Of a stretch of 56,071 nucleotides of DNA, positions 1-56,071 are shown piece by piece. The stretch is taken from NCBI RefSeq assembly GCF_005404945.1, contig NZ_BJDG01000024.1, forward strand, positions 1-56,071, read 5' to 3'. A program made the position numbers and the translations under genes. Under the pieces are notes generated by a model, which saw only the letters and a list, made by a program, of their open reading frames with translations, searched no databases and was not told where the DNA came from. This DNA comes from Lactiplantibacillus pingfangensis (lineage in GTDB: Bacteria; Bacillota; Bacilli; Lactobacillales; Lactobacillaceae). The first letter of the stretch is position 1, and every line of letters starts with the position of its first letter.

Positions 1-9
1 TGTACAGAA

Positions 10-38
10 AGCGCCCAGCCACGGGGCGGCTGGGCGCT
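10..38. repeat. 11-bp perfect inverted repeat, possible second lepA terminator
   Basis: AGCGCCCAGCC at 10-20 pairs with GGCTGGGCGCT at 28-38. On the minus strand it is followed only by a short TTTC, so as an intrinsic terminator it is weak. It may be a backup terminator for lepA or belong to the next gene outside the window. Confidence 0.5.
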
Positions 39-81
39 AATGATAGCTGATTACCAACAACAGTTGACAAAGAGCCCAAAA

Positions 82-105
82 CAAAAGAGCTCCGCTTACG
101 CGGAA
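82..105 (-). terminator. lepA terminator
   Basis: On the minus strand a TCCGC/GCGGA stem with a GTAA loop (91-104) is followed by TCTTTTGTTTT. It begins a few bases after the lepA stop codon. Confidence 0.55.
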
Positions 106-109
106 CCCC

Positions 110-1948
110 TTATTTAGTCGGCTTTTCTTCCTCGTCGGTTTTCAAAACTGCCATGAAGGCTTCTTGCGGGATTTCAACCCGTCCAACTGCCTTCATACGT
201 TTCTTCCCAACCTTTTGCTTTTCAAGTAACTTCATCCGGCGAGTTCGGTCACCACCATAGAGATGGGCCGTAACATCTTTCCGATAAGCCTTGATGTTCG
301 TCCGTGCAATCACTTTGGCCCCGATTGTCGCTTGAACCGGAATTTCAAAGTTTTGCCGCGGAATGATTGTTTTCAATTTTGACGCAATCTCACGACCACG
401 TGCCGCCGCAAAATCACGATGCGCGATAAAACTCAACGCATCGACCTTGTCACCGTTCAACAAGATGTCAATTTTGACCAAATCACTGGCACGATAGCCA
501 TCTAGCTCATAATCCAATGACGCATAACCACGCGTATTCGACTTCAACTTATCAAAGAAATCAAAAATGATTTCTGACAACGGAATATGATAGATGACAT
601 TGACACGGTTATTGTCTAAATAAGCCATCGTATCAAATTCGCCCCGCTTACGTTGTGCCAACTCCATCACCGCACCGACATACTCATTTGGCACCATGAT
701 TTGCGCTTTAACATATGGTTCACGAATTTCTTTTAGTGAGGATGCTTCTGGCATTTCAGCCGGATTTTCAACATCTTTTTCGGTGCCATCTGTCATCAAC
801 ACATGATAAGTGACGGACGGTGCCGTGGTAATCAAATCCAAATTGAATTCTCGTTCAAGCCGTTCTTGGATGACATCCATATGCAATAGTCCCAAGAAAC
901 CACAACGGAACCCGAAACCTAAAGCTTGTGATGATTCTGCTTCAAACTCCAAAGCGGCATCATTCAGCTTCAGTTTTTCTAACGCCTCACGTAAATCAGT
1001 AAACTTGGCATTATCGGTTGGGTAAATCCCGGCATAAACCATTGGATTCATTTCACGATAACCTGCCAAGGCCTTGTCAGCGGGATTAGCGGCATTCGTG
1101 ACCGTATCACCAACTCGGGTATCTTGAATATCCTTGATACTGGCCGTAATATAGCCAACATCCCCTGCCATCAAATAGTCTCTGGCAATCGGCTTAGGCG
1201 AGTTAACACCCACTTCGGTGACGTCATAAGTACTGCCGCTGTTCATCAGCTTGATTTTATCACCAGGGCGCACGATGCCTTCGTGAACCCGCACACTCAA
1301 AACCACGCCACGATAATCATCATAGATTGAATCAAAAACTAAGGCTTTTAAGGGTGCGTCCAAATCACCGGTTGGTGCGGGAATTTTATGCACGACTTGT
1401 TCCAATAAAGCTTCAATCCCGATCCCAGCCTTGGCAGAGGCTAACACCGCATCAGAAGCGTCAATGCCAATATCGTCTTCAATTTCTTGTCGGACCTTTT
1501 CTGGTTCAGCGGACGGCAGATCGATCTTATTAATGACTGGCACAATCTCTAAGTCATCATCAATCGCTAGGTACACGTTAGCCAACGTCTGCGCTTCAAC
1601 GCCTTGTGCCGCATCAACGACCAGGATGGCCCCTTCACAGGCAGCCAGGCTACGTGAGACCTCATAGGTGAAGTCCACGTGTCCTGGGGTATCAATCAGA
1701 TGAAAAATATACGTCTCGCCATCTTTGGCCGTATAGTGTAGTTCCACGGCATTTAATTTAATCGTGATCCCGCGTTCGCGTTCCAAATCCATTGAATCCA
1801 GCACTTGGTCTTGCATCTCACGTTTCGAAATCGTATCCGTCAATTCAAGAATCCGATCCGCCAACGTTGATTTACCGTGATCAATGTGGGCGACGATTGA
1901 AAAATTCCGGATATGTTTTTGCCGATCTTGCATTGTCGCTTTATCCAT
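110..1948 (-). CDS. lepA: Elongation factor 4 (LepA) translational GTPase
   Basis: LepA/EF4 is a ribosome-associated GTPase linked to back-translocation and to 30S subunit assembly. The 612 residues are the normal family length. Visible motifs are the P-loop AHIDHGKST at residues 20-28, DTPGH at 86-90 and NKID at 140-143, followed by EF-G-like beta domains and the LepA-specific C-terminal domain with the basic stretch [14 protein letters not shown]. The ATG is preceded by a GTAGGAAAA ribosome site, and a promoter lies at 1987-2015. It appears to be a single-gene unit, with its terminator touching its stop codon and the dlt terminator lying upstream of its promoter. Nothing looks unusual in the protein. 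Confidence 0.97.
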
Positions 1949-1986
1949 TTATTTTCCTACTTTCTTACTAATTCCTAGTCCAGACA

Positions 1987-2015
1987 ATTATACCAACTAA
2001 GCCGCACAATCACAA
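1987..2015 (-). promoter_or_regulatory. lepA promoter
   Basis: Minus-strand TTGTGA (2010-2015), 17-bp spacer, perfect TATAAT (1987-1992), about 40 bases upstream of the lepA ATG. Confidence 0.65.
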
Positions 2016-2055
2016 TTTTTCTGGCAATTGAAAGCCCAAACTGAAACTTTTAGGC

Positions 2056-2092
2056 AAAAAAATAATCCCAACCAAGAACGGTTAGGATTATT
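2056..2092 (-). terminator. dlt operon terminator
   Basis: Minus strand: AATAATCC-T-AACC and GGTT-G-GGATTATT form a 13-bp stem with a six-base loop and then run into seven Ts. It lies just after the dltD stop codon. Confidence 0.85.
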
Positions 2093-2100
2093 GAAACGGC

Positions 2101-3387
2101 TTATTGTTGTTCAAAAGCTTTAAGATTTTTTGGATTCAATTGTTGCCAACGCTTCGTATAGAATTCATCATTCATATGATATTGTGGTTTCGTCAATGAT
2201 TTTTTGCTCAAAAATGGATTGAGTTGTTGATCAACGGCTAACCAACCACGCCAGCCTAAATGAATCGTATCGGTCATAAAGTAATCTTGACCACCATCTT
2301 GTGACAAATCAATCACATTATTGAAACCTTGACTCGCTAACTGATAATGAATCTTTTTATCAAATTGCGCAATCATCTTCATTGAGAGGCCGGTATAGTT
2401 CGACCATCTTTGATTAATCGGTGGGATGACAAACATCACATCGGTATGATTTTTAGCAAATTGATTTAAGACCAATTGGAAGTCAGAAAATTCAGGTGAC
2501 TTAGTGTAATCCAGATGCGTTTGCGAGTCTTTCAAATGCTTGTAGTTTCGTCGCAATTGCGTCTTCCAAAAAGTATTACTGATTTCCAAGCTATTAGACG
2601 TCGTCTGTTGCTTCCCAATTTGACCAGCCAATTTATCTAAATTAGCGTAGTTATAATTGGCAGGCAATTGTGATTCAGCCTTGTCGACTTTGCCAAGGTT
2701 CTTGCCAGAGATCCCAAATTTTGAAAAGAACTCGTCTTCACTGCCAAGCACTCGTGCCTTATAGTTGATATAAGCCCGTTGAGCACTCGTCGGCTTCAAG
2801 CCGGCAGCAACTCGCGTTAAGGCATTTGCCAGAACCTTATCAGAAGAACCAGATGGCATTTGTAGCAAGCGCTTAGCGGCGTAACGATCCATTTCGGTGT
2901 TTTGTTCGGTTTGCAACCAATCAGTCGTTTGCAAAGGTGAATAGTAGTACGTAAACGCATCTTTACGCGTCCCATTCGGCACAAACCATTGAGGTGAAAT
3001 TACAAAGACAGCCTTCTTATTAGTTAACTGCTTTTTTACCGACTGCATCACGAAGTATTGGGTCAAAGATTGGGTACCACGCGCCCCCAACAAAAATGGC
3101 CGGTAATTACGTTGATACTTATCTGCCAATACCGACGGATGCATTGGATCAAATCGTGACCACTCCGATGAGCCAAAGAACGGCACGTAACCGTCTTCCA
3201 AAGCCTGACGTTTAATTAGCCGTCCTTTGAGGACATTCGGTGACAATGATACTGCCGCCTTTTGCTCAGTCGTTTTGGAAACATGATTTAATCCGAAAGA
3301 GAATGGTGAGAGCAGTACGGCCAATAATAAGATAGCTGCCAAAATAATTGGCCCGAAAATCTTAAAAAGGCGTTTTGGAACACTCAT
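2101..3387 (-). CDS. dltD: DltD, D-alanyl transfer to lipoteichoic acid
   Basis: DltD is the membrane-anchored extracytoplasmic protein that, with DltB, delivers D-alanine to teichoic acid. It has 428 residues. An N-terminal membrane anchor covers roughly residues 10-30. The SGNH-like serine sits in [13 protein letters not shown] near residue 70 and the catalytic His/Asp in the C-terminal [10 protein letters not shown]. The ATG overlaps the end of dltC by 4 bases (ATGA), so it is probably translationally coupled. It is the last gene of the dlt operon. Family knowledge gives the role; the serine and histidine motifs are visible here. Confidence 0.95.
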
Positions 3388-3620
3388 TGCATGTTCTCGA
3401 CCTTAGCAACGATTTTAGCTGGTGTGTCCCATTCTGACCGTTCGAATTCTGAGACAGGCACTTCGATCCCTAATTGGTTTTGTAATTCCAATAAAAGTTG
3501 AACTGAACCCATTGAATCTAAGATACCTTCATCAAATAAGTTAGTGTCCATGTTACTAGAAACGTCTTCCCCTGTTAAATCTTGTAAAATTGATAATACT
3601 GTTGATTGTGTTTCATCCAT
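3384..3620 (-). CDS. dltC: DltC, D-alanyl carrier protein
   Basis: Acyl-carrier-like protein of 78 residues that carries D-alanine as a thioester on a 4'-phosphopantetheine arm. The attachment serine is in [16 protein letters not shown] (DSM, about residue 36), followed by the usual helix. DltA loads it and DltB/DltD use it at the membrane. It lies 29 bases downstream of dltB and overlaps dltD by 4 bases. Its length matches family members and no key residue is missing. Confidence 0.96.
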
Positions 3621-3649
3621 GATAATAACTTCCCTTTTAAATTATTTTT

Positions 3650-4864
3650 TTAATGCCGTGGAACAAACCACAGCGTGTTCAAGAATCCTGAGAAAATTAA
3701 GAAACTGAAACAAACCACGTTAAACGTTAAGAAGATTGCAAAGTATTCCGTGAACTTGTTGTGCGGAATCTGTGCTTGATGCTTCTTCTTGTAACGTAAC
3801 CACCAGTCATTGATGACCATCGCGAACCCATGGAATAATCCATAAACGATATAGTACCAAGTTTCGCCATGCCAGAACCCCATGATTAACATGTTAATCA
3901 CATAAGCCACGTTGGCCGTCGTAATCCGGCTCTTAAACAGCTTGTGTTTCATCATGAAGAAAACTAACCGCATGTAGATGAAATCTCGGAACCAGAACGA
4001 CAACGTCATATGCCAACGATTCCAGAAGTCTTTGATATTCTTTGACTTGAATGGTTGATTAAAGTTCATTGGTGTTTCGACACCCATCAAGTAACTGACC
4101 CCGACGGCAAACAAACTGTAACCTGCGAAGTCAAAGAACAGATCCATACTGTAGGTATACATGACACCCAAGAGTGCCCAGGAAATTCCGTGGGCCTGCA
4201 TAGCCGCATGTTCAACGGTTGGTAACATCACTGTCCCAAAGATATAAGCCAATAAGAACTTATACAAGAAACCGAGGAAAATGTAGCGTACCCCTTTTTC
4301 CATTAAATCCAAATATTTCGCGCGGGTTGGCACACTATCGTAGTCCTTAACGAAACGACGATAACGGTCAATTGGCCCGGAAGAAATCGTTGGAAAGAAC
4401 AGCAGGAACTGTCCGAATAAGATCGGGTGAAATTCTTTAATCACGCCATCACGGGTTTCCATGATGGTTTGAACCACTTTAAAGGTTAAATAGGAAATCC
4501 CCAAGAAACCAATAATGGAACTTGCCCCGTGCGCAACAGCGGGCGTAATTTTAACAACCGCTAATGGAATGATTGCTAAAATGACACTCACCACGAAAAC
4601 CCAGCCCTTGTTAGCTGAATCCGCGCGCTGACGGTACTTCGAGTACAACCAAACTAAACAAATTTGGTAAATCAAGTAAATAATTAACGCAATCCCAGTC
4701 TTCCACTTAGGCCCCCCGAAGGTCAGCAACAGGAAGACAAATGAGATGATTGATTCGTAAATGTGTGAACGGTGGCCGTAAAGTAATCCAATCATTAACG
4801 GTAACAGAGCAATGAAAAGTAAGATGAAGTACGTTGGGTTACCGTATGGATCAAATGACATCAT
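3650..4864 (-). CDS. dltB: DltB, MBOAT-family D-alanyl transferase channel
   Basis: Polytopic membrane O-acyltransferase of 404 residues that moves D-alanine from carrier protein DltC across the membrane. It has many hydrophobic segments and the MBOAT signature near MGFWHGETWYYIVYGLFHG, which contains the conserved catalytic histidine. The ATG overlaps the dltA stop by 4 bases, with an AGAGG ribosome site inside the end of dltA. It acts with DltC and DltD, encoded next to it. Length and motif order are normal. Confidence 0.96.
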   Translation of the reverse strand: MMSFDPYGNPTYFILLFIALLPLMIGLLYGHRSHIYESIISFVFLLLTFGGPKWKTGIALIIYLIYQICLVWLYSKYRQRADSANKGWVFVVSVILAIIPLAVVKITPAVAHGASSIIGFLGISYLTFKVVQTIMETRDGVIKEFHPILFGQFLLFFPTISSGPIDRYRRFVKDYDSVPTRAKYLDLMEKGVRYIFLGFLYKFLLAYIFGTVMLPTVEHAAMQAHGISWALLGVMYTYSMDLFFDFAGYSLFAVGVSYLMGVETPMNFNQPFKSKNIKDFWNRWHMTLSFWFRDFIYMRLVFFMMKHKLFKSRITTANVAYVINMLIMGFWHGETWYYIVYGLFHGFAMVINDWWLRYKKKHQAQIPHNKFTEYFAIFLTFNVVCFSFLIFSGFLNTLWFVPRH

Positions 4865-6396
4865 TCCGGATTAACCTCTTTCATAATCGACTTGACATCA
4901 ATTTTGCCGTTCGGCGTTAATGGCAAGCTTTCTTGATAGACGAAACGCTGAGGAATCATATATTCCATCATCATTCCTTGTAAATCTTTTTTGATTGCGG
5001 TGGTCAAGGCAAAATCAGTTTCAAACTCATTTGGCTTTGGCACCACGTAGGCAATCATTTGGGTTACTTTATGCTCTTTATTGTACTTCGGTACGGCTAC
5101 CGCTTGTTTAATATGTTGCTGTTGGCCTAAGAAATGGTCAACTTCTTCTAATTCGATTCGATACCCATGCATTTTGATCTGGAAATCAACCCGACCGCGA
5201 TAACGGAACAAGCCGTCAGCGTCCATCGTACCAATATCTCCAGAATGATAAGCGCGTTGCCCATCTAGTTCAAAGAATGCTTTGGCTGTTTTTTCAGGAT
5301 TATTTAAATACCCCTTTGAAACGCTGGGTCCAGCAATAATCAATTCGCCTTCAGTGCCAGTTGGAACGGGTTCACCGGGTTCACCGGTTTCATCAACGAC
5401 AATCATCTGCGTATCGGCTTTCGCATAACCAATTGGCAAACGATCAAATTTTGCTAAGGCCTCATCGGTGATTTCGATTTGTGTCACTGCCACACACGTT
5501 TCCGTTGGCCCATAAGTATTAAAAATACGGGCCGCTGGGAATCGTTGTTTCAAGGTTGCTGCTGTTTTATGCGTCAACTCTTCCCCACAGAATAAGAAGT
5601 GGGTCAAGCTTGGCAAGTTTTCAGCATTAAATTTTGGTTCCAGCAAACAAATATCCATGAATGATGGCGTTGACACCCAGACATTGATTGGCAAGGTTGG
5701 TAACGCAGCAAATAACTGCTTGAAATCATCCGTAACTGCCTTTGGTAACGCGTAAAGCGTCCCACCAGCCGCAAGGGTTGGATACACATCCATCACTGAA
5801 AGGTCAAAGGAATACGGTGGCTGTGAAAGCGCATTAGGCTGCTCTGGCAAGCCGAAGTCATCACTGAGCATCCAGTTGACGTAGCTAAGCAAGTTATCAT
5901 GACTAATTTGAACACCCTTAGGCTTACCAGTCGTCCCGGAAGTAAAGATAATATAATAATTATCGTCACCACTAACGGCATGATCAACTTGATAGTCCAC
6001 CGGCGTGGCAAAAATTTCTGCCAATTGATCCGGTGTGATAACTGGTGTCGTCCCAACACCCGTTGGTAATTCTGCCACAGCAATTACGGCAGCTGGTTGG
6101 GCGATTTCATTAATCATCGTCAACCGTTCATTCGGTGAATGCGTATCAATCGGAATATAAGCCCGACCAGATTTAACAATCCCTAAGAACGTCGCAATCA
6201 TTTCAAAAGTTTGGCCACCAAACACAATAATGGGTGCATCTGCCGCCAAATCTAGCGTATCTAAATGTGCTGCTAAGGCATCTGAATACCGTTTTAAGTC
6301 AGCATAAGTGTGTGTAACGCCTTGTACATCATAGACGACCTTTTCAGGTTGCGTCCGTGCAAAGTCATCTATTGTTGCAATCATATTTTTGATCAT
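4861..6396 (-). CDS. dltA: DltA, D-alanine:D-alanyl carrier ligase
   Basis: Cytoplasmic adenylating enzyme of 511 residues that activates D-alanine with ATP and loads it on DltC. The adenylation P-loop FTSGTTGKPKG lies near residue 150, with the downstream motifs NTYGPTET, YHSGDIG and the C-terminal NGKID (PNGKIDVK). The ATG has a good GGGGG ribosome site 8 bases upstream. It follows dltX by about 40 bases and overlaps dltB by 4 bases. Assignment over general amino-acid adenylation enzymes rests on both sequence and operon position. Confidence 0.97.
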   Translation of the reverse strand: MIKNMIATIDDFARTQPEKVVYDVQGVTHTYADLKRYSDALAAHLDTLDLAADAPIIVFGGQTFEMIATFLGIVKSGRAYIPIDTHSPNERLTMINEIAQPAAVIAVAELPTGVGTTPVITPDQLAEIFATPVDYQVDHAVSGDDNYYIIFTSGTTGKPKGVQISHDNLLSYVNWMLSDDFGLPEQPNALSQPPYSFDLSVMDVYPTLAAGGTLYALPKAVTDDFKQLFAALPTLPINVWVSTPSFMDICLLEPKFNAENLPSLTHFLFCGEELTHKTAATLKQRFPAARIFNTYGPTETCVAVTQIEITDEALAKFDRLPIGYAKADTQMIVVDETGEPGEPVPTGTEGELIIAGPSVSKGYLNNPEKTAKAFFELDGQRAYHSGDIGTMDADGLFRYRGRVDFQIKMHGYRIELEEVDHFLGQQQHIKQAVAVPKYNKEHKVTQMIAYVVPKPNEFETDFALTTAIKKDLQGMMMEYMIPQRFVYQESLPLTPNGKIDVKSIMKEVNPE

Positions 6397-6434
6397 CAGT
6401 TATTCCCCCAAAAAGATCGTTATTGCCTTCCCAG

Positions 6435-6584
6435 CTAGAATTCATTGTAAATAAACTTCGCTTGGTTAATCCCACTGTAGCCATAAAGGTAAACCAGCGC
6501 TAGCATGACAGCAAAATAGAACACTGTCAATGAGATAAACTGAACGACTGGACGTCGAAACCAAAGTTTTAATTTTGCAAACAT
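6435..6584 (-). CDS. dltX: DltX, small membrane protein of the dlt operon
   Basis: A 49-residue protein read by hand from the gap between dltA and dltE. It starts MFAKLKLWFRRPVVQ, has one membrane segment at about residues 16-34 (FISLTVFYFAVMLALVYLYG) and ends in FIYNEF. A basic N-terminus, single helix and the FIYNEF C-terminus are the hallmarks of DltX, whose C-terminal motif is known to take part in D-alanine transfer with DltB/DltD. An AGGAGGTGA ribosome site lies just upstream of the ATG. It is easily missed because of its size. Confidence 0.93.
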   Translation of the reverse strand: MFAKLKLWFRRPVVQFISLTVFYFAVMLALVYLYGYSGINQAKFIYNEF

Positions 6585-6618
6585 ACAGTCACCTCCTAAA
6601 AATCAAGTCAAGTTAGGT

Positions 6619-7824
6619 TTAGTTTAAATTACCCAACATCATTTCTTCATAAATTTTGGCCATTGGTGTTTGAATATTTACAGCTGGCCGCCAATAATTT
6701 GACAGCAAGATGACACCACTTTGACCATCATTAGACAGCATCATCGCTGATTCTTGACCATAACCCATACCATGTGAACGTAGCGTTCCGGCATCAACAC
6801 GGTAAAGACCGCCCGCGTACGGGCTCGTTGCAGTGCGTGTATGCAAAATCTCAACGTTTGACGCACTCATCAGGCGGCCTTCTAGGATCGCCGACTCAGC
6901 CTTGAACAAGTCACCAGCACTCATATAAACTTGGCCAGTACCGAGCTCATACGTCATTTGTGACTCAGGTTCACTGGCAACTGGTGTGTAATCGGCATTG
7001 ACTTGTGTCTTAGTTGCCTGATAACCGATCGTTCCATTTTTGCCATAGCCATCAATCACAAAACCGGTATCATGAAGATCTAACTTCTTAATAATATTCT
7101 TTTCAAAGTAGTTTTGATAAGAAATACCACTCTGTTGTCGGATAATTCCAGCTAATAACAAGAAATTGATCGATGAATAGTTAAAGACACCATGTTTCTT
7201 AGCGTCATAAGTGGCGTTTGTGACCGCAAAATTAACGACTTGATTCTCAGGTAGCGCCTCTTCTGGTGCCTTCTTCAATTGTAAGCCACTGGACATATCC
7301 AGCATCATGCGAATCGTAATATCATCACCATGCGTAATACTTGGATAATATTTCGAAAGCTTGTCAGACAGCTTAACTTTTCCAGCCTGAACGAGTTGCA
7401 TAATGCCAGCGGCGGTTAACGACTTTTGAATCGACAAGATTTGATACTTTGACCGCGGTCCATTTTTAAGCTTTTTGTCATAGTTCGCGTAGCCAAAGCC
7501 CTTTTGATAAATGACTTTTTTGTCTTTAACAACTAACGCCGTCCCAACAAAATTGTCCGCCTCAAGCATCGACGTGATCTGTTCATTGGTTGATTCTGTC
7601 TTACTAAATGGATCAGCCTTGATTTTTTCAGCAAGTTGCTTCTTTTTATCAGCCAGACGTTTTGCCTTTTCAGCTGCTTTCAGTTGTTTCACTTGCTTGA
7701 CCGCTGCTTGTTCTTTTTGTTGGGCAACGGCCACTTGATGTTGCTCGTATTGGCGATAACCGACTCCCGCGCCGATTAGGCCAATTCCTACCAACAACAC
7801 TAATCCTAGTTTCATTTGTTTCAC
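6619..7824 (-). CDS. dltE: DltE/PbpX2, serine beta-lactamase-fold D-Ala esterase of lipoteichoic acid
   Basis: Membrane-anchored serine hydrolase of the penicillin-binding-protein fold. It has an N-terminal signal anchor, then a Lys/Ala/Gln-rich coiled-coil-like stalk (about residues 30-70) and the catalytic domain. The active serine and lysine are in LSIQKS (SxxK) and the second motif is YSS. Numbered from the internal ATG at 7815, these are S128, K131 and Y213. I recall the same numbering for L. plantarum DltE, shown to remove D-alanine from lipoteichoic acid rather than to act as a D,D-carboxypeptidase. A GGGGAAG site sits 9 bases before the GTG at 7824, which I chose; TTG at 7833 and ATG at 7815 are alternatives. 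It is the first large gene of the dlt operon. Confidence 0.88.
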   Translation of the reverse strand: MKQMKLGLVLLVGIGLIGAGVGYRQYEQHQVAVAQQKEQAAVKQVKQLKAAEKAKRLADKKKQLAEKIKADPFSKTESTNEQITSMLEADNFVGTALVVKDKKVIYQKGFGYANYDKKLKNGPRSKYQILSIQKSLTAAGIMQLVQAGKVKLSDKLSKYYPSITHGDDITIRMMLDMSSGLQLKKAPEEALPENQVVNFAVTNATYDAKKHGVFNYSSINFLLLAGIIRQQSGISYQNYFEKNIIKKLDLHDTGFVIDGYGKNGTIGYQATKTQVNADYTPVASEPESQMTYELGTGQVYMSAGDLFKAESAILEGRLMSASNVEILHTRTATSPYAGGLYRVDAGTLRSHGMGYGQESAMMLSNDGQSGVILLSNYWRPAVNIQTPMAKIYEEMMLGNLN

Positions 7825-7975
7825 AATTATCAACTTCCCCGTCAGTCAATTTACCACACAACATCACCGACTAGCGGTACGTTAAGTTCAAGGAATAGTT
7901 TACCAAGCGATGCCGTTTATTCGTGGTTTGCACTTGAAAACCATAAAAGTCTGCACGTTCGCACTGCCAAATGAC

Positions 7976-8038
7976 CTATCTGTAACGGTTTTGTAACATT
8001 ACCGTTGAATTGCCCCCACTGATCTGTTTTGAGCCCAT
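7976..8038 (-). CDS. Possible 20-codon leader peptide of the dlt operon
   Basis: On the minus strand a near-perfect ribosome site (AAGGAGGTGA) is followed 4 bases later by ATG and an open frame MGSKQISGGNSTVMLQNRYR, ending in TAG at 7976-7978. It lies about 30 bases downstream of the TATAAT at 8075-8080 and about 150 bases upstream of dltE. No function can be read from the peptide. The ribosome site is the strongest in this region, which suggests it is translated, but this is inference. Confidence 0.45.
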   Translation of the reverse strand: MGSKQISGGNSTVMLQNRYR

Positions 8039-8074
8039 TGGTTCACCTCCTTAATTAAGTCTAGCACCCACAAT

Positions 8075-8080
8075 ATTATA
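8075..8080 (-). promoter_or_regulatory. Likely dlt operon -10 element
   Basis: Perfect minus-strand TATAAT, with no convincing -35. Upstream lie two TTTCGA copies 13 bases apart (around 8090-8110) that could bind an activator. The stretch 7825-8183 otherwise holds only the short leader frame. Confidence 0.5.
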
Positions 8081-8183
8081 GTTATACTATATCGAAACCG
8101 AATTTCGAAAAAACGGCTGCCAGGCAGTTCAGTTAATAAACCAAGTCGGTTGCCTTTACGCTGTTAGCCCTGCATTGTCACAC

Positions 8184-8214
8184 AAAAAAAGCACATCCAG
8201 TTTCCCGGACATGC
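8184..8214 (-). terminator. dnaJ terminator
   Basis: Minus strand GCATGTCC and GGATGTGC pair as 8 bp (two G-U) around an 8-base loop, followed by seven Ts. It lies just after the dnaJ stop. Confidence 0.8.
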
Positions 8215-8226
8215 TCAAAAATCAAG

Positions 8227-9372
8227 TTAAACGCCACGAAGTTTATCGAACAAAGAACTCTTACCATTGCCGGCAACGGATTTACCGCTTGCCTTGGCAA
8301 AAGTCTTCAACGCTTCTTTTTGGCCCTTATTTAATTTCGTTGGGGTTTGAATTGACACGGTAACCCGCTCGTCACCATTGCCATTGCCACGTAAACGTGG
8401 CGCCCCTTTTCCACGTAAGCGGAAAGTTGTTCCCGTCTGAGTACCAGCCGGGATCTTTAATTTCACATCACCATGGACCGTTTTAACGGCAACTTCATCA
8501 CCCAAGGCCGCTTGAACAAAGTCAATCGGCAACTTGAAGTAAATCGTCGCGCCATCCCGTTCAAACTCATCACTGGGTTCAACCCGGAAAATGATAAACA
8601 GATCCCCGTAAGGCCCACCATTAGCACCGGCCTCACCTTGGTTTTGAAGACGCATTTGTTGGCCTTCTTCAACCCCAGCAGGAACCGTGACTTTAATTGA
8701 GTGGCTTTGTTCCGTATGACCAGAACCACCACAAGTGGCACACTTCTCTTTGATCTCTTTACCCGTCCCATGACAAACATCACAAACTTGTTGGCTCATC
8801 ATGCGGCCAAGTGGGGTGTTCGTTTGAACTTGAATATAGCCACTACCATGACATTTTGAACAAGTGACCGGTGATGTTCCAGGTTTAGCCCCGGAACCAC
8901 CACATGTTTCACAATGTTCCTCACGATTGTAGGTTATATTCGTTTTCTTACCAAAAATGGCATCTTCAAACTTGAGTGTCATTTCATATTGTAAGTCGCG
9001 ACCTTGTTGCGGTGCGGTTGGATTTGGTCGCCGACCGCCACCACCAGCGCCACCGAAAAATGAACTGAAGATATCTTCAAAGCCACCGCCGCCAAAACCA
9101 CCAAAGTCTTGACCACCAAAGCCACCGGCACCACCGCCGAAACCTTGTTGTTGGCCACCAGTTGAACCGAATTGATCATATTGCGCCCGTTTTTGCGGAT
9201 CGCCTAATGTTTCGTAGGCTTCGTTGACCGCCTTAAACTTGTCTTCGGCACCAGGTTCATGGTTCAAATCGGGATGGTACTTTTTTGAGAGCTTACGATA
9301 AGCTTTTTTTATGTCATCCTGACTGGCATCTTTTGCAACACCCAGAACCTCATATAAATCTTGTTCTGCCAT
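8227..9372 (-). CDS. dnaJ: Chaperone DnaJ (Hsp40)
   Basis: Co-chaperone of 381 residues that delivers unfolded clients to DnaK and stimulates its ATPase. J domain with HPD at residues 33-35, then a long Gly/Phe-rich linker (about 70-125), then four zinc-binding CxxCxGxG repeats ([32 protein letters not shown]), then the C-terminal substrate domain. This is a complete type I DnaJ. It is the last gene of the hrcA-grpE-dnaK-dnaJ operon, about 100 bases after dnaK, with a hairpin terminator in between. It is therefore probably transcribed at a lower level than dnaK. Confidence 0.98.
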
Positions 9373-9427
9373 TGTAACCTCCTAATGATCCTTGATAAAG
9401 TCTCATTAATACTAGCATAGTTGACAC

Positions 9428-9459
9428 AAAAAGCCAAAGCCGCGCGGCCTTGGCTTTTT
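9428..9459. terminator. Hairpin between dnaK and dnaJ
   Basis: AGCCAA-G-GCCG pairs with CGGC-T-TTGGCT as an 11-bp stem with one G-U and a tiny loop, flanked by A and T runs on both sides. It may terminate part of the dnaK transcripts or protect their 3' end. Confidence 0.7.
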
Positions 9460-9476
9460 GATCTAACCGATAATTT

Positions 9477-11345
9477 TTACTTCTTATCCTTATCTTTATC
9501 TAAGTCTTCGAAGTCGCCATCAACGGTGTTGTCATCGCCTTTAGCGTCACCCTTATCGGCACCTGCAGCAGCACCATCCGCGCCCTTAGCAGCATCTTGT
9601 GCTTCTTGCGTTTGTTGATAGAGTTTAACTGACAAGTCTTGGACGATCTTGTTCAAGTCATCCTTCTTGGCTTTCATTTCTTCAACGTTGTTGTCATCTT
9701 GTGCTTTCTTCAAAGCATCGCGGGCATCTTGGGCCTTCTTGACTTCTTCGTCAGAAACTTTACCTTTAAGTTCCTTGAGCGTCTTGTCCGTCGTAAAGAT
9801 CAATTGGTCGACTTCATTCTTCAAATCAACTTCTTCTTTACGCTTCTTATCAGCATCTTCGTTTTCTTTGGCTTCCTTGACCATTTGATCAATTTCTTCG
9901 TCAGAAAGACCCGATGAACTCTTGATGGTAATTTTTTGTTCTTTGTTCGTGCCCATATCCTTCGCAGAAACGTTCACGATCCCATTTTTATCAATATCAA
10001 ATTTAACTTCGATTTGAGGAACCCCACGTGGGGCAGCTGGAATATCATTCAGTTGGAAACGACCCAACGTCTTATTATCAGCGGCCATTGGACGTTCACC
10101 TTGCAAGACATGAATGTCAACGGCTGGTTGATTATCAGCAGCAGTTGAGAAGACTTGTGACTTGCTAGTTGGGATCGTGGTATTACGATCGATCAACTTA
10201 GTGAAGACACCACCCATGGTTTCAATCCCAAGTGATAATGGCGTGACATCCAAGAGGACAACGTCTTTAACATCACCAGTGATGACCCCACCTTGAACAG
10301 CGGCACCTAAAGCAACGGCTTCATCTGGGTTGATTGAATGGTTAGATTCCTTGCCAGTCCACTTTTCAACTGATTCTTGAACGGCTGGAATCCGAGTTGA
10401 GCCACCATTTAAGATGACAACATCCAAGTCAGAAGCTTGTAAGTTAGCATCCTTCAAGGCATTTTCAACTGGAATCCGAGTCTTTTCAACTAAGTCAGCC
10501 GTTAATTCGTTAAACTTGGCACGTGTCAAGCTTTGTTCCAAATGTAATGGGCCACTTGCGCCAGCAGAAATAAATGGCAAACTGATATTGGCTTCAGAAA
10601 CACCTGAAAGGTCCTTCTTAGCCTTTTCAGCAGCATCCTTTAACCGTTGTAATGCCATCTTGTCTTGTGACAAGTCGACACCATTGTCAGCCTTGAAGCC
10701 GGCAACCAACCAGTCAATGATCTTTTGATCAAAGTCATCACCACCAAGGTGCGTATCACCATTAGTTGATAAGACTTCAAACACACCATCGCCTAATTCC
10801 AAGATGGAAACATCAAAAGTCCCACCACCAAGGTCATAAACTAAGATTTTTTCATCTTTGTCAGTTTTATCAAGACCATAAGCTAAGGCAGCGGCAGTTG
10901 GTTCGTTGATAATCCGTTCGATGTCCAAACCAGCAATCTTACCAGCGTCTTTAGTCGCTTGACGTTGCGCGTCATTAAAGTAAGCAGGCACGGTAACAAC
11001 TGCTTTTTCAACCTTATCACCCAAGTAGTCTTCAGCAAAACCCTTGATATATTGTAAAATCATCGCTGAAATTTGTTGTGGGGTGTAGTCTTTGCCTTCA
11101 ATGTTTACCTTATAGCCAGCTTCACCCATGTGACGCTTGATTGAAGCAACCGTGTTAGGGTTGGTGATTGCTTGCCGCTTGGCAACTTCACCAACTTGGG
11201 TTTCGCCATCTTTAAAAGCCACAACTGAAGGAACCGTCCGGCCACCTTCTGGAGTGGTAATAATCTTTGGTTCGCTACCTTCGAGTACGGCAACTGCAGA
11301 GTTAGTCGTCCCGAGGTCAATTCCGATAATTTTATTACTTGCCAT
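9477..11345 (-). CDS. dnaK: Chaperone DnaK (Hsp70)
   Basis: ATP-dependent Hsp70 chaperone of 622 residues. The nucleotide-binding domain begins [13 protein letters not shown] and includes [17 protein letters not shown] and [10 protein letters not shown]; the linker is [13 protein letters not shown], followed by the substrate-binding domain. The C-terminal lid ends in an acidic, Gly/Ala/Asp/Lys-rich tail. Its nucleotide exchange factor GrpE is encoded 37 bases upstream and DnaJ downstream. Expression is expected to follow heat shock through HrcA and the CIRCE sites at 13044-13152. Confidence 0.98.
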
Positions 11346-11382
11346 AAATTAACAAACCTCTTTTAAATTTATTTTTAATTAA

Positions 11383-11970
11383 TTATTGAGCCACAACGAC
11401 CATTGCTGGACGTAGGGTTCGATCTTTAAATAGATACCCTTTTTGCAAGACTTGCACCACAGTTTCGGCTGGATGATCCTTGTCAGCAGGAACCGTTTGA
11501 ACGGCCTGGTGAATATTTGGATCAAACCGTTCACCGTCAGCTGGCACCTCGACCACATGATGCTTTTTCAAGGCTTCTTGCAAATGACCATGAACCATTT
11601 CGACACCCTTCTTCAACTGACCAGCAGTTTCATCGGTGGCGTCTGCAGCTAGAGCGCGTTCCAAGTTATCTAACACTGGCAACACGTCTTTAGCCAACGC
11701 CTGACCATCATACTTGATGATTGACGCTTGTTCCTTCTTGAAGCGATTTTGCATGTTGACTAATTCGGCTTGCGCCCGCAACAATTGGTCATCTTTATCA
11801 GCCAATTGTTTAGTCAAATCAGCAAGTTGGGCCTCACGAGGATCAACTTTTGGTTGTGCCGATTGTGCTTTTTCGGTTGTCTCAGTTGCTACTGAATCAG
11901 CGGCGCCTGCTTCAACTTGACTCGTGGCACTTTCGGCTGAGTCGGTCGCACTAGTTGGTTTTTTTGCCAA
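11383..11970 (-). CDS. grpE: Nucleotide exchange factor GrpE
   Basis: GrpE releases ADP from DnaK. The long N-terminal part is low-complexity (Ser/Ala/Thr/Glu), followed by a coiled coil (LADLTKQLADKDDQLLRAQA onward) and the C-terminal beta domain ending near RTLRPAMVVVAQ. I chose the TTG start at 11970 (MAKKPTSATDS) because AGGGAG lies 9 bases upstream. The GTG at 11994, overlapping the hrcA stop, or the ATG at 11979 are possible alternatives. It sits between hrcA and dnaK in the CIRCE-controlled operon. Confidence 0.93.
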   Translation of the reverse strand: MAKKPTSATDSAESATSQVEAGAADSVATETTEKAQSAQPKVDPREAQLADLTKQLADKDDQLLRAQAELVNMQNRFKKEQASIIKYDGQALAKDVLPVLDNLERALAADATDETAGQLKKGVEMVHGHLQEALKKHHVVEVPADGERFDPNIHQAVQTVPADKDHPAETVVQVLQKGYLFKDRTLRPAMVVVAQ

Positions 11971-11990
11971 TGATTTCATCTCCCTGTCCG

Positions 11991-13034
11991 TCACTCGTCA
12001 AAGTACCGGTAATAATCTAACAATTTGCGGGCCAGTTCACGTTGAAACGCACCCATGAGCCCAATCATCCGCGAATACGGCATCGCCGTTGGCCCGAGCA
12101 ACGCGATAATGCCTTGCCCGTGCTGATCGACGTCATACGTCGCAGTGATCAAACTGTAGTCTTTCAATAAATCGTTGGTGATTTCATTACCAATCCGCAC
12201 TTGAATATGCTGACCGGGAGTACCAATCACATTTGCCAAGTTATCCGTTTGATCAAGTAATGAATACAATGATCGCATTTCTTTCGGATCTTGTAGGCTA
12301 GTATAATTGAATAAATTCAACTTACCACCGACGTAGAACCGTTCAGAAGCTGCCTTGGACAATACACTGCCAAAAATTGCTAAGAAGCCATCTGGATTTT
12401 GCAAATAATGCGCCAACTTCAATGGAATTTCTTTTTGCAATTTTGCCAGCACGTCTTGTAACGGCAGACCGATCAATTGATCATCAATGAAACGGACGAC
12501 CGGTTCTAGTTCGTCACCAGAAAGATCGTTTGGAATTGTAAAGGTTTGATTCTCAACATCACCGTTATTCGTCACCAGAATTGCCATCACTTGATGATTG
12601 CCAAGTGGCACTAGACGAAAACCGCTGAGCCGACTATCTTTCAATTCCGGCCGCAACGTAAACGTGGTATAACTTGTCAATTGAGATAAGATATCCGCTG
12701 ATTGCGCCACGATCTCATCGATTTTATGAAACTCACCACCCAACGAATGTTGAATGACCTTCAAGTCCCGATTATCCACCTTTTCAGGGGTTAAAATATG
12801 ATCAACATAATAACGATAACCCTTAATTGATGGAATCCGACCCGAAGATAAATGCGTTTTGACGATTAATCCCAAATCCTCAAGTCGCGCCATTTCATTA
12901 CGAATGGTTGCGGAGCTGACCTTCATCGGTAACTCCTGCACTAACGATTTGGACCCAACTGGGGTACCGCCTTCGGTATAGTCACGGACAATGGCCTTCA
13001 AAATTAGGCTTTGTCGTTCAGTTAACGTGATCAT
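11991..13034 (-). CDS. hrcA: Heat-inducible transcription repressor HrcA
   Basis: Repressor of 347 residues that binds CIRCE and shuts off class I heat-shock genes; its folding depends on GroEL. The N-terminal winged helix is visible as TERQSLILKAIVRDY...VGSKSLV, then SSATIRNEMARLE, and the C-terminal domain ends LARKLLDYYRYFDE. The ATG at 13034 is chosen by homology to the usual MxLTERQ start. The GTG one codon upstream is also possible, since the AGAGG site is very close. It is the first gene of its operon and therefore autoregulated. Confidence 0.96.
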   Translation of the reverse strand: MITLTERQSLILKAIVRDYTEGGTPVGSKSLVQELPMKVSSATIRNEMARLEDLGLIVKTHLSSGRIPSIKGYRYYVDHILTPEKVDNRDLKVIQHSLGGEFHKIDEIVAQSADILSQLTSYTTFTLRPELKDSRLSGFRLVPLGNHQVMAILVTNNGDVENQTFTIPNDLSGDELEPVVRFIDDQLIGLPLQDVLAKLQKEIPLKLAHYLQNPDGFLAIFGSVLSKAASERFYVGGKLNLFNYTSLQDPKEMRSLYSLLDQTDNLANVIGTPGQHIQVRIGNEITNDLLKDYSLITATYDVDQHGQGIIALLGPTAMPYSRMIGLMGAFQRELARKLLDYYRYFDE

Positions 13035-13043
13035 CACCTCTTT

Positions 13044-13070
13044 TTAGCACTTAACTTAATGGAGTGCTAA
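13044..13070. promoter_or_regulatory. CIRCE operator 1 (HrcA site)
   Basis: Read on the minus strand: TTAGCACTC, 9-base spacer, AAGTGCTAA. One mismatch from the consensus TTAGCACTC-N9-GAGTGCTAA. It lies between the promoter and the hrcA start codon. Confidence 0.93.
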
Positions 13071-13080
13071 CACAAGTACT

Positions 13081-13109
13081 AATATAACAACCCCCAACCT
13101 TAAAGTCAA
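13081..13109 (-). promoter_or_regulatory. hrcA operon promoter
   Basis: Minus-strand TTGACT (13104-13109), 17-bp spacer, TATATT (13081-13086). It is bracketed by the two CIRCE sites. Confidence 0.88.
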
Positions 13110-13125
13110 GGAAAGACAAAGTATT

Positions 13126-13152
13126 TTAGCAAAATAATTGGTCGAGTGCTAA
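13126..13152. promoter_or_regulatory. CIRCE operator 2, degenerate half-site
   Basis: Read on the minus strand: perfect TTAGCACTC, 9-base spacer, TTTTGCTAA. One arm is intact and the other keeps TTAGCA only. It sits upstream of the -35 and overlaps the T-run of the aldB terminator. Confidence 0.75.
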
Positions 13153-13181
13153 AAAGGAGCTATGACATCAGTCATGGCTCC
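13151..13181 (-). terminator. aldB operon terminator
   Basis: Minus strand GGAGC-C-ATGAC and GTCAT-A-GCTCC pair around TGAT, followed by five Ts that are part of CIRCE 2. Confidence 0.85.
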
Positions 13182-13202
13182 TTTAGTCACACGCTTATCG
13201 TG

Positions 13203-13913
13203 CTAGCGTTCGGCCTTATTAATGGCCGAATCAATCGTGTCATTATCAAATTTTTCTGCTAAGTAATCCCCATTTTCAATTGGGAGATGCACTTGGAAAT
13301 CGGCAAACTTTTGAAGACTTAATTTGGCTTGATCAATTTCAAAACCCAATAGATGTCCTCCCAATTGATGATCTGCGCTCAAAAAGTGCAGATGGAACCC
13401 ACCAACCGTCGCGCCTTGGAACAAATGTGGTGCAAAGTACCCAATAATAGTTCCTTTAACATTAGTCCCCTCAAACTCTGGCTGAGTCGCCGTGGCATCA
13501 ACGAGGGTTTTATATGGCTTCGTCTGATGTGGTGCGACGCGGGTTTTGACCTGTTTAAACATGCCATCCACCCGAACGGCTGCAAACACGTTTGCCAGTT
13601 GATACTCGTCAGCCACCTGAGTTTGAAAATCAGTCATTTTTAACTGATGGACCTCAGCGGTTTGCTGTGGCGCTTCAAAGTGCACGGACGCGAAGGGTAA
13701 CGTTTCAGTTGGGGCAATTTCACGAATCTGACCATCTTCACGGGCCTGATAAGCATGCCCTTCTAAAATAATCACTTCGCCATTGAGCCCATCTAAGGTA
13801 CCGATACCAGTATCACCGTGTTTTAATAAGTCACCGGCCGTAATCGTCCCATCATATAACCCAGGAACTAGCAGGCCTAAGGTGCCGTGTTGAAAAATCT
13901 GATTTGTTGCCAT
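13203..13913 (-). CDS. aldB: Alpha-acetolactate decarboxylase
   Basis: Converts alpha-acetolactate to acetoin, removing a branched-chain intermediate and disposing of pyruvate without acid. It has 236 residues, usual for the family. The start (QIFQHGTLGLLVPGLYDGTI) and the metal-binding region VGGFHLHFLSADHQLGGHLLGF are characteristic, with the zinc-ligand histidines in HLHF and GGH. It begins 5 bases after the ribF stop, so it is the last gene of a truB-ribF-aldB unit, an unusual partner for RNA-modification and flavin genes. Also called budA or alsD. Confidence 0.95.
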   Translation of the reverse strand: MATNQIFQHGTLGLLVPGLYDGTITAGDLLKHGDTGIGTLDGLNGEVIILEGHAYQAREDGQIREIAPTETLPFASVHFEAPQQTAEVHQLKMTDFQTQVADEYQLANVFAAVRVDGMFKQVKTRVAPHQTKPYKTLVDATATQPEFEGTNVKGTIIGYFAPHLFQGATVGGFHLHFLSADHQLGGHLLGFEIDQAKLSLQKFADFQVHLPIENGDYLAEKFDNDTIDSAINKAER

Positions 13914-13918
13914 TACAG

Positions 13919-14914
13919 TTAATCCTCCTTATCGGCCAGCCAAGCTGACCACAACCGAGGTCGTGCCCGAAACGCATGGCGCTCATAATAATCGCGTGTC
14001 ACCTGTTCATCTTGTTGCAACTGGGCCACAAGTTCGTCAGCACCGGCGAACTTAATTTCGCCACGCATGCGATGTCCCCAACGAATCGTTAAATTTTGAC
14101 CATAAATATCGCCAGTAAAATCTAACAAATAGATTTCAACCGTAATCGGCCGATCATCCCCAAAAGTGATGTTACGGCCAACTGAGGCCATGCCAAGCAC
14201 CCACTGATCTCGGACGTGCACCATGACCGCATAAGTCCCAATTCCAGGGACCCGCTCATTGTTGTCATGTGCGACGTTAGCCGTTGGAAAGCCGAGCGTT
14301 CGCCCACGTGCTTCACCATGAACCACCGTTCCGGCGGTTTCATACTGATAGCCAAGCAACTCATTAGCTTCGTCAATCAGACCTGCATCCAAAGCGGTCC
14401 GAATTCGCGTTGAGCTAATCTTTTCAGTGCCATCAATGGCTTTTGGCACTTCAATAATGTCAAATCGCTGCTGCGCGTAGTCGCTGAGCCGTTGCATGTT
14501 GGCGGTGGTTGCTGGGCCATAAGTATAATCAAATCCAGCGACAACGGTCGTCGCATGTAGCCCAACAACCAATTGATCCACGAACAGTTGTGGTGGCATG
14601 GCCCCCACAGCCGCATCAAAATGTAAAATGTACAAAATATCGACACCCAGTTCCGCCATCAACGTTTCTTTCTGCGCCACGGTCGTCAAGTAACGGACAT
14701 GATCGGGAGCCGCATGTTGAAAAACAACGGAAGGATGTTGGTCAAACGTCATTGCTGCTAACTTGGTGCCATTCGCCTGGGCGTTTTCACGCGCAGCTGC
14801 AATAACACGTTGATGTCCGCGATGAACGCCGTCAAAAAATCCCAGTGCCAATGTAATCGCACCTGCGGGAATTTGACGCGCAAAATCGGGATAAGTTAAA
14901 TTAATCACCTGCAT
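13919..14914 (-). CDS. ribF: Bifunctional riboflavin kinase/FAD synthetase
   Basis: Makes FMN from riboflavin and FAD from FMN. It has 331 residues. The N-terminal nucleotidyltransferase domain shows GFFDGVHRGHQRVI (about residues 26-39) and SSTRIRTAL. The C-terminal riboflavin kinase domain shows GEARGRTLGFPTANV and EIYLLDFTGDIYGQ. It starts 14 bases after the truB stop, with its ribosome site inside the gap. The truB-ribF order is common in Firmicutes. No FMN riboswitch was seen nearby. Confidence 0.96.
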   Translation of the reverse strand: MQVINLTYPDFARQIPAGAITLALGFFDGVHRGHQRVIAAARENAQANGTKLAAMTFDQHPSVVFQHAAPDHVRYLTTVAQKETLMAELGVDILYILHFDAAVGAMPPQLFVDQLVVGLHATTVVAGFDYTYGPATTANMQRLSDYAQQRFDIIEVPKAIDGTEKISSTRIRTALDAGLIDEANELLGYQYETAGTVVHGEARGRTLGFPTANVAHDNNERVPGIGTYAVMVHVRDQWVLGMASVGRNITFGDDRPITVEIYLLDFTGDIYGQNLTIRWGHRMRGEIKFAGADELVAQLQQDEQVTRDYYERHAFRARPRLWSAWLADKED

Positions 14915-14928
14915 GTTACAAAAACTCC

Positions 14929-15852
14929 TTAATCAACTGAAAACATTTTTAACGGCTTGTACCGTTGCGAGTCAGTCCGATAACTATATAAACATTTTAT
15001 GCGGTCTTGATAGGTGAATGCAACTATCGTGTTCGCATCCGGATTAGGTTGTTGGCCTTCTTCCGGCAATAACCAGGCCCCATTTTTCACATGCGACCAT
15101 AGCTCATCGGTTAAGGCCACTTGTGGATAGGCGGTCAGCGCCATTTCAATGGGTGCCAGTAGCTCTGCTTCGGTCCCCGCCGTCACTGCCGCTTCAATCT
15201 GTTCGAAGGTCACCGTTTCATCGAGCGTAAAGCCCCCACTCTTTAACCGGGTCAGATCACTCATTACGGCAGGTACCCCGAGCTGCTTACCCACATCGAC
15301 GGCCAGTGTTCTGACGTAAGTGCCCTTACTGCAAGCCACCGTAAAGTAAATCGTCTGGGTTTGTTGTTCGGCATTGTACGTGGTAACCTGTCGCTGTTCA
15401 AAGCGCTCAATCGTAATCTGGCGCTTAGGCCGTTCAACTGTCTCACCATGCCGCGCATAGTCGTATAGCCGCCGACCATTAACCTTAACCGCGGAAAACA
15501 TCGGCGGAATTTGCGTAATTTCACCAGTCATCGCGGCTAGCGCCTGATCAATCTCACTCGAACTAAATGGTTTGGTAATTGGCTCGCGTGCAATTTCATC
15601 GCCATCCAGATCTTCCGTTGTGGTGGCAAATCCCAGTGTAATACTGCCTTGATACTGCTTGCCAGAAGCAACCAAAAATTGCACGACTTTGGTTGCATCG
15701 CCAAGACAGATTGGTAACACGCCATCAACACTTGGGTCAAGTGTCCCTGAATGTCCCACTTTGCGGGTATGATATAATTTTCTAATTTTTGCCACACAGT
15801 CAAAACTCGTCAGTCCGCGTGGCTTATATAATGGTAAAATTCCGTTTGGCAT
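14929..15852 (-). CDS. truB: tRNA pseudouridine(55) synthase TruB
   Basis: Forms pseudouridine 55 in the T-loop of tRNAs. It has 307 residues. The catalytic aspartate is D39 in KVGHSGTLDPSVDGVLP. KVNGRRLYDYAR and the GTYVRTLAVDVG motif are also present, and a PUA-like C-terminal part follows. The ATG has an AAGGAG ribosome site. It is the first gene of truB-ribF-aldB, with a promoter at 15883-15888. In many Firmicutes truB follows rbfA directly; here a 1.1-kb repeat-filled gap separates them. Confidence 0.97.
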   Translation of the reverse strand: MPNGILPLYKPRGLTSFDCVAKIRKLYHTRKVGHSGTLDPSVDGVLPICLGDATKVVQFLVASGKQYQGSITLGFATTTEDLDGDEIAREPITKPFSSSEIDQALAAMTGEITQIPPMFSAVKVNGRRLYDYARHGETVERPKRQITIERFEQRQVTTYNAEQQTQTIYFTVACSKGTYVRTLAVDVGKQLGVPAVMSDLTRLKSGGFTLDETVTFEQIEAAVTAGTEAELLAPIEMALTAYPQVALTDELWSHVKNGAWLLPEEGQQPNPDANTIVAFTYQDRIKCLYSYRTDSQRYKPLKMFSVD

Positions 15853-15882
15853 AAATCTTACTCCTTAAAATTAACTTTTTTC

Positions 15883-15888
15883 AGTATA
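15883..15888 (-). promoter_or_regulatory. truB promoter, extended -10
   Basis: Minus-strand TATACT preceded by TGG (an extended -10, TGnTATACT). The -35 region is weak. It lies about 30 bases upstream of the truB ATG. Confidence 0.6.
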
Positions 15889-16008
15889 CCACAACCGACT
15901 AAAACGATTACAGTGTCTCTTAGGTATCAAGATTTTCTCTAAATTCATTCCAGATAGGTCATTCATTCTAATTTTCCGCTTACTAATTGATTAGTGACTA
16001 GCGGTTAA

Positions 16009-16175
16009 TTCCCGCCTACCGGGGGCTTCGTTTGGGGCTGGAACGCCATGAACCATTTTTGAGCCAAAAAGCGGTCTCAAAAGCTGGTTTTTGACTAACC
16101 GCGGACACCCTCCCCGCGCTAAGTCAAGCGCCACGGCTGAGCCCCAAACAAAGCCCCCTCACGGCTAGAGATGTG
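16009..16175 (-). repeat. Intergenic repeat copy A, module 1 (long stem with two inner hairpins)
   Basis: About 165 bases, some 90% identical to 33183-33348. Outer arms GGGGGCTTCGTTTGGGGCT (16021-16039) and 16140-16158 pair over 19 bp, with one C/A mismatch on the plus strand that becomes a U-G pair on the minus strand. Inside are two hairpins: AACCA...TTTTGAG with CTCAAAA...TGGTT, and TTGACT...CGCGG with CCGCG...AGTCAA. No open frame was accepted. The rest of the 1.1-kb gap 15853-16983 holds modules 3, 2 and 0 of the same repeat and unassigned sequence. Confidence 0.85.
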
Positions 16176-16435
16176 TATTATTTTAAAGTTACCAGTTGCC
16201 TAAAGAAACTATTCAGATGGCCACCTGTCGAACTAGTGGCCGCATCAACGTAGATCCGTCCAGAAGTAGTACTTGAGTGGTTACTTTTAACTTCTTTTAG
16301 AACAACTCAAATTTCTGGCGGTAAAGATTTGATTAGCATCAGAGGTGAAGGTTGAAAGAACAAATGAGCTCGTAACCACTCTCATACAAGCAACAGGCAC
16401 TCTCAAATTAGTGAAGGCCCGCTCCGGCAGGCAGA

Positions 16436-16505
16436 AATCGCTGTGCTATGGTGGGACAATCGCAGCCATAGTGCGGGGCTGCAACTTCGACACAGCACAA
16501 CGATT
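16436..16505 (-). repeat. Intergenic repeat copy A, module 3 (70-base hairpin)
   Basis: Minus-strand arms AATCGTTGTGCTGTG and CATAGCACAGCGATT pair over all 15 positions with two G-U pairs. The inner stem is GCAGCC/GGCTGC. On the minus strand the ends match the ends of 37053-37210 read on the plus strand (AATCGTTGTGCTGTGTCG at the 5' end and TGTCCCACCATAGCACA at the 3' side). Confidence 0.8.
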
Positions 16506-16548
16506 ATCTCCGCTAAATCCTAACCTAAAAACAGTCAAATTAGCTGGA

Positions 16549-16722
16549 AGTCGCCGCTGATCCCATCGGTCGTGACTGTGGCGTTAGGTCGGCATATTTC
16601 TTGCCGGCGTTACGCTACGGACGGTCCGGGACACTTGCGATTTATGCAAGGGTTCCGGGCGAGGGCCAAGACGTTCCTCAGGCTTGAACCGGTCCCACGA
16701 CCGCATGTTATCAGTGGCGACT
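16549..16722. repeat. Intergenic repeat copy A, module 2 (multi-branched palindrome)
   Basis: Outer arms at 16549-16574 and 16696-16722 pair (AGTCGCCGCTGAT with ATCAGTGGCGACT, then CATCGGTCGTG with CACGACCGCATG). They enclose three hairpins, for example CTTGC/GCAAG around a 7-base loop. It is homologous to 33737-33906, where the outer arms differ in sequence but still pair. On the minus strand it is bounded by CTTCCAG on both sides, at the point where copy C has a single CTTCCAG. Confidence 0.82.
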
Positions 16723-16835
16723 GGAAGCGGAACTATCAACTAATTTCCATGCCCTAATCATTCACATGGCAATAGTTATTAGCAAGTTTGATTTTTCAAC
16801 CGTTAGATCAGAGTAATAAACTTTAATCAAACGCC
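16723..16835 (-). repeat. Intergenic repeat copy A, module 0
   Basis: On the minus strand this reads with clear similarity to 36907-37014 on the plus strand: GGTTGAAA, TTGCTA, TGCCATGT, GATTAGGG, ATTAGTTGA and GCTTCCAG occur in the same order. It links copy A to copy C. Confidence 0.7.
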
Positions 16836-16924
16836 GACAACAATTGTCATTCAAGATTCGATTACTTCATTATACGATATGACTACCGGCTAATAACTAA
16901 TCACTTGAACATTATATTTTTTCG

Positions 16925-16965
16925 AAAAAAAAGACCGTTCCGAGAATGATTTCCTCGAAACGGTC
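16925..16965 (-). terminator. rimP-rbfA operon terminator
   Basis: Minus strand GACCGTT-T-CGAG pairs with CTCG-G-AACGGTC (12 bp, one G-U), followed by eight Ts. It is placed just after rbfA. Confidence 0.9.
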
Positions 16966-16983
16966 GTTACCAAAACTAGCGAA

Positions 16984-17337
16984 CTAGTCTTGGCGTTTTA
17001 AATTGTTGATCAACTGATCAATTCGACTGCCATATTGAACAGAAGTATCCCGTTCAAAAGTAAGTTCAGGCGTCTTATAAATACTGAGACGTGATCCTAA
17101 TTCACTACGAATCAGGCCTTTGGCTTTTTCAAGCCCTTTAGCCGTCTTCTCACCATCAGAAGCCTTATCTGATAAAATGCTGTAGAAAATTGTGGCTTGT
17201 TGCAAGTCACCCGTTACCGTCACACCGGTAATAGTTAAGCCGGCAACTCGTGGATCACGAACACGTTTCAAAAGAATGTCGTCGACTTCTTTTTGAATCT
17301 CTTGTTCAAGCCGACCAACCCGATAATGTTGTGCCAT
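16984..17337 (-). CDS. rbfA: Ribosome-binding factor A
   Basis: Small KH-fold protein of 117 residues that binds pre-30S subunits and is needed for 16S rRNA maturation and growth in the cold. The start MAQHYRVGRLEQEIQKEVDD and the core DPRVAGLTITGV are typical. It follows infB by 25 bases with a GGAGG-type ribosome site and closes the operon at the terminator 16925-16965. Length and sequence are normal. Confidence 0.96.
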   Translation of the reverse strand: MAQHYRVGRLEQEIQKEVDDILLKRVRDPRVAGLTITGVTVTGDLQQATIFYSILSDKASDGEKTAKGLEKAKGLIRSELGSRLSIYKTPELTFERDTSVQYGSRIDQLINNLKRQD

Positions 17338-17362
17338 CTAGTGCACCTCCTTGAGGGATTGT

Positions 17363-20023
17363 TTATTCAATCGGAACTTCTTTCATGATATAAGCTTCAA
17401 TGACATCATTAACCCGAATATCATTGTAGTCTTCAATCCGAAGTCCTAATTCAAAGCCTTGCTTGACTTCTTTGACGTCATCTTTAAAACGACGTAAACT
17501 AGCTAATTTACCGTCATAAATGACGACGCTATCACGAATGACCCGCACACCGGAATCACGATGAATGACCCCATCGGTAACCATCCCGCCACCAATCGTC
17601 CCAATCTTAGAAACCTTATAGATTTCACGGATTTCGGCTTGACCAGTGATCTTTTCCTCGTACTTAGGTTCAAGCATCCCTTTCATCGCGCTTTCGATTT
17701 CATCGATCGCGTTATAGATAACTTGATGTAAGCGAATGTCAACATCGTCAGTATCAGCTTGTGATTTTGCTTGTGGCGTTGGCCGCACATTGAATCCGAT
17801 AATGATTGCGTTACTTGCTTCTGCTAAGGCGACATCACTTTCGTTAATGGCCCCAACAGCCGTATGGATAATATTAACCCGCACGCCTTCAACTTCAATC
17901 TTCTTCAAACTACCTGCCAAGGCTTCAACTGAACCTTGTACATCAGCCTTAATAATGACGTCAACTTCTTTGATTTCACCTTGCTTCATTGAATCAAACA
18001 AGTTGTCCAAAGTGACATGGTTCGTTTGTTTACGTTCGTCCATCAAGGCTTGCTTAGCACGTTCTTCGCCGGCTTCACGCGCAGTCTTCTCATCATCAAA
18101 GACCACGAAACGATCCCCAGCTTCAGGCACATCACTCAAACCAGTAATTTCGATTGGTGTTGACGGAATAGCTTCTTTAATCCGGCGACCATTATCATTC
18201 GTCATGGTCCGTACACGACCATAGGTATTCCCAACGACGATTGGGTCCCCAATATGCATCGTCCCTTGTTGAACTAATAACGTTGCCGTCGAACCCTTAC
18301 CACGATCCAAACTAGCTTCCAAAACGGAGCCAGCTGCATTTTGGTCAGGATTAGCTTTCAATTCAAGCACTTCGGCCTGTAACAAGATCATGTCCAATAA
18401 TTCATCCAAATTCTTACCGAATTTCGCTGAAATTTGAACAAAAATCGTGTCGCCACCCCAGTCTTCGGAAATCAACCCATATTCGGTTAATTGTTCCATG
18501 ACGTGGTTCGGGTTAGCACCTGGCTTATCAATCTTGTTAACAGCAACGATAATTGGCACTTTCGCCGCTTTGGCATGGTTAATTGCTTCAATGGTTTGTG
18601 GCATGACCCCATCGTCAGCAGCGACCACTAAAACGGTAATATCGGTAATATCAGCACCACGAGCCCGCATTTCGGTAAAGGCCGCATGTCCTGGCGTATC
18701 CAAGAACGTAATTGACTTACCATTATGTTGCACTTGATAGGCCCCGATTGCTTGGGTGATCCCACCAGCTTCGCCGGCCGTCACGTGGGTATGCCGTAAC
18801 TTATCCAAAAGCGTGGTCTTACCATGATCGACGTGTCCCATAACCGTCACGACTGGGGCACGAGTCACTGCATTTTCCATGTTTTGGTTCTCTTCGTCAA
18901 AGAACTTGTCCAAGTCAGTCACATCGACTTCAACCTTTTCTTCGGCGTTAATTCCGTAGTCAGCAGCTAAAACTTCAATCGTGTCTTTATCCAAGGATTG
19001 GTTTTGGTTAACCGCCACACCAAGCATAAACAACTTCTTGATGATTTCAGCTGGTTCACGATGCAAGATTTTACCCAAATCTTGCGCATTCATACCAACC
19101 GTATAGACTAAGGTTTCTGGTAACGGCCGATCTTTCCGAACGGAAACTGGCTTGTTCGTCACTTGCCGAATTCGTTGGTTCTTACGATTTTGCTTCTTGT
19201 TATTGCGACGACGGTTATTGTTGTTACCACCACGATAACGACCACCACCGCCATTGTTATTCAAGCTGCCGCCAAAACGACCGCTACCGTTACGACTGCT
19301 GTTATTGCTACCAGTGCTACTATTGCTGCTCCGGTTGGTCGAGTTAGTCGACCGATTTTGTGACCCATTCGACCGGTTTTGGCCATTACCATTACTAGTC
19401 CGGCTTTGGCTGTTGTTCGACCGGTTTTGTGAACCAGTTGACCGATTAGCGCCGCCAGTCGTCCGTGATCCGTTGCTATTGTTTGAACGGGTCGTATTAT
19501 TGCTACGGTTAGCCGTCGAATTAGTCGACCGATTTTGGCTACTATTCCGATTTTGACCGTTAGCTGACCGATTGGCACTGTTAGTGCGGCTGCCGTTGCT
19601 ACTATTTGAACGCGTGCCATTGTTTGATGATGGCCGTGAACTCGTTGACCGCGCGCTACTGTTGTTCGAACGCGTCCCGTTACTGCTGTTACTGTTGTTC
19701 CGACTTTGGCTATGATTGTTATTATTATTTCGATTATTATTCAAAGAATCACCACTCTGTAAATGACGCGAGTTGGATTGCTGCTGATTCGCAGTTCGTG
19801 TCACCTTTTTAGCTTCTGGTTTCGAAGCCTGACCGGTAGCCCCGGTCGTTTGAGATTTAGGATTGGTCACAACGGCGCCGCCAGTTAATTGACGGGCTTC
19901 GTTGTCACCGAGTGTCGACATATGATTTTTGACGGAGAATCCCAATTGTTGTGCTTTTGCAATCAACTGTTTACTTGGAATATTTAGCTCCTTCGCTAAT
20001 TCATAAATTCGCTTTTTCCCCAT
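17363..20023 (-). CDS. infB: Translation initiation factor IF-2
   Basis: GTPase that places initiator tRNA on the 30S subunit. It has 886 residues. The N-terminal small domain ([13 protein letters not shown]) is followed by a linker of nearly 190 residues made almost only of Asn, Ser, Arg, Gly and Thr with recurring QNRS/TRSN words. Then come a basic segment, the second IF2 N-domain, the G domain with [16 protein letters not shown] and [11 protein letters not shown] near residues 390-440, and the C-terminal domains. The linker is unusually Asn/Ser-rich. It follows ylxQ by 13 bases. Confidence 0.97.
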
Positions 20024-20036
20024 ATCTTCACCCTCC

Positions 20037-20342
20037 TTACTTTGTCATGATTGAAACCATTTTCTTGGCAAAACCAGCATCAGTTATGGCAATCACCGTA
20101 CGTGGATTACCATTAGCTGCGGTCAGTTCTGCGCGCGTTAAGGTATCAATCACTGGTACATCATAAGATTGGGCCTTATCATGAAATTTTTTGGCTGTCG
20201 TGGGACCAGCGTCACTTGCAATAAAAACAAGTTTGGCTGATTGGTTACGAATTGCCGTTAACGTTAAGTTCTCACCAGCAATTTGTTGTTTGGCACGCCG
20301 TGAAAGGCCCAGTAAGTTTAAACAAGCTTGTTTAGGCGTCAT
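20037..20342 (-). CDS. ylxQ: YlxQ, L7Ae/L30e-family K-turn RNA-binding protein
   Basis: Protein of 101 residues of the ribosomal L7Ae family, known in Bacillus as the K-turn binder YlxQ. Features are the [15 protein letters not shown] start and the [16 protein letters not shown] core. The ATG at 20342 ([12 protein letters not shown]) overlaps the end of ylxR by 11 bases and has AAAGGA upstream. A longer frame runs further upstream inside ylxR but is not needed. The exact cellular role of the family is poorly defined. Confidence 0.9.
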
Positions 20343-20631
20343 CACCGAATAATTCCTTTCGGGCTTGTTGGTGATCAACGTAAGCCACTAGCTCGTCGTA
20401 GAAAGCCGCATCCACTTTAACCCCAAAAGCTTTATCAAAAGTTTTTTTGGCTTTAGCTTGTTCGGCAACTGCAACGTCTAAGGCAATGTAAGCCCCGCGA
20501 CCCGGCTTTTTACCGGTTGGGTCAACGGAAACTTCATCTTGCTTGTTTTTAACGACACGTACGAGTTCTTTCTTGGGATGCATTTCACCCGTTACAATAT
20601 CTTTGCGTAACGGCACTTTTCTTTTTTTCAA
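20332..20631 (-). CDS. rnpM: YlxR/RnpM family protein, RNase P modulator
   Basis: Protein of 99 residues of the YlxR family. KKRKVPLRKDIVTGEMHPKKEL and the GRGAYI motif are characteristic. The Bacillus member has recently been described as a modulator of RNase P (RnpM); I carry that name over by homology. It sits between nusA (18 bases upstream) and ylxQ (11-base overlap), the standard order. The CxxC seen in some family members is absent here (VTGEMHP). Confidence 0.88.
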   Translation of the reverse strand: MKKRKVPLRKDIVTGEMHPKKELVRVVKNKQDEVSVDPTGKKPGRGAYIALDVAVAEQAKAKKTFDKAFGVKVDAAFYDELVAYVDHQQARKELFGDDA

Positions 20632-20649
20632 GGCCCAGACCTCCTCTAA

Positions 20650-21882
20650 TTATTCAGCATCACTCGCGGATGGGTCACTATCATCAGCCGAAGCCAAGGT
20701 CGCTTCAGTTGATTCTTCATCACTAGTTGATGCTGGTTCAGCTGCAACGGCACTATCCGCAGTCAGATCGTCCGCTGCATCCTCAGTTTCAGTCTCCGGA
20801 GCAGTTTCAGCGGCGGCGACATCCGTGGGGTTCTCATCCATTATATCAGATGCTTCGGTTTCAGATTTAATATCAATCTTAAATCCAGTTAATTTTGCAG
20901 CTAAACGGGCGTTTTGGCCACGCTTACCGATGGCTAATGATAATTGGTAATCAGGCACAACGACCGTACAGCCACGTTCATTTTCAGGATCAAAAATGAC
21001 ATCCAAAACTTCGGCAGGATTTAAGGCATTCGCGATAAATACCGCGGTATCATCCGTCCATTCCACAATATCCATGTTTTCGCCGTGTAATTCATTGACG
21101 ATCGTTTGCACCCGTTGTCCTTTAGGCCCAACACAGGTCCCGACTGGATCAACGTTCGGATTGTTTGAACGGACCGCAACTTTCGCCCGGTCGCCCGCTT
21201 CACGTGCGATTGACACAATTTCAACAATGCCATCGAAGATTTCAGGCACTTCTTGTTCAAACAAGCGCTTCAATAAGTCTGGCGCTGTCCGTGAAACAAA
21301 GACTTGTGGGCCCTTTGTGGCATTTTCAACTTTTGACACATAAACTTTAATTTTGTCATGAATGCGATAAGTTTCACCAGGTAATTGATCAGAACGACCC
21401 ATCACGGCTTCGACTTTACCTAAACTGACGTAAACAAAGCGATTATCTTGGCGTTCAACTTCACCAGTCACGATTTCATTCTCGTATTGGCTATATTCGT
21501 CAAAGATGATCCCACGTTCAGCTTCACGTACCCGTTGCATGATGACTTGCTTAGCAGTCTGAGCAGCAATCCGGCCAAAGTTTTTTGGCGTGACTTCAAA
21601 ACGAATATCGTCACCAATTTCGTAAGCGCGGTTGATTTCGAGTGCATCTTGTAAACTAACTTCCAAGCGTGAGTCAAAGACATCTTCAACGACTTCCTTA
21701 ACGGCATAAACGTGAATATTGCCCTTAACTTGATCAAAGTCAACTTCAACATTTTGTGCTTGGCCGTAATTACGCTTATAAGCAGAAACCAAAGCTGCTT
21801 CTAAGGCATCAATCACAACTTCTTTTTTGATTCCTTTTTCTGATTCTAGGGTGTCTAACGCCCCTAATAATTCCTTACTCAT
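20650..21882 (-). CDS. nusA: Transcription termination/antitermination factor NusA
   Basis: Binds RNA polymerase and nascent RNA and promotes pausing and intrinsic termination. It has 410 residues: N-terminal polymerase-binding domain, S1 domain (about residues 135-200), then two KH domains with VDPVGTCVGPKGQRVQ and SLAIGKRGQNARLAAKLTG. The last 65 residues are an acidic Asp/Glu/Ala/Ser/Thr tail. The operon leader carries a hairpin terminator at 22408-22435, which fits NusA autoregulation as known in Bacillus. Confidence 0.97.
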   Translation of the reverse strand: MSKELLGALDTLESEKGIKKEVVIDALEAALVSAYKRNYGQAQNVEVDFDQVKGNIHVYAVKEVVEDVFDSRLEVSLQDALEINRAYEIGDDIRFEVTPKNFGRIAAQTAKQVIMQRVREAERGIIFDEYSQYENEIVTGEVERQDNRFVYVSLGKVEAVMGRSDQLPGETYRIHDKIKVYVSKVENATKGPQVFVSRTAPDLLKRLFEQEVPEIFDGIVEIVSIAREAGDRAKVAVRSNNPNVDPVGTCVGPKGQRVQTIVNELHGENMDIVEWTDDTAVFIANALNPAEVLDVIFDPENERGCTVVVPDYQLSLAIGKRGQNARLAAKLTGFKIDIKSETEASDIMDENPTDVAAAETAPETETEDAADDLTADSAVAAEPASTSDEESTEATLASADDSDPSASDAE

Positions 21883-21901
21883 GTGTACACTCCTTTACTA
21901 A

Positions 21902-22378
21902 CTAAAACTTCACTGCCAACCGTGCTTGAGAAATCATTTCACGATCAATTGTCACAGTTTTGTGTCGCGTTTTATCTAAGTAATTAATAGTCAATGTCTC
22001 GGGGGTCACAGCGGCTAAATCGCCATCAAACGCCTTTTTACCATCAACTTTTTGATACAAGCCGACATGGATGTACTTCCCAATGGCATTTTGATAATCG
22101 GCTTCTTTTTTAAGTGGCCGTTCCGCACCAGGCGAAGACACCTCCAAAAAATAGGCTTGTGGAATTGGATCAGGATCCATACTATCCAATTTTTCACTTA
22201 ATTCATCACTGACCATGGCACATTCTTCAATATTAATGCCCCCTGGCTTGTCGATATAGAGTCGTAAATACCAACTCTGACCCTCACGGACAAATTCAAG
22301 ATCAACTAATTCAAACTGGTGGGTCGCCACAATGGCTTGTGCCAACGGCTGAATGGTCTCAACAACATTATTGCTCAC
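21902..22378 (-). CDS. rimP: Ribosome maturation factor RimP
   Basis: Assists 30S subunit maturation. It has 158 residues from a GTG start at 22376-22378, chosen because GGAGG lies 7 bases upstream and the sequence then reads [14 protein letters not shown]. Characteristic parts are [25 protein letters not shown] and [20 protein letters not shown]. It is the first gene of the rimP-nusA-rnpM-ylxQ-infB-rbfA operon, with nusA 19 bases downstream. Confidence 0.95.
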
Positions 22379-22407
22379 GTTTGCGCCTCCTATCCAGATT
22401 AGTCCAA

Positions 22408-22435
22408 TAAAAAGAGTGAGCATCGCTGCTCACTC
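22408..22435 (-). terminator. Hairpin terminator in the rimP-nusA leader / after polC
   Basis: Minus strand GAGTGAGCA-GCGA-TGCTCACTC, a perfect 9-bp stem followed by TTTTTA. It can end polC transcription. Because a promoter is seen upstream of it (22462-22490), it would also act as an attenuator in the rimP-nusA leader. Confidence 0.88.
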
Positions 22436-22461
22436 GTTAACGAGTTTTAAATTACACTCAT

Positions 22462-22490
22462 ATATTATCATAATAATGCGTAATCCGCAA
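22462..22490 (-). promoter_or_regulatory. Candidate rimP-nusA operon promoter
   Basis: Minus-strand TTGCGG (22485-22490), 17-bp spacer, TAATAT (22462-22467). It is located between the polC stop and the leader terminator. Confidence 0.55.
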
Positions 22491-22514
22491 CACTAAGCGA
22501 CTTTCACGCGGTTT

Positions 22515-25500
22515 TTAGAATAAAGAAAGTTGATTCTCATCAGGTAAGCCCTTCAAAATTCCATATTGGCTCATAAAATCAATTAATTTTTGTGAAACCT
22601 TACCGCGTTTTGACAAATCTTCCTTCGATAAGAATTTTTTGTCAGCACGAGCCGCCACAATCTGTTTGGCCACACCTAAGCCCAAACTCGGAATCGACCG
22701 GAATGGCGCAATTAAGGTATCCCCCTCAATCAACCAGTCCGACGCATCTGATTTATACAAGTCGACCATTTGAAATTTAAAGCCACGTTCCAACATCTCA
22801 TTCGCCAATTCCAAGACCGTTAGCAAGTTCTTCTCACCAACTTTAGCATCATTGCCTAAATCCTGAATTTTTTTCATGGATGCCTTAACCGATTCTTTGC
22901 CTTGTGACATGGCCACGAGGTCAAAATCATCAGCACGGACTGAAAAATAGGCGGCGTAATAAATCAATGGGAAATAGACTTTGAAATAAGCCACGCGCAG
23001 TGCCATTAAGATATACGCTGCCGCATGGGCCCGCGGGAACATATACTTAATTTTCAAGCAAGACTCAATGTACCAATCCGGCACGTCAGCATCTTTCATC
23101 GCCTGTTGCCAGTCGTCTGGAATTCCACGGCCTTTACGAACGTGTTCCATAATCTGAAACGACATATCCGATTCCATGCCATAGTGAATCAAGTCGGTCA
23201 TGATGTTATCACGACAACCAATAACTTCCGCCAGCGTGACCGTCCCATCTTTGATCAACTCTTCGGCATTGCCTAACCACACATCCGTCCCGTGAGACAA
23301 GCCAGAAATTTGCAGTAATTCGTTAAACGTCGACGGATGGGTTTCTTCCAACATACCACGGACAAATCGCGTCCCAAATTCGGGAATCCCGAGGGTTCCA
23401 GTTTTTGAAAAGATTTGATCTTCAGTCACACCTAGGACTTCTGGGCTCGAAAAGATTTTCATGACGTTCGGATCAACCGGTGGAATACTTTCCGGTTTAA
23501 TTCCCGAGAGATCTTGTAGCATCCGGATCATGGTCGGATCATCATGTCCCAGAATATCAATTTTCAAAATATTATCATGGATCGAATGGAAATCAAAATG
23601 GGTCGTTTGCCAAGCCGCCGTCTGATCATCCGCTGGATATTGCACCGGCGTAAAGTCATAGATGTCCATGTAATCTGGCACAACAATGATCCCAGCCGGA
23701 TGTTGTCCCGTCGATCGTTTGACCCCGGTAATGCCTTTCGCTAACCGGTCAATCTCGGCAGTTCGCAAATTTTGCTCGGTGGTGCGTTCATAACCTTTGG
23801 CATAACCATAACCCGTTTTATCGGCAACGGTCCCAATCGTTCCGGCACGATAAACGTTCTTTTCACCGAACAACACTTTGGTGTAATTATGGGCAATTGG
23901 TTGATAGTCTCCCGAAAAGTTCAAATCAATATCGGGAACTTTATTCCCATAAAATCCAAGGAAAGTTTCGAAAGGAATATTCTGACCATCACGTACCATG
24001 TTCGTCCCACATTCAGGACAATCTTTGGGTGGCAAATCATAGCCTGAACCGTATTCATTGTTCGTGTAAAAGTGCGAATATTGGCAATTTGGACAACGAT
24101 AATGGGCCGGCATCGGGTTAACTTCGGTAATCCCAGAAAGGGTCGCCACGAGACTAGACCCAACCGAACCACGTGACCCAACCAAATAACCATCCTTATT
24201 ACTCTTGAAAACTAATCGTTGGGCAATCAGATAAATAACCGAGAACCCATTGCCGATAATACTCTTCAATTCCTTATCGACACGCTTCTGCACGATTTCT
24301 GGCAACGGGTCGCCATACCAAGCATGTGCCCGGTCCATCGTTAGTTTCTTAATTTCGGCCTCGGCGCCTTTCATTCGCGGCGTGTATAGCTTGTCCTTAA
24401 CCGGTCGAACCACTTCAAATTGATTGGCAATTTGTTGAGAAGCCGTCACCACGACGCGCTGCGCCAACTCGTCACCTAAGAAATGAAACGCCGCCAACAT
24501 TTCATCGGTCGTCCGAAAATGAACATCTGGAAACTCGGTACGATTAGCGGTTCTTGGCTGCGAGCGAACTAAGACGGTTCGATAGATTTTATCTTCTGGA
24601 TTCAAGTAGTGGACATCACCAGTGGCGACGACTGGAATATTTAAGTCATCACCTAAAGTAACCATATTTTTGAGAATATCTTCAAGGCGGGCGTTATCGG
24701 CAATTAATCCTGATGCAACCAGTGGTGAATACGCCGGTTTGGGCTGAATTTCAAGAAAATCATAGTAACTGGCCTTTTTTCGGGCCTCCACTTGGCCTTT
24801 TTGCATCATCGCCGTAAAGACTTCACCATTTGCACAAGCCGAGCCAACGAGAATGCCATCACGATATTTATTCAATAAACTACGCGGAACGCGCGGCTTT
24901 TCATAAAAGTAATCGACATTTGAAGCTGAAATAATCCGGAAGAGATTCTTCAGGCCAGCCTGAGTTTGCGCATAAAGCGTCGCATGGAACGGTCGACTAT
25001 GGCGGTAGGCATTATTCTCATTCATATGATTATTTAGTTGATCATGGAACTGAACCCCGTAGCGTTCTTCGGCGTCTTTTAAGAAAATATGATTCAGGTG
25101 ACCGGTTGATTCCGCATCATAGATGGCTCGATGATGATGTTCCAAGGACACGTTGAACCGTTTTGCCAACGTATTTAACGTAAAACGTTTCAGGTCAGGA
25201 TATAACCAATGTGCCAAAGTTAAGGTATCAATAATGGGATTTTCAATCGGTGGCATCCCATGACGAGCATAGCCAGTATTCATGAACCCAATATCGAAGG
25301 TAACATTATGCCCAACAACGATGGCATCCCCACAAAATTCACGGAAGAGCTTGAAAACTTCTTCTTCAGATTTTGAGCCGCGAACCATTTCATCCGTGAT
25401 ACTCGTCAAGTTAGTCGTCGTCTCTGACAAATGAAAGCCCGGGTCGATGAACTCTTCAAACTGTTCCGTCACGTTACCTTTGAACATTTTGACGGCCGAC

Positions 25501-26825
25501 AGTTCAATGACTTTGTCATAAATGGCGGACAAACCAGTCGTTTCAGTATCAAAGATCACATAGGTTGATTCTTTCAAATCTTCGTGAGCATCATTAAACG
25601 CAATCGGCTCGCCATCGTCGACCATGTTTGCTTCGACACCATAGATCACTTTGATCTTGTTTTTTTGACCAGCGGCAAACGCTTCTGGAAAGGCTTGAGC
25701 CCCAGAATGATCCGTAATGGCAATCGCTGGTTGGCCCCACTTGGCAGCTTGGGCGACAAAATCAGAAACCGTATTCGTCGCATCCATGGCACTCATATTC
25801 GAATGCAAATGAAGTTCAACCCGCTTTTGATCTGCCGGCGCGGTATCTTGGCGCGACGCATGTGAGATCTCATTAATATCATAAGCATTAATCGTTAAAT
25901 CTCGCATAAAACTGTCTTCTTGCACAGAACCGCGCGCGCGGACCCACATCCCTTGCTTCAATGCCGCAAATTGAGCCTCATCATCGCTGTTCCGTGAGAA
26001 CTTTTTAATGACCATCGACGAACTGTAATCGGTGATTTTAAGAATCAATAATTGTCGTTGTGAACGCAAGGTGCGGACTTCCATATCGAAGACGTACCCT
26101 TCCACGATCACCGAGCGTTCTTCTTCGGTAATTTGAACCAGTTGCTTGGCTGGCTCTTGCGAATTAATCTGCTTACCTAATTGAACTGGCCCATCAATTG
26201 GTGCGGGTGAGTCCGACTGTTTAGCCCGTTTTTCATTCGCCTTTTTAATGGCTGCTTCTGCTTTTTTCGCCAACGCTTGATCGGATTTGGCTTTTTGCGC
26301 ATGAAACGCCTTGATTTTTTCTTGCGAGGCGGTTTCATCAATCAACGTATGCACGGAAAACTTTGGAAAACCTAATTGTCGATAGGTTTCCTCAATTGGT
26401 CCTAACGCCTGATTGGTCAAAAAGTTTTGAATCACCTCATTTTCAGCCAACAAAATGACCCGATGATCTTCATAAGACGGGACATTACTATTACAGAGTG
26501 ATTGGACCAGTGGCGAAGAAATCCCACTGTTTTGCACAATCCACTCCCAATAATCAGCCAGTGCGCGCGGATTGACCTCGCTGTCGTCAGTCGTAATCTG
26601 TAGGCTGATGCCAGCAATTTCATGAAAAGCAAGTTGTAGCTTATTATTGAAAGTCATGAATTGTGAAAATGGTAAAACGTGTTGAAAATGTAAATGGAAC
26701 TCCCAAACTTTCGAGGCTTGATGAACGGTCAGCTTTTCGATGGTCGCCGCTTGAAAGGGCTCATCCATCGGCATCTCAATTTGCTCAAGCAGTTTCTCAA
26801 ACATTTCCTGCTGATTTAAGCTCAC
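22515..26825 (-). CDS. polC: DNA polymerase III alpha subunit, PolC type
   Basis: Replicative polymerase of low-GC Gram-positives, 1436 residues. Order: N-terminal domain, OB fold (about 235-320), PHP domain first half ([16 protein letters not shown] near 335), inserted DEDD 3'-5' exonuclease ([13 protein letters not shown] near 420), PHP second half, then the polymerase domain with a zinc-binding CPNC...CPEC element, [14 protein letters not shown] and [12 protein letters not shown]. The start is GTG with a GGAGG site 6 bases upstream. No truncation or frameshift is visible over 4.3 kb. Confidence 0.98.
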
Positions 26826-26859
26826 GCGTGTTCCTCCTTTTGTTCTTTAAAACCAAACT

Positions 26860-26900
26860 AAAATCACCTAGTTTCTTGGTTGCCGAAACTAGGTGATTTT
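26860..26900. terminator. 16-bp perfect inverted repeat between proS and polC
   Basis: AAAATCACCTAGTTTC (26860-26875) and its exact complement (26885-26900) around a 9-base loop, flanked by T runs in both directions. It likely terminates proS. A possible promoter for polC (TTGCAA 26943-26948, 17 bp, TACACT 26920-26925 on the minus strand) lies upstream of it, so it could also attenuate polC. Confidence 0.8.
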
Positions 26901-26995
26901 CTGCATACACAATGAGTTAAGTGTACGCATTTTTAGATTAACTTGCAACGTTCAAGTCGCTCAGTTGAGTTTTGATAAAATTAGCTTAACGGTGA

Positions 26996-28705
<1,710 letters not shown>

Positions 28706-28746
28706 CTAAAAATCTTCTCCTTAATTGTTCCAGTTTAAACTCGCCC

Positions 28747-30024
28747 TTAAAAGAAATATCGTTGAATATCATTCCAAGTGACTAATACCATCAACAGCAT
28801 CAACAGGCCAAAACCAATTAAGGTGATGACACTTTCAGTTTCGACGCGGAGTGGCTTACCCCGAATACCTTCAACAACATTTAATAACAGCTTACCCCCA
28901 TCCAAGGCTGGAATGGGTAATAAGTTAACAATTCCTAAGTTAATTGACAAGACTGCCAATAAATAAATCACTTGCCGTAGTCCTGATTTAGCTGCCTGTG
29001 AGGTGGTTGCAAAAATTGCGACCGGTCCGCCCAGATCATTCAAACTAAATCCGTGGGTCACCATTCGGCCTAACACTTGGAATATTTGTTTGGTGATATT
29101 CCAAGATCCGGTAAAGCCATAGGTGAGTTTCGCGCCCAGGCTAGTATCCGTAGTCGTGGCCCAGCGAACCCCAATCTGACCAATTTTATTACCTGAGACC
29201 GTTTTAGCTGCCGGCTTGACCGTCAGCTTGCGTGTCTGCGTGCCCTGTTTGACGGTTAAATTAACCCGCTTATTCGGGCTATCTTGTATCAATAACGAGA
29301 TCGACTGCGCACTCGTATTTTTTTTGCCATTAACGGCAATGATTTCATCGCCAGCCTTGATGCCAGCTTGACGAGCCACAGAATTAGCAGTCGTCGACTG
29401 CACCTTAGTTGTTACCGAGGTGACCCCGCCTTGCATGAACGCTAAAATGGCAAAGGTAATAATTGCCAAAATGAAGTTATTCATTGGACCCGCAAAGTTA
29501 GTCAACATGCGTTGCCAGAGCTTGGCCGATTGAAATTGAACATCAACCGGCGCAATTTGGACTTCGGTCCCATCACTTTCAATAATGGTGGCGTCGTGCT
29601 GAACTTGATAATGCTTTAAGACAGTTTCGTCGCCATTTTCATAACCCTCAATCCAAAGTTCCTTTTCCAAGTCAGTCCCAGTAACTGATAACGGAATTCC
29701 ATTAAAAAGGGTCGTTTTCTTGCTGGCATTAATTGACTGGACTAATCCATCCGCACCAATTTGCAAACTGACCGGGGTCCCAGGCTTGAGTTCTTCATCC
29801 TCATCATCGGCGACACCCGCCATCCGCACATAGCCACCAATGGGTAAGAATCGTAAGGTATAGGTGGTCGCGTTGCGGCGAAATGCCACCGCTTTTGGGC
29901 CCATCCCGACGGAAAATTCCCGGACGAGGATTCCGGACCGTTTCGCAAAATAAAAATGCCCGAATTCGTGAACGATGACTAAAATACCAAAAACGATAAT
30001 GAACGTAATTATAGTAACTATCAA
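28747..30024 (-). CDS. rseP: Site-2 membrane metalloprotease RseP (RasP)
   Basis: Intramembrane zinc protease that cuts membrane-embedded anti-sigma factors and leftover signal peptides. It has 425 residues. The zinc motif HEFGH is at residues 19-23 in the first membrane segment. A PDZ domain (about 205-285) follows, then the second catalytic motif PIPALDGGKLL. Four membrane segments are visible. An insertion of about 60 residues between the active site and the PDZ domain is acidic. It lies 39 bases after cdsA. Confidence 0.95.
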   Translation of the reverse strand: MIVTIITFIIVFGILVIVHEFGHFYFAKRSGILVREFSVGMGPKAVAFRRNATTYTLRFLPIGGYVRMAGVADDEDEELKPGTPVSLQIGADGLVQSINASKKTTLFNGIPLSVTGTDLEKELWIEGYENGDETVLKHYQVQHDATIIESDGTEVQIAPVDVQFQSAKLWQRMLTNFAGPMNNFILAIITFAILAFMQGGVTSVTTKVQSTTANSVARQAGIKAGDEIIAVNGKKNTSAQSISLLIQDSPNKRVNLTVKQGTQTRKLTVKPAAKTVSGNKIGQIGVRWATTTDTSLGAKLTYGFTGSWNITKQIFQVLGRMVTHGFSLNDLGGPVAIFATTSQAAKSGLRQVIYLLAVLSINLGIVNLLPIPALDGGKLLLNVVEGIRGKPLRVETESVITLIGFGLLMLLMVLVTWNDIQRYFF

Positions 30025-30063
30025 ATCAACGTTCCTTTCTCCCAGGTTTGAAGGTTATCGTGC

Positions 30064-30849
30064 TTAAAATAACCCAAATAAGTGTGCAATTGGGAACACG
30101 AGCAACATACTGTCAAAGCGGTCCAAAATCCCGCCATGACCCGGTAAAATCTTGCCAGAATCTTTCACACCATAATACCGCTTTAAGGCCGATTCAACTA
30201 AATCACCAAATTGACCCACAACCGATAAAATGATCGTAATTAACAACATACTGAACCAATTTTGATAGCCAACTTGGAACCAAAGGGCAAAGGCGGTCGC
30301 AATAATTACTCCGATCAAGCTACCACCAATGCAGCCTTCCCAAGTCTTATTTGGACTAATAGGTGTCACTTTATGACGGCCTAGTTTACGGCCAACCATA
30401 TAAGCGCCACTGTCCGTTGCCCAAACAATGAACATTAAGTACAACAACATTTCAACGTTGATGCCCCGGGCAGCCGTAAAGTAATTAAAGCCCATCCCAA
30501 TGTAGAAGATCCCCAGTGTTAAAACCCCAGCATCATCAAAAGAAAACCGATTCCGTGACCACACCGTGTGTAATAACATCAGAATGATCAAGAAGTACAC
30601 GACATAACCTTTGTTTAACTGATCGGGCAAGCCGTTAAACCACTTGTTAGGTGCAATTTGGACCATGACTGCTAACATGCTGACAATCGCTTCAAACGAA
30701 ATGAGCAATTTTTTCCGCATGATCAGCAGTTCGCTCATGGCAATGGCCCCTAGTAACATGGCCACAATGTCCAGCGTTACCCCACCAATGAATATCACTG
30801 GGATAAATAAAATCAGCGCCACAACCGCTGTGATGACCCGTTGTCTCAT
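30064..30849 (-). CDS. cdsA: Phosphatidate cytidylyltransferase
   Basis: Integral membrane enzyme that makes CDP-diacylglycerol from phosphatidate and CTP, the branch point for phosphatidylglycerol and cardiolipin. It has 261 residues and about seven or eight membrane segments. The family signature is intact near the C-terminus: SALKRYYGVKDSGKILPGHG followed by GILDRFDS. It begins 17 bases after uppS with a GAGGAG ribosome site. The uppS-cdsA-rseP-proS order is standard for Firmicutes. Confidence 0.96.
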   Translation of the reverse strand: MRQRVITAVVALILFIPVIFIGGVTLDIVAMLLGAIAMSELLIMRKKLLISFEAIVSMLAVMVQIAPNKWFNGLPDQLNKGYVVYFLIILMLLHTVWSRNRFSFDDAGVLTLGIFYIGMGFNYFTAARGINVEMLLYLMFIVWATDSGAYMVGRKLGRHKVTPISPNKTWEGCIGGSLIGVIIATAFALWFQVGYQNWFSMLLITIILSVVGQFGDLVESALKRYYGVKDSGKILPGHGGILDRFDSMLLVFPIAHLFGLF

Positions 30850-30866
30850 AGTAAAAACTCCTCTTA

Positions 30867-31646
30867 TTATTTTTTAGCCGATAGGCCGCCAAAACGGCGA
30901 TCTCGACTCTGAAAGGCTGCAATACAAGCTTGTAACGTCGTCGCTGTAAAATCAGGCCATTTAACATCCGTAAATTCTAACTCACTATACGCGATTTGCC
31001 AAAGCAAAAAATTCGACAGCCGTTCCTCGCCACTAGTCCGAATCAGGAGATCCGGGTCATGGTAAGGGGCTAAGGGCGCCGTCATCAGGGCTTCATCAAC
31101 CGTCTGATCGTCGATCTCATCAACTGCTAATTCGCCAGCAGCCACTTGTCGCGCGATTTTCTGAATCCCGGTCACCATTTCTGCTCGTGACCCATAATTT
31201 AAGGCAAAATTTAACACCATGCCATCACAATCTTTAGTATCGGCAATCGCGTCTTTAACCGCCTTCTGGGTACTTGCAGGCAATTTATCGGTATAACCCA
31301 TCACTGAGACCCGAACATTGTTTTTGATGAGATCTGGCACAAACGTTTCAAAAAAGTTCACCGGAAGCTGCATTAAGTAATTGACCTCGTCAGTTGGTCG
31401 CTTCCAGTTTTCCGTTGAAAACGCGTAGAGTGTCAAGACTTTAACGCCCAGATTACTCGCGGCAATGGTCACTTTCTTAACCGTGTTCATGCCTTCTTTA
31501 TGACCCGCAACTCGTGGTAAATGGCGTGCCTTGGCCCAGCGCCCATTGCCATCCATGATAATGGCAACATGCGCAGGAATCCGTTTTGGATCTAATTTTA
31601 ATTCAGTTGTTTCAACTGGATCTTTCTTATTTAAAAAAGCGAACAA
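30867..31646 (-). CDS. uppS: Undecaprenyl diphosphate synthase
   Basis: cis-Prenyltransferase that makes the C55 lipid carrier for peptidoglycan and teichoic acid. It has 259 residues. The diphosphate-binding motif is IIMDGNGRWAKARHLPRVAGH near residue 30, and the C-terminal RTSGEERLSNFLLWQIAYSE with EFTDVKWPDF is typical. The start codon is TTG, with GGAGG 6 bases upstream. It is the first gene of its operon; a TAAAAT -10 lies at 31680-31685 but the -35 is weak. Confidence 0.96.
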   Translation of the reverse strand: MFAFLNKKDPVETTELKLDPKRIPAHVAIIMDGNGRWAKARHLPRVAGHKEGMNTVKKVTIAASNLGVKVLTLYAFSTENWKRPTDEVNYLMQLPVNFFETFVPDLIKNNVRVSVMGYTDKLPASTQKAVKDAIADTKDCDGMVLNFALNYGSRAEMVTGIQKIARQVAAGELAVDEIDDQTVDEALMTAPLAPYHDPDLLIRTSGEERLSNFLLWQIAYSELEFTDVKWPDFTATTLQACIAAFQSRDRRFGGLSAKK

Positions 31647-31715
31647 GTTGCACCTCCAAAAATAGCTTAACCAAGCCCTATTTTACCAAAAAAACCAACA
31701 TTAAACTATTCGTCA

Positions 31716-31746
31716 ACAAAAAAAGGCTTGAATTTCTTCAAGCCTT
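31716..31746 (-). terminator. pyrH-frr terminator
   Basis: Minus strand AAGGCTTGAA-GAAA-TTCAAGCCTT, a perfect 10-bp stem with GAAA loop, then seven Ts. Confidence 0.9.
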
Positions 31747-31765
31747 AACAAATCTTGGTGCCAGC

Positions 31766-32329
31766 TTAGCCTTCAAGAATTTCTTTTTCTTTATCAGCAA
31801 CGATGGCATCGACTGATTTACCTGCTTCGTTAGTAATCTTTTGTGCCTGATCTTCTAAATCGTGCAATTGATCGTCGGTAAAACTACCGGACTTGTTGCC
31901 CTTCTTTAACTCGTCCATCGCATCACGCCGGGCATTCCGAACGGCAACTTTAGCCCGTTCACCCTCGGCCTTGACATCTTTGGCGAGTTCCTTACGCCGT
32001 TCTTCGGTTAATTGTGGAATCACTAACCGAATTGCTGAGCCGTCATTTGCAGGACTGATACCCAAATCAGACGCCAAGATTGCTTTTTCGATTTCTTTTA
32101 AAGCACTCTTATCAAATGGTGTCACCATCAAGACCCGTGGTTCCGGAATCGTAATTGACGCCATCTGGTTCAATGGCGTTTGGGTGCCATAATAGTCCGC
32201 TGAAATCCGATTCAATAATGACGCGTTTGCTCGACCAGCACGAATATTACCTAATTCGCGTTGTAACGCGCTTTCTGCCTTTTTCATTTTTGCTTGTGCA
32301 TCTTTTAAAATTGGTTCTGTAACAGCCAT
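31766..32329 (-). CDS. frr: Ribosome recycling factor
   Basis: Splits post-termination ribosomes together with EF-G. It has 187 residues from the ATG at 32329 ([12 protein letters not shown]), 1 base after the pyrH stop. The core [19 protein letters not shown] and the C-terminal EKEILEG are typical. It is the last gene of pyrH-frr, closed by a strong terminator. Confidence 0.97.
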
Positions 32330-32330
32330 G

Positions 32331-33095
<765 letters not shown>

Positions 33096-33182
33096 TTATC
33101 AATAACCATTATACAAAAGCCTTAATTCCGCAAGTATCAAGTTTTTCTCGGCTTTCTTTGAAATCATTGTTGGGTGGCTCGA

Positions 33183-33348
33183 TTCCCGCCTACCGGGGGC
33201 TTCGTTTGGGGCTGGAACGCCATGAACCATTTTTGAGCCAAAAGGCGGTCTCAAAAGCTGGTTTTTGACTAAGCGCGGATAAATCACCGCGCTAAGTCAA
33301 ACGCCACGGCTGAGCCCCAAACGAAGCCCCCTCACGGCTAGAGACGTG
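33183..33348 (-). repeat. Intergenic repeat copy B, module 1
   Basis: Near-identical to 16009-16175. The 19-bp arms at 33195-33213 and 33313-33331 are perfectly complementary, and the inner TTTGACT...GCGCGG hairpin has a single mismatch. The gap 33054-34136 otherwise holds modules 3 and 2 and diverged sequence; I see no gene that I would defend there. Confidence 0.87.
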
Positions 33349-33596
33349 GAATATTTTAGTACCAACCAAAAATCTTGATCAACTGCCGACTGAACTAATC
33401 AGCAGTTAAAAGTAATCATCCTCAATAGACCAGTCACCATTCGCAACGCTAGAGCACCTATCAGTTATTGATACAACCGCAAATCTTGATGGGCTAGTGA
33501 TATTGTAATAGCCAGATTGCTTAACTCCTCAAAGTTTAGCGTACAAAATGAGTCATGAACAAGATCATATCAGCAATTGTCGCTCCCAAACTAAAT

Positions 33597-33665
33597 TCGT
33601 TGTGCACTGCAAGACAGCTCCAGCCATAGGGCGTTCTAGGGCTTCGATTAAAAGGCGATTGAATC
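33597..33665 (-). repeat. Intergenic repeat copy B, module 3 (degenerate)
   Basis: Diverged match to 16436-16505: on the plus strand CGTTGTGC, CAGCCATAG, GCG and CTTCGA occur in the same order and similar spacing. The arms pair poorly, so this copy is probably decayed. Confidence 0.55.
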
Positions 33666-33736
33666 GTCCTGTAAGATGATTAGGCAGCTATAGTCTACTA
33701 ACTTTCTAACTGTCTCCACTAAGCTTAATAACTGAA

Positions 33737-33906
33737 GGTTGGGACTGATAACATCGGTCGTGTCGGTGGCGTTACATCGGCTGTTTTTGCCGACGTTACA
33801 CCACGGACGGTTCGGGACACTTGCGCATTTGGCAAGGGTTCCGGGCGAGGCCCAAGACGTGCTTGGCTTGGGCCGGTCCCACGACCGCATGTTATCAGTC
33901 CCAACC
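33737..33906. repeat. Intergenic repeat copy B, module 2
   Basis: Outer arms 33737-33762 and 33880-33906 are complementary over 26 positions with one bulged G. Inside are a GTGG...TCGGC/GCCGA...CCAC hairpin, a CTTGC/GCAAG hairpin and a perfect GGCCCAAG/CTTGGGCC hairpin. It is homologous to 16549-16722 with compensatory changes in the outer stem. Confidence 0.85.
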
Positions 33907-34069
33907 GGAAGTGAAAGCTGTAATAAAGTTGTTTGATCCTTTAGCTTTTCACGCCATTTTATATGTGCTAACTCAATTAGAAACGAAGGGACTTCAATCT
34001 CAACCAATCTCCCTACCGAGAAAAATTTCACACTAACCTTAATTCCGACGACAAATCACATTTTTTCGC

Positions 34070-34110
34070 AAAAAAAGGGATCACCACAAAACGATGTTTG
34101 TCGCAATCCC
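34070..34110 (-). terminator. rpsB-tsf terminator
   Basis: Minus strand GGGATTGC-G-ACAAA pairs with TTTGT-G-GTGATCCC (two G-U) and is followed by seven Ts. Confidence 0.85.
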
Positions 34111-34136
34111 CCTGATTAACTTTCAAAAAAATGTGT

Positions 34137-35015
34137 CTATTTTTTGATTTGGCTCATGATTTCGTCAACAAAATTACCAGTTTGCTTTTCGATACCTTCG
34201 CCGACTTCGAAACGAACAAAGGTATTAACCTTGCCGCCCTTTGATTCAACGTAATGTGAAACCGTTTGGTCAGAATCCTTAACGAATTCTTGATCGTCTA
34301 AACTGATTTCAGCTAACCATTTGTTTAAACGGCCTTCAACCATCTTTTCAACGATTTTTTCAGGCTTGCCTTCGTTTAAGGCTTCCTTAACTAAAACATC
34401 TTTTTCATGTGCTAATGTTTCAGCAGGCACTTGGTCGCGTGAGACATATTCTGGATTGATCGCAGCCACGTGCATGGCAACATCTTTAGCAGTTGCTTCA
34501 TCAGCACCGTCTAAGACAACCAAGGCACCGATTTGGCCACCATTATGGATGTAGGCACCAAAGTTTTGATCAGCTTGCTTTTCGATGACCTTAAAACGAC
34601 GTAAGCCAACTTTTTCACCAGTAACTTGAGTCGTTTCAATAATATCATCATTGATAGTACCCTTTTCAGTCTTCAAAGCTAAGGCAGCTTCAAGGTCTTT
34701 AGGTGCTTCCAATGCGATTTGATCAGAGATCTTTGCAATCAAATCTTTGAATGGGTCACTTGACGCAACGAAGTCAGTTTCAGAGTTAACTTCAACGATT
34801 GCAGCGTGATCACCATGAATCGCAACGGCAGCCATTCCTTCAGCAGCTACACGGCCACTCTTCTTTTCGGCTTTAGCAACGCCCTTTTCACGCAAAACGT
34901 CAACAGCCTTGGCCATATCGCCTTCTGCTTCAACTAATGCCTTTTTAGCATCCATCATGCCAACGCCAGTTTTGTCACGTAATTCTTTAACTTGTGCTGC
35001 AGAAATCTTTGCCAT
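34137..35015 (-). CDS. tsf: Translation elongation factor Ts
   Basis: Guanine nucleotide exchange factor for EF-Tu. It has 292 residues from the ATG at 35015 ([17 protein letters not shown]), preceded by a GGAGAG ribosome site. The N-terminal UBA-like domain contains [18 protein letters not shown], and the core has [15 protein letters not shown]. It is encoded after rpsB with a hairpin in the intergenic space, the standard arrangement. Confidence 0.97.
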
Positions 35016-35041
35016 AGTGTGTCTCTCCTTTGAATCCAGTT

Positions 35042-35107
35042 GATTTTTTTTATAAAAGGCTGCCCACAAAATCAGGCCGATGAGGTCCGCGATTTTTTAG
35101 ACAGCCT
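35042..35107 (-). terminator. Attenuating hairpin between rpsB and tsf
   Basis: Minus strand AGGCTG (35102-35107) pairs with CAGCCT (35057-35062), with inner AAAATC/GATTTT pairing, followed by a T/A-rich run. It may reduce tsf relative to rpsB or mark an RNA processing site. Confidence 0.6.
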
Positions 35108-35118
35108 AATTATTTCAA

Positions 35119-35925
35119 TTATTTATTGTCAGACTTCTTGTCATTGTCGCCTTCAACGGCTTCAACGATATCTTCTAAAGAGTCAGCAGACTTCTTAGCG
35201 TCTTTGTTACCCTTGAATGAGTCTTCTGTAACGTCTTCATCTTCACCTTGACGGCCTTCAATGACAGCGTCAGCCATCTTAGAAGTAATCAAACGAACGG
35301 CACGAATAGCGTCATCGTTTGAAGGGATGATAACATCAATGTCATCAGGATCAGTGTTAGTATCAACCATTGCGACGATCGGAATGTTCAACTTTTGAGC
35401 TTCCTTAACCGCGATTTGTTCCTTACGAGGGTCAACAATGAACACAACGTCTGGAATCCGAGGCATGTCTTCGATACCGCCCAAGAACTTTTCAAGCTTT
35501 GCCCGTTGTTTCATTAACAATGAAACTTCCTTCTTAGGCAAACGGTCGAAAGTACCGTCTTCTTCCATCTTCTTCAAATCTTTAAGACGTTTGATCCGAG
35601 TTTGGATGGTGTTCCAGTTAGTCAAAGTCCCACCTAACCAACGATGGTTAACGTAGTATTGACCAGCACGTGTTGCTTCTTCTTCGATTGAGTCTTGAGC
35701 TTGTTTCTTAGTCCCAACGAACAAGATAACACCATCATCAGCCGCAGCGTCCTTAACGAAGTTGTAAGCTGAATCGATCATCTTAACCGTCTTTTGTAAG
35801 TCAATGATGTAGATTCCGTTACGTTCCGTAAAGATGTATGGTTTCATCTTTGGATTCCAACGACGAGTTTGGTGACCGAAATGGACACCGGCTTCAAGCA
35901 ATTGTTTCATAGAAATAACAGCCAT
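35119..35925 (-). CDS. rpsB: 30S ribosomal protein S2
   Basis: Structural 30S protein of 268 residues. The start [20 protein letters not shown] and the motif [12 protein letters not shown] are diagnostic. The C-terminal 40 residues are an acidic Asp/Glu/Lys/Ser tail typical of lactobacilli. The ATG is 10 bases after GGAGG. The leader of about 120 bases carries a second unused GGAGG and a possible pseudoknot, so autogenous control is plausible. Confidence 0.98.
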
Positions 35926-35964
35926 AATAAATGTGCCTCCAAAAAATTTGTTTTATTCCTCCTT

Positions 35965-36008
35965 GTTGCTCAACTGTCACTGGAACTCTCCCGAGCACAA
36001 CCAGCGAC
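35965..36008 (-). promoter_or_regulatory. Possible pseudoknot in the rpsB leader
   Basis: Minus strand: GTCGCTGG (36001-36008) can pair with CCAGTGAC (35976-35983), while GTTG-TG-CTC (35993-36001) can pair with GAGCAAC (35965-35971). The two stems interleave, as in an H-type pseudoknot or two alternative folds. The last strand runs directly into a GGAGG. Confidence 0.5.
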
Positions 36009-36046
36009 ATCCCAACAAGTGTGAATTGGTTTTAACACCGAAAATT

Positions 36047-36075
36047 AGTATACCGAAGATTGGCTTCGCTTGCAA
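36047..36075 (-). promoter_or_regulatory. rpsB promoter
   Basis: Minus-strand TTGCAA (36070-36075), 17-bp spacer, TATACT (36047-36052). Confidence 0.85.
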
Positions 36076-36092
36076 GAATTTTCATCAGGAAT

Positions 36093-36120
36093 TTGTGAAT
36101 TTCATAAAGTATGTTACGAT
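36093..36120 (+). promoter_or_regulatory. Promoter of the HAD-family gene
   Basis: Plus-strand TTGTGA (36093-36098), 16-bp spacer, TACGAT (36115-36120), divergent from the rpsB promoter. Confidence 0.5.
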
Positions 36121-36148
36121 ACTATCCTGCATAGGAGGCTCAATAAAA

Positions 36149-36871
36149 ATGATTAAAGCCATTATTTTTGATCTAGACGATACGCTCTATGATCAAAAAT
36201 CACCGTTCAGTGCGGCCTTAACGCAAAAAACACAGTTGCGTTTTTCCCCGGCTGAATTGGCTGAACTTTTTAACCGTTTCCGTGATTTTACTGATCGGAC
36301 TTTTCATCAAGTTACGGCTAAAGAATTAACTTTGGAAGGGTGGCAAACTGCCCGACTGCGGTATACTTTGACAGATTTAGTGCCGGAAACCATTACCACG
36401 GATTGGGCCATTCAATTTGAAATTGCCTACCAAAAAGCCTTGTCAAAAATTGACTTATTTGCGGGTCTTGCACCGGCACTTGAGCAACTGAGCCACTGTT
36501 TCCAAATTGGCATTATCACTAACGGCCCGGCTAAAATTCAGCGACAAAAATTACATCAGCTTCAAATTGAACGTTACGTTCATCCCGACAATATTTTTAT
36601 TTCGGATGAGTTGGATCTCGCCAAGCCCGATCCTTCAATTTTCACGACTTGGGCGCACCAAGTTGGCATTCGCGCTAATCAGGCTGCCTACGTAGGTGAC
36701 AACGCTCTCTTAGACATGACCAGCGCAAAACATGCCGGTTGGCAAACGTTTTGGTTTAACCATCGGCGGCAATCACAAGTGCAACCCGCCGTCATTCCAG
36801 ACCAAATTATCGAAACACCAGCGGAACTGAGTGACTTGTTAATGGCCCTAGTTCAAGCTGCGGCGGTTTGA
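36149..36871 (+). CDS. HAD-superfamily hydrolase (phosphatase)
   Basis: Haloacid-dehalogenase-type phosphatase of 240 residues. Motif I is FDLDDTLYD near residue 8, motif II is GIITNGPA, the lysine is in DLAKPDPSIF, and motif III is YVGDNALLDMTSA. The cap position suggests a subclass I enzyme of the YjjG/pyrophosphatase-like type; the substrate cannot be read. The ATG at 36149 has AGGAGG upstream. It is divergent from rpsB and followed by three hairpins and the intergenic repeat copy C. Confidence 0.9.
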   Translation: MIKAIIFDLDDTLYDQKSPFSAALTQKTQLRFSPAELAELFNRFRDFTDRTFHQVTAKELTLEGWQTARLRYTLTDLVPETITTDWAIQFEIAYQKALSKIDLFAGLAPALEQLSHCFQIGIITNGPAKIQRQKLHQLQIERYVHPDNIFISDELDLAKPDPSIFTTWAHQVGIRANQAAYVGDNALLDMTSAKHAGWQTFWFNHRRQSQVQPAVIPDQIIETPAELSDLLMALVQAAAV

Positions 36872-36906
36872 TTTCGATCACCAACAGTGACTTCAGAGTC
36901 GCGCGA

Positions 36907-37052
36907 CAAAGCTTTATCTCATATAATTAGTCAGATAAAGGTTGAAAGGCAGTAATTGCTAGCAATTACTGCCATGTCAACGATTAGGGTATAAAGATTA
37001 GTTGACATGGCAGCTTCCAGCTAATTTAATTGTTTTTTAGGTTTAGCGTAGG
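36907..37052 (+). repeat. Intergenic repeat copy C, module 0 with competing hairpins
   Basis: Contains CTTTATCT/AGATAAAG (36912-36940), a perfect 26-base palindrome (36948-36973), and a 13-bp perfect stem (36969-36981 with 37001-37013). The last two share ACTGCC, so only one can form at a time. The order of sequence blocks matches the minus strand of 16506-16835, except that module 2 is missing exactly at GCTTCCAG|CTAATTT. Confidence 0.75.
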
Positions 37053-37210
37053 CAGACAGAATCGTTGTGCTGTGTCGGTAAGATTGGTCGGCGTTTTTGG
37101 CCGCCTAATCTTGCAGGGCGATTTAAAGACGTGGGTTATCGGCTTTGAATCGAAGTTCCAGACCGCTTTTTGGCTGGGACTGTCCCACCATAGCACAACG
37201 ATTCTGACTG
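37053..37210 (+). repeat. Intergenic repeat copy C, module 3 (long hairpin with inner stems)
   Basis: Arms at 37053-37074 and 37189-37210 pair over 22 positions with one mismatch and one G-U on the plus strand. Inner stems are GTAAGATTGGTCGGC (37078-37092) with 37100-37114, and AGTTCCAG (37154-37161) with CTGGGACT (37174-37181). G-U pairs on the plus strand would be A-C mismatches on the minus strand, so plus is the likely RNA strand. Confidence 0.8.
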
Positions 37211-37263
37211 ACGGAGCGCTTACCACGATAGTGATTTTCGTCCTTCAATCTTTAGCTAGTCAG

Positions 37264-37316
37264 AACAAAATAGACGTTGACAACTCGGATTTACCGTTGT
37301 CAGCGTCTATTTTGTT
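37264..37316. terminator. Bidirectional terminator, ABC exporter operon and copy C repeat
   Basis: Arms 37264-37284 and 37296-37316 pair over 21 positions with one mismatch; A and T runs lie at both ends. Confidence 0.8.
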
Positions 37317-37343
37317 GCACAAACTTTAGGGACTTAGCACGCC

Positions 37344-39125
37344 CTATTCAAAGACCATTTGATTCCGATAAAGTTCCGCATAAAAACCATTTTCGGCCAG
37401 TAATGCCTCGTGGTTACCCTGTTCAATGATGGCCCCATCTTTCAAGACCACGATTTTATCCGCATTCAAAATTGTTTTCAACCGATGCGCGATAACGAAA
37501 CTCGTTCGGCCTTGAATCACATTGTCCATGGCCGCCTGGATTTTCGCTTCAGTCACTGTATCGACATTCGAGGTTGCTTCGTCCAAAATCAACAATCGTG
37601 GATTGGTTAAGATTGTCCGCGCAATCGACATCAACTGTTTTTGACCGGCGGAAAAGACGCTCTGTTCATCCGAAACGCGTGTCGCATACTGGTCTGGTAA
37701 ACTTTCAATAAAGTCATGAATATTGGCTTGCTTTGCCGCGTCAATGACCCGTGCCATGCTGGCAGTTGGTTCACCATAGCGAATATTATCTGCAATCGTC
37801 CCAGTAAACAATTGCGGCTCTTGCAACACAATCCCGACGTTTTGCCGGAGTGCCTTCAAGTCAAACGTCCGGATATCCGTCCCATCAAAAGTAATCTGAC
37901 CACTATCGACATCATAAAACCGGTTTAACAAATTCATCACCGTGGTTTTTCCAGAACCGGTTGGCCCCACCAACGCAACCATTTCACCACGTTGTACTTT
38001 GATTGTCACCCCATGCAAGATTTCCTTACCTGGGGCATAGCTAAACCGAACATTATCAATCATCAACTCATGATGAATCCCATCGGGCTGACCGCCCTCG
38101 GTTGGGTTAATTTCATCTGGCTGATCACGAACCTCATCAATCCGACGCGCGCCCGTAATCGCTAATTGAATCATACTGTATAAACTCGTTAACGACATAA
38201 TTGGTTGATAGTATTGCTGGGCGTAATTGACGAACACGACGACTAGTGCCAGCGCAGCCCCTTTTGATAGACTGCCATTTAAAGCCAGCCAGGACCCAAA
38301 GAAAATTACGATTGCCGTATTGAGTAACGACATACCTTGCATTAGCGGATTCAAAATACCTGACCAAATTTGACCAGTCAAGGCAGATTTGCGGACTTGA
38401 TTATTATAATTCCTAAAACCACGTAGCGAATCGTGCTGTAGGCCGTTGGTAATCAACACTTTTTGTCCGGTAATCTGTTCATTAATGTAGCCATTTAGCT
38501 GCCCGATATCATCTTGTTGCTGATTGACAGCAGTCCCAGCCTTACGCATGACTAATGCCGCGATAATTAAGGCAATTGGCGTTGACGCCATCGTGACCCA
38601 AGCCATCGTCGCATTTTGATTAAACATCACAATCAGTAAGCCGATAAATTGTGCAACTGCTAATAAAACCTCTAATAACGCCTGATTCATCGCATTAAAA
38701 ATATTATCTAAGTCAGACGTAAAACGTGCTAAAATGTCGCCATCGCTATGCGTGTCAAAATATTTCACTTGCATCCGTTGCATCTTCCGAAACAAACCCA
38801 CGCGCATCGTCCCGGTGGAATACGCAGTCACACGTGCCAAAATCAAACTGGCACCAAAAATCGTTACCGCATCACCAACATACAACAAGATATAAACGAT
38901 CAGCGTCTGATTAAAACTGCCTAAACTAGCCTGAGCACGAGTCGCCGGATTCGTCCACTGACCTAGATAAGTGGTCAATTCTTCAACCGCTCGACCTAAA
39001 TATGTCGGCGCAATAACGATACACCAAGTTGAGAAGGCAATTAGCAGACTGCTTAGTATAAAGCCACGCCAATATTTCTTTAAATAGTGCCAATAATACT
39101 TGCCAGCGTTACGTAAATCAGTCAT
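37344..39125 (-). CDS. Heterodimeric multidrug ABC exporter subunit with canonical ATPase site (LmrD-like)
   Basis: ABC exporter half-transporter of 593 residues with six membrane segments in the first 330. The ATPase domain has Walker A GPTGSGKTT, signature FSAGQKQ and Walker B LLILDEATSNVD with the catalytic glutamate. Start MTDLRNAGKYYWHYLKK at 39125, with GGAGGGGG upstream, overlapping the partner gene by 8 bases. With its neighbour it resembles LmrCD, BmrCD and EfrAB drug exporters. The true substrate is unknown. Confidence 0.93.
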   Translation of the reverse strand: MTDLRNAGKYYWHYLKKYWRGFILSSLLIAFSTWCIVIAPTYLGRAVEELTTYLGQWTNPATRAQASLGSFNQTLIVYILLYVGDAVTIFGASLILARVTAYSTGTMRVGLFRKMQRMQVKYFDTHSDGDILARFTSDLDNIFNAMNQALLEVLLAVAQFIGLLIVMFNQNATMAWVTMASTPIALIIAALVMRKAGTAVNQQQDDIGQLNGYINEQITGQKVLITNGLQHDSLRGFRNYNNQVRKSALTGQIWSGILNPLMQGMSLLNTAIVIFFGSWLALNGSLSKGAALALVVVFVNYAQQYYQPIMSLTSLYSMIQLAITGARRIDEVRDQPDEINPTEGGQPDGIHHELMIDNVRFSYAPGKEILHGVTIKVQRGEMVALVGPTGSGKTTVMNLLNRFYDVDSGQITFDGTDIRTFDLKALRQNVGIVLQEPQLFTGTIADNIRYGEPTASMARVIDAAKQANIHDFIESLPDQYATRVSDEQSVFSAGQKQLMSIARTILTNPRLLILDEATSNVDTVTEAKIQAAMDNVIQGRTSFVIAHRLKTILNADKIVVLKDGAIIEQGNHEALLAENGFYAELYRNQMVFE

Positions 39126-40845
39126 TTTCCCCCTCCTCACGTGCTTTTTGCGTTTGATAAATTGCTTGATAAATCGCATTAGTTTGTAACAACTCACGAT
39201 GCGTCCCCGTGCCACTAAGACGACCATCGTCCAATACTAAAATTTGATCCGCACGAATAATTGACGCAATTTTTTCAGCAATCACAACGGTCGTCGTTGA
39301 CGTCAAATCACGATCCATCGCCTCTTGGACTAATTTTTCGGAACGCGCATCTAGCGCCGAAGTGGCATCATCCAAGATCAAAATTTCAGGATTGGCAATC
39401 ACCCCACGTGTAATGGCTAGCCGTTGTTTTTGTCCACCCGAGAAGTTTTGCGAGCGTTCCTCAACAGGTGCATCATAAGTTTGCGGTAAGCGTTCAATAA
39501 ATTCTGACGCTTGGGCCACGTTAGCTGCCCACTGCATATGATTAAGCTGTGCATCTGGACGGACTTGTTTTAAATTCGCTGAGATGGTTCCCGAAAACAA
39601 CGTCGATCGTTGTAAAACATAAGCCACAGTTGATCGCAAGGCCTTTTCCGGAATTTCACGGACATCAACGCCACCAATTTTAATTTGGCCACTATCTGGG
39701 TCATATAATCGGGCAATCAGCTGAGCTAATGTCGTCTTGCCAGAGCCAGTGGCCCCAACAATCCCGAGCATCGACCCGGCAGCAATCTGAAAACTGACAT
39801 CTTTCAAAGTTGGTTGCGAATCACCCGGATAGGTGAAACTCACGTGCTCGAAGCTGATGTCACCAGTTAGTGGTTTGTCATCGTCGCTCGTCACATAAGT
39901 CATGCTTGGCTTAGTTGCAAGTACTTCGTCAATCCGACCAATCGAAATAAAGGCCCGTGAAGCGAATGTCATTAAAAAGCCACCATTAATCACGGCATAT
40001 AAAATTTGCATTAAATATGAAATAAAACTCGTAATCGCGGCCAAGTAACTCGGATGAGTCGTAATATTTTGACCGACTAAATAAACGGCCACCCCGACGG
40101 CCAGATTCGCCGTTAAGAAAAAGATTGGCATCAAAATTGAAAACCAATAGCCGATTTTGGCCGTAACCGTGGTCAATTGATCGGAAGCCGCTGAGAATTT
40201 GTTAATTTCGTTTGTTTCTTGAACGAACGATTTTACCACGCGAATTCCCATTAAGTTTTCCCGCGTGACGGTATTGACGTTTTCAATATCTTGCTGGGTT
40301 TCAGCAAAATAAGTTGTCATGTGACGTACAGCGATCCAAGTCGCCAATAAGATAATCGCCATCATGACAATAATGACCCACCATTGCTCTGGCATCGTCA
40401 CAATCGCCAACACAAAGGCGCCAATAAATAGTAACGGAATTCGCGTAATTTGCTGGAATCCGGCCATCACAATTTGTTGCACTTGATTGATATCATTGGT
40501 CATTCGCACAACCAAGTTCGAAGCCGAAAACTTTTCGACATCCGCGTAGGCAAACGACTGAATTTTAGCGTACAAGTCCAACCGCAAATCGGTGGCCACC
40601 CCTAAAGCGACTCGCGCGGAATAAACCGTATTAATAATGCCGCCGGCGATACCTAACGCTGCTAATCCTAGCAGTAATAAGCCTTCCCGAAAAACCGTCT
40701 GCTGGTCGTTTTTGATAATGGCAGTCATCACAACTTGTAGTAGCCGCGGTTGCCATAGCGTGGCAAACACCAATACAATGACTGACAACATCGCCACCGT
40801 AACATCTACGTGATACCGTTTAAAATATGGCATCAACACTTTCAT
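39118..40845 (-). CDS. Heterodimeric multidrug ABC exporter subunit with degenerate ATPase site (LmrC-like)
   Basis: ABC exporter half-transporter of 575 residues: membrane domain, then Walker A GATGSGKTT, signature FSGGQKQRLA, and Walker B ILILDDATSALD. Aspartate replaces the catalytic glutamate, as in LmrC and other asymmetric exporters, so one of the two ATP sites of the pair should hydrolyse poorly. The ATG has GGGGAGG 8 bases upstream. A promoter TTGTGA-17-TATTCT lies at 40923-40951. No regulator gene adjoins. Confidence 0.93.
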   Translation of the reverse strand: MKVLMPYFKRYHVDVTVAMLSVIVLVFATLWQPRLLQVVMTAIIKNDQQTVFREGLLLLGLAALGIAGGIINTVYSARVALGVATDLRLDLYAKIQSFAYADVEKFSASNLVVRMTNDINQVQQIVMAGFQQITRIPLLFIGAFVLAIVTMPEQWWVIIVMMAIILLATWIAVRHMTTYFAETQQDIENVNTVTRENLMGIRVVKSFVQETNEINKFSAASDQLTTVTAKIGYWFSILMPIFFLTANLAVGVAVYLVGQNITTHPSYLAAITSFISYLMQILYAVINGGFLMTFASRAFISIGRIDEVLATKPSMTYVTSDDDKPLTGDISFEHVSFTYPGDSQPTLKDVSFQIAAGSMLGIVGATGSGKTTLAQLIARLYDPDSGQIKIGGVDVREIPEKALRSTVAYVLQRSTLFSGTISANLKQVRPDAQLNHMQWAANVAQASEFIERLPQTYDAPVEERSQNFSGGQKQRLAITRGVIANPEILILDDATSALDARSEKLVQEAMDRDLTSTTTVVIAEKIASIIRADQILVLDDGRLSGTGTHRELLQTNAIYQAIYQTQKAREEGEND

Positions 40846-41010
40846 TCTACATTCCTCCCCGAACTCAACTGATCTAAGCGTACCTGAAATTAAGCCGTTC
40901 TACAAATAATAACTAATTTTTTAGAATAAATAATATTATAATAAATCACAATCATTGGTGCTCTCAGTCTGAACGCGCGTAAACTTGTTCATTTGCCCCA
41001 TTTTTGGACA

Positions 41011-41048
41011 AAAAAAAAGCACGTAAATCCGAAGATTTGCGTGCTTTT
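41011..41048 (-). terminator. ldhD terminator
   Basis: Minus strand AAAAGCACG-C-AAATC pairs with GATTT-A-CGTGCTTTT around a 4-base loop, ending in a T-run. Confidence 0.9.
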
Positions 41049-41064
41049 AACTCGGTCAAAGAAA

Positions 41065-42063
41065 TTAGTCAAACTTAACTTGCGTATCAGCTTTACCAGT
41101 TTCGATGAATTGTTTGTTGTTGTCCATTGAGATGTGCACCATGTTGTGAACGGCTGGTTCAGTGTAGAAAGCCGTATGTGGTGTAATCAAAACATTGTCG
41201 CGGTTGAACAAGTTCATGAAGACCTTGTCATCAATCGTTTGACCTTCAAGATCCTTGTTAAAGATCTTAGTTTCGTATTCATAAGTGTCAAGAGCAGCAC
41301 CGGCAACTTTGCCGCTGTCTAAAGCCTTGATCAAGTCTTCTGAATCAATGAGTGTCCCACGGGCAAAGTTCAAGATGTAAGCGCCATCCTTCATCTTGCT
41401 GAAGGCATCAGCATTTAACATGTGATAGTTGTCCTTCAATGCAGGAACATGCAAGGTAATAACGTCTGATTGGGCGAATAATTCGTCCAATGTATCAACG
41501 TACATGCCTTCTTTTTCAAGTTCTGCGTTACGGTAAACATCGTAACCAATAACTTTGGCACCGAAACCTTTGAAGATATCGATAGCAGCACGACCAATAC
41601 GGCCAGTACCAACAACACCAACAGTCATCGTGTTTAATTCTTTAGCGATGTTTGGTGCCCAACGGAAGTCTTGTTTAGCCAACTTCTTGTTGAACATTGG
41701 GGTTTGACGTAACAATTGCATCAATTGGGTTACTGATAATTCAGCAATCGCATTTGGTGAGTATGCAGGTACGTTAGAAATCTTTAAATCGCGTTCCTTA
41801 ACAGTTGGGACGTCAACATTGTCGACACCAACGTTACGAAGTGAGATATTCTTGACACCTTCATCAGCCAACTTGTTCAAAACAGCAGCGGTGTAATCCT
41901 TTTGTTGGTATACATCGGCACCGTCAAAACCTTTAGCCAATTCGGCAGTTTTTTCGTCAAGTAGTTCTGAAACTAACTTAACTTCAACATCGGGATGTTC
42001 TTCCATCCATGTCTTAAAGAATGGACGTTCGTCATCACGTACAGCATAAGCAATAATTTTCAT
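41065..42063 (-). CDS. ldhD: D-lactate dehydrogenase
   Basis: NADH-dependent reduction of pyruvate to D-lactate, regenerating NAD+ in fermentation. D-lactate also ends peptidoglycan precursors in this group, giving natural vancomycin resistance. It has 332 residues of the D-isomer 2-hydroxyacid dehydrogenase family: NAD site GVVGTGRIGRAA, catalytic Arg in LNFARGTLID and His in LITPHTAFYTE. The ATG at 42063 follows AGGAGG. The -10 TATAAT is at 42099-42104. It is monocistronic. Confidence 0.97.
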   Translation of the reverse strand: MKIIAYAVRDDERPFFKTWMEEHPDVEVKLVSELLDEKTAELAKGFDGADVYQQKDYTAAVLNKLADEGVKNISLRNVGVDNVDVPTVKERDLKISNVPAYSPNAIAELSVTQLMQLLRQTPMFNKKLAKQDFRWAPNIAKELNTMTVGVVGTGRIGRAAIDIFKGFGAKVIGYDVYRNAELEKEGMYVDTLDELFAQSDVITLHVPALKDNYHMLNADAFSKMKDGAYILNFARGTLIDSEDLIKALDSGKVAGAALDTYEYETKIFNKDLEGQTIDDKVFMNLFNRDNVLITPHTAFYTEPAVHNMVHISMDNNKQFIETGKADTQVKFD

Positions 42064-42098
42064 TACAAAAATTCCTCCTATATATTGATACATTAAAT

Positions 42099-42104
42099 AT
42101 TATA
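42099..42104 (-). promoter_or_regulatory. ldhD -10 element
   Basis: Perfect minus-strand TATAAT about 36 bases upstream of the ldhD ATG. The -35 is not consensus. Confidence 0.55.
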
Positions 42105-42129
42105 ACAGTAAATGTCAGAAAAAGAATGA

Positions 42130-42420
42130 CTATTTATGAAAACTTTGCGAAACTTTCACACCGTGAGCAGCTAAATACTGTAATTTCGCACTTCTAGGTT
42201 GATGTTTAAACGCATATTCTGCTTTCAGTGCGGCAGATTTAGTCGTAAATGTTTCATGGTAAATCATTTTTAACGGGCGGCGCTTTGGTGGCCGCGTGTA
42301 TTTAGCCCCCTTGCCGGCATTATGAGTGGCCAACCGTCGGGCCAAATCATCCGTAAAACCACCATACAACGTTTGATCTGCGCACAGGAGCACATAAAAA
42401 TAATAGGGTTTAGTTGCCAT
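42130..42420 (-). CDS. GIY-YIG domain protein (YazA/UPF0213 family)
   Basis: Small single-domain GIY-YIG nuclease-fold protein of 96 residues. [25 protein letters not shown] carries the two Tyr-containing motifs and Arg, and the conserved Glu lies in LKAEYAFK. It overlaps the upstream methyltransferase gene by 11 bases. The same pair (yabB-yazA) occurs in Bacillus. The physiological role of this family is not established. Confidence 0.92.
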
Positions 42421-43162
42421 AAAGTAGTTGGTGCACCTCTTCCCCATAGTCGCCATCCGCTTGATACACGATGACTGGCGGTAAAATCCGCACACCATTG
42501 GGACGGCCAGATTTAATCATCTCAATTAAGACCATATTGGCCTCGCGGTCAGCTTTTGGATGGACAAAGCGCAGTCGTTTAGGCGCCAACTGATGGTCAC
42601 GCATCGTCGCAAATAGATCATCTAACCGTTCTGGTCGATGCACGAAATACGCTTTCCCAGTCGTTTTCAGCAAATTGCTCGTGACGGTCATAATTTGGTC
42701 TAGATTGGCAGAAATTTCATGGCGCGCAATGGCTAAATGCGGGTTGGGGTTCTTTTTACTCGTCGGTTGATCTTTGAAATACGGCGGATTGCAAAGCACC
42801 GTATCAATTGAATCCTTCTGAATCGTTTTGGTTACCATTAACAAGTCTTCATTTAAGACAGTCATGCGATCCGTCAAGTCGTTTAACAAAACACTTCTTG
42901 CCGCCATATCTGCCAGACGGGGTTGCAGCTCGACTTCAGTAATCTGACCACGCGTTTTCGAACTGACAAGCAGTCCGACCGCGCCGGTGCCCGCACACAA
43001 GTCCACAATTTTCGTTTTCGCAGCAACTGGGACTTGGGCAAAATCGCCCAGCAGCACAGCATCTAAGGAAAACGAAAAGACTGTTGGGCTTTGAATAATT
43101 TGGATCGTTTGACTATATAATTGGTCGATACGTTCATCGCCCTTCAACAGTACGGTTGTCAT
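42410..43162 (-). CDS. tRNA1(Val) N6-adenine methyltransferase-like protein (TrmN6/YabB)
   Basis: SAM-dependent N6-adenine methyltransferase of 250 residues. SAM-binding motif [10 protein letters not shown] at about residues 54-63 and catalytic NPPY at 125-128. The family methylates tRNA1-Val A37 in E. coli; the substrate here is inferred. The start ATG at 43162 ([13 protein letters not shown]) was chosen because AGGGAG lies just upstream; longer frames have no ribosome site. It is divergent from plsC. Confidence 0.88.
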
Positions 43163-43210
43163 CTGCTCCCTACTTTCATTAAACCTCATTGTCAGCTTAA
43201 CATAATTTAC

Positions 43211-43239
43211 TTGCAGAAATCGCAAAATTTCGTCATACT
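43211..43239 (+). promoter_or_regulatory. plsC promoter
   Basis: Plus-strand TTGCAG, 17-bp spacer, CATACT. Confidence 0.5.
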
Positions 43240-43272
43240 ATTGGCAATCAGTATTTCGAAAGGAAGTTTGCG

Positions 43273-43908
43273 ATGTTTTATTCTTTTATGCGCGGACTCG
43301 TCAGGGTTATCGTCGCGATTATTAACGGCAATACCCACTATCAAGGCCGTGAAAAATTACCAGAGGGCGGCTATGTGCTAGTCGGCCCTCATCGCACTTG
43401 GTTTGACCCCTTGCTGTATGCTTTAGCGGGCAGCCCAATGCAGTTTAGCTTTATGGCCAAAGAAGAATTATTTAAAAATCCAATTTTGCGCTATATCCTA
43501 GTTCATGCCAACGCCTTTCCAGTGGATCGGAAACATCCGGGACCATCTGCCATTAAGACGCCCGTTAAATTTTTGCGTAAGGGCAACCTTTCGCTCATCA
43601 TGTTCCCTTCTGGCACACGGCATTCGCAAGAATTAAAAGGTGGTGCCACCGTCATTGCTAAAATGGCTGGTGTGCCACTCGTTCCGACCGTCTATCAAGG
43701 TCCGTTAACCTTTAAGCGGCTCTTTAGTCGCAAACGGGTCACGGTACGGTTTGGCGAGCCAATCTATATCGACCGCAAACTAAAGCTTGATGAAGCTGGA
43801 CAAAAAAAGATTGAAACCCAAATGCTGACCGCATTTGATGAACTTGATCAACAAATTGATCCTAACTTTCATTATATTGACCCAGCCGAAAAAAAACACG
43901 CCAACTAA
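43273..43908 (+). CDS. plsC: 1-acyl-sn-glycerol-3-phosphate acyltransferase
   Basis: Makes phosphatidate from lysophosphatidate at the membrane. It has 211 residues with an N-terminal amphipathic or membrane segment. The catalytic HX4D motif is HRTWFD at residues 40-45, and the substrate motif FPSGTRHSQ corresponds to the usual FPEGTRS. The ATG follows AAAGGAAG. Its TAA stop codon lies in the loop of its own terminator. Confidence 0.93.
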   Translation: MFYSFMRGLVRVIVAIINGNTHYQGREKLPEGGYVLVGPHRTWFDPLLYALAGSPMQFSFMAKEELFKNPILRYILVHANAFPVDRKHPGPSAIKTPVKFLRKGNLSLIMFPSGTRHSQELKGGATVIAKMAGVPLVPTVYQGPLTFKRLFSRKRVTVRFGEPIYIDRKLKLDEAGQKKIETQMLTAFDELDQQIDPNFHYIDPAEKKHAN

Positions 43909-43921
43909 GGCGTGTTTTTTT
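43888..43921. terminator. plsC terminator, probably shared with yneF
   Basis: AAACACGCC (43894-43902) and GGCGTGTTT (43909-43917), with A- and T-runs on both sides. The loop contains the plsC stop codon. Confidence 0.88.
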
Positions 43922-43928
43922 GTTATCA

Positions 43929-44165
43929 TTACTTGCTGTCGTTTTTAGATGCAGCTTTCATTGAATTTAACATTTGATGCAATTTCTTTTCGGATGGGCG
44001 TTGACCCATTTGCATCATCATGCTGCGCAACATTTCTTCACTAATTGGTGGATTTTGTTTCAAGTAGTTTTGCATGTAGTGCCGAGCACCAAAGAAACCA
44101 CCGGTCAGCCCGACTAAAACGCCGATAACGACAATTAAGATCCAAATACCAGTAGACACAGTCAT
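43929..44165 (-). CDS. YneF/UPF0154 family small membrane protein
   Basis: Protein of 78 residues with one N-terminal membrane helix (about 5-27, Gly-rich GVLVGLTGGFFGARHYM), then a soluble tail with PPISEEMLRSMMMQMGQRPSEKKLHQML. This matches the conserved Firmicutes YneF family of unknown function. ATG with GGGAGGGG upstream. It lies near lexA, as in Bacillus, where the yne genes flank lexA. Confidence 0.9.
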   Translation of the reverse strand: MTVSTGIWILIVVIGVLVGLTGGFFGARHYMQNYLKQNPPISEEMLRSMMMQMGQRPSEKKLHQMLNSMKAASKNDSK

Positions 44166-44262
44166 TCCCCTCCCTTTTTATAGACTTCATTAAACTAGTC
44201 TACACAAATTAACCCTAAAAGAAAAGGAAAATTTGTCATTTGACAAATCTTCCTTGTAAGCG

Positions 44263-44502
44263 CTAATCATCACGCAGCCCACGGTCACGCTGAACTTGCC
44301 GAACCTTCTCAGGCGTAACTTCCTTACCATCTTTATCATATACTTGTAACATTTCGACTTGTTGCCGGAAACCGGCCCGAAATTCTTTTAAGTATTTTTG
44401 ACGCAATTCTTTGCGTTCGAGTTCTTCTAACTCGGTGAGTCCTTCTTCTTTGGCTTTGTGCGCCAATTCATTAATTCGACTCAATAATTCTTTTGAAATC
44501 AA
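44263..44502 (-). CDS. DUF896/YnzC family protein
   Basis: Protein of 79 residues beginning MISKELLSRINELAHKAKEE and ending QRDRGLRDD, a helical hairpin typical of YnzC. The start is TTG at 44502, chosen by the AAAGGAG site 8 bases upstream; a longer frame to 44526 has no such site. In Bacillus ynzC belongs to the SOS-regulated yneA-yneB-ynzC operon next to lexA. Here it is divergent from lexA with the LexA box in the shared gap. Molecular function is unknown. Confidence 0.9.
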   Translation of the reverse strand: MISKELLSRINELAHKAKEEGLTELEELERKELRQKYLKEFRAGFRQQVEMLQVYDKDGKEVTPEKVRQVQRDRGLRDD

Positions 44503-44577
44503 ACTAGTCACTCCTTTCAAAAGCATAACTAGAATACTCGATTTTTGACCTTAAATCAATTAAAAGTATTTGTCAAC

Positions 44578-44591
44578 CGAACATTTGTTTG
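44578..44591. promoter_or_regulatory. LexA (SOS) box
   Basis: CGAACATTTGTTTG matches the Gram-positive CGAAC-N4-GTTCG box with one change. It overlaps the lexA -35. Confidence 0.9.
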
Positions 44592-44617
44592 AAAGCGTGA
44601 AAAAGCTATGCTACAAT
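44589..44617 (+). promoter_or_regulatory. lexA promoter
   Basis: Plus-strand TTGAAA (44589-44594), 17-bp spacer, TACAAT (44612-44617). The -35 lies in the LexA box, so autorepression is expected. Confidence 0.85.
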
Positions 44618-44656
44618 GATTTTAACAACTAAAGAAAATTAAAATGAGGTGCCAAG

Positions 44657-45286
44657 ATGAGTAAAACATCTGAAAGTAAACAAATGGCCGTTCTACGTTT
44701 CATTTATGAACGTGTCAATGAAAAAGGTTACCCGCCAACCGTCCGTGAGATTGGTGAGGCCGTTGACTTATCTTCGACCTCAACCGTCCACGGTCACATT
44801 GCCCGGCTCGAGAAAAAAGGGCTCATTCAAAAAGACCCGACTAAGCCACGGGCAATCGAAGTGACGGCGGCTGGCTACGAGGTCTTGGGCGTCGAAACGA
44901 CGCCACATCAAATCCCAATTCTTGGGACCGTTGCGGCCGGCCAACCAATTCTTGCCGTCCAAGAAGCCACCGACTATTTCCCAATTCCAAAAGACTTAGA
45001 AACTTTTGGCGGTGACTTATTCATGCTAACCATTCGTGGCGAGAGTATGATTAACATTGGCATTTTAAACGGCGATCAAGTGATTGTTCGGCGTCAAAGT
45101 GCCGCCGACAATGGTGACATTATCATTGCCATGACCGACGAGAACGAAGCAACTTGCAAACGATTCTTCAAGGAAGCAGACCATTATCGTCTACAACCTG
45201 AAAATGACACGATGGCACCCATTATCTTGACTAGCGTTTCTGTCCTAGGTAAAGTTGTTGGGCTCTATCGCGACATGTTATATTAA
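44657..45286 (+). CDS. lexA: SOS response repressor LexA
   Basis: Represses DNA-damage genes and is inactivated by RecA-stimulated self-cleavage. It has 209 residues. The N-terminal winged helix contains [20 protein letters not shown]. The cleavage site is Ala94-Gly95 in [11 protein letters not shown], and the catalytic pair is Ser130 (RGESM) and Lys168 (TCKRFF). ATG with a GAGGTG ribosome site. It is divergent from ynzC, with an AlkD-type repair gene convergent downstream. Confidence 0.97.
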
Positions 45287-45318
45287 CCAAAAATTCAAAC
45301 CGGGTAATTCTCGGCCTG

Positions 45319-45369
45319 GCGACTTCCACATGATTGGTACAGCCAATTTTGTTTTGGGGTCGTTTTTTT
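45319..45369 (+). terminator. Weak candidate lexA terminator
   Basis: CGACTTC can pair with GGGGTCG across a long loop, followed by seven Ts. The long loop makes this uncertain. Confidence 0.35.
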
Positions 45370-45373
45370 CAGA

Positions 45374-46018
45374 CTAATTTTCTTTTAGCGCTTTGCGGCC
45401 TTCACGTTCAGCAAGTGTCGATAATTGATGACTCGACATGAATGCCTGTACCCACAAGGGATTAGTTTTACTATAATCTCGTAAGGCCCAATTAATCGCC
45501 TTTTGAATAAAGAATTCTGAATCCGTCTGTGAGTTTTCAATGGCCTCCGTTAAAAAGGCTTGGTTTGTCACACCTTTTAAACCTAGTTGTAAGGTGATGC
45601 CGACGCGTCGCGACCACATCTCGTCGGTCTGAATAAAGTCCCTGCCGCGGGTGTTTACTGCCGCATTGGCAACCAGATAGGTGCTCATGACTTTGCGCCA
45701 AGCGTCAACACTATCCCACCAAGCCTTAACTGGAATCTGGCGCTCACACCAGTCAAATAATTCCGGCGTAAAACGTTTCACATTCACCAAGGCCAAGTCA
45801 ATGGCCACATACTGATATTCACGCGCCGGTTGCTCATAATAAAAACTCAACCAATCTTGCAACACTGGTAAAGTCAGTGTTCGACTCGTCTTAATCACTG
45901 GTTTGGTGCGTTCACGCCGTTCTGTCGCCCTGACGCCTAAAAAACTAAATTGATTGCGCATATATGCCGCCATCGCCGCTTGATTCTCCGGATGGCTCGG
46001 TAAAAATAATTCTGCCAA
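45374..46018 (-). CDS. AlkD-like DNA alkylation repair protein
   Basis: HEAT-like repeat DNA glycosylase family that removes bulky or cationic alkylated bases. It has 214 residues. Typical segments are NQFSFLGVRATERRE, the WWDSVD motif, and FIQKAINWALRDYSKTNP, which contains the conserved Trp, Asp and Arg residues. The start is TTG at 46018, chosen because AAAGGAG lies 9 bases upstream; a GTG at 46042 precedes the ribosome site. The promoter is near-consensus. No LexA box is seen at this promoter. Confidence 0.92.
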   Translation of the reverse strand: MAELFLPSHPENQAAMAAYMRNQFSFLGVRATERRERTKPVIKTSRTLTLPVLQDWLSFYYEQPAREYQYVAIDLALVNVKRFTPELFDWCERQIPVKAWWDSVDAWRKVMSTYLVANAAVNTRGRDFIQTDEMWSRRVGITLQLGLKGVTNQAFLTEAIENSQTDSEFFIQKAINWALRDYSKTNPLWVQAFMSSHQLSTLAEREGRKALKEN

Positions 46019-46044
46019 ATTGCTAAACTCCTTTCGGTCCACTG

Positions 46045-46082
46045 AATTTAACTCTCATCAGGCAGGCTGTCAATGGTATAAT
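46045..46082. promoter_or_regulatory. Overlapping divergent promoters of alkD-like gene and membrane-protein gene
   Basis: Minus strand: TTGACA (46068-46073), 17 bp, TAAATT (46045-46050) for the AlkD-like gene. Plus strand: TGG-TATAAT extended -10 (46077-46082) for the gene at 46117. The two overlap, so they may interfere with each other. Confidence 0.65.
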
Positions 46083-46116
46083 AGTGACACTAATTTAAAT
46101 TCCGGGGGTTGGTTAC

Positions 46117-46734
46117 ATGTTATTCTTAGCCATCATTGGCTTACTTGTTTTTTTATTGGCCTTTTTCTCAGTCCTGTCCGCGCGTCAAAGTGGTGGCGGT
46201 TGGAAGTTTTTAGCCACGGTCGCGGTCTTGAGCGCGGCCTTGACGATTTTTGCCATTATTAAACTACCGTACTGGCCATACAATCAGAGCCACACTGCCA
46301 AAACAACGGCGACATCAAGCTCTGCTACCAGTAGCTCGAACACCACTGCCAAAATTGGGTCATCTGAAGTGGTCTTTAATGAAGCTAACCAGAAGAAGGC
46401 TGCGGCAACGACTCAGCTCAAAGAAGATAGTATTTTGAAGCAATTAAAGGCTAACTACAAGTCGATGGGATCCGTTACTTTGGATCGCAAGACCAAAACC
46501 TTTACAGTAACGCCCACGAATGCCAAATATATCAAATCTTTAAAAACAGTGAAACAATATCCAAGCAAGAACCAAAAAGCCATCACCACGATTACACAAA
46601 ATTATGAATCATTATCAACTTCAATCAAAAAACATCTTGGAAAAAATTATACGGTTCAGTTATTACAACCGGACACCAATAATCCCCTACTAAGTGTTAA
46701 AGATGGCGAAGTTGTTACTAACAACTTCAAATAA
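46117..46734 (+). CDS. Uncharacterised membrane protein with extracytoplasmic domain
   Basis: Protein of 205 residues that I do not recognise. Two hydrophobic helices (about residues 2-21 and 31-49) are followed by a Ser/Thr/Ala linker (about 60-80) and a basic soluble domain (about 90-205) rich in Lys, Thr and Asn. The most likely topology puts both termini on the same side of the membrane. ATG with GGGGGTTGG upstream. It shares a bidirectional terminator with the convergent mvaS gene. Confidence 0.8.
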   Translation: MLFLAIIGLLVFLLAFFSVLSARQSGGGWKFLATVAVLSAALTIFAIIKLPYWPYNQSHTAKTTATSSSATSSSNTTAKIGSSEVVFNEANQKKAAATTQLKEDSILKQLKANYKSMGSVTLDRKTKTFTVTPTNAKYIKSLKTVKQYPSKNQKAITTITQNYESLSTSIKKHLGKNYTVQLLQPDTNNPLLSVKDGEVVTNNFK

Positions 46735-46782
46735 AAAATGCGTTGTCAACCCACTTTAAGCGTGGCTGACAACGCATTTTTT
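46735..46782. terminator. Bidirectional terminator between membrane-protein gene and mvaS
   Basis: AAAATGCGTTGTCA (46735-46748) and TGACAACGCATTTT (46767-46780) pair perfectly, with an inner CCAC/GTGG stem and A/T runs on both sides. Confidence 0.9.
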
Positions 46783-47950
46783 AGTGTTGCCGATCCAGAT
46801 ATTGACGTTGTTCTTGCTGTTGTCCAGTCAAGACAAAACGATGGGGATCATCACCGAGCGCAATCGTCTGATCTGAGGCGGTCAAAGCCAGTTGGGCGTT
46901 AAACAGTGCCTCATATTCTGAGACACTCACCCGACGTCGACGTGCAAGGCGTTGTGGCAAGGCTGAATCCAAACCACGCTGGTAATTTTCCTGCAGACGA
47001 CCGGTATAAAATTCTCCCTCTGCACCGGAACCATAACTGAAAAGACCAATGAGATCATCAGCTGCTAAAGTCGGATCAGTGAGCAATAATGACAATAGAC
47101 TGAGATACAACGAGCCAGTGTACAAGTTGCCGACTTCGCGATTCAAGTGCCGCGCCGCCTCAAAGTGAGCTAACAACGCTCGCTGTTGTGCTTCTGTCGC
47201 CAATGGTAAGACGCTCCGCAATGCCTTTAAGCCCATTTTTGTATAGGGCAAATGGAACGTCAACGCCTTAAAATCAGCAAGCGTTTTTTGCTGTTCAGCC
47301 AAGTAAGTTTTGAAGACATCCTGAAAATAATCAATATAAATATTGGACGAGTATTTGCCGTCAACTAATGCGGTTGTGTGATAAAGTGGCCGCCAAAAAT
47401 CCATCACATCTTGACTCAGTAAAACGGAATCATCCGCTAATGCCAAGACTTGTGGTGCAGCACTAATTAACATCGCGACCGCTCCACCACCTTGTGTCGG
47501 CTCACCTGGCGTGTGCAACCCATAACGTGCGATATCAGTGCCAATCACTAAGGCTTTTTTATCGGGATGGCCGCTGACGTGATCTTGCGCCAACTTGACG
47601 CCGGCTGTCGCCGCATAACAAGCTTCCTTCATTTCAATGGTGCGGACACGGCGCTGCAAACCAAGCAATTTTGCCACATAAATTGCCGCGGCCTTAGAAT
47701 TATCAACACCTGATTCCGTGGCCACGATGAGCAAATCAATGGCTTCAATATCAGCGGCGGTTAGCATTGGTGCAGCGGCATTTGCCGCTAGCGTGACGGC
47801 ATCTTGACTCGGTGGAATCACGGCCATTTTTGACTGACCGATTCCAATCAAGTATTTGTCTGGTGCTTCGTTGCGTGCCAGCGCTAAATCTGCCATGTCT
47901 ACATATAAGTGTGAACTCGCAAAATGTAGCTTATCTATTCCAACTTTCAA
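46781..47950 (-). CDS. mvaS: Hydroxymethylglutaryl-CoA synthase
   Basis: Condenses acetoacetyl-CoA with acetyl-CoA to HMG-CoA, the entry into the mevalonate route to isoprenoids, the precursors used by UppS. It has 389 residues from the TTG start at 47950, chosen by the GGAGG site 7 bases upstream. With that numbering the catalytic residues fall at Glu79 (VATESGVDNSK) and Cys111 (EACYAATAG), as in the Enterococcus enzyme. It follows a small unknown gene and ends at a bidirectional terminator. Confidence 0.95.
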   Translation of the reverse strand: MKVGIDKLHFASSHLYVDMADLALARNEAPDKYLIGIGQSKMAVIPPSQDAVTLAANAAAPMLTAADIEAIDLLIVATESGVDNSKAAAIYVAKLLGLQRRVRTIEMKEACYAATAGVKLAQDHVSGHPDKKALVIGTDIARYGLHTPGEPTQGGGAVAMLISAAPQVLALADDSVLLSQDVMDFWRPLYHTTALVDGKYSSNIYIDYFQDVFKTYLAEQQKTLADFKALTFHLPYTKMGLKALRSVLPLATEAQQRALLAHFEAARHLNREVGNLYTGSLYLSLLSLLLTDPTLAADDLIGLFSYGSGAEGEFYTGRLQENYQRGLDSALPQRLARRRRVSVSEYEALFNAQLALTASDQTIALGDDPHRFVLTGQQQEQRQYLDRQH

Positions 47951-47987
47951 CTTATTTCCTCCAATTTGAGTCAACCAATGATTTTTA

Positions 47988-48371
47988 TTAATGCACCCGA
48001 CCTAAGTAGTGAAAATCCGGGTCAGTACCGATTTTGTAGCAGGCAAATGACTTCGCAAGTTCATTGTGAAACGTGACTAAAATCGCCGGCGTCGCCCAAG
48101 TGGAAGCTGCCCAAAACACTGTATCGTCAAATTCTCGATAATCATTGGGATAACGGTAATAGCCCCACTTGTCATCCCAGATGGTGCCATGGGTATTGAG
48201 CCAATCTTCAGCCAAGCCCGCCTGGACGACCGCAATCACGTCTTGGTTATCCCGAATCAATTGTGCCATTTTATCCCAATCCAGCTGCCACTCGTGCCGG
48301 TTGGGGCGCTTAATATGGGTTCCCATCGGCGTGTGCTGCAAATCAATTGGTTTCAGATCAATGAAATCCAC
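47988..48371 (-). CDS. Uncharacterised protein
   Basis: Protein of 127 residues, not recognised. It is soluble and rich in Trp, Tyr and Asp (for example WDDKWGYYRYPNDYREFDDTV), without signal peptide or membrane segment. The start GTG at 48371 has AAGAGG 8 bases upstream; another GTG lies 9 bases before it. It ends 37 bases before mvaS on the same strand, so the two are probably cotranscribed. I infer no function. Confidence 0.75.
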   Translation of the reverse strand: MDFIDLKPIDLQHTPMGTHIKRPNRHEWQLDWDKMAQLIRDNQDVIAVVQAGLAEDWLNTHGTIWDDKWGYYRYPNDYREFDDTVFWAASTWATPAILVTFHNELAKSFACYKIGTDPDFHYLGRVH

Positions 48372-48440
48372 CTGAATCACCTCTTACACTTCTATGTCTA
48401 AGTTTACTTAACTCCGAGACATTCAGCAAGTTACTGACCC

Positions 48441-48474
48441 AAAATAAAAAGTAATCAGGATGGGCTGATTACTT
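48441..48474 (-). terminator. Lipoprotein gene terminator
   Basis: Minus strand AAGTAATCAG-CCCATC-CTGATTACTT, then TTTATTTT. Confidence 0.88.
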
Positions 48475-48486
48475 GCTATTTTGGAT

Positions 48487-49284
48487 CTAAAGTTTAATTA
48501 CTGAAGCTGTCTGCTGATCAATGGGTGCTGGCGTTACGACTTGCCAAGCTTCATTATCAGCAGTACTATCGTCGTCAGTTGACTGATCGTCATCTTGAGT
48601 ATCGGTATCTTGATCATCTTGACTGTCGGTATCTTGGTCATCGGTTGTATCTTCGTTACTATCAGTGTCTTCATCATCTGTATCTTCATCGTCACTATTA
48701 GTGTCTTCGTCGTTAGTATCATCATCATTCGAATAGGAGTCAGGTTTCGCCAAGGCTTTAGCTGTCAACGCAGCTACTAAACTAACGTCATCTTGGCTAT
48801 GAACAAATTGATCAATTAAATCCGACTTATTCAAGGTCACATTGTGAAAAGTACTCCATGCGCCCTCTCCAGATGATGGCGCAACGGTCACTGTCGTAGC
48901 AGTAGTTGAAATCAATTTACACTCAGAATCAGCCGTACCCTGCTCAATTTCTCCGTTTGTTAATTCAAAATATGGTGACGCATTTGCATCTGAAATGGCG
49001 TAATGCCATTCCTTCAAATAAGCTAATACATACCAATCGTTATCCGTAAGCTGACTCGCAAATGAACTACCACCATTGGACGACGCAGCTGTCGCATGAC
49101 TTGCACTAGTCCGACTAGTGCTGGTCGCCTTTTTTGAAGCCAAGCGCTTATGTTTCTTCGGACTCACCTTAGTCGCTTGCGACTGATGACTACTAGATGT
49201 ATTTGAAGACTGTCTCCCACTTCCACAGCCAACTAACATCACTGCCAATGAGGATAAGACGATCCCAATCAAAAATTTTTTCAA
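48487..49284 (-). CDS. Lipoprotein with acidic Asp/Thr/Glu repeat tail
   Basis: Secreted lipoprotein of 265 residues. The signal peptide ends in the lipobox LVGC (Cys20). A Ser/Thr/Lys/His-rich linker (about 22-70) precedes a globular segment (about 75-180, with DNDWYVLAYLKEWHY). Then follow some 65 residues of repeated Asp, Thr, Glu, Ser and Gln words such as DDEDTDSNEDT, and a short conserved-looking tail. The family is not identified. The start is TTG with GGAGGG upstream. The acidic part could bind cations or hold the protein in the wall. Confidence 0.85.
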   Translation of the reverse strand: MKKFLIGIVLSSLAVMLVGCGSGRQSSNTSSSHQSQATKVSPKKHKRLASKKATSTSRTSASHATAASSNGGSSFASQLTDNDWYVLAYLKEWHYAISDANASPYFELTNGEIEQGTADSECKLISTTATTVTVAPSSGEGAWSTFHNVTLNKSDLIDQFVHSQDDVSLVAALTAKALAKPDSYSNDDDTNDEDTNSDDEDTDDEDTDSNEDTTDDQDTDSQDDQDTDTQDDDQSTDDDSTADNEAWQVVTPAPIDQQTASVIKL

Positions 49285-49420
49285 CTAAATCCCTCCAAAA
49301 ATAATAACTTCTTTCTTATATTACAATATTAATTATATTAATAAAATAGGTTTATGTAACCATGGTCATGATTGACTATTGTGACACAATCAATCGACTA
49401 CAAAAAATGAGCGCGGAGGC

Positions 49421-49450
49421 TTGACCTGAGACGCGTTTCATAAGTTATAG
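49421..49450 (+). promoter_or_regulatory. Promoter with internal palindrome upstream of the EIIA-like gene
   Basis: TTGACC (49421-49426) and TTATAG (49445-49450) are 18 bases apart. Inside the spacer lies TGAGACGCGTTTCA (49427-49440), a near-perfect palindrome resembling, but not matching at its centre, a catabolite-control site. Confidence 0.45.
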
Positions 49451-49483
49451 TTACCGTGAAAGTTAATTAAGGAGGTTTTTCAA

Positions 49484-49909
49484 ATGAGTTTATTCAACCA
49501 TTTTTCAGCCATCAATCGCTTATCTTCACCTGTTCAAGGACAATCAGTTAGTCTCGACACAGTTGGCGATGCCAGAAATATTCCGGGTCAAATTAGATTA
49601 GCCGTTCAACCAAATAACACTGCCATCTACGCACCATTGAACGGTGAAGTGACCGCTATGACAAATCACCACATTGTAATGACCGCGATTTCCGGTAAAC
49701 GTTATTGGTTGACACTTCAAACCGCAACCGCTGAAATGCCCGGCACCTTTGACTGGCAAATTCGCGTTGGTGACACAATTTCACCTTTAACCCTTTTGGG
49801 AACACTGAATTCGCTCAGTCAAACCTCATTGGTTATTTGCAGCCAACTTGGCGTCACGACATCAGAAAGTACGTCTAAACGCCGTCGTTTGAGTGCCATT
49901 TTTAGCTAA
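49484..49909 (+). CDS. EIIA-Glc-like domain protein lacking the phosphorylated histidine
   Basis: Single domain of 141 residues resembling the glucose-type PTS EIIA: SPVQGQSVSLDTVGDA, then AIYAPLNGEVTAMTNHHIV, then RVGDTISPLTLLG. Aligned on the SG pair, His62 corresponds to the assisting His75 of E. coli EIIA-Glc. The phospho-acceptor His90 position is Thr77 (YWLTLQT instead of xFVHFGI). It therefore cannot accept phosphate in the usual way and may be a sensor or binding domain. ATG with AAGGAGG 9 bases upstream. It stands alone. Confidence 0.8.
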   Translation: MSLFNHFSAINRLSSPVQGQSVSLDTVGDARNIPGQIRLAVQPNNTAIYAPLNGEVTAMTNHHIVMTAISGKRYWLTLQTATAEMPGTFDWQIRVGDTISPLTLLGTLNSLSQTSLVICSQLGVTTSESTSKRRRLSAIFS

Positions 49910-50030
49910 CAGAGACTGCTTGCCTGTTGCACGAACGACTTAATATCCAGGTCGTGTTTATGTTGACAGCTATTTGACTCCAGCTACCAGCTTTTCACCA
50001 GTAGTCGTCTGACCATTTTTGAATAATTAT

Positions 50031-50058
50031 TTGTTCTTGTGAGAAATTATGCTATACT
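50031..50058 (+). promoter_or_regulatory. tRNA-Ser promoter
   Basis: TTGTTC (50031-50036), 16-bp spacer, TATACT (50053-50058). Confidence 0.6.
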
Positions 50059-50073
50059 ATTCAGGTACCATTT

Positions 50074-50160
50074 GGAGAGTTGGCAGAGTGGTAATGCACC
50101 GGACTCGAAATCCGGCGAACCGGCTAATACCGGCGCGCAGGTTCAAATCCTGTACTCTCC
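50074..50160 (+). tRNA. tRNA-Ser (anticodon CGA)
   Basis: An 87-base class II tRNA. Acceptor stem GGAGAGT/ACTCTCC, anticodon stem CCGGA/TCCGG with loop CTCGAAA (anticodon CGA), long variable arm, and T-arm around GGTTCAAATCC. CCA is not encoded (the next bases are TTA). It reads UCG codons. Confidence 0.96.
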
Positions 50161-50645
50161 TTAAATTCATGTTAATTATCTTTTCAGAACGTCGCTAATC
50201 GTTGATTTAACGGCGTTTTTATTTATTTTAAAACGCTCTTGAACGCTCTAAAACGATTTATTGGTGCACTCAGGATAAAAATTCATTCACTTTGACCAAT
50301 TTTTAAACACAATCACCTAGGCGGGCAAGTACATATATTATAGTTTTAAGAACATATATCATAAATACGAATTTTTTTAATTTTATACCCGGCTGTGCAC
50401 ACGCTTTACGGTATTATAATAAATGAGAGAAACTGAGGTAGTGGAGTACGAGGCACTGGCCCTAGACATAAACAAAAAAGTCCTCAAGATTTAGGCCTAA
50501 CTAGCTTAAACTTCATCATTACACTGATAAGCATAGCTTGGTCAAACTGGGCCTATCAAGAACACTAGTTAAGGACAAGACTGAATTACTTCACGTACTG
50601 CCGTAATATCAAGTCACCTATTCAAATACAATTGGAGGTAATCTG
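50161..50645 (+). other. Gene-poor stretch after tRNA-Ser
   Basis: Holds a probable tRNA terminator (AACGTCG/CGGCGTT then TTTTTAT, about 50188-50225), a direct repeat ACGCTCT...ACGCTCT (around 50234-50252), and an isolated TATAAT (50415-50420). The TATAAT could start the transcript of the 29-codon gene at 50646. A TAGGCC/GGCCTA stem lies in that putative leader. I see no integrase or other gene. Confidence 0.5.
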
Positions 50646-50735
50646 ATGAGTACTAAAAAAGCATTAAATATCGCCGCTACCACCATGTATCTTATCGCAG
50701 CAATCTTATTATTAAAACATTTCTTAACGAAGTAA
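50646..50735 (+). CDS. Possible 29-residue hydrophobic peptide
   Basis: Small frame found by hand: MSTKKALNIAATTMYLIA followed by AILLLKHFLTK. Positive ends flank a single hydrophobic stretch (about residues 8-23), as in small membrane peptides or type I toxins. A strong TTGGAGG site lies 7 bases before the ATG. The frame sits in its own small unit, with TATAAT at 50415 and a terminator at 50961-51007. No family recognised. Coding status is inferred from the ribosome site and composition. Confidence 0.5.
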   Translation: MSTKKALNIAATTMYLIAAILLLKHFLTK

Positions 50736-51089
50736 CTAGCATCGCTAAATGCATTAACTTAAATGATCCAGACATTATGAGATCGAAGGTTACTGCATAT
50801 TGCTGGAGTAAAAACACCTGGCTGCGTACGGTCAACTCTCCATAGCAACCCAGATAAATTTCTAGGTCTGTCCATTCAACCACCAGTTGCTGCTAACCTG
50901 TGGCGGCGTGGAAACTGTAACTGAACATGCACAAATTAGCGTATTACCGACTGAATAGCAAAAAAAATTTCCAGACATGACTATCAAGCCATTTTGGAAA
51001 TTTTTTTAATCCATAAAACATTCTTTTCAGATAGCACCAAACTAAGTCACATTTTGACAGCTATTTTATCGTCAGCACAACCCGCTTAC
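50736..51089. other. Stretch without a gene, ending in a terminator
   Basis: No frame with a convincing start was found. AAATTTCCA (50965-50973) and TGGAAATTT (50995-51003), flanked by A and T runs, form a bidirectional terminator. The rest may be the 3' untranslated part of the small-peptide transcript or remnant DNA. Confidence 0.5.
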
Positions 51090-51563
51090 CTAATACGTCC
51101 CCTTGATCACAAAAAACGACCCACGAATCGTCCCCGCGAGCTTCGATCGTTGATGAGCAAATTTAAACTTACCTTCAAATTCAGCGGGAATTGCCATCCC
51201 ATCACTCAATTTAAAACCAACGGCTCGCTTGCCGCCATCTTCCAGGCTATATAGCACATTAACGGCCAGACCATTTTCATAAAAGACATAGGCCCACTTA
51301 GTACCTTCAACAACAAATTCGGTTACTTCTAACGGTTTGTAGCCGAAATGCATGTCACGTTCTGCCAAAATCGTTTCAATCCACTGCAACGTTTCAGGCG
51401 CTTCACTGGCGGGAACTGTGACAAATTCATGTTTGAATTTATTCCAAAAATACCGCGCTTCATTTGCACGTAACCCTGCCAATGCGGGTGCGACTGGTGA
51501 ACTTTCAAGTCCAACTGTTGAGACAGTTTTAAAATCTACTTTATAAGCCAAAATTAACATCAT
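51090..51563 (-). CDS. Uncharacterised conserved-looking protein
   Basis: Protein of up to 157 residues, not recognised. It is soluble, with no signal or membrane helix. Segments such as ETLQWIETILAERDMHFGYKP and EGTKWAYVFYENGLAVN look globular. The start is uncertain: ATG at 51563, or TTG at 51551 (MAYKVDFKTVS), which stands further from the AAGGA site. It lies upstream of no operon partner and between the small-peptide locus and pox. Confidence 0.7.
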   Translation of the reverse strand: MMLILAYKVDFKTVSTVGLESSPVAPALAGLRANEARYFWNKFKHEFVTVPASEAPETLQWIETILAERDMHFGYKPLEVTEFVVEGTKWAYVFYENGLAVNVLYSLEDGGKRAVGFKLSDGMAIPAEFEGKFKFAHQRSKLAGTIRGSFFVIKGTY

Positions 51564-51625
51564 CCTTCACTATTAATAATCAGAATTATACGCCCAATTT
51601 GTTAATTAAGTTATTGATTGCAACT

Positions 51626-51650
51626 AAAAAGGCCCTCACAAGTGAAGGCC
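51626..51650 (-). terminator. pox terminator
   Basis: Minus strand GGCC-T-TCACTTGTGA-G-GGCC stem-loop followed by TTTTTAG. Confidence 0.85.
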
Positions 51651-51661
51651 CCTTGGACAAC

Positions 51662-53416
51662 TTAATCTTTAACTTGCTTCAATAACGTTGAAAAAGCTGG
51701 TTGGGTCGCTTCATCAACCGCGTATTGTTGACGATACCCAGCAATCATTTTGGCGTCAAAACTATCAGGATCAACCGGCACAAAACTCGTGTCAATTGGA
51801 TCAACATTTTTGATTTTAGCATCTAAGATGATTGGCTTGGTATTACCATTTGCTTGCAACGTCGCAATCTTGTCCATAGCAACTTTTAATTCTACTAAGT
51901 TAGTTACCTTGAAGCCAATAGCACCCATATTTTCGGCCATTCCAGCCCAGTCAGCACCTACGAGATCAATCCCATAGGGTGCCTGACCCGCAACAATTTT
52001 TTCATGCCCGATGTATCCTAGCGCCTTATTTTCTAAGACAACATTCACTACCGGCAACTGATACTTCACTTCGGTCAAAATATCTGGCATGACCATCCCA
52101 AAGCCACCATCACCAGAAATGCTCCAGACTTGCTTGTCAGGATAGCTCAATTTGGCCGCCAACCCGGCTGGCATCCCGAAGCCCATCGTGCCATACCAAG
52201 CAGACATTGCAAAGCGTTGGGCGTGATTGAACGGTAATTGCCGAATCGCCCATTCAGTATTGTTACCGACATCAAGGCCAAAGACTGCATCGTCCGTTGC
52301 AGCAGCCTTAATGGCCGCCATCACACCTTCAGCAGCTAAACCATCGTGATCATCGGCGGCGAGCTTTGCCAACCACGTATCCCAGTTCGCCTTGTCCTGT
52401 TTAGCCGCTTTGACAAAGGCTGTCTCTTGACGAGTGACCCCGGTGTCGGCTAAGCGCGTCAAAAATTCGTTTGCATCCGCCAACACTGTTGTATCAGCAT
52501 CGCGTTGCTTACCTAAATCTGCCAAATTGTTATTAACTTGAATAAACTTGATATTGCCCGGTAAGTAACGTGCAAATGGATAGTTGGTTCCAACAAAAAG
52601 CACTAAATCAGCCGCTTGTGACACTTCAAATGCTGCCTTAGTCCCAAGCCGACCACGTGACCCCATAAACAAAGGGTGATCCGTTGGCATCGTGCCAGTC
52701 GCTGGCGCCGTACTCAAAGTTGGTAAATTAAATTGTTCCGCAACTTTGATTACCGCGGCCTTAGCCCGTCTTGCCCCTTGACCAACCCACAAAATTGGGT
52801 GCTTAGCCGCTTTTAATTGCTGCGCGACGTCTGTGACTGCAGCGTCATCCAAGCGTGGCTTTTGTGAGACGGCAGCCAAGGCACGCGTCTTAAAACCTTC
52901 AAACTCAATTTCTTGCCCAGAAAGATCATCTGGCAAAATAACGACCGAGACTGACCGACTCGCATAGGCAGAACGAATCGCTTCATCAACGACATATGGA
53001 ATTTGGGCCGCATTAGTCACCTGCTTATGAAATTCAGCCACATCCGCAAAAACGGGATCTTGGTTCATTTCTTGGAAAAAGTTTGTATTCATAATTTCCG
53101 TTGCCGATTGACCGACTAACGCCAAAACTGGGACGTGATCCATTTTTGCATCATACAAACCATTCAATAAATGGACCGCACCAGGACCAGCAGAACCAAA
53201 ACTAACCCCAATTTTACCAGTTAACTTGGCATCCGCTGCGGCTGCCAAAGCGCCCACCTCTTCGTGACGCACTTGAATGTATTTAAGGTTAGCACGTTCT
53301 TGGTATAACCCATCGACCGTATTATTAATGGAATCGGCAGTAATGCCGTAAAGGTGATCAATGTCCCAATCTTCTAAAACCTTGGCCAACGCATGGCCTG
53401 CTGTCATTTTTGTCAT
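51662..53416 (-). CDS. pox: Pyruvate oxidase (acetyl-phosphate and H2O2 forming)
   Basis: Thiamine diphosphate- and FAD-dependent oxidase: pyruvate, phosphate and oxygen give acetyl-phosphate, CO2 and hydrogen peroxide. It has 584 residues. The N-terminal PYR domain has the conserved Glu in RHEEVGALAAA. The thiamine-binding motif is GDGGFGMVMPDILTEVKYQL, ending with the Asn in VLENKA. Lactobacilli of this group carry several paralogues, so the number cannot be assigned. The ATG follows GAGGAG. The upstream rrf2-type gene and shared operator sites suggest dedicated control. Confidence 0.93.
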   Translation of the reverse strand: MTKMTAGHALAKVLEDWDIDHLYGITADSINNTVDGLYQERANLKYIQVRHEEVGALAAAADAKLTGKIGVSFGSAGPGAVHLLNGLYDAKMDHVPVLALVGQSATEIMNTNFFQEMNQDPVFADVAEFHKQVTNAAQIPYVVDEAIRSAYASRSVSVVILPDDLSGQEIEFEGFKTRALAAVSQKPRLDDAAVTDVAQQLKAAKHPILWVGQGARRAKAAVIKVAEQFNLPTLSTAPATGTMPTDHPLFMGSRGRLGTKAAFEVSQAADLVLFVGTNYPFARYLPGNIKFIQVNNNLADLGKQRDADTTVLADANEFLTRLADTGVTRQETAFVKAAKQDKANWDTWLAKLAADDHDGLAAEGVMAAIKAAATDDAVFGLDVGNNTEWAIRQLPFNHAQRFAMSAWYGTMGFGMPAGLAAKLSYPDKQVWSISGDGGFGMVMPDILTEVKYQLPVVNVVLENKALGYIGHEKIVAGQAPYGIDLVGADWAGMAENMGAIGFKVTNLVELKVAMDKIATLQANGNTKPIILDAKIKNVDPIDTSFVPVDPDSFDAKMIAGYRQQYAVDEATQPAFSTLLKQVKD

Positions 53417-53441
53417 ATGTAGCGCTCCTCACATTTACTAG

Positions 53442-53462
53442 TTGTGCTTGTTTTAAGCACAG
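53442..53462. promoter_or_regulatory. Palindromic operator at the pox start (TTGTG-N11-CACAG)
   Basis: TTGTG and CACAG 11 bases apart, with a perfect TGTGCTT-N5-AAGCACA core. It covers the expected transcription start of pox. The same TTGTG-N11-CACA layout occurs at 53968-53988. Confidence 0.65.
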
Positions 53463-53466
53463 CCAA

Positions 53467-53495
53467 AGCATAAAACAATCACTGATAGCTGTCAA
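53467..53495 (-). promoter_or_regulatory. pox promoter
   Basis: Minus-strand TTGACA (53490-53495), 17-bp spacer, TATGCT (53467-53472). Confidence 0.8.
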
Positions 53496-53514
53496 CAAAT
53501 CAGTATCAGTGATT
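53477..53514. repeat. 11-bp inverted repeat between rrf2-type gene and pox
   Basis: AATCACTGATA (53477-53487) and TATCAGTGATT (53504-53514) are perfectly complementary. They flank the pox -35. It may be the rrf2 gene terminator, an operator, or both. Confidence 0.6.
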
Positions 53515-53515
53515 A

Positions 53516-53938
53516 TTAATTTTGTTGCTGGGTGATGACATCATTCATCACATCTTGCAGCGTAATCCGCGCCATTCGACCTTCTGCACTGCTTTGAATT
53601 TCACGATAGTAATTGGCCATGACCTTGGGCATCACACTGCCAACAGGACACTCGGTTGAAGTATCATGATCTACCGTCAATAATGCACGCCGCGTACTGA
53701 CCGCTAGAAAAATGTCTCTTAAGCTAATATCCATCGGCTTGCAAGCAAGTTGTGGCCGCGCAATGCCGCGTGTCGACTGTAACAATCCTGCTTGCCGTAA
53801 TTTTCCCATTAACCGTCGTACCGTCGTCGGATCAGTTTTCAAGCTGCTGGCGATTCGGTCACTTTTAAGATTTTCTGCTGGATGCAATGCGATATAAGCC
53901 ATAATGTGGGTCGCATCGCTTAACTGCGTATTTGCCAT
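53516..53938 (-). CDS. Rrf2-family transcriptional regulator
   Basis: Winged-helix regulator of 140 residues. The DNA-binding part reads SDRIASSLKTDPTTVRRLMGKLRQAGLL. Only two cysteines remain (in ARPQLACKP and TSTECPVGS), and the three-Cys iron-sulfur arrangement of IscR/NsrR is absent, so it is closer to the YwnA/cluster-free type. ATG with AAAGGAGG upstream. It lies just upstream of pox on the same strand, and matching palindromes lie at both promoters. Oxygen or redox control of pox is a reasonable inference. Confidence 0.88.
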   Translation of the reverse strand: MANTQLSDATHIMAYIALHPAENLKSDRIASSLKTDPTTVRRLMGKLRQAGLLQSTRGIARPQLACKPMDISLRDIFLAVSTRRALLTVDHDTSTECPVGSVMPKVMANYYREIQSSAEGRMARITLQDVMNDVITQQQN

Positions 53939-53967
53939 CTACACTCACGCCTCCTTTAGCCTTGCTG

Positions 53968-53988
53968 TTGTGTTTTATAATATCACAA
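53968..53988. promoter_or_regulatory. Palindromic operator at the rrf2-type promoter (TTGTG-N11-CACAA)
   Basis: Perfect GTTGTG and CACAAC arms with an 11-base AT-only spacer that contains the likely -10. Same layout as the pox site at 53442-53462. Confidence 0.65.
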
Positions 53989-54036
53989 CTATGCAGAAAC
54001 CCACAGTAACTCGCTCGGCAGACACCGGTCATTAAA

Positions 54037-55263
54037 TTACGCACTTAACTTCGTCCTAGCCGGTAAAAACAAGCAGGCAGCAGCTAAAGCTAGCAGTCCT
54101 AGCGATAAACCATAGGCCACTGGACCAGAGACGACATTATAAACCAATACGATACCCATGCTGCCAGCCGGAATGGAAATGGTCGTTAATGAACTAAGCA
54201 CGCCCGTAACACTGCCAAGTTGTTGCGGGTCTGCCACCTGCATCAGATTAGCATAAAGCTTAGGATTCATCTGGCCCATGCCAAAACCGGCAATCGCCAT
54301 GCCACCAATAATGACCCAATAGTTTTGCCAAGTCAGCAAATTGACATAAATACCACTCAACACTCCCAACGTGAGCAATTCCACCGTCCGAAAGGTTAAC
54401 CGTTTAAACCAGCCCGTATGTAATAGATTGCCAAGAATCGTCCCTGTCACAAATACGGTATTTAGAACCAGCACACTCAGGCTAAATGATAAGGGCAACC
54501 GATGACCCATATGGAGCAAAAACAAGTTTAAGATCGCATCGATACTTGCACCCACCGCATTCATCAATAAAATACTCATGAGTAATCCAACCACATTGAC
54601 CCCCGCACTTAATTCAAAAACCTGTTTGGCTTGCGCAACTAGCCTTTTAAACGATTGGTGACCAGCGGGTTGAATTGTGACTGCCAATGACCGATAACCA
54701 CTCAGTAAAACTAATCCCGCTAATAAGAAAGTCAGCGCATTAACCAACCCTGTAAGCTGATAATCATGGGTCATCGTTAGTAAAGTCACACCAAATGCCT
54801 GACCAACCATTTGCATCAACGTCGTGACTCCTTGATTAAAGCCCGTGGCTTGTTCCCGCAAATTGCTTGTCACTTTTGCTTGGATCATCGGCATTCGCAA
54901 ACTATTGCTAAAAAGGCCCAACACGTCCGAACTAATATTAAGCAAAATAATCATCGTAAAAACCATCAAATTATGCTGATTGATCAACTGTGCTAGGCCT
55001 AAATATAACCCAGCTTGAATAAACTTAGTGCTAATCAGCCATTCGCGCCTATGCCCCGTCAAATCGGCCAACCGCCCCATAACGATTCCTAATGGTCCTG
55101 GCAGGACGGTAGCAACTGAAACTACTGAAACAAGCAAAGTCGCTTGCTCAAAAGTTTTTGCATAGAGTAATAGCCCAATATTAAAGAGACTAATACCAAT
55201 AGTTTCAAAAAAGTCGGCGCCGGTCAATGTCATAAAAGCACGATTTTTGATTAACTGATTCAT
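54037..55263 (-). CDS. Major facilitator superfamily transporter
   Basis: Membrane transporter of 408 residues with about twelve hydrophobic helices. The loop between helices 2 and 3 reads GIVMGRLADLTGHRREWL, close to the MFS motif A (GxLaDrxGrR). The N-terminal ADFFETIGISLFNIG and the overall type resemble drug or unknown-substrate efflux MFS proteins; substrate not inferred. ATG at 55263 with CGAGGATGAG upstream. It is divergent from a winged-helix regulator with palindromes over the promoter. Confidence 0.9.
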   Translation of the reverse strand: MNQLIKNRAFMTLTGADFFETIGISLFNIGLLLYAKTFEQATLLVSVVSVATVLPGPLGIVMGRLADLTGHRREWLISTKFIQAGLYLGLAQLINQHNLMVFTMIILLNISSDVLGLFSNSLRMPMIQAKVTSNLREQATGFNQGVTTLMQMVGQAFGVTLLTMTHDYQLTGLVNALTFLLAGLVLLSGYRSLAVTIQPAGHQSFKRLVAQAKQVFELSAGVNVVGLLMSILLMNAVGASIDAILNLFLLHMGHRLPLSFSLSVLVLNTVFVTGTILGNLLHTGWFKRLTFRTVELLTLGVLSGIYVNLLTWQNYWVIIGGMAIAGFGMGQMNPKLYANLMQVADPQQLGSVTGVLSSLTTISIPAGSMGIVLVYNVVSGPVAYGLSLGLLALAAACLFLPARTKLSA

Positions 55264-55283
55264 GGACTCATCCTCGTTTTATT

Positions 55284-55321
55284 TTTATTTATCGTTTAAA
55301 TATTTTCAAATGATAAATAAA
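55284..55321. promoter_or_regulatory. Palindrome 1 in the MFS/regulator intergenic region
   Basis: TTTATTTATC (55284-55293) and GATAAATAAA (55312-55321) are perfectly complementary, 18 bases apart, downstream of the MFS -10. Confidence 0.6.
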
Positions 55322-55349
55322 ATATAACCGATTGATTTAATTTTGTCAA
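55321..55349 (-). promoter_or_regulatory. MFS gene promoter
   Basis: Minus-strand TTGACA (55344-55349), 17-bp spacer, TATATT (55321-55326). Confidence 0.85.
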
Positions 55350-55355
55350 TCGGTT
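55326..55355. promoter_or_regulatory. Palindrome 2, operator over the MFS -35 and spacer
   Basis: AACCGATTGA (55326-55335) and TCAATCGGTT (55346-55355), perfect 10-bp arms with a 10-base spacer. They cover the -35 and most of the spacer, a typical repressor position. Confidence 0.7.
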
Positions 55356-55378
55356 AAGCTGAACACGAGGTGAAAACA

Positions 55379-55960
55379 ATGCCAAAATCAACCGTTTCAA
55401 AGCTCGCACAATTAATGGCGGACGAGAAAGTTAGCGCCATCCTAAACGTCACCAAAGCCCCCACTGGCCTGACGCCTAAACAAATTTCACAGGCCACACA
55501 ATTACCGATCAACCAATTGTACTATACAATCAAAAAAATGTTAGCGGCCGATTTACTGACGGTCGTCAAGCAAACTAAAGTTAAGAACCTGGATGAATAC
55601 TATTACTCCAGTTATTTGTTAACGCAGCAACCAGCCAGTGAACATACCCTCATGGCTGATTATCCAGACTTTAAAAATATTTCACCACAATGGACGACAC
55701 AACACTTTGACGACATTGCGCGTTGGTTGCTCTATCTTGATCAACAATTTTTAGCTAGTCTGACCCATGACTTCAAAACCGAACCAGTCACTGACCCGGA
55801 AGATAGTCCAGTGGTGCTCGCAACTGGTGATTATCACTTGTCGCCTGCCGCCCGTTTAAAACTCCGTCAGACGATCATGACAATGATGGCTGACGCCGAA
55901 AAAAACGATCCCGATCCCGACCAACAAGTGCCAGTACATTTATTGATCAAGTCTTGGTAA
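55379..55960 (+). CDS. Winged-helix (ArsR-like) transcriptional regulator
   Basis: Protein of 193 residues. The N-terminal helix-turn-helix reads TPKQISQATQLPINQLYYTIKKMLAADLL, followed by a beta wing (TVVKQTKVKNLDEYYYSSYLL). The C-terminal part is an uncharacterised helical ligand or dimer domain. The ATG at 55379 follows GAGGTG; a GTG 9 bases earlier overlaps that site. It is divergent from the MFS transporter and is most likely its regulator. Confidence 0.85.
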   Translation: MPKSTVSKLAQLMADEKVSAILNVTKAPTGLTPKQISQATQLPINQLYYTIKKMLAADLLTVVKQTKVKNLDEYYYSSYLLTQQPASEHTLMADYPDFKNISPQWTTQHFDDIARWLLYLDQQFLASLTHDFKTEPVTDPEDSPVVLATGDYHLSPAARLKLRQTIMTMMADAEKNDPDPDQQVPVHLLIKSW

Positions 55961-55987
55961 TGGTTTCTCAATGCTGAATAAAAAAAA

Positions 55988-56071
55988 CTGTGCAAATAAA
56001 GTGAACCCCCAAGGTTGGACAGAAAAATCCAATTTTGGGGGTTTCATTTATGAGTAAATTTAATTTCGATT
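55988..56071 (+). mobile_element. Left end of an IS3-family-like insertion sequence (truncated by the window)
   Basis: GTGAACCCCCAAGGTTGGACA (from about 56000) resembles the CCCCCAA...TTGGACA ends of IS150-group elements. The end folds into a hairpin (CCCCCAAggTTGGA with TCCAAttTTGGGGG), as those ends often do. A frame starts within it. The rest lies outside the window, so the family is inferred from the end only. Confidence 0.55.
56049..56071 (+). CDS. Start of a probable transposase OrfA (partial)
   Basis: Only seven codons are present (MSKFNFD), after GGGGG at a suitable distance. The call depends on the insertion-sequence end just upstream and cannot be verified within the window. Confidence 0.4.

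Follow-up and report, generated by a model that had tools for sequence, protein, structure and literature searches.

What are the related stretches of palindromic sequence that lie in three gaps between genes of Lactiplantibacillus pingfangensis? The window that we analyzed, 56,071 nucleotides of contig NZ_BJDG01000024.1, holds them as copies A, B, and C. A first-pass annotation described a single modular repeat present three times, complete in copy A, which might be either a structured RNA or a non-autonomous mobile element. We mapped four segments, named M0, M1, M2, and M3, via iterated profile searches and built two covariance models, R1 from M1 and R2 from M3. The repeat is real: modules were found at all three sites, M1 is common to copies A and B (93% identical), and the flank segments reappear on the opposite strand in copy C (M0 at 36954-37020, and M3). 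Its RNA-folding z-scores (-9.96, -8.51, and -8.12) and the many profile matches elsewhere in the genome indicate that it did not arise by chance, and the family is larger than first described. The view of a single repeat in three copies was rejected, since two distinct element families are present and are nested in copy B; nor is copy A complete, as its M3 is truncated and it consists of M1 plus a second element. We read the window copies as transposable elements that are non-autonomous and belong to two kinds, MITE-1 and MITE-2, whose terminal inverted repeats we call TIR1 and TIR2. The features are as follows.

15920-15939, + strand: weak, TIR1-like end (4 mismatches) belonging to copy A's M1 element
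16008-16183, module strand -: module M1 of copy A (R1 match at 16009-16173, 172.1 bits, E 7.7e-48)
16338-16344: left target duplication of the copy A MITE-2, ATCAGAG
16345-16806, - strand: MITE-2 of copy A, TIR2 ends with 2 and 3 mismatches
16420-16490, - strand: truncated module M3 of copy A (R2 match at 16421-16518, 26.1 bits)
16553-16728, + strand: module M2 of copy A (profile match; models R1 and R2 match on +)
16720-16786, - strand: segment M0 of copy A (profile match)
16807-16813: right target duplication of the copy A MITE-2, ATCAGAG
33121-33129: left target duplication of the copy B MITE-1, CTTAATTCC
33130-34037, - strand: MITE-1 of copy B, enclosing a MITE-2; TIR1 ends alike at 15/20 positions, exact 9-bp duplication
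33182-33356, - strand: module M1 of copy B (R1 match at 33183-33346, 187.6 bits, E 2.7e-52)
33527-33944 (approximate), - strand: inner, old MITE-2 of copy B; TIR2 degenerate, ends placed by eye
33582-33736, - strand: degenerate module M3 of copy B (R2, 23.6 bits; profile match at 33592-33709)
33733-33911, + strand: module M2 of copy B (R2, 53.5 bits; R1, 48.1 bits; profile match at 33741-33911)
34038-34046: right target duplication of the copy B MITE-1, CTTAATTCC
36928-36934: left target duplication of copy C, TAGTCAG
36935-37255, + strand: MITE-2 of copy C, without M2; TIR2 mismatches, 4 and 3 at its two ends
36954-37020, + strand: segment M0 of copy C (profile match)
37046-37218, + strand: module M3 of copy C (R2 match at 37047-37217, 189.7 bits, E 1.7e-41)
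37257-37263: right target duplication of copy C, TAGTCAG

The window copies are 321-908 bp long and contain no listed ORF of more than 127 aa, so no transposase gene lies inside them; two listed ORFs, one of 127 aa (33648-34031, -) and one of 99 aa (37030-37329, +), overlap modules. At copy B, the inner MITE-2 splits an arm of MITE-1, and since the two pieces align to almost contiguous parts of the same arm at locus L042, where it is unbroken, MITE-2 is nested in MITE-1 there. The MITE-2 of copy A is likely nested in the M1 element as well, although a comparison of the arm pieces of copy A with M1-only arms gave no match. A second TIR1 for the M1 element of copy A was looked for, and none was found.

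MITE-2 consists of segments M0, M2, and M3 and is 374-541 bp long. The end of the stretch that follows M3 is reverse-complementary to the head preceding M0, forming the inverted repeat CTRAAGGTTGAAAG (TIR2), which is present at both ends of 31 of the 123 elements mapped in this genome. A TIR2 pattern search returned 83 sites, with 0 in the reversed control. By the duplication score applied, 16 of the 31 TIR2-paired elements have a target duplication (200 shuffles of partners gave 0.93 on average and 3 at most), and those of MITE-2 measure 8-10 bp. A TIR2 pair also bounds a 1.46-kb stretch elsewhere in the genome (C2:121196-122655) that encloses a transposase gene split over two frames. The pieces matched NF049925 (IS4 family) with E values of 1.8e-75 and 1.9e-45, of which only the first reaches the curated cutoff, and the larger piece was matched in 7 of 21 genus genomes, in some of them marginally. 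Open frames of ~460 aa flanked by the same TIR2 ends are present in G013, G004, and G001, with duplications of 9 bp in G013 and 7 bp in G001, and a more distant copy on a Limosilactobacillus plasmid has similar ends and a 9-bp duplication. Because TIR2 bounds IS4-family genes both here and in relatives, MITE-2 carries IS4-family ends; judging from the shared ends and the duplications, it is very probably moved in trans by an IS4-family transposase. With inverted repeats, target duplications, and ends shared with an insertion sequence, MITE-2 fits the description of a MITE. It resembles the IS4-family insertion sequences (NF049925) in its TIR2 ends and in their duplications of 7-9 bp, but it shares only the ends with them and at 374-541 bp is too short for a transposase gene. 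TIR2 pairs were present in just 3 of 40 loci of relatives, ends plus a duplication around 24 twinned modules of other genomes gave one weak match, and a search for the IS4 protein gave no match in G002, G010, G012, or G020 despite many M2 copies there. Since TIR2 pairs and duplications are rare elsewhere, the mobility of MITE-2 is evident mainly in this genome. ORFs adjoining the IS4-family copy (L142, 434-1597 and 7-288) resemble what we take to be an IS110-type transposase and an IS21-type helper.

MITE-1 carries M1 and ends in GTTAGTGTNAAATTTTTCTC (TIR1), unlike the ends of MITE-2. Both TIR1 ends were found around several M1 copies. The exact 9-bp duplication of copy B is accompanied by imperfect ones, seen by eye, in a few others. 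Sites matching TIR1 with up to 2 mismatches numbered 16 in the genome and 1 in the control, whereas sites with 3 mismatches showed no excess (39 versus 39). Several searches for an autonomous insertion sequence with TIR1 ends found no partner, and IS66, considered as a candidate, was rejected, as the IS66-bearing locus L166 contains no TIR1. At L143, position 2052 (C11:68551 of the same genome), a TIR1 end with 1 mismatch was seen with no module found alongside; it is perhaps a deleted MITE-1.

The genome contains at least 123 mapped elements in 110 stretches, window included. DNA searches with copies A, B, and C returned at least 72, 68, and 62 matches, respectively, in this genome. Few candidates were scored per genome (about 40 in each DNA search and 11 or 7 in the searches of the family and class), so copy counts are lower bounds. 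Profile matches in 109 loci plus the window came to at least 40 for M1, 101 for M2, and 43 for M0, and to at least 108 for M3, many copies of which were counted on both strands. Segments found together usually stand in the order M0, M2, M3, M1 when read on the strand following the upstream gene; lone modules and partial sets are common among the 123 elements.

Folded as RNA, M1, M2, and M3 each form a branched module of ~165 nt in which a long stem closes two or three arms. Among 49 M1 sequences (alignment A2: 18 sampled copies from this genome and 31 rows from relatives), 96.5% of cells were paired (77.1% when shuffled and at most 48.3% when slid), 33 of 51 pairs showed double changes, and 472 cells were doubly changed, versus 136 in shuffles. 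The corresponding values were 97.1% paired, with 97 versus 25 doubly changed cells, for the 31 M3 sequences (A3: 18 sampled copies from this genome, the one in the window, and 12 of 15 rows from relatives, three repeats having been dropped) and 95.9%, with 217 versus 47, for the 57 M2 sequences (A1: 26 of the 81 full-length copies of this genome and 31 of 33 rows from relatives, two repeats having been dropped). The first 43 R1 matches, aligned to the covariance model's own structure (A4), gave 96.1% pairing and 605 versus 167 doubly changed cells. These compensatory changes exceed both controls, where the shuffles are uncorrected for relatedness by tree and the slid controls favor a structure drawn from the same set, and they predict a structured RNA. 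Models R1 and R2 match each other's copies, and both match M2 on the opposite strand; thus, the three modules belong to one superfamily. A hairpin, AGAC...GGCT with one A left unpaired, is common to M1 and M3, and these letters are invariant in 49/49 and 31/31 rows. Among the checks proposed in the first-pass annotation, the covariance analysis showed strong compensatory change, and copies were found far beyond these loci. Of its two suggestions, structured RNA or mobile element, a mixture is supported, with covarying structures that match no Rfam family for the former and inverted ends and duplications for the latter. MITE-like elements with a conserved, structured cargo are well supported in this genome.

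No known family was found to account for the modules. Rfam 15 gave no match in the window at gathering score besides a tRNA (50074-50161, +) and only weak, sub-threshold matches over copy A; in five other loci, the sole match at gathering score was a T-box leader (L038, 3977-4222, +) away from modules. A known Rfam family was rejected on these grounds. In the openly accessible literature, judged by titles and abstract openings, no description of this superfamily was found, and the passages of PMC2267715 and PMC8632094 do not concern it. The nearest kinds in the cited passages of PMC2229807 are RUP, CIR, ERIC, and NEMIS. RUP of Streptococcus pneumoniae is similar in that it occurs between genes in about a hundred copies and has the ends of a resident insertion sequence, and it is a MITE thought to be moved by IS630-Spn1; it is 107 bp long with no structure motif reported in those passages (PMC2229807), whereas MITE-2 has 374-541 bp, covarying branched modules, IS4-type ends, and duplications of 8-10 bp. 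CIR of Caulobacter and Brucella (~110 bp, with GANTC sites and of unclear mobility) is likewise an intergenic repeat conserved between species, and the RNA proposed for it consists of a linker between two arms (PMC2229807); here, in contrast, each arm is a multibranched module of ~165 nt, and this genome provides element ends as well as duplications. ERIC and NEMIS/Correia are also MITE-like and structured as RNA, and the reported effect of ERIC on mRNA depends on orientation, but they are described as 107-155-bp stem-loops formed by their own ends, without twin multibranched modules (PMC2229807). REP and other palindromic repeats share the many intergenic palindromic copies, but REPs are described as 20-40 bp long (PMC3733652), compared to ~165 nt for the modules.

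A strand that acts as a folded RNA should tolerate G-U pairs above A-C mismatches. Using pairs obtained by folding both strands, and excluding pairs with wobble as the commonest type, we counted 52 G-U to 13 A-C for M3 and 41 to 24 for M1 on the module strand, and 88 to 22 in a set from other genomes whose alignment had been fitted to that strand. For M2, whose module strand was set by homology, the counts were 42 to 55 and leaned to the other strand, which agrees weakly with M2 pointing the opposite way. Because G-U exceeds A-C on the module strand of M1 and M3, this asymmetry hints at an RNA role and suggests that the cargo functions as RNA; the excess could also come from single-stranded DNA. 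The modules also outlive their carriers. Median pairwise identity in the 13 copies of this genome with an intact M0 was 0.92 for M2, 0.92 for the linker, and 0.91 for M3, with 0.70 and 0.79 for the 5' and 3' flanks. In 10 copies without M0, the values were 0.865, 0.727, and 0.866 (flanks, 0.44 and 0.54), and in 13 xiangfangensis-type loci they were 0.835, 0.646, and 0.784 (flanks, 0.37 and 0.42). Old copies thus have modules that are 78-87% alike and ends that have decayed, and therefore selection on the modules, or conversion between them, is needed.

We think it probable that two kinds of MITE carry covarying twin modules. MITE-2, with its IS4-type ends, would be moved by the transposase in trans. 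The interior of both kinds consists of branched modules from a single superfamily, mostly as a back-to-back pair facing outward, and the paired shape is kept via compensatory change across species and genera and outlasts the carrier ends. The likeliest reason, although a tentative one with less than even odds, is that the modules work as folded RNA within transcripts that pass through the element or leave it; the folded RNA would protect or insulate neighboring transcripts and so make insertions tolerable or useful.

Purely selfish MITEs, with DNA palindromes kept by template switching or conversion between copies and no RNA function, are a somewhat unlikely alternative. They would be compatible with module sets that resemble each other most within one genome and with the lack of a clear promoter: mid-twin promoters gave no clear signal, whether up to 3 mismatches (24/48 versus 46% of shuffles) or up to 2 (7/48 versus 6.8% of shuffles) were allowed, and a hybrid promoter at the TIR1 end was found in 4/19 cases versus 23/95 at control offsets. 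They would also fit the copies of G015 (L239, L240, and L245-L250), in which the outermost ~15 bases form perfect inverted ends within each of 8/8 copies and differ between copies; these ends behave as a closing helix would, and no convincing duplication was found at them. Correction of this kind, however, is not expected to favor G-U over A-C on the module strand of M1 and M3. The unpaired A and hairpin letters, invariant in every M1 and M3 row, and the likeness of modules, and not of linkers, in old copies also speak against this reading.

The first-pass annotation placed each of the three copies behind an upstream gene's 3' end, and all in the same sense (genes which it named, and which we presume to be, rbfA, tsf, and a HAD gene). 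This holds for the window copies and for the elements that carry M2 or M0, where, with genes called via a simple longest-ORF rule, the upstream gene lies on the same strand in 81 of the 99 with an upstream gene called, and tandem contexts are in sense by 41 to 8. It fails for M1-only elements, of which 9/20 have the upstream gene in the same sense and 11/20 lie in divergent gaps; across all M1 elements, the gene on the 3' side is codirectional in 32/38. The sense bias, and the conservation of modules inside decayed carriers, would suit 3'-UTR elements that the host has domesticated to stabilize, process, or terminate the mRNA of the upstream gene, a role also proposed for ERIC and NEMIS. We regard this as rather unlikely. 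Terminator-like hairpins precede 11 of 35 MITE-2 heads (7/350 in shuffles), so many copies may sit outside the upstream transcript; the divergent M1-only copies do not fit; and the contexts of twins in other genomes (10 convergent, 13 tandem, and 3 divergent) are also expected from plain promoter avoidance.

A search of Lactiplantibacillus genomes, proposed in the first-pass annotation, showed modules beyond the window: at the DNA level, M1 is in 9 and M2 in 11 of 21 genus genomes. Within the family, R1 matched 67 of the 251 genomes searched, and these belong to 12 of the 40 genera; among 378 genomes drawn from the class, the sole match was L. pingfangensis itself, and at least 2 other family members in that draw had no R1 match. 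The nearest relatives, G001, G002, and G010, yielded no modules across the ~36-38 kb that match, and among the matching stretches of ten relatives, modules occurred only in G005 (4 matches) and G017 (3 matches). The gap at copy A is ~1,130 bases here, compared to 215 in G002, 181 in G001, and 1.6-2.1 kb in three other relatives, and that at copy C is ~470 bases, compared to 155 in G001 and 76 in G010. Adjacent module pairs in other genomes, taken from the best-scoring matches and not from a random sample, point outward in 27 of 29 cases and inward in 0, the other two lying in one four-module locus. In 12 loci of genus relatives (L178, L189, L191, L194, L197, L199-L201, and L203-L206), M1 occurs as outward pairs on opposite strands, arranged as M2 and M3 are. 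It is possible, and we propose it with reserve, that these modules make up a family-wide class of ~165-nt structured RNAs in the Lactobacillaceae, arranged as outward twins, carried as functional cargo by different MITE vehicles, and selected as RNA after the vehicle has decayed. Such a class would be an abundant superfamily of structured repeats, without an Rfam 15 match, in a food and probiotic group, and would explain many long unannotated gaps in these genomes. A mobile vehicle that can be separated from an independently conserved, structured cargo would also make RNA-based retention of bacterial MITEs testable.

Other transposons encode RNA at their ends, which the outward twins recall, and the RNAs might serve the mobile element, for example, as a guide or cofactor for transposition. 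We consider this very unlikely: IS4-family transposition is not known to need RNA, single modules exist, and modules persist where ends have decayed.

A DNA search of phage and plasmid records with copy A gave no match. A related module of another species is present in 25 plasmid records, of which 22 are typed mobilizable, and absent from the phage records searched. In the four plasmid stretches viewed, the neighbor of the module is a metal-type P-type ATPase gene (two) or an ABC transporter gene, which the module precedes (one), and the fourth module lies among hypothetical genes and IS30 copies. Signals in single-stranded DNA (lagging-strand, plasmid single-strand, or transfer origins, for example) would fit both these records and the strand asymmetry, but with the module away from replication and mobilization genes in all four stretches and with about a hundred chromosomal copies in this genome, we consider them very unlikely. 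In G139 (L225, 2930-3095) and in plasmid loci L266 and L268, the module lies immediately before the P-type ATPase gene; the ATPase of L266 and L268 carries a heavy-metal translocating annotation and has genes for thioredoxin and a metal-sensitive regulator in its neighborhood, and ORFs of G139 resemble these metal genes by eye. A mobile metal operon common to G139 and the plasmids may have carried the module.
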